This document shows, piece by piece, positions 1 through 33,524 of a DNA stretch of 33,524 nt (positions within the stretch are counted from its first letter, which is position 1; each line of letters begins with the position of its first letter). This DNA comes from Candidatus Zipacnadia bacterium. Lineage in GTDB: Bacteria > Armatimonadota > Zipacnadia > Zipacnadales > UBA5352. The DNA is taken from contig JALGSW010000038.1 in assembly GCA_029821635.1 (NCBI GenBank), forward strand, positions 1 to 33,524, written 5' to 3'. The notes beneath the pieces are model-generated. The model ran no database searches, was not told the DNA's origin, and saw only the letters and a list, made by a program, of their open reading frames with translations. The translations under genes and the position numbers were made by a program.

Positions 1-1
1 C

Positions 2-3000
2 TCGGCGGCGCTCGCGGACGGCGCGTGGCACTGGCGCTACCTCGTGGTGACCGCCGATGGCGAGGTCTCCGAGCCGAGCGCCGCGCGCAGCTTCGTCATC
101 GCGCCCGGCACGCCAGAGATGCCCGTGCCTCCCACCGCCGAGATCATCGCGAACATGCCCGCGCACCCGCGCATCTTCGTCACGCCCGACACGCTCGACG
201 AGTTCCGCGCGCGGCGCGACAGCGTCGCGGGCGAGGCGTGGGCGAGCATCAAGGCGAGCGCCGACGCGTATCTGGGGGTCGCGATCCCGACGCTGGACCT
301 GCAGCCGATGCCCGAGGACCCCGGCGGCGCGCGCAAGCAGGTCTTCTATCTGCAGGACGGGCAGCCGATGGTGCCGGCGGGCTTCCGCGGTCGCGAGCTG
401 AACTCCGCCGCCAGCCGCGCGAACACGCTCTCGCTCGCGTATCTGATCAGCGGCGATGAGCGCTACGCCGAGGCCGCGCAGAAGTGGGCGGTGTTCGTCG
501 CGCCCTTCCGGATGGACTACCACCTGGAGGACCGCGGGCAGCACGATACGGTCGTCTACAACTACGAGTACGGCCTCAAGGGCCTCGCGCTGGCGTACGA
601 TCGGGTCTACGACCGGCTGAGCGAGGATGAGCGCGCGGCGATCGTCGCGCACATCATGTATCACTGCGACAATGCCTACGCGTGGGTGCACGATCGGATG
701 AAGCTGCACCTGAACTACCAGAACTCGCACGGGCAGCAGTGCATGCACGCGCTGCTGACGACGGTGCTGGCGGTCGCCGACGAGAACGAGCAGACCGCGC
801 AGTGGGCCGACTGGCTGATCCGCCAGTATGTCAACCGCATCGCGTGGGGCTCGGATGACGGCGGCTACACCGAGGGGCAGGTCTACTCGCACAAGTTCTC
901 GATGATCCTCGAAGGGCTGGCGGCGCTCAAGACCGCGACGGGCATCGACGTGTTCGCGACGCCCCGCCTGCGCAACGCCGACGACTTCTGGATGTACTGC
1001 ATGTCACTCAACTACTGGTGGAACCACTGGGGCGACTGCTACTCGCTGCTCACCGCGATCCCCGGCGCAAGCGCTGACACCTACATCTCGCGCTTCCTCG
1101 CATCGATGACCGACGACCCCTACTCGACGTGGTGGAGCGATACGGTGCTCGGCAACCCGCGCCACGTGCCGCTGTGGTATCTGTCGAGCACGGGCATCGA
1201 GCCGAAGCCGCCGGTGGACATCGCGCAGGCGCGGGTGTTCCCGGATGTGGGCCAGCTCGCAGCCTACGATCGCTTCTACGATCACCGCAGCAACCGCATC
1301 TTCTTCCGCTCCAGCCCCTTCGGCGGGCACAGTCACGCACACGCGGATCAGAACGGCTTCGTGGTGCACGCGGGCGGGGAGATCATGGCCGTGGACGGGG
1401 GCTACTACACCTACGCGGGCGATACCTACCACGGCCGTTGGTCACGGATGACCTTCCCGCACAACACAATCCTCGTGAACGGTGAGGGCCAGCCGAAGAG
1501 CATCGAGGCGAAGGGCCGGTTCGCGAGCTTCCTGAACAGCGCCGACTACTGCCTCTTCACCGGCGACGCGGCGGCGGCCTACCCGGAGGTGCTGGAGCGC
1601 TTCGACCGCACGGTGCTGTTCATCCGCCCGGACACGTTCGTGGTGTGTGATGACCTCGCGGCGACCGAGCCCTCGGAGTTCAGTTGGGTGCTCAACACCT
1701 TCGAGCCGGCGGAGATCGATGAGGCCGCGCAGACGATGGTGGTCCGGCAGAGCGACGAGCGCCTGCGCGTGCGGCATATCACGCCCGCGGGCCTGACCTA
1801 CACACAGACCAACGAGCGCCCCTACCCGATGCTCACGAAGCGCTTCTGCCGCTACACGGAGGCATTCCCGCAGACCTACCACATCCGCGCGACGACGCCG
1901 CAGGCGCAGCAGGCGCGCATCCTCACCGTGATGGACGCCTACGCGCAGGCCGACGGCCCGGCGGAGGAGCCGGCGCAGATCGAGGCCGAGGGCGGGCTGG
2001 CGCTGCGCCTTGCGCGCGAGGGCCTGACCGAAACGGTGCTCTTCCGCGACCCGGACGCCGAGGCTGCATCGGCCGATGGCATCGAGACGGACGCGCGGGC
2101 GGCGAGCGTAGGGCGCGACGCGAACGGCCAAGTCACGCGCTGGCTGCTGCAGGGCGGGACGAGGCTGGAGATCGGTGGCAGCGAGGTCTTCGCGGCGGAC
2201 GCGCCCTGCGACGCAGCGGCGCAGCTCGGGTCGCCGGGCGCGGTGGCGCTGGTGCAGGTCAAGCCCAGTGCGCCCGCGACGGTCACGCTGCGACTGCCCG
2301 AGCAGCCGCGGACGGTCATGGCCGCGCGGCCGGATGCGCCGGAGCAGGCGCGGGCCGCCGCTGCCGCGATCGCTGATGGCCGCGTGACACTCGCGCTCAC
2401 CGAGGAGACGGTGCTCTGGATCGACCCGGCGCTCGACCTGACCGCGCCGCGCGAGCCGCTGACGATGACGGTGCGCGATGGCGCGGGCGACTACGAGCTG
2501 GAGCTGCCGACGGCCATCGCCGAGAACGGGGAGGTCGTGGCCTACGCGCACTTCATGGACCCGCGCGAGGCGGGCGTCTACGAGTTCGCGGCCGAGGGCG
2601 CCGAGATCCTCGTGCAGGACCGCTGGGATCAGACGCTCAGCGCGGACGGAATCGGGAGCGTGACCGCGCCGTGGCGGGAAGCGGCGGAGATCTTCGTGCG
2701 CTACGCGCCAGGCAATGTTCCGACGGTGACCGCGAGCCTGCGTGAGAGCTACCGCGGGCAACTCGTGAACCTGCTGCGCAACGGGGGCTTCGAGGAGGGC
2801 AGCCCGGACTACCCGCCGCGCACCTGGACGGTCTCGCACCCGCGGAAGATGGGCTTTACGTGGCCGTTCTGGACCCAGGAGGACGCGACCGAGGGCCGCT
2901 CGTGCCTGAAGTTCGTGCGCCCGGAGGTCTACATGACGCTCAAGAGCCAGCCGATGCGCCTGCGCACGGGCGGCACCTACACGCTGCGCTTCATGGCGCG

Positions 3001-3199
3001 CGGCGACGCGACCGCCGCGAAGGTGACCGTCTCCGGCCAGGCGAGCGTCGTGATCGAGCCGAGCGATGACTGGCGCGCGTACGAGGCGCAGATGGAGAAG
3101 CCGGGCTACACGCTCGTGAACGTGGCTATGGGCTCGGGCGGGGAGCCCGATCAGACGCTGTGGCTCGACGACGTGCAGTTCGGCTACGTAGCGGAGTAG
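2..3199 (+). CDS. Heparinase II/III-family (DUF4962-like) protein with C-terminal carbohydrate-binding-like domain; 5' end truncated by window
   Basis: Frame is open from base 2 (SAALADGAWHWRYLVVTADGEVSEPSAARSF...), so the listed GTG at 44 is probably not the real start. Motifs include HAHADQNGFVVHAGGEIMAVDGGYYTYAGDTYHGRWSRMTFPHNTILVNGEGQ, typical of heparinase II/III-like domains, and a C-terminal NLLRNGGFEEGSP... CBM-like segment. Confidence 0.85.
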   Translation, partial: SAALADGAWHWRYLVVTADGEVSEPSAARSFVIAPGTPEMPVPPTAEIIANMPAHPRIFVTPDTLDEFRARRDSVAGEAWASIKASADAYLGVAIPTLDLQPMPEDPGGARKQVFYLQDGQPMVPAGFRGRELNSAASRANTLSLAYLISGDERYAEAAQKWAVFVAPFRMDYHLEDRGQHDTVVYNYEYGLKGLALAYDRVYDRLSEDERAAIVAHIMYHCDNAYAWVHDRMKLHLNYQNSHGQQCMHALLTTVLAVADENEQTAQWADWLIRQYVNRIAWGSDDGGYTEGQVYSHKFSMILEGLAALKTATGIDVFATPRLRNADDFWMYCMSLNYWWNHWGDCYSLLTAIPGASADTYISRFLASMTDDPYSTWWSDTVLGNPRHVPLWYLSSTGIEPKPPVDIAQARVFPDVGQLAAYDRFYDHRSNRIFFRSSPFGGHSHAHADQNGFVVHAGGEIMAVDGGYYTYAGDTYHGRWSRMTFPHNTILVNGEGQPKSIEAKGRFASFLNSADYCLFTGDAAAAYPEVLERFDRTVLFIRPDTFVVCDDLAATEPSEFSWVLNTFEPAEIDEAAQTMVVRQSDERLRVRHITPAGLTYTQTNERPYPMLTKRFCRYTEAFPQTYHIRATTPQAQQARILTVMDAYAQADGPAEEPAQIEAEGGLALRLAREGLTETVLFRDPDAEAASADGIETDARAASVGRDANGQVTRWLLQGGTRLEIGGSEVFAADAPCDAAAQLGSPGAVALVQVKPSAPATVTLRLPEQPRTVMAARPDAPEQARAAAAAIADGRVTLALTEETVLWIDPALDLTAPREPLTMTVRDGAGDYELELPTAIAENGEVVAYAHFMDPREAGVYEFAAEGAEILVQDRWDQTLSADGIGSVTAPWREAAEIFVRYAPGNVPTVTASLRESYRGQLVNLLRNGGFEEGSPDYPPRTWTVSHPRKMGFTWPFWTQEDATEGRSCLKFVRPEVYMTLKSQPMRLRTGGTYTLRFMARGDATAAKVTVSGQASVVIEPSDDWRAYEAQMEKPGYTLVNVAMGSGGEPDQTLWLDDVQFGYVAE

Positions 3200-3252
3200 G
3201 CCGCTGCACGGACGCAGCCAAGCGGATGGGCGTGGCGTAATCGAGCCCGCGC

Positions 3253-3277
3253 GCGGGAGGCATCGTGGGCCTCCCGC
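3253..3277. terminator. Perfect 9-bp hairpin between convergent genes (candidate bidirectional terminator)
   Basis: GCGGGAGGC-ATCGTGG-GCCTCCCGC lies between the stops of two convergent CDSs; no clear T-tract. Confidence 0.5.
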
Positions 3278-3296
3278 ACAGGTTCGGCGTCACCGC

Positions 3297-5642
3297 CTAC
3301 TCCGGCAGGATCGCGAAGTCGTCGTAGCGGAACTGCTGGCCCTGGTCCTCCCGCCAGTTGCACAGGAACATGAACCGCCGCAGGTAGCGCGCCTCCGGCG
3401 TCGCTGCACGGATTGCGCGCAGATCGACCGTCGCCTCGTGCCACTGATCGTCATCGATCAGCCGCGGCCCCTCGACCTGCTCGTAGCCGGACGCGTCGCG
3501 CGCGTCGGTGCCGCCCAGCACCCAGCCGCGCGGCCCGGGCGCGCCCTGGAAGGCCTCAACGCACAGCGCCACCGGCACGCCCTCAGGGATACGATACGCG
3601 AAGCGGATGATCGGGTAGGCGTCGATCTCCCACACGCCCGGCGCGATGGCTCCCGCCGCGCGGTTGGCCTTGCCCGCATCGCGGAGCAGGCGCATGCAGT
3701 ATCCGCCGCCGACCTCGCGCTCAACGTGCTCGTAGCCGGTCAGCCAGCTCCGGTAGAACTTGAAGTGATAGCCCCAGTGGGTCTCGCGCGTCTCGGGCTC
3801 GAAGTCCGCCTGCACGAGCGGCGCGTTCGGGTCCACCGGCTCCTCGACGCCCACGAAAGCCACGTCCACGCCGCGCTCACCGTTGGCGAACTCGCAGCGC
3901 ACCAGCACACCATGATCGCCCGCCTCGGCCCAGGTGTGCTCGGGCTCGAGCTCGTCGGAGAAGGTGCCATCGCAGAAGTCCCAGCGCACCGACGTCACGG
4001 TCTTGCCAAGCGCGTCCAGGGACAAGCGCACCGGCTCGCCGGGCCGCGGGTACGCGGGCTCGGCATGCGCGATCATCCGCGAGGGATGCGCGCCGTCGCG
4101 CTCGTACGCGCCGGCGTCCGGGCCCTCGCCGCTCCACGGCAAGCTCACCGGCATCCCGTCGGTCCAGCTCACCTCGCGGTCGAGGTGCAGGATCGCGGGC
4201 AGGTAGTAGCGCTCCTCGATGCGCTCGATGCGCGCCAGGTTGCCGCCCTCCCCCACCGCGATCCAGTCGCCCTGCTCGCCCTCGATGCCGAAGCCGTCGA
4301 AGAACGCGCGGCCGTCGGTCACGGGCAGCTCGCGGCCGGTACCCTCGCCGAGGGCGAGGGCCAGGGGCACGCCCGCGTCGATCGCGCCGCTGTCGGCGCC
4401 GAGGCGGTAGTCGTTGCTGCCGGGGTCGACGAACGCCGGCTCGGCGTCCACGTTCTCCTGCATCTCCGACCAGAAGCCCTGGTGCAGCGTGGTGCGCGCG
4501 ATTGCCTCCTCGACGGTCATCGGCGCACCGCGGTAGTTGACGACTGCCTGCCCGGGCTCGGTGCCGCGCAGGAGGTTGCCCCGCACGCGGTTGTCGCGGC
4601 TGACATCGCCGCCGTAGACGAACTGCACGTTCGCGCCGGTCCAGTCATTGCCCGCGAAGACGTTGTTCGCGAACTCATTCGAGCTGACAGCGAGGCCGTT
4701 GATCTCCCAGCCGTGGCCGAGGTTGCCGGTGATCGTGTTGTGGTAGATGCGCGAGTTCATCAGCCGGAACGGCTCGCGGAAGTACTTCGTCGGCTGCGCG
4801 CCGGAGGGCATGTAGCTGCCGGAGTTCAGCGGCGTGTGCAGATTGCCGAAGACGCGATTGTAGCGGTAGATACTGTCGATGTAGAGGTTCTTCGCGCGGC
4901 TGTCGGCGGAGTAGCCGCTGTCACGCGCACGGGTGACGACGTTGCCCTCGACGAGGACCTTCCCCGACGCCCAGAACTCGTAGTTGCGCCCCCACGGGTT
5001 GCGGAAGCAGTTCGCGCGCACCACGACGTTGCGGCAGGTGGTGAGCTGCATCGGACTGTGCCCGACGCGCGCCAGCTCGTTGCCCTCGATGAGCACGTAC
5101 GAGCACTCGAGGATCGACCACATGTTCCCGCTCACGCGGTCCTTGCTGAAGGTGTTGCCGATCAGCCTCACCTGCTCGGAGCGCGCGATGACGGCCGTGT
5201 AGGCCGAATCGCGCATCACGCAGTCGCGAATCGTCAGGTGATCGCAGCCGCTGGCGCTGATCCAGCCACCCACGCCATCTGGGTCGATGCGGAAGCCCTC
5301 GATGACGAGGTGGCTCCTGCCCTGCAGAGCGATCGCGTGCGCGCCTTTGTCTGCCTTGAGCACAGCCGCGAGGCGCTCGGCGGAGCGGTACGTAATCGGC
5401 GCGTCGGCCGCACCGGACTGCTCGGGAGTGATGCTGCCGGGGTACTCGCCGGGCAGGAAGGTGGCGGTGTCACCGGGGGCGAGCGTCGCGTTGGCCTTGG
5501 CGATGGTCAACCACGGCTGCTCGCGCGAGCCGGGCGCATCGTCACTGCCCTCCGGCGAGAGGAAGTACTCCGCGGCACAGGCCGGGACGGCCAGTGCCAG
5601 CGCGAGGATGAGCACGATCATGACGAGCGGGTCGGCGGTCAT
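3297..5642 (-). CDS. Secreted right-handed parallel beta-helix protein with PKD domain
   Basis: ORF begins upstream at 5804, but MTADPLVMIVLILALALAVPACAAEYFLSPEGSDDAPGSREQPW (ATG at 5642) gives a signal peptide and follows the preceding paralog's stop. Repeated N-x-(V/I)-x-x-N beta-helix rungs; PKD-like VRWDFCDGTFSDELEPEHTWAEAGDHGV. Confidence 0.85.
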   Translation of the reverse strand: MTADPLVMIVLILALALAVPACAAEYFLSPEGSDDAPGSREQPWLTIAKANATLAPGDTATFLPGEYPGSITPEQSGAADAPITYRSAERLAAVLKADKGAHAIALQGRSHLVIEGFRIDPDGVGGWISASGCDHLTIRDCVMRDSAYTAVIARSEQVRLIGNTFSKDRVSGNMWSILECSYVLIEGNELARVGHSPMQLTTCRNVVVRANCFRNPWGRNYEFWASGKVLVEGNVVTRARDSGYSADSRAKNLYIDSIYRYNRVFGNLHTPLNSGSYMPSGAQPTKYFREPFRLMNSRIYHNTITGNLGHGWEINGLAVSSNEFANNVFAGNDWTGANVQFVYGGDVSRDNRVRGNLLRGTEPGQAVVNYRGAPMTVEEAIARTTLHQGFWSEMQENVDAEPAFVDPGSNDYRLGADSGAIDAGVPLALALGEGTGRELPVTDGRAFFDGFGIEGEQGDWIAVGEGGNLARIERIEERYYLPAILHLDREVSWTDGMPVSLPWSGEGPDAGAYERDGAHPSRMIAHAEPAYPRPGEPVRLSLDALGKTVTSVRWDFCDGTFSDELEPEHTWAEAGDHGVLVRCEFANGERGVDVAFVGVEEPVDPNAPLVQADFEPETRETHWGYHFKFYRSWLTGYEHVEREVGGGYCMRLLRDAGKANRAAGAIAPGVWEIDAYPIIRFAYRIPEGVPVALCVEAFQGAPGPRGWVLGGTDARDASGYEQVEGPRLIDDDQWHEATVDLRAIRAATPEARYLRRFMFLCNWREDQGQQFRYDDFAILPE

Positions 5643-5656
5643 GGTAATGGCTCCTG

Positions 5657-7993
5657 TCACTCGGGCAGTATCGCGAAGTCGTCGAACCACATCTCCTGGC
5701 CGCGGTCCTCGCGCCAGTTGCAGTAGAGCATGAACTGGCGCAGGTAGCGCAGCTCGGGGTAGATCTCCCGCGCCTTGCGCACGTCGATCGTGACCTCGTG
5801 CCATTGCCCGTCGTCGGTGAGCGTGCAGGCCTCGAGGTCCGGGACGCGGGTGGACCGATTCGCGGTGCCCCCGAGGGTGAAGCCCGCCGGGTCATCGGGC
5901 GAGGGGAACCTCCGCACCTCGATCGCCACCGGCACGCCCGCGGGGATGCGATAGGCGAAGCGCACCAGCGGGTACCGGTCGATGTCCCACGCGCCCGGCG
6001 CGCACTTAGCCGCGGTCTGGTTGGACTTGCCGTCCGCGCGGAAGATGTGAACGCACTTGCCCTCGCCATCGGGCCGTGGCACGTAGGCGGCGCCTGTCTG
6101 GTCTCCCCGGTAGAACTTGAGGAACCAGCCCCACTGGGTCTCGCGCGTGGCATCCTCGAAGTCGGCCTTGACCAGCGGAGCGCCGGGATCCACGGGCTCC
6201 TGGACCCTGACGAAGGCCACGTCCACGCCCCGGCCGCCGTCGGCGAAGCTGGCGCGTACCCTGACCGGGTAGTCACCCGCCTCGGCATAGACGTGTGCGG
6301 GCTCGGCCTCATCGGCCAGCGATCCGTCGCCGAAGTCCCAGGTGACCGAGGCCACGTCCTTGCCGAGCGCGTCGAGGCCGAACTGCACTGCCTCCCCCGG
6401 CCTGATCAGCACCGGGCGCGCGCGGGCGATCAGGCGCGTGGGGTCTGAGCCACCGCGTTCGCAAGCGCCGATGTCGGGCCCCGCGCCCGCCCACGGCAGA
6501 CTGACCGGCATACCGTCCTCCCAGGTCACCTCGCGATCCAGGTGCAGGATCGCGGGCTGCCAATAGCGCAGTTCGACACGCAGCACCCGGGCCAGGTTGT
6601 CGCCTCGACCGACGGCGATGAAGTCGCCCTGCTCGCCCTCGATGCCGAAGCCGTCGTAGAAGGGCACGCCGTCGTTGACCGGAAGCGCGCTCCCGGTCCC
6701 GGCGCCGACGGCCTGCGCGAGCGGCGTGCCGGCGTCGATGGCCTCGCTGGCGGGGCCCAGCCGGTAGTCGCGGTTGTCGATGTCCACGAAGTCGGGGTCG
6801 GCGTCGATGTTGTCGTGGAACTGCGACCAGAACCCGCCTATCGTCCGGGTGTTCCGGTTGGCCTCCTCGACGGTCCAGTACTCGGAGCCATAGTGGACCA
6901 CGCGCTGGCCGGGCTGCGTGCCGCGCATGAGGTTGCTGACGAAGCGGTTGTCCAGGCTGATGCCCTCGCGGTACCAGACCTGCACGTTCCCGCCCAGCGG
7001 GTCATTGCGGTAGAAGATGTTGTTCTGGAAGACGTTGGCGCTCGCGTCCATGCCCGCCAGCGACCAGACCTCGCCGAGGCTGTCGGCGGCGGTGTTGTGA
7101 TAGACGCGGCAGTTGATCGACGCGAACGGGCCACGGAAGCGCCCAGTGGGAGATACGCCCTTCCAGATGTAGGTGCGCATGTTCAGCGGCACCCACAGGT
7201 TGTCGTAGATGCGGTTGTAGCGGAAGATGCCGTCCGTCCAGAAGGAGTGGGCATCGCTCTCGGCCGAGCCGGCGCTGTCGCGCGCCCGGGTGATGATATT
7301 GCCCTCCATCAGGAGGCGGCCGCAGGAGTAGGTGATGTAGTCGCGGCCCCACTCAGCGTGGAAGACGTTGGCGCGCACCACGGTGTCGTTGCAGTAGTTG
7401 AGCGTGAACGGGCTGTGCCCCGCGCGCGTGAACGAATTGCCCTCGACCAGGACCTGGCTGCACTCCTCCAGCCACATCATGTCGCCGGCGAGTTGATCGG
7501 CCGAGAAGGCGTTGTCCAGCAGGCGGAGCCCGGTGCAGTTGCGGATCGAGCTGTGGCTGCCGCGATGGCGCATCTCGCACCCGCGGATGGTCAGATGGTG
7601 GCCGTTATCCGCTCGAACCCACCTGGCTAGCCCGCGACCGTCGACATGGAAGCCGTCGATGGCGATGTGGTCACGGCCGTCGAGGATGATGAGGTCGCCG
7701 ATCTCAGCATCGCCCGGCACCAGTCGGGCTCCGCGTGGCTCGGCCGAGCGGTAGACGATCGGGGCGTCGGCGGTCCCGGAGCGGTCGGGCGCGATGGTGC
7801 CGGAGTACTCGCCCGGGAGGAAGATAGCCTCATCCCCCGCCTCGAGCGTCGCGTTGGCCTTGGCGATGGTCTGCCAGGGCTGCTCGCGCGAGCCGGCCGC
7901 ATCATCGCTGCCATCGGGCGCGAGGAAGTATTCCGCGCCGAAGCACGGTACTGCGACGAGGAGCGCGAGTGTCAGGCAGAGGATGACTGGCAT
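5657..7993 (-). CDS. Secreted right-handed parallel beta-helix protein with PKD domain (tandem paralog of 3297..5642)
   Basis: MPVILCLTLALLVAVPCFGAEYFLAPDGSDDAAGSREQPWQTIAKANATLEAGDEAIFLPGEYSGTIAPD; PKD VTWDFGDGSLADEAEPAHVYAEAGDYPVRV; same domain order and C-terminus (FDDFAILPE) as its neighbour. Confidence 0.87.
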   Translation of the reverse strand: MPVILCLTLALLVAVPCFGAEYFLAPDGSDDAAGSREQPWQTIAKANATLEAGDEAIFLPGEYSGTIAPDRSGTADAPIVYRSAEPRGARLVPGDAEIGDLIILDGRDHIAIDGFHVDGRGLARWVRADNGHHLTIRGCEMRHRGSHSSIRNCTGLRLLDNAFSADQLAGDMMWLEECSQVLVEGNSFTRAGHSPFTLNYCNDTVVRANVFHAEWGRDYITYSCGRLLMEGNIITRARDSAGSAESDAHSFWTDGIFRYNRIYDNLWVPLNMRTYIWKGVSPTGRFRGPFASINCRVYHNTAADSLGEVWSLAGMDASANVFQNNIFYRNDPLGGNVQVWYREGISLDNRFVSNLMRGTQPGQRVVHYGSEYWTVEEANRNTRTIGGFWSQFHDNIDADPDFVDIDNRDYRLGPASEAIDAGTPLAQAVGAGTGSALPVNDGVPFYDGFGIEGEQGDFIAVGRGDNLARVLRVELRYWQPAILHLDREVTWEDGMPVSLPWAGAGPDIGACERGGSDPTRLIARARPVLIRPGEAVQFGLDALGKDVASVTWDFGDGSLADEAEPAHVYAEAGDYPVRVRASFADGGRGVDVAFVRVQEPVDPGAPLVKADFEDATRETQWGWFLKFYRGDQTGAAYVPRPDGEGKCVHIFRADGKSNQTAAKCAPGAWDIDRYPLVRFAYRIPAGVPVAIEVRRFPSPDDPAGFTLGGTANRSTRVPDLEACTLTDDGQWHEVTIDVRKAREIYPELRYLRQFMLYCNWREDRGQEMWFDDFAILPE

Positions 7994-8020
7994 GGCGGAC
8001 GTCCCCTTCCGACAGTGGTG

Positions 8021-8085
8021 CTAACGGCTCAACGGCTGACAGGCGCCTGTCCTGCAAACGACTGACGCCAGACGACTGACGGCGA
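8021..8085. repeat. Short repeat-rich/palindromic intergenic segment
   Basis: AACGGCT twice, 14-nt palindrome GACAGGCGCCTGTC (8038..8051), and ACGACTGACG twice, between the MFS stop and the beta-helix gene start. Confidence 0.45.
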
Positions 8086-8092
8086 GCGGCGC

Positions 8093-9283
8093 TCAGGCTG
8101 TGTCGCCGGGATCGCGCAGTCGCCGCTCGGGCACCCAGAAGCCAAGCACTCCCGCGAGCACCGGCACCCATGCGACGACCGCGAGCATCTCCAGCACGCC
8201 CCAGGTGTCGGCGGCCGCGCCCGCGAGCGGCAGGAAGAGCCCACCCACGCCCCACGACGCGCCCATCATCAGCGACGACGCCACGCCCTGCGCGCCGGGC
8301 ATCAACTCCTGCCCCTGCACGATGTTCACCGACACCGCCGCCTGCGCGAGCAACCCCGCGATGGGCAGCACCACGTAGCCCGCGGGCAGGCCGTAGTGTA
8401 TGAACGCCGCGAACGCCGGCGCGCAGAGGATCAGCGAGACGACCGTGACGTTGCGCCGCCCGAGGTGATCGGAGGCCCAGCCGCCGAAGAAGTTGCCCAC
8501 TCCCCCACCGATGATCATCGTCGAGAGCAGCCAGGCGCCGGTGCGCGTGCTCGCGCCCCACTGCTTCACGCCCAGCGCCACGAAGGTCGTGAAGACGATG
8601 ATGACCATCGCGCGCAGCGACACCATCGCGAAGAGCACGCCTACCTCGCGCAGGTAGGGCAGCACGTGGATGCGCAGGCGCATCGGCTCGACGGCGGTGT
8701 CGGGGTAGCGCGCGCCCGGGTCCATCGCGAAGACCATCGCGGCGGTCAGGCCGCCGAGGACCGTCGCGCCGAACAGGCCCGGCCAGCCGAAGCGCTCGAA
8801 GAGCAGCACGCCGATGAGCGCGCCGGCGCCGTAGCCGATGGCGCCTCCCGCGGAGAAGGCGGCCATGCCCAGGCCCCTGCGCGAGCCCGAGACGCGGCCT
8901 GCGAGCGTCGCCCCCTGCGGGTGGAAGAGCGCGGTGCCGATGCCCGCGAGCATGTACATCGCGCCGAGGGTCACGACGTGCTCGGGAAGCGCCATCAGGC
9001 CGATGAACAGGCCGACGATGACCGGCCCGAGTGCGACCATGTGCGGGATGCGGAAGCGGTCGGCGAGGTAGCCGAAGAGCGGCTGCCCGAAGTTGGTGGT
9101 GATGGATACCAGGCCGGTGATGATGCCGATCTGGGTGTTGGTGATGCCGATCTTCGCCTGGAACTCCGGCCACAGTGGCGGGATGAAGTTGATGCAGGCA
9201 TCGCTGATGGCATGACCGACCACGAGGGCGGCAAGGGGCGCGATGCGCGGATGGATGCGTGGTGCGGCACGGCCCTCTGCCAT
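8093..9283 (-). CDS. MFS transporter (fosmidomycin-resistance-like)
   Basis: 396 aa, about 12 hydrophobic segments; PLWPEFQAKIGITNTQIGIITGLVSITTNFGQPLFGYLADRF and GxLxDRxGRR-type loop WASDHLGRRNV. Confidence 0.85.
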   Translation of the reverse strand: MAEGRAAPRIHPRIAPLAALVVGHAISDACINFIPPLWPEFQAKIGITNTQIGIITGLVSITTNFGQPLFGYLADRFRIPHMVALGPVIVGLFIGLMALPEHVVTLGAMYMLAGIGTALFHPQGATLAGRVSGSRRGLGMAAFSAGGAIGYGAGALIGVLLFERFGWPGLFGATVLGGLTAAMVFAMDPGARYPDTAVEPMRLRIHVLPYLREVGVLFAMVSLRAMVIIVFTTFVALGVKQWGASTRTGAWLLSTMIIGGGVGNFFGGWASDHLGRRNVTVVSLILCAPAFAAFIHYGLPAGYVVLPIAGLLAQAAVSVNIVQGQELMPGAQGVASSLMMGASWGVGGLFLPLAGAAADTWGVLEMLAVVAWVPVLAGVLGFWVPERRLRDPGDTA

Positions 9284-9374
9284 GACGGGAAATCACCGAA
9301 TCGATGGGGTGTCAACCGCAGAGTCCTTCTCCCGAGAGGGCAAAGGGACCTGCGCACAATAGTGTGACTGTTGC

Positions 9375-9403
9375 TTGACTCTGACCATGGCACGGGCTAT
9401 AGT
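9375..9403 (+). promoter_or_regulatory. Sigma70-type promoter
   Basis: TTGACT-N17-TATAGT, about 45 nt upstream of the ATG at 9446. Confidence 0.7.
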
Positions 9404-9445
9404 GCGCTTGGTGTTCTGGTCTGCACTCCGGGGGAGGAGTGTCTC

Positions 9446-10579
9446 ATGGCACGCGAAGTGCGGCTTGGCGTTACGGCTCAAGACGATCCCACTCGACCAA
9501 TCCCCGTGGAGCTGTTCACCCGGACGTTGAACGCCCTGCGTGCGGCCACGTGCCACGCAGGGGAGATGCTCGTGGGCGCGGATGAGCGAGACCGGGGACG
9601 TTTTGGGGGGCAGGTCGCGGAACAGTGTCAATTGCTCATTACTGAGCTCCGCGCCAGTAGTGCTCTGGCTATAGTCTCCTTACCGGAGCAGGAACAACCA
9701 CGCCTGCTTGGGCCCGATGAACACGGTGAGGAGCTTGAGGAGCTCGGCGAACGCGCGTTGGGCCTGGTGCTGGACATATCTGAAGCACTGGTTTCTGAGG
9801 GAGTAGACGATCAGGGCATCATTCGTCTTCTGCCTCAATGGGCAACAGAGCGTCAGAAAGCGCGCTTCTTCAACGACATGGCCGAAATGAGTCCCACTGA
9901 GGCCGAGAATGCGCGGGTCTCGGTGAGTTCCGCGGTACAGGGGGCACCATCTTACGATCTAACCCCCGATGAGCGTAGATTGGCGCAGTCATTAGCGAAC
10001 CCAACACGCGACCGGGGCATAGAGACGCAAGAGCGAACGATAATCGGCCAACTGGTGGAGCTGCGCGTCAAGACGGAGATTCATTTCTGCGTCGAACATG
10101 GCGATGAAGAGTTCGTGTGTCCGTATGACGAGGAGTTCTTCGATGTGCTTCGGGAGAACCTCGGAAACACTGTGTCTCTTCGAGGCCTCTTTAGGGTGCG
10201 GCCGCGAGAGAACGAAGATGACCAGGCCCTGGATCTGCTTGAGCTCATCGACGTGAGGCCCATTGACATGAGCCCGCTGGTGCTGCAGACGATTGAGTGG
10301 GGCGAACGACAGGTGTCTTTCACACAGCCTATCCGTGTGCCTGTGAGCATAGAGTACGACACGGTGCTGCTCGCGTGTGAGGACCTGCGGATTTTCGCAC
10401 ACGGGGATTCTGTCCAGGAAGCGGCAGCTGACTTCGCTGAACAGGTCCTGTGGGTCTGGGACACGTATGGACGGCGAAGCGACCAGGAACTTAGCCCGGA
10501 CGCGCAAGCCTTCAAGCTAAGGGTCCGTAGGATACTGACTGAGGGGGAACCTGCGAGTGGCCACCAGGAAGCCCAGTGA
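9446..10579 (+). CDS. Uncharacterised protein with a HicB-like C-terminal region; probable partner of the downstream HicA-like protein
   Basis: Start reset from 9371 to ATG 9446 (SD GGGGGAGGAG just upstream; the 9371 start lies inside the promoter). C-terminus VPVSIEYDTVLLACEDLRIFAHGDSVQEAAADFAEQVLWVWDTY resembles the HicB partial-RNase-H-fold pattern; N-terminal about 280 aa unrecognised. Confidence 0.6.
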   Translation: MAREVRLGVTAQDDPTRPIPVELFTRTLNALRAATCHAGEMLVGADERDRGRFGGQVAEQCQLLITELRASSALAIVSLPEQEQPRLLGPDEHGEELEELGERALGLVLDISEALVSEGVDDQGIIRLLPQWATERQKARFFNDMAEMSPTEAENARVSVSSAVQGAPSYDLTPDERRLAQSLANPTRDRGIETQERTIIGQLVELRVKTEIHFCVEHGDEEFVCPYDEEFFDVLRENLGNTVSLRGLFRVRPRENEDDQALDLLELIDVRPIDMSPLVLQTIEWGERQVSFTQPIRVPVSIEYDTVLLACEDLRIFAHGDSVQEAAADFAEQVLWVWDTYGRRSDQELSPDAQAFKLRVRRILTEGEPASGHQEAQ

Positions 10580-10847
10580 GATTCGCGCAGGTCTGAAGCG
10601 GAAGGGATTCAGGGAGGAACCGGGCGCGAGGCACTTCAAGCTGGTACTGCAGCGCGATGGGAAGGATACGCACATCTTCACCATCGTCAGCCACGGTCAC
10701 AACGAGTACGGCGATGGACTGCTCGGCCTCATGTCACGTCAGCAGCTTCGATTGTCGAAGGCTGACCTCCTGCGCCTCATCGACTGTTCGATGTCCGAGG
10801 CAGACTACGTCGCTCACCTGGCAGAGATCGGCGTACTTCACGGCTGA
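10557..10847 (+). CDS. HicA/YcfA-like small toxin candidate
   Basis: 96 aa, GTG start overlapping the upstream ORF by 23 nt; MATRKPSEIRAGLKRKGFREEPGARHFKLVLQRDG...SHGHNEYGDGLLGLMSRQQLRLSKADLLRLIDCSMSEADYVAHL. The 'KGF...H' N-terminus is HicA-like. Confidence 0.55.
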   Translation: MATRKPSEIRAGLKRKGFREEPGARHFKLVLQRDGKDTHIFTIVSHGHNEYGDGLLGLMSRQQLRLSKADLLRLIDCSMSEADYVAHLAEIGVLHG

Positions 10848-10891
10848 GTCCTACCTGCCCCGTGCCCCGCTGAATTCGCCACCGAGTCATC

Positions 10892-10920
10892 TTGACTCCC
10901 CCACAGTCCCCTGATATGAT
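10892..10920 (+). promoter_or_regulatory. Sigma70-type promoter
   Basis: TTGACT-N17-TATGAT, upstream of the 56-aa ORF and tRNA-Met. Confidence 0.75.
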
Positions 10921-10947
10921 ACTTGTCCCGATGGAGGGATAACATCT

Positions 10948-11118
10948 ATGATGAAGATCGACTACAGCAAACTCAGGCAACTGGATACCGAGCCGCTTCT
11001 CGAGTTCGAGCAGCAGATCGACGAGAAGATACAGCGCGAGCTCGAAGCCAAGAAGCGCGGCGACGACAAGGACAAAAAGAAGAAGAAGAAGAAGGGCCGC
11101 CAGCAGTCAGACGACTGA
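10948..11118 (+). CDS. Small Lys-rich hypothetical protein (56 aa), not in the supplied ORF track
   Basis: MMKIDYSKLRQLDTEPLLEFEQQIDEKIQRELEAKKRGDDKDKKKKKKKGRQQSDD; SD GGAGGGA (10933-10939) 8 nt upstream, preceded by a consensus-like promoter. Confidence 0.7.
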   Translation: MMKIDYSKLRQLDTEPLLEFEQQIDEKIQRELEAKKRGDDKDKKKKKKKGRQQSDD

Positions 11119-11130
11119 ACGAATTTGGGT

Positions 11131-11207
11131 GGCGGGGTAGCTCAGAGGTCTAGAGCACGCGGTTCATACCCGCGTTGTCGGGGGTTCAAATCCCCCCCCC
11201 GCTACCA
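11131..11207 (+). tRNA. tRNA-Met (CAT anticodon), elongator-type
   Basis: Full cloverleaf: acceptor GGCGGGG/CCCCGCT, anticodon stem CGCGG-TTCATAC-CCGCG, T-arm GGGGG-TTCAAAT-CCCCC, encoded CCA. Lacks the initiator GGG/CCC anticodon stem and the 1-72 mismatch. tRNA-Ile2 (CAT) not fully excluded. Confidence 0.93.
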
Positions 11208-11225
11208 CCTACACACAGAACTGCG

Positions 11226-11256
11226 CGCGTCCGGCAGCCCTTGCGGCCCGGACGCG
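11226..11256 (+). terminator. Hairpin downstream of tRNA-Met (candidate terminator)
   Basis: CGCGTCCGG...CCGGACGCG perfect 9-bp stem followed by TCTT. Confidence 0.45.
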
Positions 11257-11503
11257 TCTTCGTGCTGGCGACGGGCAAGCACCCGCCGCTTTTGCGTATG
11301 TACGACCGCCTCCCCGCAGCGCCTCGATCTCCGAGCGCCGCGGCCTCGGGCAGGATTCGGGGCGGTCCACGGTCAATAACGGCGGGAGGTCGGCGATCGA
11401 CGGCACCCCACCGGCCTCAATATCTGCTGCGTAGCGCCGATCAGTGCTTCACCACCGTCCGGGCCGTCCCTGGCCTGCGGGCCCGTCGAACGGAGAGATC
11501 GCG

Positions 11504-11980
11504 ATGCGTTTCGAAGACGATGACGTCCGATGGCTGCTTGATGCACTCGACGAGCACGGGCTACAGGAGATTGAGGTCAAGGAGGGCGACCTGCGCGTAC
11601 GCGTTTCCGCCGCAGGCCCCGTCGTGATGCAGCCGCAGGCGTTCATGACGGCCGCCGGGGCAACTACGCTGCCGGTCGCGCCCGCGCAATCGCAGGCGGC
11701 GGCTCCGCCGAAGCCCGCGGTCCCCTCGGGCGTGCCGGTGCTCTCGCCGATGGCCGGTATCTTCTACCGCCAGCCCTCCCCCGAAGAGGACTCGTTCTGC
11801 GAAGAGGGTGATCGCGTCGAGGCGGGCACGGTCGTCGGCCTCATCGAGGTCATGAAGCTGTTCAACGAGATCACCGCCCCGGTCAGCGGGGTCGTCAGCA
11901 AGTTCGCCGTCGAGAATCAGGAACGCATTGAGGCGGACCAGCCACTGCTGTACATCACGCCCGCCTCGCGGAAAGAGTAG
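11504..11980 (+). CDS. accB: Acetyl-CoA carboxylase biotin carboxyl carrier protein
   Basis: ATG at 11504 with SD GGAGAG; biotinylation motif IEVMKLFNEI, VLSPMAGIFYRQPSPEEDSF, Pro/Ala-rich linker. Confidence 0.92.
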   Translation: MRFEDDDVRWLLDALDEHGLQEIEVKEGDLRVRVSAAGPVVMQPQAFMTAAGATTLPVAPAQSQAAAPPKPAVPSGVPVLSPMAGIFYRQPSPEEDSFCEEGDRVEAGTVVGLIEVMKLFNEITAPVSGVVSKFAVENQERIEADQPLLYITPASRKE

Positions 11981-11990
11981 GCGAGTAGCC

Positions 11991-13283
11991 ATGCCCCGCG
12001 AAGAGGTCCGCGTCGGCATCCTCGGCTTCGGCATCGTGGGCGGCGGCACATACGAGGTGCTGCGCCGCAACGCCGACTCGATTGCCCGGCGCGTCGGTGT
12101 GCCCGTGCGCGTCGCCCGCATCGCCGACATCGACTGGAGCCGCGAGCGCGACATGGATGTGCCCGAAGAACTGCGCAGCACCGACGCCGCCGAGGTCTAC
12201 GCGGCCGATGACATCGACATCGTCGTCGAGACGATCGGCGGCGTAGAGCCCGCGACGAAGTTCGTCCTCGCCGCCATCGCCAACGGCAAGAGCGTCGTCA
12301 CCTCCAACAAGGAGATGATGGCCAAGCGCGGCGCGGAGATCCTCGACGCCGCCGCGGAGGCCGGCGTTGACGTGGAGTTCGAGGGCGCGGTCGGCGGCAC
12401 GATCCCAATCATCCGCGCGCTCAAGGAGAGCCTCGAAGCCAACCGCATCGAGGAGGTCACGGGGATCCTCAACGGGACCACCAACTACATCCTCACGCGC
12501 ATGACCGACGAGGGCTCCGACTACGCCGAGGTCCTCGCCGACGCCCAGGCGCTCGGCTACGCCGAGGCCGACCCGACCAATGACGTCGAGGGCATCGACG
12601 CGAAGTACAAGATCGCCATCCTCGCCGCGATCGCCTTCGGCCACCGCATCAGCTACGACGATATCTTCAGCGAGGGCATCACGAAGATCACCGCCGCGGA
12701 CATCGACTACGCGACCGAGATGGGCTACGCGATCAAGCTGCTCGCGACCGCCCGGCGGACCGGCGAGCAGCTCGACGTGCGCGTCCACCCGGCGCTGGTC
12801 CCGAAGCAGCACCCGCTCGCGCAGGTCAACGGCGTCTTCAACGCCGTCTGGGTGGTCGGCGACGCCTGCGACGAGGTCATGCTCTACGGCCGCGGTGCGG
12901 GCGCTCTCCCGACCGGCTCGGCGGTGGCGGGCGACGTGCTCGACTGCGCCCGCAACATCCTCTCCGGCACCCGCAGCCGCGTCCCGTGCACCTGCGAGGG
13001 CGCGGCGCTACTCATGCCGATGGAGGACGTCGCGACCCGCAACTACGTGCGCATGCGCGTCAAGGACCGGCCCGGCGTGATGGGCTCAATCGCCACGATC
13101 TTCGGCCAGGAAAGCGTCTCCATCGAGTCCGTGGTCCAGCGCGGCGGCTCTGAGAACGGCCTCGCCGAGATCGTCTGGATCATGCACGAGGGCCCCGAGC
13201 GCGAGCTGCACTCGGCCCTGCGCGCAATCTGCGAGCTCGGCATCGTAGACGAAGTCTGCAGCGTCCTGCGGGTGATCGGCTGA
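11991..13283 (+). CDS. hom: Homoserine dehydrogenase with C-terminal ACT domain
   Basis: VGILGFGIVGGGTYEVL, TSNKEMMAKRG, GILNGTTNYILTRM; ACT-like MRVKDRPGVMGSIATIFGQESVSIESVVQ. Confidence 0.95.
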   Translation: MPREEVRVGILGFGIVGGGTYEVLRRNADSIARRVGVPVRVARIADIDWSRERDMDVPEELRSTDAAEVYAADDIDIVVETIGGVEPATKFVLAAIANGKSVVTSNKEMMAKRGAEILDAAAEAGVDVEFEGAVGGTIPIIRALKESLEANRIEEVTGILNGTTNYILTRMTDEGSDYAEVLADAQALGYAEADPTNDVEGIDAKYKIAILAAIAFGHRISYDDIFSEGITKITAADIDYATEMGYAIKLLATARRTGEQLDVRVHPALVPKQHPLAQVNGVFNAVWVVGDACDEVMLYGRGAGALPTGSAVAGDVLDCARNILSGTRSRVPCTCEGAALLMPMEDVATRNYVRMRVKDRPGVMGSIATIFGQESVSIESVVQRGGSENGLAEIVWIMHEGPERELHSALRAICELGIVDEVCSVLRVIG

Positions 13284-14365
13284 TGGCGACTTCTCCGAGG
13301 GCGACGGCATGGCCCGGCGTGATCGAACACTACGCACAGTGGCTGCCCGTCACCGACGCCACCCCGCGCGTCACGCTGCTTGAGGGCAATACACCGCTGA
13401 TCCGCAGCGAGGCGCTGGGCAAGCGCCTCGGCAGCGGGGTGACGCTCTACTTCAAGTACGAGGGCCTCAACCCCACCTGCTCGTTCAAGGACCGCGGGAT
13501 GACGATGGCGCTCTCGAAGGCCGCCGAGGAGGGCGCGAAGATCACGATCTGCGCCTCGACCGGCAACACCTCCGCGGCCGCGGCGGCATACTCCACGCGC
13601 GCGGGCATCCGGTCGGTCGTGCTGCTGCCCGACGGCTACGTCGCGCTGGGCAAGCTCGCCCAGGCGCTGGCCTACGGCGCTCGCACGCTCGCGATCGACG
13701 GCGACTTTGACGACTGCCTCGAGCTCGTCAAGGCGATCTCCGATCGCTACCCGGTGGCGCTGGTGAACTCGCTCAACCCCTACCGGCTGCAGGGCCAGAA
13801 GACCGCGGCGTTCGAGATCTGCGACTGGCTCGGCGCACCGCCCGACTACCACGCGCTGCCGGTGGGCAACGCAGGCAACATCACGTCCTACTGGATGGGC
13901 TACTCCGAGTACCACGAGGCCGGCGTGACCGACAGCCGCCCGGCGATGCTCGGCTTCCAGGCCGCAGGGGCGTGCCCGATCGTCACCGGCGAAGTCTGCA
14001 GCAAGCCCGAGACGGTCGCGACCGCGATCCGCATCGGCAACCCGGCGCGCTGGCAGGAGGCGTCGGCGGCGCTCAGCGAATCCGGAGGACGCATCGAGGC
14101 CGTCACGGACGAGGAGATCCTCGAGGCCTACCGCGAGCTTTCCGGCGAGGAGGGCGTGTTCTGCGAGCCCGCCTCGGCGGCATCGTGGGCAGGGCTCAAG
14201 AAGCTCGCCGCCGGAGGGTTCTTCGAGGGCAAAACCTGCACGATCGCGGCGACGCTCACCGGGCATGGCCTGAAGGACCCGGACATGGCCGTGAAGATGG
14301 CGCAGGAGCCCGACAAGGCCCCGAACGACCTCGACACGGTCGTGGAGATACTGGGGCTGGGGTAG
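13283..14365 (+). CDS. thrC: Threonine synthase
   Basis: TGATG overlap with hom; LEGNTPLIRSEALGKRLG, PTCSFKDRGMTMALSKA (PLP Lys), CASTGNTSAAAAAYSTRAG. Confidence 0.95.
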   Translation: MATSPRATAWPGVIEHYAQWLPVTDATPRVTLLEGNTPLIRSEALGKRLGSGVTLYFKYEGLNPTCSFKDRGMTMALSKAAEEGAKITICASTGNTSAAAAAYSTRAGIRSVVLLPDGYVALGKLAQALAYGARTLAIDGDFDDCLELVKAISDRYPVALVNSLNPYRLQGQKTAAFEICDWLGAPPDYHALPVGNAGNITSYWMGYSEYHEAGVTDSRPAMLGFQAAGACPIVTGEVCSKPETVATAIRIGNPARWQEASAALSESGGRIEAVTDEEILEAYRELSGEEGVFCEPASAASWAGLKKLAAGGFFEGKTCTIAATLTGHGLKDPDMAVKMAQEPDKAPNDLDTVVEILGLG

Positions 14366-14409
14366 CGTTCAGCGGCATTGAGAGACGTCTCATCCGGTGT
14401 CGTTCGTGG

Positions 14410-14476
14410 GGCAGGCATTCCTGCCTGCCAGCCGTTGCGGCAACGACCATCAGCGCACGGGCGGGGGTGCCCGTGC
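14410..14476. repeat. Multi-hairpin intergenic element (likely dispersed repeat)
   Basis: Three consecutive inverted repeats: GGCAGGCA-TTCC-TGCCTGCC (14410..14429), CGTTG-CGG-CAACG (14433..14445), GCACGGGC-GGGGGT-GCCCGTGC (14455..14476). Confidence 0.6.
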
Positions 14477-14509
14477 CACACATAGAGCTCGCAAGGGAGG
14501 CTGGGCCTC

Positions 14510-15412
14510 ATGGAGAGCGGACCCTCGAAGGTTGTCATCAGCACCGACCTGCCGGGCGCGATCTCCCGCAGGCAGGGGAAGGTACGCGACGTCTACGAGT
14601 ACGAGGACGGAGTGCTGCTGGTCGCCAGCGACCGCATCTCCGCCTTCGATGTGGTCATGCCCACCGGCATCCCGGACAAGGGCAAAGTCCTCACCCAGGT
14701 GTCTGCGTTCTGGTTCGAGAAGACCAAGCACATCGTCCCGAACCACCTCATCTCCACGGACGTGGCCGATTTCCCCGAGGCCGTCCAGCCCTACGCGGAC
14801 ATCCTCGAGGGGCGCTCCATGTGGTGCCACAAGGCCGAAGTGGTTCCGGTCGAGTGTGTCGTGCGCGGCTACCTCGCCGGCAGCGCCTGGAAGGCCTACC
14901 AGCGAGGCGAGACCTTCTGCGGCTACGACTTCCCCGACGGCCTGCGCGAGGCGGCACAACTCGACGAGCCGCTCTTCACGCCCACCACCAAGGCCGAATC
15001 GGGCCACGATGAGCCGATCACGGTGGAGCAGTGCGTGGAGCTGTGCTGTCACAAGGACGCCATGGCGATGCAGTCACACTCCATCCAGCTCTACAAGTAC
15101 GCCTGGGAGCACGCGAGCGCGAACGGTCTGCTGCTCGCCGACACCAAGTTCGAGTTCGGGCTGATCGACGGCGAGCTCACGCTGATCGACGAGATGCTCA
15201 CGCCCGACTCGTCGCGCTACTGGTCCGCGAACCAGTGGGCTCCGGGCCACCAGCCGCAGGGCTTCGACAAGCAGTACCTCCGCGACTGGCTCGAGGAGCT
15301 CGACGACTGGGACAAGACCCCGCCGGGGCCGGAGCTGCCCGGACACGTTGTCGCCAAGACCCGCGCGCTCTACCTTGAGTTGATGGAGCGGCTGACCGGA
15401 CGCACACCATAG
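14510..15412 (+). CDS. purC: Phosphoribosylaminoimidazole-succinocarboxamide synthase
   Basis: GKVRDVYEYEDGVLLVASDRISAFDVVMPTGIPDKGKVLTQVSAFWF; VECVVRGYLAGSAWKAY; LIDEMLTPDSSRYW; SD GGGAGG 9 nt upstream. Confidence 0.96.
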   Translation: MESGPSKVVISTDLPGAISRRQGKVRDVYEYEDGVLLVASDRISAFDVVMPTGIPDKGKVLTQVSAFWFEKTKHIVPNHLISTDVADFPEAVQPYADILEGRSMWCHKAEVVPVECVVRGYLAGSAWKAYQRGETFCGYDFPDGLREAAQLDEPLFTPTTKAESGHDEPITVEQCVELCCHKDAMAMQSHSIQLYKYAWEHASANGLLLADTKFEFGLIDGELTLIDEMLTPDSSRYWSANQWAPGHQPQGFDKQYLRDWLEELDDWDKTPPGPELPGHVVAKTRALYLELMERLTGRTP

Positions 15413-15432
15413 CGACCGGCCGGGGTGGCACC

Positions 15433-15469
15433 TGAGGTCCCTGGAGGGACCTCACCGCGCTCCGCGCGG
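15433..15469 (+). terminator. Two adjacent hairpins after purC (candidate terminator)
   Basis: TGAGGTCCC-TGGA-GGGACCTCA followed at once by CCGCGC-TCC-GCGCGG; no T-tract. Confidence 0.45.
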
Positions 15470-15546
15470 CGGCCGCTCCAACGGCAGACGCCGCCGGGTC
15501 GAGGGCTGCTGCAGGGGCCGATCGTTCTGCCGCAGGAGTGTAACGT

Positions 15547-16971
15547 GTGATCGAGGACCGCGACCCGCTGCACCAGCGCGTGCGCGAAGCCATCGAGCGC
15601 TACGAACTGCTCGAGGGCGCTCGGAGCGTGCTCGTCGGCGTGTCGGGCGGTCAGGACTCGGTGGCGCTGCTGCACAGTCTCGCGCAGTTGCGGCCGGATC
15701 TGCGCCTGGGCGCGGTGCATGTGCATCACGGCATGCGCGGTGAGCGTGCCGACGGCGACGCGGCCTGCGTGCGCGGGCTGTGTGAGGCCCTGAGAACGGA
15801 GTGCTTCGTCAGCCGCAGAGACGTGCCCGCCGAGAGCGCCGAAAGTGGCCTGAACGCCGAACAAGCGGGCCGCCTCGCGCGTTATGAGGAATACGAGCGC
15901 GTGACTCGCGAGCAGGGCTTCGACCGGATCGCGACCGGGCATACCCGGACGGATCGAGCCGAGACGATGCTACTGAACCTCTTTCGGGGCGCGGGGCTGC
16001 GGGGCCTGAGTTCGATCCCCCCGCGGCGCGGGCAGATCATCCGCCCCCTGATCCTCGCCACCCGCGACGAGACGGCGCAGTACTGCCGGCGTCACGAGCT
16101 GCCGATCTGCACCGATGAGAGCAACCTCGACCCCGAGTACGCGCGGCGGAACCTGATCCGGCTGCACCTGATGCCAATCATTGAGGAGCACTTCCCCGGC
16201 GCTGAGAGCGCACTCACGCGGGCCTGCGAAGCGATCGACGAGGAGCTTGCCTGGACGGAGCCGATGCTGCGCCGCGCACTCTCCGACGCGACGATCGAGG
16301 GCGGCGGGGCCGAGCGCCTGACGCTGGACGCGGAGGCGCTGGCGTCCGAGGACGACGGCGCGCTGCACCGGCTGCTGCTGATGGCGCTGGAGGACGTGCG
16401 CGGGCACCTCGAAGGACTCTCCCGCGAGCACATCGAGCGCGTGGCCGATCTGGCCCGCTCGGGCGCCACCGGATCGGTGGTGGAGTTGCCGGGGAACTTG
16501 CGCGCGCGCAGGGAGTACGCTACGCTGAAGATTGAGCCCGACGCGCCCAACACGCGGTTCGCCGCGGAACGGGCGGAGCTGAGCGTGCCGGGCGGGGCGA
16601 CGCTGCCTCGCAGAGGCGTGACGGTGACCGCCGATCGGGCGCAGCCGCCCGAGGACTTCGCGGCCGACGACGCGCTGACGGCATACGTAGGCGCGGAGGC
16701 GGCCGAGCGAGGGCTGGTGCTGCGCAGTCACGAGCCGGGCGAGCGCTTCGTGCCGCTCGGGATGACAGGAAGCCGCAAGTTGCAGGATTACTTTGTCGAT
16801 GAGAAGGTTCCGCGGCACATGCGCGACCGGACGCCGGTCGTGACCGACGCCGACGGCCGGGTTGTGTGGCTTGTGGGCCACCGGCTGGCGGAGCCGGGAC
16901 GTGCGGAGGCCGGGCGCGCTGCGGTCCGGCTGACGGCACGGTTCCAGCCGCGGGACGAGGAGGACGCTTGA
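15547..16971 (+). CDS. tilS: tRNA(Ile)-lysidine synthase
   Basis: PP-loop SVLVGVSGGQDSVALLHSL; VHVHHGMRGERADGDA; TGHTRTDRAETMLLNLFRGAGLRGL; IRPLI; GTG start; next to ftsH, a common arrangement. Confidence 0.93.
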   Translation: MIEDRDPLHQRVREAIERYELLEGARSVLVGVSGGQDSVALLHSLAQLRPDLRLGAVHVHHGMRGERADGDAACVRGLCEALRTECFVSRRDVPAESAESGLNAEQAGRLARYEEYERVTREQGFDRIATGHTRTDRAETMLLNLFRGAGLRGLSSIPPRRGQIIRPLILATRDETAQYCRRHELPICTDESNLDPEYARRNLIRLHLMPIIEEHFPGAESALTRACEAIDEELAWTEPMLRRALSDATIEGGGAERLTLDAEALASEDDGALHRLLLMALEDVRGHLEGLSREHIERVADLARSGATGSVVELPGNLRARREYATLKIEPDAPNTRFAAERAELSVPGGATLPRRGVTVTADRAQPPEDFAADDALTAYVGAEAAERGLVLRSHEPGERFVPLGMTGSRKLQDYFVDEKVPRHMRDRTPVVTDADGRVVWLVGHRLAEPGRAEAGRAAVRLTARFQPRDEEDA

Positions 16972-18953
16972 TGCGACGCAACTCGATCGTAACTCTGCTG
17001 GTCGTGGCCGCCGTGGTCTACGTGTTCGTGATGATCCCACGGCTGACCACCGAGCAGGTCAAGGTTAAGGAGTACGAGTACTACACGGACTTCCACGACG
17101 CCTTCACGTCCGGGGAGATCGCGAACGTCGAGGTCATAACCGGACAGTCTGCGTCGGGAGACTTCACGGAGGGCGCCGAGGGCGACTTCGACCGCTACAT
17201 CGTGCGGGTGCCGCCCGACGACGAGTTCCTCGCGCGCCTGCAGGCAGAGAACGAGGCGCAGGACCTCGGCGTGAAGATCGCGGCGAAGGACGTTGGCATG
17301 GGCGAACGGATCCTCGCCATCGCCGGGACCTACCTCCTGCCGCTGGTGCTGCTGATCCTGTTCTGGCTGTTCATGATGAGGCAGATGAACAACAGGAGCG
17401 GGCAGGCGCTCAACTTCGGGCGCAGTCAGGCGCGGATGGTCGGCGACCAATGGGATCGCGTGACCTTCGACGACGTGGCCGGGATGTACGAGGTGAAAGA
17501 GGAGCTCGAGGAGGTCGTCGCGTTCCTCAAGCAGCCCGAACGCTTCCGCAAGCTCGGGGCGAAGATCCCCCGCGGCGTGCTGCTCATCGGCCCTCCGGGC
17601 TGCGGCAAGACGCTGCTGGCGCGGGCGGTCGCGGGCGAGGCGGGCGTGGCGTTCTTCTACATGTCCGGCTCGGACTTCGTGGAGATGTTCGTGGGCGTCG
17701 GCGCATCGCGCGTGCGCGACCTCTTCGAGCAGGCCAAGGCGCACCTTCCGGCGATCATCTTCATCGACGAGCTCGACGCCGTCGGCCGGCTGCGTGGCGC
17801 GGGCCTCGGTGGCGGGCACGATGAGCGTGAACAGACGCTCAACGCGCTGCTCGTGGAGATGGACGGCTTCGACCAGACGGATGACGTGATCCTGCTGGCC
17901 GCGACGAACCGCCCGGACATCCTCGACCCGGCGCTGCTCCGCCCCGGCCGCTTCGACCGGCAGATCATCGTCCCGATGCCGGACGTGAAGGAGCGGCGGG
18001 AGATCCTGGACATCTACGTGGCGAACAAGCACGTCTCCGACGACGTGGACTTCGACCTGCTCGCGCGCCGGTCCGTGGGCTTCTCCGGCGCGGACATCGA
18101 GAACATGGTCAACGAAGCGGCGCTGCTGGCCGGTCGCGAGGACAAGGAGATGATCGAGCGCGAGGACTTCGACGAAGCGATCGAGCGCATCATCGCCGGT
18201 CCGGAGCGCAAGAGCCGCATCATCCACGACGATGAGCGGCGTATCCTCGCCTACCACGAGGCCGGGCACGCTCTCGTCGGGCAGCTCCTGACCGACTTCG
18301 ACCCGGTCTACAAGGTCACGATCCTCCCGCGCGGGATGTCGCTGGGCTACACGATCTCGCTGCCGGAGGACGATCGCTACATCACCAGCAAGCAGCAGAT
18401 GATCGACCGCATGACGCAGGCGCTGGGCGGGCGGGCGGCCGAGGAACTCGTGATCGGCGAGATTCACACCGGCGCGCATCAGGACCTCGAGGTCGTCTCG
18501 CGGATCGCCCGCGCCATGGTGACCGAGTACGGGATGAGCGAGGCGCTCGGGCCGATCACCTACGGGAAGAAGACCGGGCCAGTCTTCCTCGGCAAGGACA
18601 TCGCGGAGGAACGCAACTACTCCGAGGCGATCGCCGAGCAGATCGACGAGGCGGTGCGGGACATCGTTGACAACTGCTACGATCGCGCCCGCGAACTGCT
18701 CGGGGAGCACGTTGCCGAGCTCGACCTGCTCGTGGAGAAGCTCCTCGAGTTCGAGACGCTTGATCGCGCGGACGTCGAGGCATTGCTCGAGCACGGTGTG
18801 ATGGCCGCTGAGCTTGCGGCCACGGAGCCGGCTGCACCACCTGTTGACGAGGACGCCGGCGCGGATGCGCCCGTCCCGGCCCCGCCGCAGGCGGAGCGCA
18901 AGCCCGAGCGTGGCGCGATCCCGCCCGGCATCCCCGAGCCCGGCACGCCCTGA
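16971..18953 (+). CDS. ftsH: ATP-dependent zinc metalloprotease FtsH
   Basis: TGATG overlap with tilS; N-terminal TM; Walker A GPPGCGKT, Walker [38 protein letters not shown], zinc motif HEAGH. Confidence 0.97.
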
Positions 18954-18974
18954 CGCACCGGGGAGGCCCACGCG

Positions 18975-19529
18975 ATGACCGAACGCAATCACGAGGCCGA
19001 GCACGGATCCGGCAGCCGGACGCCGGACGCCTGGCTCGGCCTCGGCTCGAACATGGGCCGGCGCGCGCGGATGCTCGCCGAGGCCCTCAGCGCGCTTGAG
19101 GCGCACGAGGGCCTGGAGCTCGGCGCCGCGTCATCGGTCTACGAGACCGACCCGGTGGGCGTCACCGATCAGCCGGCCTTCCTCAACATGGTCGCGCGCT
19201 TCCGCTGTACGCTCACCCCGCCCGGGCTGCTGGAGGCCGTGCGGGCGGTCGAGGCGAAGCTGGGCCGCGTGCGAACGATGCGCTGGGGTCCGCGCACGAT
19301 CGACGTGGACGTGCTGCTCATCGGCGGGCTGCGCGTGCAAACCGATGAGCTGACGGTGCCGCACCCGGAGCTGACGAGGCGGCAGTTCGTGCTGGTGCCG
19401 CTGGCGGAGATCGCTCCCGAGCTGTCTCTGCCGGACGGGCGAACGGCCGCCGAGCTGGCCGACCCCGGCGGCGAGGCCGTGCGACGGCTGGGGACACTCG
19501 ACGAACTGCTGCGACGCGAGAGACGCTGA
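18975..19529 (+). CDS. folK: 2-amino-4-hydroxy-6-hydroxymethyldihydropteridine diphosphokinase
   Basis: LGLGSNMGRRARML, SSVYETDPVGVTDQPAFLNMV, RWGPRTIDVDVLLIGG, PHPELTRRQFVLVPLAEIAPEL. Confidence 0.94.
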   Translation: MTERNHEAEHGSGSRTPDAWLGLGSNMGRRARMLAEALSALEAHEGLELGAASSVYETDPVGVTDQPAFLNMVARFRCTLTPPGLLEAVRAVEAKLGRVRTMRWGPRTIDVDVLLIGGLRVQTDELTVPHPELTRRQFVLVPLAEIAPELSLPDGRTAAELADPGGEAVRRLGTLDELLRRERR

Positions 19530-19556
19530 GCGACCAGGGCGGGGAGCGGGTGGTCG

Positions 19557-20555
19557 ATGTTCTTCGGCACGGCACAGGCGCGTGAGCGAGCGGAGGTCTT
19601 CGGCGGGCTGGCGGCGATGGTCCGCGCCGGCGTGAGCATGGGCGAGTCGCTCACTGCCCTCGCGGGGGACATGCGCCCATCGCGGATGCAGGCCGCGCTG
19701 CTGCGCGTCGGCCACGAGGTCTCCGGCGGACGGACGTTCTCCACGTGCCTGCAGGAGCACCCCGAGATCTTCTCGTCGCTGACCGTCGCGATGCTGCAGG
19801 TCGGCGAGCGTGGCGGGGGGCTCGAGCAGGCTCTGCGCGGCATCGCAGACTACCACGAGCGCGACTTCGAGCTGCGCAGCCTCCTGCAGCGTGAGCTGAC
19901 CTACCCGATCATCCTCTTCGCCGCGATCCTCTTCATCCCCCTGATCGGCAGGCTCATCGTCGTCTGGGTCACCGAGACTCTTCTCGCCGCACTCCTCGCA
20001 GGGGCAGCCGCACTGCTGCTCTACGCACTCGTCTTCGGCGTGCCGGGCGTGCTCGTGTATCTGCTCATCAGGAACGCGCGGCAGTCCACGGCCGGGCGCC
20101 TGCGCCTCGACCGCATCAAGCTGCGGCTGCCGCTCGTGGGCAAGGTCCTGCGCAAGCTCGCGCTCGCGCGCTTCTGCCGGGCGCTCGCGTCACTCTACTC
20201 GGCGGGTGTGCTGATGGGCACCTCGCTGCGGCTGGCGGGCCAGGCCTCGGGGAACGAGGTCGTCGCGCGCGAGCTCGGCGGCGGCGCGGGTGCGGTCGAG
20301 GCGGGCGCGGGCCTCGCCGAAGCCCTTGGTAAATCCTCGGTGATGCCCAACACCGTCCTGCAGATGCTCAGGACGGGGGAGCACACCGGCGAGGTGGACG
20401 CGATGGCGCACAACGTCGCCGACCACCTGGAGGTCGAGGCGCAGACCGCGATCAAACAGATGGCCGTCACGGTCACGCCGGTCTCGGTGGTGATCGCCGG
20501 GGTCATCGTCGCACTGATGCTCCTGAGCTTCTACGGAGGCCTCTACTCATTCTGA
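19557..20555 (+). CDS. Type II secretion system F (GspF/PilC)-family protein
   Basis: Two GspF-like repeats (AAMVRAGVSMGESLTALAGDM...LQVGERGGGLEQAL; ASLYSAGVLMGTSLRLAGQ...MLRTGEHTGEVDAM) with TM segments. Confidence 0.85.
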   Translation: MFFGTAQARERAEVFGGLAAMVRAGVSMGESLTALAGDMRPSRMQAALLRVGHEVSGGRTFSTCLQEHPEIFSSLTVAMLQVGERGGGLEQALRGIADYHERDFELRSLLQRELTYPIILFAAILFIPLIGRLIVVWVTETLLAALLAGAAALLLYALVFGVPGVLVYLLIRNARQSTAGRLRLDRIKLRLPLVGKVLRKLALARFCRALASLYSAGVLMGTSLRLAGQASGNEVVARELGGGAGAVEAGAGLAEALGKSSVMPNTVLQMLRTGEHTGEVDAMAHNVADHLEVEAQTAIKQMAVTVTPVSVVIAGVIVALMLLSFYGGLYSF

Positions 20556-20572
20556 CCCGCGCGTGAGAGCCT

Positions 20573-21592
20573 ATGCCTGAGGACAGCTTCGATCCGTGGC
20601 GCACGCTCGGCATCCCGGTGGGCGCCCGGCCGGATGAGATCCGCCGCGCCTTCCGCAGCCTCGCGCGCCGCCATCACCCCGACGTGAACCGCCTCGCCCC
20701 CAGCGCGCACGAGCAGTTCATCCGCCTCCGCCAGGCGTACGAGACGCTCATGGACGATGAGATGCGGGCGCGGCTTGAGCACGAAGCGCTGGCGGGCGAC
20801 CTCGATCTGATCATCATCATCGAGGACTTCGAGGTGACGCTGCTCGACGCGTACGAGCTGCTGGAGCGCGGGTACATCGACGAGGCGCGCGACCTCTACC
20901 TCGACCTCGCACGCAAGCGCCCCGGCGACCCGCGGCTGCTGGAGCTGCTCGACACGATCCGGCGCGTCGAGGACCGCGGCGTCGCGGCCTCGGCCGGCAC
21001 GCGCACCGCTCCCCCACCCGAGACAGCCCCCGGCGAACACGTGCATACGCGCACGCAGGAGAGCTGGCGCGAGATGTGGCAGCCTGAGCCGATCGGGGCG
21101 CGCTGGTGGCTGGTGGGGCTGAGCACGCTTACGGTTGCGGCCTGCACGGTCGGCCTGCGCGGCGTCCAGGCCGAGCCGTTCGTCGGCGGCTACTCATTGC
21201 CGGAGATCGGGCTGGCGGCGCTGGCGGGCTTCGTGGGCACGGCGCTGCTGGCCGCCAGCGGCCTGATCGGCTCGTTCGACTGGGAGCTCGGGACGATGGT
21301 CGGCGACGCCGGCCACGATGCCCCCGCGTGGCTCTACCTCGGCGTGGCCGGACTGCTCTCCCCCGCGCTCGCGCTGGCCTTCTACGCGGTCTTCGTGCTG
21401 ACGCAAATGCGCTGGTCATGGGACGTCACGGGCTTCTTCGCGGCGGTCTTCGCGGTGGCGACGGCGATGGCCTGGGCGCACGGCGGCGGCTACGCGATGA
21501 CGATCGTGGTGGGCTCCAGCGCGCTCTTCGTGCCGGGGATGATGGGCTGGGCCTTCGGCTCGATCTTCCGGCCGGGGCAGTGGTGGGAGTAG
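20573..21592 (+). CDS. J-domain protein with C-terminal membrane region
   Basis: DPWRTLGIPVGARPDEIRRAFRSLARRHHPDVNRLAPSAHEQFIRLRQAYETLMD (HPD motif), then several hydrophobic TM stretches. Confidence 0.85.
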   Translation: MPEDSFDPWRTLGIPVGARPDEIRRAFRSLARRHHPDVNRLAPSAHEQFIRLRQAYETLMDDEMRARLEHEALAGDLDLIIIIEDFEVTLLDAYELLERGYIDEARDLYLDLARKRPGDPRLLELLDTIRRVEDRGVAASAGTRTAPPPETAPGEHVHTRTQESWREMWQPEPIGARWWLVGLSTLTVAACTVGLRGVQAEPFVGGYSLPEIGLAALAGFVGTALLAASGLIGSFDWELGTMVGDAGHDAPAWLYLGVAGLLSPALALAFYAVFVLTQMRWSWDVTGFFAAVFAVATAMAWAHGGGYAMTIVVGSSALFVPGMMGWAFGSIFRPGQWWE

Positions 21593-21665
21593 CAGGCCGC
21601 GCACCCCGACGCGACGAACCCCCTCAACCGCTGTGGTTCCGCCATGAATGTCTTGACGGAACGTA

Positions 21666-21695
21666 TTGACGCGATGTCATGACACGTGATAGGAT
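21666..21695 (+). promoter_or_regulatory. Sigma70-type promoter for the BrnT/BrnA-like pair
   Basis: TTGACG-N18-TAGGAT just upstream of ATG 21713. Confidence 0.5.
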
Positions 21696-21712
21696 CGGGG
21701 GACAACGAACAC

Positions 21713-21970
21713 ATGGGCGTCAGTGAATGGTGGGCCAGTGGCGCGGCCATGGAGCACATGCTCAACGACCACGGAGTTGAGTGGCACGAAGTCGAGGAGA
21801 TCCTGGCGCAGGAGCCGCCGTTCCGCAGGATGCGTGATGTGCGAGGTGAGAAGCGCTACCGACTGCACGGCCGGACCGAAGGCGGTCGGTGCCTCACGAT
21901 CGTCTTCGCAATAGACGGACCGATAGCGAGAGTCGTCACCGCATATGACACACCGAAGAGGATGCGATGA
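21713..21970 (+). CDS. BrnT-like toxin
   Basis: HGVEWHEVEEILAQEPPFRRMRDVRGEKRYRLHGRTEGGRCLTIVFAIDGPIARVVTAYDTPKRMR fits the BrnT pattern. The ORF track start (GTG 21686) overlaps the -10 box; ATG 21713 is preferred but uncertain. Confidence 0.75.
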   Translation: MGVSEWWASGAAMEHMLNDHGVEWHEVEEILAQEPPFRRMRDVRGEKRYRLHGRTEGGRCLTIVFAIDGPIARVVTAYDTPKRMR

Positions 21971-22284
21971 AGATGGCCAAGAAGAAGTACCTGCCGCACT
22001 TCGAGACCGAGGAAGAAGAACTCGAGTTCTGGAAGACGGCACAGGCCGAGGACTATGAATCCGAGCCCGTTGACGATATCACCTGGAACATCCGAGAAGA
22101 GAAGAAGAAGCGCGTCACGATCCGGCTGCAGCCCAGCCTGATCGATGAGCTAAAGGAGTTCGCGGAGGAAGTCGAGCTGCCCTATCAGACGCTCACGCGA
22201 GCCCTCATCCGCCGCGGGCTGGAGCAGGCGCGTCGCGAGCGGGCCGAGCTTCAGGCGCCTGCCGAGGCCGGCGCACGCGAATGA
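21967..22284 (+). CDS. BrnA/CopG-like ribbon-helix-helix antitoxin
   Basis: ATGA overlap with the toxin; PHFETEEEELEFWKTAQAEDYES...KKRVTIRLQPSLIDELKEFAEEVELPYQTLTRALIRRGLEQ. Confidence 0.82.
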   Translation: MKMAKKKYLPHFETEEEELEFWKTAQAEDYESEPVDDITWNIREEKKKRVTIRLQPSLIDELKEFAEEVELPYQTLTRALIRRGLEQARRERAELQAPAEAGARE

Positions 22285-22294
22285 GGCGACGCCC

Positions 22295-22492
22295 ATGACC
22301 GTCCTGCGACCGACGATCCCCCCGCTGCTCTCCGACGAGCAGCTTCAGCGCATCCACGATGCCGCGCTCGAGACCATCGAGCGCGTTGGCATGTACTGCG
22401 ACCGCCCGGACGTGCTCGAGCGCCTGCGCGCGCTGGAGGCCATCCACGCCCGGGCTGAGCGGCACTTCCGAGGAGAGGCGGGCGCACAGTGA
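22295..22492 (+). pseudogene. Remnant of an MttB-like (trimethylamine methyltransferase family) N-terminus, 65 aa
   Basis: RPTIPPLLSDEQLQRIHDAALETIERVGMYCDRPDVLERL matches the N-terminal pattern of MttB-family proteins (normally about 450-500 aa), then runs into unrelated sequence and stops. Confidence 0.55.
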
Positions 22493-23625
22493 CATCGATC
22501 GAGCGGGTCAAGGCCGCGTTGGCGTTCGAGGAGCCCGACCGCGTTCCGCTGGCGCATTTCGCCATCGACTGCGACACGATCGGGCGGGTGATCGGTCGCA
22601 GGAGCATCGTGCGGGACAAAGCCGGACTGCAGCTCGCGTACTGGGAGGGCCGGCGCGACGAGGTCGTCGCGCAGATGACCGCGGACCTGATCGACTTCTA
22701 CCGGGCGCTCGACGTGTGGGACGTGATCCCGCTGTGGAAGATGGCACGGGTGCCGCCGAAGGGTTACCATCCCGCGCCTCCGAAGAAGGTCGCCGAGGGT
22801 ACCTGGGAGGACGTCGCCGGTCGCGTCTACCGTTTTTCAGAGACGTCCAACGAGATCTGCCTGATCCGCGACCCGAACCCGCCGCGCGAGTGGAGCGAGG
22901 ACGACTTCCCGCTCGACCCGCAGGTCGGCCCCGAGGACGAGAGCATCTACGAGGCCTACGACGCGATCCTCCCGACGCTGCCTGAGGGGAAGTACATCCT
23001 CGGAACCTTCCCGACGGCGACCGAGCAGGTGCTGCTGGGTGGCTATGAGCGCGGGATGCTGGAGATCGCGCTGCGCCCCGAGCTGGTCGAGCGCGCGGGG
23101 CAGTCGGGGATCGCGCGGGCGCGCATCGAGCAGGAGCGCTGGCGGCCGCGTGGCGGTCACGGCGTCATCGTCGGCGCGGACTTCGGGCACACCACCGGCA
23201 CCTTCGTCTCCCCGGCGACCTTCCGACGGCTCTTCGCGCCCGCGGTGGTGTCCAACGCGCAGGCGGCCCACGCGGCCGGACTCGACTTCTTCCAGCATTC
23301 CTGCGGCGACTTCAAGCCGATCATCGACCAGCTCGCCGACGCGGGGATCGACTGCATGCAGTCGCTGCAGGAGAGCGCGGGAATGACGCCCGCGGTCGTG
23401 AATGAACTCTCCGGCGGACGCATGGCGGGCTGGGGCGGGATGGACGTCGGAGTGCTGGTCGGCGGCACACCCGACGAGGTGCGTGCCTCGGCGCGCACGA
23501 GCATGCAGCGGGACAAGCCCGGCGGCGGCTTCCTGATGGGCGCGGGCAACTCCGTGGCCTTCGGCACGCCCTATGACAACTTCATGGCATGGCTCGACGA
23601 GTTCGAGCGCACGCGCGACTACTGA
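22489..23625 (+). CDS. Uroporphyrinogen decarboxylase (URO-D) family protein, probably a methyltransferase-type member
   Basis: SIERVKAALAFEEPDRVPLAHFAID...; HxC motif in FFQHSCGDFKPIIDQLADAGID; GTG start overlapping the MttB remnant stop. Confidence 0.8.
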   Translation: MTSIERVKAALAFEEPDRVPLAHFAIDCDTIGRVIGRRSIVRDKAGLQLAYWEGRRDEVVAQMTADLIDFYRALDVWDVIPLWKMARVPPKGYHPAPPKKVAEGTWEDVAGRVYRFSETSNEICLIRDPNPPREWSEDDFPLDPQVGPEDESIYEAYDAILPTLPEGKYILGTFPTATEQVLLGGYERGMLEIALRPELVERAGQSGIARARIEQERWRPRGGHGVIVGADFGHTTGTFVSPATFRRLFAPAVVSNAQAAHAAGLDFFQHSCGDFKPIIDQLADAGIDCMQSLQESAGMTPAVVNELSGGRMAGWGGMDVGVLVGGTPDEVRASARTSMQRDKPGGGFLMGAGNSVAFGTPYDNFMAWLDEFERTRDY

Positions 23626-23652
23626 AGCATCGACCGGTCCGAGGAGGACGCT

Positions 23653-24630
23653 ATGACGATCCGAGCGCTGCGCCCCGATGAGTTCGACGAGCACGCCGAG
23701 CTGGTCTTCGTCTCGTACACCCACGAGCGCGAGGCCCCGGAGGGCTCGATGCTCGCCGACCGCGGCTGGTGGCTGCGCAGCATCGAGCGTGACCCCTTCT
23801 ACGAGCCGGCACAGACGCGCGTGATGCAGCTCGACGGGCGGCTCGTGGCCAGCGTCACATGCTACCTGCGCCCGACCTACGTGCCCGGCAGGCAGGCGAA
23901 GGCCGCGTGCATCGGCAGCGTCTGCACGCACCCGGACTACCGCCGCCGGGGGCTCGTGCGCCAGGTGCTCGACGAGGCCGCGGCGTGGATGACCGCCGAG
24001 GGCTTCGAGTGGTCGTGGCTCTACGGGAAGTACGAGGTCTACGGCGGCAGCGGCTGGCAGAACCTCTCGACGTGGGACACACACGCGAACCTGCGCCTGC
24101 GCGAGGACGTCCTCGGCGAAGTCACCCTCCGGCCCGCCGACCCGGACGCCGATCTGCCGCTGCTCATGCGCGTGCACGAGGCGTTCAGCGGCCGGCTGGC
24201 CGGGCCGACGGCGCGCAGCGAACAGTACTGGCGCAGGCGCGTGCTGGCCGCGACGCCGTGGGGCCCGGCGCCCACGTACGAGGTCGCTGAAGCGAGCGCC
24301 GAGGCGGTCGGCTACGTCTGCATGAGCGGCGCCTCCGTGCGCGAGATCGGCTGGCTCGACCGGCCGCACGGACTGCTCGCGGCGATCATGACGCGCATGG
24401 ATGGCGAGCCGGTGCACTTCGGCTTCTCATTGCCGGAGTTGACCGCGGCGCTGCGCGACATCTCCGCCATCCCCACGCAGCAGCAGTGCTTCCGCGAGCC
24501 CGGCGGCGTCGAGCTGCGTGAGGCCTACCGCGGCCTGTGGCGCTCACACGCGGCGGACCGCGACACAGAGTCGCTCGTGCGCGCCATGCGCGACCTCGAC
24601 TACGTCATGTGGCCGGCGGACAGGGCGTAG
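23653..24630 (+). CDS. GNAT-family N-acetyltransferase
   Basis: ACIGSVCTHPDYRRRGLVRQVLDEAAAWMTAEGFEWSWLYGKYEVYGGSGW; Eis-like layout. Confidence 0.82.
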   Translation: MTIRALRPDEFDEHAELVFVSYTHEREAPEGSMLADRGWWLRSIERDPFYEPAQTRVMQLDGRLVASVTCYLRPTYVPGRQAKAACIGSVCTHPDYRRRGLVRQVLDEAAAWMTAEGFEWSWLYGKYEVYGGSGWQNLSTWDTHANLRLREDVLGEVTLRPADPDADLPLLMRVHEAFSGRLAGPTARSEQYWRRRVLAATPWGPAPTYEVAEASAEAVGYVCMSGASVREIGWLDRPHGLLAAIMTRMDGEPVHFGFSLPELTAALRDISAIPTQQQCFREPGGVELREAYRGLWRSHAADRDTESLVRAMRDLDYVMWPADRA

Positions 24631-24686
24631 GCAACGCCCTCCCCGGTCGCTTTGGCCGCTCCTCCTCATCACCTCGCGCGCGAAGT

Positions 24687-24714
24687 GCAACCATTCGCGC
24701 CGCCTCTGCGTATG
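24687..24714 (+). promoter_or_regulatory. Candidate ECF-sigma promoter upstream of the sigma gene
   Basis: TGCAACC-N16-CGTAT: AAC in the -35 and CGT in the -10 are the conserved ECF promoter elements. Confidence 0.5.
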
Positions 24715-24740
24715 CATCCACGGAAGGGACGGAGGGACGA

Positions 24741-25286
24741 GTGACCGACGCGCGCGACCGAAGGCTCGTGCTACGCGCAACCACCGGCGACAGGGAGGCC
24801 TTCGACGCCCTCGCCACCGGCTACCGCGACAGCATCTTCAGCTTCGCGTGCCGGATGCTCGGCGACCGCGACGGCGCATTCGACGCCGCCCAGGAGACCT
24901 TCGTCAAGGCCTGGGGCGCGCTGGAGAGCTTCGACACCGCCCGCCCCTTCCGCCCGTGGCTCTTTGCGATCTGCGCCAATGTCTGCACGGACATGCTGCG
25001 CAGGCGGCGGAGCCAGGCCAGCCTCGACGAGGAGGACCGGCCCGAGCCGCCCGACCCGAACGCAACGCCCGAGCGGATGGTCGAGGAACTGCAGGCGCAT
25101 GAGAGCGTCACACGCGCACTGAGGGCGCTGAGCGAGATCGAGCGCACGGTGGTCATCCTGAAGCACGCGCGCGGCTGGACCTTCCCGGAGATATCCGAGG
25201 CCACCGGGCTGCCGGTCGGGACGCTCAAGTCACACGCCCACCGCGGGCGCAGGAAGCTGGCCGATGCGATGGAGGACGCGCGATGA
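24741..25286 (+). CDS. ECF-type RNA polymerase sigma factor
   Basis: GTG 24741 with SD GGAGGG; DSIFSFACRMLGDRDGAFDAAQETFVKAWGALESFDTARPFRPWLFAICANVCTDMLRRR and sigma4 VVILKHARGWTFPEISEATGLPVGTLKSHAHRGRRKL. Confidence 0.93.
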   Translation: MTDARDRRLVLRATTGDREAFDALATGYRDSIFSFACRMLGDRDGAFDAAQETFVKAWGALESFDTARPFRPWLFAICANVCTDMLRRRRSQASLDEEDRPEPPDPNATPERMVEELQAHESVTRALRALSEIERTVVILKHARGWTFPEISEATGLPVGTLKSHAHRGRRKLADAMEDAR

Positions 25287-25834
25287 ACTGCGACGAGCTG
25301 GCGAGACGCCTGGACGACTACCTCGACGGTGAGCTCGGCGCCACGGCCACTCATGAGCTGCACACACACCTCGACACCTGCGCCGACTGCCGCGCACAGT
25401 TCGGGCCGCTGCTGCGGGCCGTGGAGGGCCTGAGCGCCCTGCCCGAGCTGCGCGCGCCGGCGGGACTGATCGAGGGCGTGATGGTGCGCCTGCCCGAGCG
25501 CGCGACGCGGCACGAGGCGCTGCCCGCCGGCGCCGGCTGGGCGCTGGGAATCGCCGGAGCAGCCGCGACCGCGCTGATCGCCGTCGCGACGCTGTGGCTC
25601 GCGCAGGGCATCGCGCTGAGTTGGGGCGAGCTGGCACGGGGGCTCGCGCTCGGCGGGCAGTCGATCGCGAACTCGCTCGGGGTCGCGCTGAACGTCGCGG
25701 GGACGGTCGCCGCGACGGCCGGCGAGCCGCTGGCGATGGCACTGCTGGTGAACGTGGCGCTGCTCGGGGCAGCGGCGGTCGTGGTCATGGGCTGGCGCCG
25801 GCTGACGCCGGCAACGACACAGGTCATAGCGTAG
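25283..25834 (+). CDS. Anti-sigma factor with N-terminal zinc-finger (zf-HC2/ZAS-like) domain and TM segments
   Basis: ATGA overlap with sigma; MNCDELARRLDDYLDGELGATATHELHTHLDTCADCRAQF. Confidence 0.88.
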   Translation: MNCDELARRLDDYLDGELGATATHELHTHLDTCADCRAQFGPLLRAVEGLSALPELRAPAGLIEGVMVRLPERATRHEALPAGAGWALGIAGAAATALIAVATLWLAQGIALSWGELARGLALGGQSIANSLGVALNVAGTVAATAGEPLAMALLVNVALLGAAAVVVMGWRRLTPATTQVIA

Positions 25835-25861
25835 GTTGGACAGACCAGGAGGTCGAACACG

Positions 25862-27415
25862 ATGCGCTCGATGCACACCATGTGCTGGACGATTCCCGCG
25901 TTGCTGACGCTTGCGCTGCTGTGCGCGCTGCCCGCGAACGCGGCCGACTACGATTCAACGGTAACCGTCGCGTCCGACGAGCAGTTCGCGCTCGCGGAGG
26001 CGGAGACGATCGGCGGCTCGCTGGTGGTGACCGGCGGTGAGGCCACGGTCCTCGGGCGCGTCAAGGGCGACGCGATCGTCGTCGATGGCTCGCTGACGCT
26101 CGGCTCCACCGCGCGCCTCGATGGCTCACTACTGACGGTGCGCGGCGCTGTCAACCGCGACCCGCTCGCGCAGGTCGTCGGCGAGCAGCGCTCGCTGACC
26201 GCCGCGGAGTTCGCAAAGCTGATGGCGCGCGCCACGGCCGAGCCTGAGGCCGAGGTTCCCGCCGCTGAGGCCGCGGATGACGCCGACGAAGAGGCTGAGC
26301 AGGCCGCTGAGGAGGCTGAGCAGGCCGCTGAGGAGGCCGACGCCACCCACGAGGAGCATGAGGACCGCGCGGGCTTCGGCGAGACGATCACGATCCCGGC
26401 GGATGAGGTGCGCGTGGGCGACGTCGCGAGCTTCGGCGGCCCGATCATCATCGACGGTACGGTGCGCGGTGACGTCGCGAGCTTCGCGGGCTCTGTCACC
26501 GTGCGCGGGACGGTCGAGGGGGACATCGCGACCTTCGGCGGCACAGTGGACCTCGAGGACGGCAGCCGCGTGACGGGCGACATCGCCACCTTCGGCGCGC
26601 CTGTCAACACGGCGCCCGGCGCGGTGCACGAGGGCAAAGCCGCGGGCTTCGGCGAGGGCCTGTCGCGCTGGGCCTCATCGGCGAAGGAGCCCGTGGGCGG
26701 CGGCGGCTGGATCGTCGGCACAATCCTGGGCCTGCTGGTCGCACTGCTGATCGCGGCGGTCTTCCCGAACTCCACGCGCACGATCGCCGACGGCATCGTC
26801 GAGCAGCCCGGATCGGCCGCTGCGCACGGCGCGCTCACGCTGCTGCTGATCGCCCCGATCTGCGTCCTGCTGGCGATCACCTGCATCGGCCTGCTGCTCG
26901 TCCCGGTGGTGATCATCGGCACGATCGTCGCGGCCATCATGGGCACCGTCGGCATCAACCTGATCCTCGGGCGCGCGATCTCGGGGCGCCTGAACTGGTC
27001 GGTGGCCTCGTTGCTCGGCCTGGTGACGATCGGCGTCATCGCCCTGCAGATCGTGGAGCTGACTCGCTTCGTGCCGGACCTCGGCATCATCAACGTCCTT
27101 GTGACGCTCGCGGTCCTGCTCTTCGCGATCGGCGGCGCGCTGATGACCGGCTTCGGCACCACCCCCGACGGCACGTGGATCACGAGGCGCTTCAGTCGCC
27201 GGCGGCCGCCCGAGCCCGTCGAGGCCGCCCCTGGCGAGCCAACCGTGGACGTGCCCCCCCCCGGCGAGGAGCCGGAGGTCGCCGCTGAGCTTGCGGAGCC
27301 GCCTGCCGAGCCGATGGCCGAGCCACCCGCCGCGCCCCATCCGGGCCATTGGGCTCCGCCCCCCGAGCCCGAAGCGGACGAGCCGGGCTCTGACGAGCTC
27401 CCGCCCATCGACTGA
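25862..27415 (+). CDS. Secreted/membrane bactofilin-like (polymer-forming) protein
   Basis: Signal peptide; repeated ETIGGSLVVTGGEATVLGRVKGDAIVVDGSLTLGSTARLDGSL and GDVASFGGPIIIDGTVRGDVASFAGSVTVRGTVEGDIATFGGTVDL rungs; then TM helices and a Pro/Glu-rich tail. Confidence 0.8.
   Translation: MRSMHTMCWTIPALLTLALLCALPANAADYDSTVTVASDEQFALAEAETIGGSLVVTGGEATVLGRVKGDAIVVDGSLTLGSTARLDGSLLTVRGAVNRDPLAQVVGEQRSLTAAEFAKLMARATAEPEAEVPAAEAADDADEEAEQAAEEAEQAAEEADATHEEHEDRAGFGETITIPADEVRVGDVASFGGPIIIDGTVRGDVASFAGSVTVRGTVEGDIATFGGTVDLEDGSRVTGDIATFGAPVNTAPGAVHEGKAAGFGEGLSRWASSAKEPVGGGGWIVGTILGLLVALLIAAVFPNSTRTIADGIVEQPGSAAAHGALTLLLIAPICVLLAITCIGLLLVPVVIIGTIVAAIMGTVGINLILGRAISGRLNWSVASLLGLVTIGVIALQIVELTRFVPDLGIINVLVTLAVLLFAIGGALMTGFGTTPDGTWITRRFSRRRPPEPVEAAPGEPTVDVPPPGEEPEVAAELAEPPAEPMAEPPAAPHPGHWAPPPEPEADEPGSDELPPID
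26291..26332 (+). repeat. Perfect 21-bp tandem duplication (2 copies) encoding EAEQAAE
   Basis: GAGGCTGAGCAGGCCGCTGAG repeated exactly, followed by partial GAGGCCGA. Confidence 0.85.
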
Positions 27416-27429
27416 CGCGCGCGTTCGTG

Positions 27430-27481
27430 AGACGCGCCGTGGCGGCGCCGGCGACGAACCTGCCGGCGCCGCCGCGCGTCT
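27430..27481 (+). terminator. Very strong 20-bp hairpin after the ECF operon
   Basis: AGACGCGC-cgt-GGCGGCGCCGGC-GACGAACCT-GCCGGCGCCGCC-GCGCGTCT: 8 + 12 bp with one 3-nt bulge; no T-tract. Confidence 0.6.
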
Positions 27482-27575
27482 GTACGCAGGATTCGCGCGC
27501 TGCTGCCGCGAAAGGAGACGAACTCCGAGCCCGAGCACGGCCGGGCCGGCGCCTCATCCGCGGAGGAGAGAGCTC

Positions 27576-30500
27576 ATGCGTCTGACCGCCACGTTCATCG
27601 GCCTGCTGGTCCTCACGCCCATCTTCGCGTCCGCGGCCGGCGAGCTGCCGCAGTTCGACCCGGAAACGATGATGCGCTCGTCAGAGCTCGCGCGCGGCAT
27701 GACCGGCTACGGCCTGACCGTCTTCCAGGGCGCAGAGATCACGCGCTTCGACGTTGAGATCCTCGGCGTGCTGTCGAAGGCGAACCTTGGCGAGGACCTG
27801 GTCCTCATCGAGGTCACCTCCGGCCCGGTCGTCGAGCGCGAGTCGGGCATCATCGGCGGAATGAGCGGCAGCCCCGTCTACGTCGGCGGCAGGCTCATCG
27901 GCGCGATCGCCTACGGCTGGGGCTTCCTCCATGAGGCCATCGGCGGCGTCACGCCGATCGAGGCGATGCTCACGCCCTACGCAACGAAGCAGGCGCGCCT
28001 GCCCGACGACCATCCCGCCCGCGGCGTGATGCTGGATGGACGTTGGATTGAGGAGGCGCGTATCGCGGCCTCCGGCCCGGCCTTCGCCGATGACTCGACT
28101 ATCATGATGACCCCCGTCAGCCCGATCATCAGCGTGGCCGGGATGGAGGAGCAGGGGATGAAGCGGCTCGAGGCGATCTTCGGGCCGCACGGCCTGCAGA
28201 CCATGCCCGGCCCCGGCCGCCTCGACAATGGCATGGACGTGCAGCTCGAGCCGGGATCCGCCATCGGCGTGAAGCTCATGGACGGCGACTTCGACGTCTC
28301 CGCCATCGGCACCGTCACCTGGCGCAGCGGCGATCACGTGCTCGCATTCGGCCATCCGCTGATGGAGATCGGCCCGGTGAACATCCCCGTGACCACCGCC
28401 TGGGTGCTCGACTTCCTGCCCTCGATGCAGCGCTCCAACAAGCTCTCGTCGCCAATGAAGATCGTCGGCTCGCTGGTCAACGACGGTTCGTGGTCGATCG
28501 CCGCCGAGGTGGGCGGTGAGGCCCCGATGATCCCTGCCACCTTCACCGTCACCGACGAGGACAGCGGCCGCGCGAACACCTTCAACGTGCAGGTCGCCCG
28601 GCACGAGCTGCTCACCTCCGGGCTGCTCATGTCCGCGCTGGACTCGGCCCTTGCCGCGGGCGTCAACGTCGGTGGCGAGGGCATCGCCAGCCTCGACTTC
28701 AAGCTCGTGGGCGATGGCGGCACGGTCATCAGCCGGCACGACACGCTCTGGCACCCCGGGTCCCTCTACGTCGTCGGTTCCTGGGTCGATGAGGCGCTCT
28801 ACTACCTCACCGAGAATCGCTTCGACCCCCAGCAGCCTCAGTCGCTGAGCGTGTCGGTGAGCGTTCGCGATGAGGAGAAGCTGGCGGCCATCGAGCGCGT
28901 CTACACCGATCAGAGCGTCGCCCGGGCCGGTGAGGAGCTGACTGTCCACGTCGTCATGCGGCCCGACGGCGGCGAGCGTTTTGAGAAGACCGTGAGCTTC
29001 ACGATGCCCGAGGACCTGCCCAAGGGCACGCTGCGCGTCGGCGCGGCCGGGGGCGGCGACGAGTACTCCATCCGCAGCTACCTCCGCCTGCTGATGCCGC
29101 AGATCGACAGCCTCGAGGACATCGCGAAGGTCATCGAGACGATGAAGCGCTCCGACCAGCTCTACGTCGCCGTGGCCATTCCCGAGGTCGTCATCGGCTT
29201 CGAAGGTCAGGAACTGCCCGCCGCTCCCGCCAGCGCCGTCCGCATCTTCTCCGAGGACAATCGGAGCTACCTCACCGCCGGTTACACCGAGGTCAGCGGC
29301 ACCTTCGACAGCGACTACTACCTCTACGGCTGGGAGAGCCTCCGCCTGCCCACGGAGAACCAGCAGGGCGAACGCGGTAAGGTCAGGCCCAGCGACGAGT
29401 CCGATGACTACGAGGCCTCGACCACCGTCCGCGTGGGCGACCGCGCGCTGGAGAAGTTGTGGTGGGCCGCCTCCGCCATCGACGCGGACATCCGTCCATT
29501 GCAGGCCGAGGACCTGCCGGGCGCCGACCTCACGCCGGAGAAGCCCGTACTTGAGGGCGAGGCGGAAGACACCGAGGCAGTCGCGGACGATGAGGAGGAA
29601 GCCGCGGAGGACGAGAGCGAGGACGAGTCAGGCGACCACCCTGAGGCCGATGGCGAGGCGCTGGCCCGCGGCCTGCAGAGCCTCGCGCACAGCACCGGCG
29701 ATGAGTTCGAGGAGGGGAAGACCGAGGGCACGATGGTCCGCAGCGACGGCGCCGTAGTGCTCGCACCGCGCGCGCAGCTCATCGCGAAGCTCCCCGAGCC
29801 CTCCGCCTGGAGCATCGCCGCCGACGGCGACGGCGTCTGGATCGGCACCGCCAACCCCGGCCGCGTCTACCACTGGACCCCCGACTCCGAGGCGAAGGTC
29901 ATCTGCGACACCGGCTCGCTGATGGTGCTCTCGCTCCTGCCGATGGGCGATGGGACGGTCCTGGCCGGCACCGCGCCGGGTGGTCGCGTCCTTCAGATCG
30001 CCGCCGACGGCTCGATCGCGCGCGAGTGGGACCTGGACGCCGACTGGGTCTGGTCGCTCGAGCGCGACGGCGCCGGCCTGCTCGCAGGCACCGGCCCCGA
30101 CGGCGCCATCTACCGCCTCGGCGATGAGGCAACCTTCTTCACGCGCATCAGCCAGCCGCACGTCTTCGACCTGCTCTACACCGGCGAGGTGCTCTACGCC
30201 GCCGGTGGTGAAAACGAGGGCGGGGTCTTCGAGATCGGCCCGAGGGGCAGCATCCGCGACGTCTTCGGCGCCGATGAGGACTCCTGCACAGCCATCGCGC
30301 TTGCCGACGGCGGCCGGCTGATCGTCGCCACCGCCGAGGACGGGAAGATCTACGTGGTCGAGCCCAACGGCAGCCACGTCGAGGCGTACGAGGCCGATGA
30401 GAACGTGCTCGACGTGGCCTTCGCCGCCGGTCATGCCTGGGCCGCCACCACCGACGAGGGCAAGATCGTCGCGCTCGATGCCCGCAATAACACTGCGATC

Positions 30501-31565
30501 GCCCACCGGGACACCGCCAGCAATCAGTTCACGCGTATCTCAGCCGGCGAAGGCGCGGTCTACGCCGTCACCGCCAGCCCGACCCGCGTCTGGCGCCTGG
30601 ACACCGCCTCCATCACCGAGGGCACTTTCGTCTCCGAGCCGTTGGACGCCGAGCGCATGAGTCGCTGGGCTCGCATGAGCTGGGACGCGACCGTCCCCGA
30701 GGGCGCTGCGCTGGAGATCGACGCGCGCTCGGGTAACGGTGGGGTGCCCGCCGATCAGGCCTGGAGCGCCTGGACCGGCGAGCTGACCGAGTCGGGCGGG
30801 CGCATCAGCCCGCCGGACGCGCGCTACCTGCAGTACCGCCTGCGCATGGCGGGCCAACCTGCCGATGAACTCCAGGTCCGTCGCGTAGAAGTGTTGTACA
30901 TGACGCGCAACCAGAAGCCTACGCTGGAGCTCGACGACCCGGACCCCGGTGAAGCCATCCGCGCCGAATACGAACTCTCCTGGACCGCCGACGACGACGA
31001 TGACGACACGCTGCTGACGACGATCTTCCATCGCGCCGAGGGCTCGGACGAGTGGGTCGAGATCACCACGCTTGAGGACGAGGACAGCTTCGACTGGGAC
31101 ACAACCGAGATCGACGGCGGGCTCTACGACCTGCGCTTCGTCACCAGCGACGAGCCGAGCAACCCGACCGGCGCCCTGAGCGAGGAGCTGGTGGTCGAGG
31201 GCATCCTCGTGGACAACGGCTACCCGAAGCTGATCCTCGTGAGCAAGCCGCGGATCGGCCATGCGGACAGAACGCTCTCGGGCATGGCCATCGACGAACT
31301 GACCCGCATCACCTCGATCGACTGGACCTTCGCCGCGAAGGAGCTCTGGCGCACGGCGCTGCCCGATGACGGCCTGCTGGACTCGCGGCGCGAGCTGTTC
31401 CGCGTTGACCTGCCGGAACTCCCGGAGGACGAGACGTCGGTGCGGATCCGCATCCGCGACGCCGCGGGGAACGTGACCGTCGAGACGATCCCGCTGATCG
31501 AGCAGCCGCAGGAGGAGGACGCCGACACCGGCCCGCTGCAGGCCGAGGCGGGCGCGCGGGGCTGA
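27576..31565 (+). CDS. Large secreted SpoIVB-type (S55) peptidase-domain protein with acidic linker, propeller-like region and C-terminal domain
   Basis: ATG 27576 with SD GGAGGAG; signal peptide MRLTATFIGLLVLTPIFASAAG; S55-like SGIIGGMSGSPVYVGGRLIGAIAYGW and HVLAFGHPLMEIG; acidic EGEAEDTEAVADDEEEAAEDESEDESGD linker; repeated G.V.A.T..G-type propeller blades. Confidence 0.8.
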   Translation: MRLTATFIGLLVLTPIFASAAGELPQFDPETMMRSSELARGMTGYGLTVFQGAEITRFDVEILGVLSKANLGEDLVLIEVTSGPVVERESGIIGGMSGSPVYVGGRLIGAIAYGWGFLHEAIGGVTPIEAMLTPYATKQARLPDDHPARGVMLDGRWIEEARIAASGPAFADDSTIMMTPVSPIISVAGMEEQGMKRLEAIFGPHGLQTMPGPGRLDNGMDVQLEPGSAIGVKLMDGDFDVSAIGTVTWRSGDHVLAFGHPLMEIGPVNIPVTTAWVLDFLPSMQRSNKLSSPMKIVGSLVNDGSWSIAAEVGGEAPMIPATFTVTDEDSGRANTFNVQVARHELLTSGLLMSALDSALAAGVNVGGEGIASLDFKLVGDGGTVISRHDTLWHPGSLYVVGSWVDEALYYLTENRFDPQQPQSLSVSVSVRDEEKLAAIERVYTDQSVARAGEELTVHVVMRPDGGERFEKTVSFTMPEDLPKGTLRVGAAGGGDEYSIRSYLRLLMPQIDSLEDIAKVIETMKRSDQLYVAVAIPEVVIGFEGQELPAAPASAVRIFSEDNRSYLTAGYTEVSGTFDSDYYLYGWESLRLPTENQQGERGKVRPSDESDDYEASTTVRVGDRALEKLWWAASAIDADIRPLQAEDLPGADLTPEKPVLEGEAEDTEAVADDEEEAAEDESEDESGDHPEADGEALARGLQSLAHSTGDEFEEGKTEGTMVRSDGAVVLAPRAQLIAKLPEPSAWSIAADGDGVWIGTANPGRVYHWTPDSEAKVICDTGSLMVLSLLPMGDGTVLAGTAPGGRVLQIAADGSIAREWDLDADWVWSLERDGAGLLAGTGPDGAIYRLGDEATFFTRISQPHVFDLLYTGEVLYAAGGENEGGVFEIGPRGSIRDVFGADEDSCTAIALADGGRLIVATAEDGKIYVVEPNGSHVEAYEADENVLDVAFAAGHAWAATTDEGKIVALDARNNTAIAHRDTASNQFTRISAGEGAVYAVTASPTRVWRLDTASITEGTFVSEPLDAERMSRWARMSWDATVPEGAALEIDARSGNGGVPADQAWSAWTGELTESGGRISPPDARYLQYRLRMAGQPADELQVRRVEVLYMTRNQKPTLELDDPDPGEAIRAEYELSWTADDDDDDTLLTTIFHRAEGSDEWVEITTLEDEDSFDWDTTEIDGGLYDLRFVTSDEPSNPTGALSEELVVEGILVDNGYPKLILVSKPRIGHADRTLSGMAIDELTRITSIDWTFAAKELWRTALPDDGLLDSRRELFRVDLPELPEDETSVRIRIRDAAGNVTVETIPLIEQPQEEDADTGPLQAEAGARG

Positions 31566-31649
31566 CACCACCGAAGCCCGCAGGTCGTGGGAGAGGCCGA
31601 CCCCCGCGTCGGCCTGTGCCGTTGCCTTTACCGCCCGGGAGGCATGTCC

Positions 31650-32372
31650 ATGCCGAAGCAACTCCGCCCGCGCACCTTCCGCCGTGTGGACGAGCTGCTG
31701 CTGGAGAGCTACGGCCCGGTGCCGGACCACTCCGAGGGTCCGCTGAACTCGCTCATCCGCACGATCCTCTCGCAGAACACCACCGACGCAAGCTCCTTCC
31801 CGGCCTTCGAACGCCTGCGCGACCACTTCGGCGGCGACTGGGAGCTGGCGCTGGAGGCGGACCCGGACGCGTACGTGCCGCTGATCCAGGACGCGGGCCT
31901 CGCGCCGACGAAGAGTAAGCGCATCCACACGATCCTCCGCCAGCTCAAGGACGCGCGCGGCGAACTCTCGCTCGATCACGTCTGCGCGATGGATCAGGAC
32001 CGCGCCAACGACTACCTGCTGAGCTTCAAGGGCGTTGGCCCGAAGACGGCATCGATCGTGCTGCTGTTCGAGTGCGGGATGCCCTTCTTCCCGGTGGACA
32101 CACACATCCACCGCGTGACGCGGCGCCTTGGCTGGGTGGCGGAGAAGGCGACGGCGGAGCAGGCGCACGAGGTGCTGACGGATGCGATCCCGCCGGAGCT
32201 GCAGTACCGGCTGCACCTGAACCTGGTGACGCACGGCCGGCGAGCCTGCCACCCCACCCGCCCGGAGTGCCACGCCTGCCCCATCTCGCGCTTCTGCGCC
32301 GCGTACAGGGGCGGGACGGTGGAGGCGAAGAGTACACAGGACTTGCTTGACTTCTCGCCTCGAGGGAGGTAG
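31650..32372 (+). CDS. nth: Endonuclease III-family DNA glycosylase
   Basis: HhH LLSFKGVGPKTASIVLLFECGMPFFPVDTHIHRVTRRLG; Fe-S cluster C-x6-C-x2-C-x5-C (CHPTRPECHACPISRFC); SD GGGAGG 7 nt before ATG 31650. Confidence 0.9.
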   Translation: MPKQLRPRTFRRVDELLLESYGPVPDHSEGPLNSLIRTILSQNTTDASSFPAFERLRDHFGGDWELALEADPDAYVPLIQDAGLAPTKSKRIHTILRQLKDARGELSLDHVCAMDQDRANDYLLSFKGVGPKTASIVLLFECGMPFFPVDTHIHRVTRRLGWVAEKATAEQAHEVLTDAIPPELQYRLHLNLVTHGRRACHPTRPECHACPISRFCAAYRGGTVEAKSTQDLLDFSPRGR

Positions 32373-32375
32373 ACT
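32347..32375 (+). promoter_or_regulatory. Sigma70-type promoter overlapping the 3' end of nth
   Basis: TTGACT-N17-TAGACT upstream of the AbrB-type antitoxin gene. Confidence 0.55.
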
Positions 32376-32415
32376 TCTTTCGGATAATCAGATTATGCGA
32401 ATAGTGGAGACTCCG

Positions 32416-32706
32416 ATGGCGATTGTCAAGGTGCGTGACAGAGCCCAGATAACGCTGCCCGCTGACATAAGGGACGAGTTGGGGATCGAGGAGGGAGACT
32501 TCCTCGAAGCAGTAGTCGAGGACCGGCGCGTTGTCCTCGTGCCGCAGAAGCTTGTTCCGAAGTTCGAGGAAGTCGAGCTTTCCGACGAGGGGGAGCGGAT
32601 GCTCGACGAGGCGGAGGCGGACGTCGCCGCCGGTCGGGTGCGCGAGTATGCGGGCGTTGAGGACCTCATAGCTGACCTGCACAACAATGCGACTGCTGGC
32701 GACTGA
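32416..32706 (+). CDS. AbrB/MazE/SpoVT-type antitoxin
   Basis: MAIVKVRDRAQITLPADIRDELGIEEGDFLEAVVEDRRVVLVPQKL; SD GGAGA before ATG 32416 (ATG 32395 also possible). Confidence 0.85.
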   Translation: MAIVKVRDRAQITLPADIRDELGIEEGDFLEAVVEDRRVVLVPQKLVPKFEEVELSDEGERMLDEAEADVAAGRVREYAGVEDLIADLHNNATAGD

Positions 32707-32944
32707 TCGCTTCCTGCGGGACTACGCGGACCTCCCCCACGATATCCGCGAGCGCGTGGACCGCAAGCTGCGGTACCTCGCGTCCGACCTGTCCCATCCC
32801 TCTCTGCGCGTGAAGCGTGTGCGCGGTCGTGACCGGGTGTATGAGGGCAGCGTGAACATGGATTATCGCTTCCTCTTCCGCATCGACGAGGATGTCTGCG
32901 TGCTTGAGAGGATCGGGCACCACAGCATCCTTGACAAGCGTTGA
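32687..32944 (+). CDS. RelE/YafQ-like toxin
   Basis: MRLLATDRFLRDYADLPHDIRERVDRKLRYLASDLSHPSLRVKRVRGRDRVYEGSVNMDYRFLFRIDEDVCVLERIGHHSIL; overlaps the antitoxin by 20 nt. Confidence 0.82.
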   Translation: MRLLATDRFLRDYADLPHDIRERVDRKLRYLASDLSHPSLRVKRVRGRDRVYEGSVNMDYRFLFRIDEDVCVLERIGHHSILDKR

Positions 32945-33015
32945 GGCTGGGCGGCTCTCGGTTGATGCAGGCCGCCGCTCAGCGACACGGGATCCGATTG
33001 CCGCGAATCTCGCCC

Positions 33016-33045
33016 TTGACTCCCCTCCCCACTTTCTGCTATTGT
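33016..33045 (+). promoter_or_regulatory. Sigma70-type promoter of the trp leader
   Basis: TTGACT-N18-TATTGT; predicted start of transcription near 33052, 7 nt before the leader ORF ATG. Confidence 0.65.
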
Positions 33046-33058
33046 CTACCACACTACC

Positions 33059-33130
33059 ATGATTACTGACTGTTGCAGCCATTCGGTCGTTACACTCTGG
33101 GCTTGGCGCTGGCGACTGCGAGTCGCTTAG
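33059..33130 (+). CDS. trpL: trp operon leader peptide (23 aa)
   Basis: ATG ATT ACT GAC TGT TGC AGC CAT TCG GTC GTT ACA CTC TGG GCT TGG CGC TGG CGA CTG CGA GTC GCT TAG = MITDCCSHSVVTLWAWRWRLRVA; three Trp codons in WAWRW; lies between promoter and attenuator upstream of trpE. Confidence 0.85.
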   Translation: MITDCCSHSVVTLWAWRWRLRVA

Positions 33131-33133
33131 CGT

Positions 33134-33317
33134 CTGGTTCGCGCTGCAACAAAGATCGGAAAGAACCAGGCCGCGGGTGGCTCGCATTACCCCTCGCGGC
33201 TTGATCGGTGTACCAGGAGGCCACATCCGGCGCCTCCTCCATAGCGCAAAGACCCATCCGGCGCACTCCCCCCGCAGGCCGCGGGCTTCATCCAACTGAA
33301 GCCGCCGCGGCCTTTTT
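33134..33317 (+). promoter_or_regulatory. Candidate trp transcription attenuator (mutually exclusive hairpins)
   Basis: CTGGTTC (33134-33140):GAACCAG (33163-33169); GCCGCGGGT (33170-33178):ACCCctCGCGGC (33189-33200); 33193-33202:33276-33285 (10 bp incl. 2 G-U); terminator 33276-33313. Confidence 0.75.
33276..33317 (+). terminator. Intrinsic terminator within the trp leader
   Basis: AGGCCGCGGGCTTCA-TCCAAC-TGAAGCC(gc)CGCGGCCT followed by TTTTT (33313-33317); 15-bp stem with one 2-nt bulge. Confidence 0.85.
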
Positions 33318-33438
33318 CATTACCGCACCACGAAGTGACCGGCACCACCTGGTGAGAAGCTCCGAGCCCCGGCGGCGAGATGACACACTCCACCCGCGCG
33401 TCATGCGCGACTTCATCTCACTATCGGAGGTCCGGACA

Positions 33439-33524
33439 ATGTACACGCCGACGCTCTACGAGTTCGTGAAGAAAGCCGACGAGGGGAACCTCATCCCCGT
33501 CTACCGCGAGTTCGTCGCCGACAC
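33439..33524 (+). CDS. trpE: Anthranilate synthase component I, N-terminus (3' truncated by window)
   Basis: MYTPTLYEFVKKADEGNLIPVYREFVADT matches the conserved TrpE N-terminus; SD GGAGG 8 nt upstream. Confidence 0.85.
   Translation, partial: MYTPTLYEFVKKADEGNLIPVYREFVAD

Follow-up and report, generated by a model that had tools for sequence, protein, structure and literature searches.

Ribosome-mediated attenuation of trp operons is a textbook mechanism. In the trp attenuator of E. coli and Salmonella (trpL, RF00513), a short Trp-rich open reading frame (ORF) precedes trpE with a terminator before the operon, the Trp codons lie in the 5' arm of a hairpin, and an alternative 2:3 pairing is mutually exclusive with that hairpin. 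The E. coli trp leader is built from four segments, of which 3 and 4 pair to form the terminator, and the operon also has the TrpR repressor. The segments of the his attenuator are named A-F. In Salmonella and E. coli, the his leader carries an extra hairpin between the leader hairpin and the terminator, which has been argued to hold basal read-through low, a task that E. coli trp leaves to TrpR (PMC1183508). Leaderless forms of trpL have also been described. Streptomyces trpL1 (MFAHSTRNWWWTAHPAAH) precedes a monocistronic trpE and has two hairpins and a U-rich stretch (PMC8079986). Meanwhile, in Sinorhizobium meliloti the 5' end of the trpL RNA (rnTrpL) is at the trpL ATG, the 14-residue peptide has reported trans functions, and trpE(G) is under attenuation control alone (PMC7298713). 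For Naville and Gautheret (2010), the known amino-acid leader peptides were confined to Proteobacteria and Actinobacteria, to which they added a hisS case from Firmicutes (PMC2965389), and a 2013 survey proposed a gammaproteobacterial origin for the Rfam attenuators, with few transfers (PMC3766115).

The locus analysed here belongs to a 5.0-Mb Armatimonadota MAG; an earlier note on this DNA had allowed that its host might fall outside Proteobacteria and Actinobacteria, which is indeed the case. The window, by which we mean the whole stretch of 33,524 nucleotides, is the end of a contig (C64), and its endonuclease III-like protein shares 82% identity with one from Armatimonadetes bacterium UBA5352, a member of the same genus. 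The features of the putative attenuator are as follows.

33016-33045, + strand: promoter-like site, TTGACT + 18-nt spacer + TG-n-TATTGT (motif scan)
33059-33130, + strand: trpL leader ORF, ATG to TAG, 23 codons, MITDCCSHSVVTLWAWRWRLRVA (translation, family comparison)
33098-33100, 33104-33106 and 33110-33112, + strand: TGG codons of trpL, ORF positions 14, 16 and 18
33098-33117, + strand: segment 1, containing the Trp codons; pairs with 2
33118-33140, + strand: segment 2, spanning the last trpL codons, the stop and CTGGTTC; pairs with 1 or 3
33163-33185, + strand: segment 3; pairs with 2 or 4
33191-33203, + strand: segment 4; pairs with 3 or 5
33275-33289, + strand: segment 5, forming the terminator's 5' arm; pairs with 4 or 6
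33298-33317, + strand: segment 6, 3' arm of the terminator and T tract (33313-33317)
33426-33524, + strand: start of trpE, ATG 33439-33441, with a GGAGG ribosome site at 33426-33430; the contig end cuts the gene

The ORF has exactly the coordinates and translation that the earlier note had given it, and the promoter, intrinsic terminator and trpE that it had placed around the ORF are likewise present. The promoter hexamers are TTGACT (33016-33021) and TATTGT (33040-33045), the second preceded by TG, and the match is the only one within 32940-33524 (mean of 0.0 in shuffles). From the position of the promoter, the RNA is predicted to start at about 33050-33053. There is no Shine-Dalgarno sequence before trpL, which, given this predicted start, would be leaderless or nearly so. 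The terminator at 33276-33317 consists of the hairpin AGGCCGCGGGCTTC / GAAGCCGCCGCGGCCT followed by T; a simple terminator scan missed it, probably owing to a bulge in the stem. The start of trpE lies 308 nt beyond the leader ORF, and the 28 trpE codons in the window show 96% identity to TrpE of UBA5352. The gene resumes on another contig of this assembly, at the edge of C137, where the C-terminal 126 residues of trpE (97.6% identity to UBA5352) are followed by a complete trpG (91%). An assembly gap between the window end (33524) and C137 thus divides trpE, with residues ~29-375 absent, and PF04715 is unmatched in this genome because the window holds just 28 trpE codons. Behind the leader of UBA5352, the operon comprises trpE, trpG, an ORF in the trpD position, trpC, trpB and trpA, and in G019, of family f6, trpE is followed by trpG, trpD, trpB and trpA.

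The promoter, the frame and the clustered Trp codons are kept in all nine other genomes of the family (three from the genus and six further). TTGAC and TA...T are found in 10/10 family members, 13-20 nt ahead of the ATG. The alignment of relatives that the earlier note had proposed separates the parts of the peptide: in 9/9 family genomes the TGG codons and frame stay while the flanking N-terminal codons drift, and the differences in trpL length are multiples of three. The three other members of the genus share the pattern MITDCC[SR]H.VV..WAWRWRLRVA, and further leader peptides are listed below.

G004, leader peptide: MNDECRCEPVVVDIWGWWWP
G005, leader peptide: MNTDCCRHSAVCLWAWRWRLRVA
G006, leader peptide: MTTHSCRQTVVRWAWRWRERAA
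G007, leader peptide: MTTDCCRYSVAYLWAWRWRGRVA
G008, leader peptide: MTNTPDRKLVAVAGLWAWRWPQRVV
G009, leader peptide: MSTHCCRQTVVRWAWRWRQRAA

In G004 the peptide has gained Trp residues (WGWWWP) although helix 1:2 loses pairs, indicating that the coding is constrained in addition to the RNA folding.

The six conserved segments allow two alternative states, 1:2, 3:4 and 5:6 on the one hand and 2:3 and 4:5 on the other, and both show double substitutions. In the window, the duplexes have energies of -25 (1:2), -33 (2:3), -23 (3:4), -20 (4:5) and -24 kcal/mol (5:6), and all five helices are available in 10/10 family genomes. Over the ten family sequences, 2:3 and 4:5 are jointly 96.3% paired and 1:2, 3:4 and 5:6 jointly 92.3%, with six doubly changed pairs each, several of these changes coming from one genome (G004 or G008). 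Slid controls give 32-52% paired and 0-3 doubly changed pairs; as the structure was taken from the window sequence, this control favours it, and the double changes are the stronger part of the comparison. At column pair 24/63, for example, five genomes have A-U, two G-U and three G-C. Pairs were counted on the joined segments without linkers, since the alignment misplaces one gap in segment 2 (G004, G006, G007 and G009). In single-sequence MFE folds, the 2:3 state is adopted by some relatives and the 1:2 / 3:4 state by others. The family terminators were taken from the alignment, replacing an automatic search that picked an incorrect hairpin in both G004 and G009 and, at some f3 loci, hairpins lying far away; the T tracts behind the hairpin are poor in G006 and G009.

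The locus thus shares with the E. coli and Salmonella trp attenuator the Trp-rich ORF and terminator ahead of trpE, the Trp codons in a hairpin 5' arm and the mutually exclusive 2:3 pairing, but there are differences. An extra conserved hairpin, 3:4, precedes terminator 5:6 and departs from the four-segment design, TrpR is lacking, the ORF is almost leaderless, and no Rfam model matches. The extra hairpin recalls the his attenuator, as do the two antiterminator pairings (2:3 and 4:5) competing with three hairpins. This likeness is one of architecture only, because the his system has His codons, a different sequence and a host of another phylum, whereas the control codons of the window are Trp. 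The six-segment plan therefore appears to resemble the his-type relay rather than the four-segment E. coli trp leader, with use of 4:5 in the cell being a prediction. Both leaderless systems are more distant: peptide and RNA of Streptomyces trpL1 share only the Trp cluster with the window, and S. meliloti belongs to another phylum.

We consider the locus very probably a ribosome-mediated transcription attenuator of the trp operon, and we infer its switching, that is, the translation of trpL, the stalling, the order of folding and the response to Trp. RNA polymerase would start near 33052 and a ribosome would load onto the almost leaderless trpL, stalling at codons 14-18 when charged tRNA-Trp is scarce. 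Counted from the first base of the A-site codon, a ribosome footprint extends ~14 nt downstream. A ribosome at the first Trp codon would accordingly cover the RNA to ~33112, leaving segment 2 free to pair with 3; segment 4 would then be free to hold segment 5, and read-through into trpE would follow. A ribosome at the stop codon would instead cover segment 2, allowing 3:4 and subsequently 5:6 to form, with termination at 33313-33317. If there is no translation, 1:2 would form, then 3:4 and 5:6, and termination would likewise result. Freeing of segment 2 by a ribosome at the first Trp codon and its covering by one at the stop codon is the geometry that an attenuator needs.

When the ribosome was masked in equilibrium folding, the two states of the window could not be told apart, its completed terminator forming equally with the ribosome at the Trp codons (0.91) and at the stop (0.92). 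Since the completed terminator wins either way, the switch would have to be kinetic. The co-transcriptional test used partition-function folding before segment 6 emerges, at 32 loci, with the freed segment shuffled as control. Stalling sequestered the 5' arm of the terminator more than did a ribosome at the stop codon (mean difference 0.19, shuffled 0.12), and the difference exceeded the locus's own shuffle mean in 25/32 loci, a modest effect. An earlier, uncontrolled version of the test (24 vs 1) was biased, because masking more RNA always removes partners. The mutually exclusive pairings are conserved, and their dependence on the ribosome is a prediction supported by this folding.

The modest shift in pairing of the terminator arm also fits a variant that we regard as unlikely but deserving of some weight, namely a trp attenuator in which only the choice between 1:2 and 2:3 answers to the ribosome and 4:5 is unused. 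The terminator would then be reached otherwise (by pausing, Rho or another contact with segment 5), and the six-segment relay would have been over-read from repeats of one GC-rich motif. Indeed, AGGCCGCGGG is common to segments 3 and 5, so that a segment 4 that pairs with 3 also pairs with 5. However, 4:5 taken alone keeps 95.5% of its pairs across the family and includes three doubly changed pairs, which argues against this variant.

Leaders of the same general kind occur elsewhere in the phylum. The sample comprised 110 trpE upstream regions of 700 nt from 41 Armatimonadota family groups, and an ORF counted as a leader if it was 8-60 codons long and a stretch of 7 codons held three or more Trp, the last of them no more than 12 codons from the stop. 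Such an ORF is found in 36/110 regions, compared with a mean of 0.57 of 110 (~0.5%; maximum 3 over 30 rounds) in dinucleotide-preserving shuffles and 0/110 on the reverse strand of the same regions, bearing out the earlier note's claim that the Trp clustering is unlikely by chance; the 36 loci are mutually related and do not represent 36 independent events. A control 700 nt farther upstream gave 3/43, although true leaders can reach that far, as in G037, where the leader lies 773 nt ahead of the trpE domain match. The leader-bearing families number 16 of 41 (f1, f3, f4, f5, f6, f7, f9, f10, f11, f16, f22, f23, f24, f25, f37 and f40). This tally omits f21, whose one match (G136) is likely due to chance, being 577 nt upstream with no promoter and a 'terminator' within trpE; a second match in G019 (f6) is also regarded as chance. 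Four more families (f2, f28, f39 and f45) are candidates, having an ORF with two Trp and a promoter in place, and many, such as f17, f29, f21 and most of f45, have no such leader by the same criterion. In f29, a tRNA gene lies shortly upstream of trpE (L075 533-605, L076 494-567 and L078 533-606), and no Trp leader was found there.

Among 37 ORFs having three or more Trp, 29 directly follow a TTGAC-N17..20-TAnnnT promoter, and in these the -10 box is mostly 6-13 nt from the start codon. Given that in Streptomyces transcripts start on average 6.3 nt from the -10 box (PMC8079986), the start codons would fall 0 to ~8 nt from the RNA 5' end, and the leader ORFs of the phylum would thus be leaderless or nearly so. 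Long TTG-initiated leader ORFs (e.g. LTPPSLSDMFHYTTMITDCC) were rejected as artefacts, the TTG being the opening of the -35 box TTGACA. A terminator candidate follows the leader at 35/36 loci, compared with 40/74 among loci that have no leader ORF, a contrast in favor of the attenuator reading; on the other side, terminators do precede many trpE genes that have no leader. The distance from leader stop to terminator end is 49-112 nt in most other families, similar to E. coli, and ~160-190 nt in f1 and two f4 genomes.

Peptides of different families have little in common beyond the Trp cluster, often WWW or WxWxW. This bears on whether trans action of the leader peptide or of the terminated small RNA, like that of Sinorhizobium peTrpL and rnTrpL, is the main function, with attenuation secondary. 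Such a role would account for the fairly conserved N-terminus (M.TDCC) in and near the genus, which stalling alone does not need, but with the remaining peptide differing between families we judge it quite improbable. Finally, that trpL is a chance ORF in GC-rich DNA poor in stop codons, its TGG triplets serving only the RNA fold, would agree with the position of the Trp codons inside helix 1:2 but can practically be dismissed given the excess over shuffles, a frame that survives indels, the Trp codons gained in G004 while 1:2 pairs break, and a search that found no relatives with a lost frame and a kept fold.

Other regulators of trp genes were also sought. TrpR was found in 0/61 genomes by a search that was positive in E. 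coli, and TRAP (PF02081) in 0/31 genomes, with a positive B. subtilis control and the window's own genome being 87.6% complete. The Trp_leader model RF00513 had no match in the window at the gathering score, and 20 relatives likewise yielded none at E up to 1. No T-box (RF00230) or other Rfam element was detected at trpE in the window and the families searched; at the gathering score and at E up to 1 or 0.1, Rfam returned only tRNAs and chance matches. A T-box at trpE, suggested by GGGTGG...ACC around segments 3-4, was rejected for want of a model match. Elsewhere in the window's genome there are four T-box matches, and T-boxes occur in 54/61 relatives; T-boxes and Trp leader peptides thus coexist in this genome and its relatives.

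Directly upstream of the trp promoter is a toxin-antitoxin pair (32347-32944), in which a MazE/AbrB-type antitoxin (PF04014) overlaps a ParE-like toxin (PF05016). The stretch that separates the trp operon from the endonuclease III-like gene is a variable insertion spot, occupied by this pair in the window (31587-33016) and by other genes in UBA5352 (L002 8690-10900), one of which resembles a DNA methyltransferase by eye. Farther upstream, 27567-31565 encodes a protein of 1332 residues whose N-terminus carries a SpoIVB-type peptidase S55 domain.

The earlier note had proposed a new or poorly described instance of trp attenuation. The mechanism itself is already known, but no earlier report of it in Armatimonadota was found in the open-access literature. 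As far as the open literature shows, its presence in this phylum, its breadth there and the six-segment trp form are new. The Rfam models miss the Armatimonadota form of the leader. Leaders of one plan across the phylum, with promoter, leaderless Trp-rich ORF and terminator, bear on the question of age versus repeated origin. On balance, we lean toward a phylum-wide, leaderless or near-leaderless trp attenuator that operates without TrpR or TRAP and takes a six-segment, his-type form in the family of the window, such that the extra hairpin would track the absence of a repressor and not the amino acid. Leaders of differing length in a phylum lacking TrpR may provide a comparative test of the proposal that links the extra hairpin to basal read-through (PMC1183508).

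Follow-up and report, generated by a model that had tools for sequence, protein, structure and literature searches.

The window analyzed here, which is the whole stretch of DNA (33,524 nucleotides), ends within the first codons of trpE, and the region that precedes this gene contains a short Trp-rich reading frame, followed by a chain of complementary segments. This raises the question of whether the translation of the leader could control the transcription of the trp genes, and what the chain of segments might contribute to this control. The most probable answer, given a probability of about 75% on the basis of sequence comparison and structural modeling, is that the trp operon is governed by a ribosome-mediated attenuator that includes a relay, with the first of two tandem terminators having decayed into the relay hairpin. 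The source genome is a metagenome-assembled genome (MAG) of 5 Mb in 247 contigs (Armatimonadota, class Zipacnadia), and this reading would extend trp attenuation to this mostly uncultured phylum.

The locus and its leader peptide

The elements at the start of the transcription unit are as follows.

33016..33045, + strand: sigma-70-like promoter, with the -35 box TTGACT at 33016-33021, an 18-nt spacer, and an extended -10 box (TG-C-TATTGT) at 33040-33045
33059..33130, + strand: trpL leader peptide ORF, MITDCCSHSVVTLWAWRWRLRVA, 23 aa, with the stop codon at 33128-33130; the ATG lies 13 nt after the -10 box, with no Shine-Dalgarno
33098..33112, + strand: regulatory Trp codons (TGG) at 33098, 33104, and 33110, read from the sequence
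33439..33524, + strand: 5' end of trpE (anthranilate synthase component I), with the ATG at 33439; the gene leaves the contig after 86 bases

The trpE fragment is 96% identical, over 28 aa, to a query derived from the TrpE of the sister genomes. In one of these genomes (G002, locus L179), the ORFs indicate that trpE is the first gene of a trpEGDCBA operon, in which the genes downstream of trpE were named by reading the ORF translations. The leader ORF, located ahead of trpE, has three Trp codons in five, and its WAWRW peptide is retained in the family, with a leader peptide of the W-x-W type in all nine of the family genomes that have sequence upstream of trpE, while the promoter arrangement ahead of the ORF is repeated in nearly all the relatives. 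In most of the leaders, the ATG is found 7-14 nt past the -10 box, with no Shine-Dalgarno, and these two features suggest, at the level of the sequence, that the translation of trpL is near-leaderless. Leader peptides rich in W were also found in many other families.

This recurrence bears on the simplest objection, which is that there is no regulatory leader at all, only a short Trp-rich ORF that arose by chance ahead of an ordinary upstream terminator. The sequence does derive from a MAG, but every genome of the family has the Trp-rich peptide and the same order of hairpins, as do many families across the phylum, with a promoter preceding these leaders and trpE following them, which makes a chance origin barely credible.

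Some other features of these loci were observed. Overlapping genes for a MazE-like antitoxin and a ParE-like toxin (32347-32944) were recognized by Pfam just 5' of the trp leader, and a SpoIVB peptidase S55 domain is encoded in a 1424-aa ORF at 27291-31565. The trpE that is cut off at the end of the window may continue in a trpE-like C-terminal fragment, which is located at the end of a contig (L002, G000:C137). The leader peptides of the families f26, f40, and f41 (L137, L138, L149, and L156) have a common WxWRxSNxSG-like motif, whose codons hold a hairpin, CTCCAAT..AAGTGGAG, within the ORF.

Segments and alternative helices

The first-pass annotation had described a cascade of five segments downstream from trpL. 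All of its strings and pairings were located, and the chain was largely supported, but it omitted the arm formed by the Trp codons, and the full layout runs from A to F, with segments B to F corresponding to the original 1 to 5.

33099..33117, + strand: segment A, the Trp-codon arm, which pairs with 33121-33140 (A:B) in the MFE fold
33118..33140, + strand: segment B (segment 1 extended), comprising the last leader codons, the stop, and CTGGTTC; pairs with C
33163..33185, + strand: segment C (segment 2 extended), with 33167-33177 as the 5' arm of hairpin C:D
33193..33203, + strand: segment D (segment 3), the 3' arm of hairpin C:D, with no U-tract in the window
33209..33213, + strand: TGTAC, invariant in the alignment of ten family genomes
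33215..33238, + strand: extra hairpin AGGAGGC...GCCTCCT between segments D and E, variable among the relatives
33275..33290, + strand: segment E (segment 4), with 33275-33285 pairing with D, and 33276-33290 as the 5' arm of the terminator
33297..33317, + strand: segment F (segment 5), with the 3' arm of the terminator at 33297-33313 and the U-tract at 33313-33317

The core of A:B has a probability of 0.97-0.99 without a ribosome, and the best structure predicted for the untranslated RNA includes this helix. The B:C helix had been presented as 7 bp between CTGGTTC (33134-33140) and GAACCAG (33163-33169), which do pair, although the helix in fact has approximately 22 pairs (33118-33140 with 33163-33185), with single bulges. 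In C:D, GCCGCGGGT (33170-33178) pairs with 33189-33200, exactly as claimed, while the 10 bp of D:E (33193-33202 with 33276-33285, including two G-U) are extended to 11 by an additional G-C pair (33203:33275). The D:E duplex was better than that formed with a shuffled segment E in 500/500 cases in the window, and in at least 498/500 in each of the ten family genomes.

Segments E and F form the terminator hairpin that had been proposed (-26.7 kcal/mol, z=-4.7). This hairpin (33276-33313) runs into TTTTT (33313-33317), and none of 200 shuffles reached its folding energy; the leader as a whole folds with z=-2.5. In the case of direct pairing between C and F in the window, the 8-bp register that was tried does not pair, though C:F duplexes score well. 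The Rfam covariance models (including trp leader, T-box, and riboswitches), at the gathering score, recovered only a tRNA in the window, and ten related loci compared with Rfam returned neither a match nor a second RNA element.

One other candidate helix was considered.

33071..33079, + strand: possible outer helix of the untranslated RNA, TGTTGCAGC, a perfect 9-bp complement to GCTGCAACA at 33143-33151

It has a probability of 0.92-0.95 without a ribosome, and is compensated in some relatives, but was dropped, given that its duplex energy, for the majority of the family, does not exceed that of shuffled sequences (p 0.007-0.55).

Ribosome-dependent folding and the proposed switch

The effect of the position of the ribosome was modeled by partition-function folding, in which the 5' part of the RNA was masked as far as 12 nt past the A-site codon's first base, on the assumption of a standard ribosome footprint. 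With segment E out, a ribosome stalled at the first or second Trp codon gives B:C a probability of 1.0, C:D 0.0, and D:E 0.96 or 0.94, respectively, with D:E at 0.8 for the third codon. With the ribosome at the stop codon, C:D rises to 0.99 and D:E falls to 0.0, while A:B (0.97) and C:D (0.96) form when no ribosome is present. The masked folding of the window thus reproduces both arms of the switch that had been envisaged, with a ribosome at the stop hiding B and leading to C:D and the terminator, and a ribosome stalled at the Trp codons leading to B:C and D:E. The switch was kept in only 1 of 100 shuffles of segment B, and shuffling segment E destroyed D:E.

Whether D:E can compete once B:C has formed had been raised as a point to be checked, and the answer depends on the stage of transcription. 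It does so (0.94-0.96) until segment F emerges, after which E:F wins at equilibrium, in every ribosome state of the full-length RNA, with a probability of 0.83-0.93 even if the ribosome is stalled. The same treatment of the E. coli attenuators also has the terminator winning in the stalled state (trp 0.93-0.95; his 0.97). Given that the terminator wins at equilibrium in all states, the switch would have to be kinetic, as is usual for attenuators.

Seven of the ten family genomes (the window, G001, G002, G006, G007, G008, and G009) clearly show the domino of pairings, and G005 shows it in part, whereas in G003 and G004, masked folding revealed no switch at the stop state, where D:E is kept. Outside the family, the domino is clear in the f4 genomes G012 and G032, but no switch was found by masked folding in the f3 genomes G021 and G029. 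These comparisons are based on counts of specific helix pairs, since an index of the upstream pairing of segment E was too noisy for the second terminator, due to the other partners of this segment.

The locus thus has a Trp-rich ORF before trpE, an intrinsic terminator, and a predicted ribosome-dependent alternative structure, as in the classical amino acid attenuators. In the proposed mechanism, transcription would begin just upstream of the trpL ATG. When Trp-tRNA is plentiful, the ribosome would reach the stop codon and cover B (to approximately 33140), allowing C:D to form, which would leave E free for the E:F hairpin and its U-tract to terminate transcription ahead of trpE. When Trp-tRNA is scarce, the ribosome would stall at the Trp codons, B:C would form, and the released D would pair with E before F is synthesized, with the RNA polymerase reading through. 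Without translation, A:B, C:D, and E:F would all form (superattenuation).

Conservation and covariation

The leader peptide and the helices B:C, C:D, D:E, and E:F are retained in all ten family genomes, with 94-98% standard pairs, and 2-3 pairs per helix changed on both sides. In B:C, standard pairs account for 96.8% of the cells over 22 positions in the ten genomes; 13 further pair types occur, and both sides have changed at two positions, for example from A-U to G-U to G-C. The compensatory changes expected among homologs do, then, occur, though on a modest scale within the family, where the conservation of the pairs is barely above that of row permutations (29-112 of 2000 permutations match, that is, the 1.5-5.6% level, approximately).

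A broader comparison was based on nine families with tandem hairpins, for which the positive controls C:D and E:F behaved as expected. The D:E duplex averages -19.0 kcal/mol within families and -14.5 kcal/mol between them (permutation p=1e-4), with the same tendency in eight of the nine families; an earlier cross-family swap with only three families had failed to discriminate D:E, and was repeated with the nine. The complementarity of C and F likewise tracks the family (p=2.5e-4), nearly as well as D:E, because C resembles E. The selection of D:E as an antiterminator is therefore likely, rather than assured, on the evidence of these alignments, and D:E may be, in part, a by-product of the similarity of the hairpins.

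Taken to its limit, this similarity provides an alternative explanation, in which the element is a plain attenuator of four segments with a leftover hairpin, regulated by the choice between B:C and C:D, while D:E merely reflects the sequence shared by the hairpins (C with E, and D with F). It would account for the family signal of C:F (which exceeds D:E in most of the f1 genomes tested, and on average in f1), for the missing D:E switch in the two f3 genomes, and for G008, which has a U-tract after the first hairpin, and where D followed the change in C, with the loss of one D:E pair. However, D:E outscores C:F in f3, f4, and f41, and in G006 and G009, segment C changed to A opposite the C of segment D, which improved B:C and worsened C:D, while D still matches E; the changes in G006/G009 and in G008 are single events. 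In the window, moreover, C:D has no U-tract, so a choice between B:C and C:D would control nothing without a relay. The plain attenuator is thus regarded as unlikely.

The TGTAC (33209-33213) follows segment D at an almost constant spacing in all ten family genomes, in otherwise variable surroundings, and is perhaps a polymerase pause site. It could also be argued that the pausing of the RNA polymerase, or a factor acting at this invariant site behind hairpin C:D, brings about antitermination in the stalled state, instead of D:E. The f3 and f4 leaders examined also have the tandem layout, but with no TGTAC at the corresponding place, which renders this explanation very improbable in comparison with the relay attenuator. 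The alignment also shows a poor terminal U-tract in G006, G009, and G007, so that termination may need help in these genomes.

Tandem terminators and the probable origin of the relay

In two basal genomes of the family (G004 and G008), the C:D hairpin is followed by CUUUU or UUUUU, and is thus a terminator by pattern, in tandem with E:F. The same tandem-terminator layout is present in f4 and f3, whereas f5, f6, f7, f9, and f10 have a single terminator. Tandem hairpins with matching 5' arms are found within the class in f8, and outside it in f26, f33, f36, f40, and f41, although, having been detected by simple rules and by eye, these are examples rather than counts. The window is not tandem by pattern, given that its first hairpin ends in CGGCUUG, followed by AUCGG, with no U-tract.

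In the TrpE tree, the genomes that have no first U-tract form a single clade (98/95), nested inside the tandem-terminator genomes; G008 and G004 diverge before this relay clade, with the tandem f4 genomes as sister. The trpE fragment of the window is too short to be placed, but the three other members of its genus (g1) are in the relay clade. Given this grouping, a single loss of the first U-tract, in the clade of the window, is most likely. The C:D hairpin was probably once the first terminator, and would now work only as a relay in this clade. The relay is the simplest reason for the retention of a hairpin without the U-tract that it would need to terminate transcription.

There is perhaps an even chance that the more general version of this scenario is correct, that is, that the Armatimonadota evolved a tandem-terminator trp attenuator, with D:E pairing enabling a single stalled ribosome to disarm both terminators, and that the clade of the window shows the origin of the six-segment form of the his type, with terminator 1 persisting as a relay after losing its U-tract. 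If the relay is real, it would suggest how multi-hairpin attenuators such as his arise, with the intermediates still alive, and would represent a compact design in which a single ribosome controls two terminators.

Comparison with known attenuators

The addition of segment A produces six segments, A-F, with a topology like that found in his attenuation, of which the B:C pairing is also a part. All five helices (A:B, C:D, and E:F versus B:C and D:E) are present in the window, and are predicted to be mutually exclusive, as the his type requires. As predicted for the window, the his attenuator of E. coli and Salmonella has the regulatory codons of its leader peptide in A, with B:C and D:E antiterminating, and A:B, C:D, and E:F terminating. 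Its AB, CD, and EF pairings, with DE as the alternative, are described in PMC10989985. The window differs in its Trp codons and trp genes, in a C:D hairpin that resembles a decayed terminator, with the U-tract still present in relatives, and in the near copies C/E and D/F, as well as in a B:C helix of approximately 22 bp that overlaps the stop codon, and an apparently near-leaderless ORF.

The E. coli trp attenuator also carries its Trp codons in the arm of the first hairpin, precedes trpE, and has a terminator that wins at equilibrium, but it has four segments rather than six, with the one extra hairpin of the window shifting the parity. The trp attenuators of the Actinobacteria (Corynebacterium and Streptomyces) have Trp leader peptides and a GGCC-type multi-use motif common to the antiterminator and the terminator, both of which are likenesses to the element of the window, whereas neither a second terminator nor a relay is mentioned for them in the passages covered here (PMC1262725). 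In the trpL of Sinorhizobium meliloti, too, the leader ORF lies at the 5' end of the transcript or close to it (PMC7298713), although that RNA begins with the ATG itself, whereas the 5' UTR of the window is predicted to be approximately 6 nt. The three-hairpin model of Corynebacterium glutamicum ilvBNC similarly includes terminator, antiterminator, and anti-antiterminator hairpins (PMC11857589), but refers to a different operon, with one terminator.

While the principle of attenuation is textbook knowledge, the tandem variant, the phylum, and the evolutionary series appear to be new, as far as was checked. No paper was found that brings together attenuators or leader peptides and the Armatimonadota (or Armatimonadetes), nor any report of tandem terminators under one leader peptide, in a literature limited to open-licence papers, which makes this absence weak evidence.

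A number of the related loci have peculiarities of their own. At four f3 (and f2-like) loci (L020, L023, L027, and L038), a second element lies between the terminators and trpE, composed of the motif GCCAGCCG...GGAGAG...GGCGACGGAGGTCGCC, with no Rfam match, and a small ORF whose Shine-Dalgarno (GGAGGTGATAACATGGCC) is strong. In L030 (G040), the tandem terminators seem to have collapsed through a deletion reaching from the first 5' arm as far as the second U-tract, which may be biological or an assembly artefact. A second trpE contig in an f4-assigned genome (L176, G032:C284) has a leader of the f3 type (MKSDTPGRVWFSWWYWFT), which points to either contamination or transfer.
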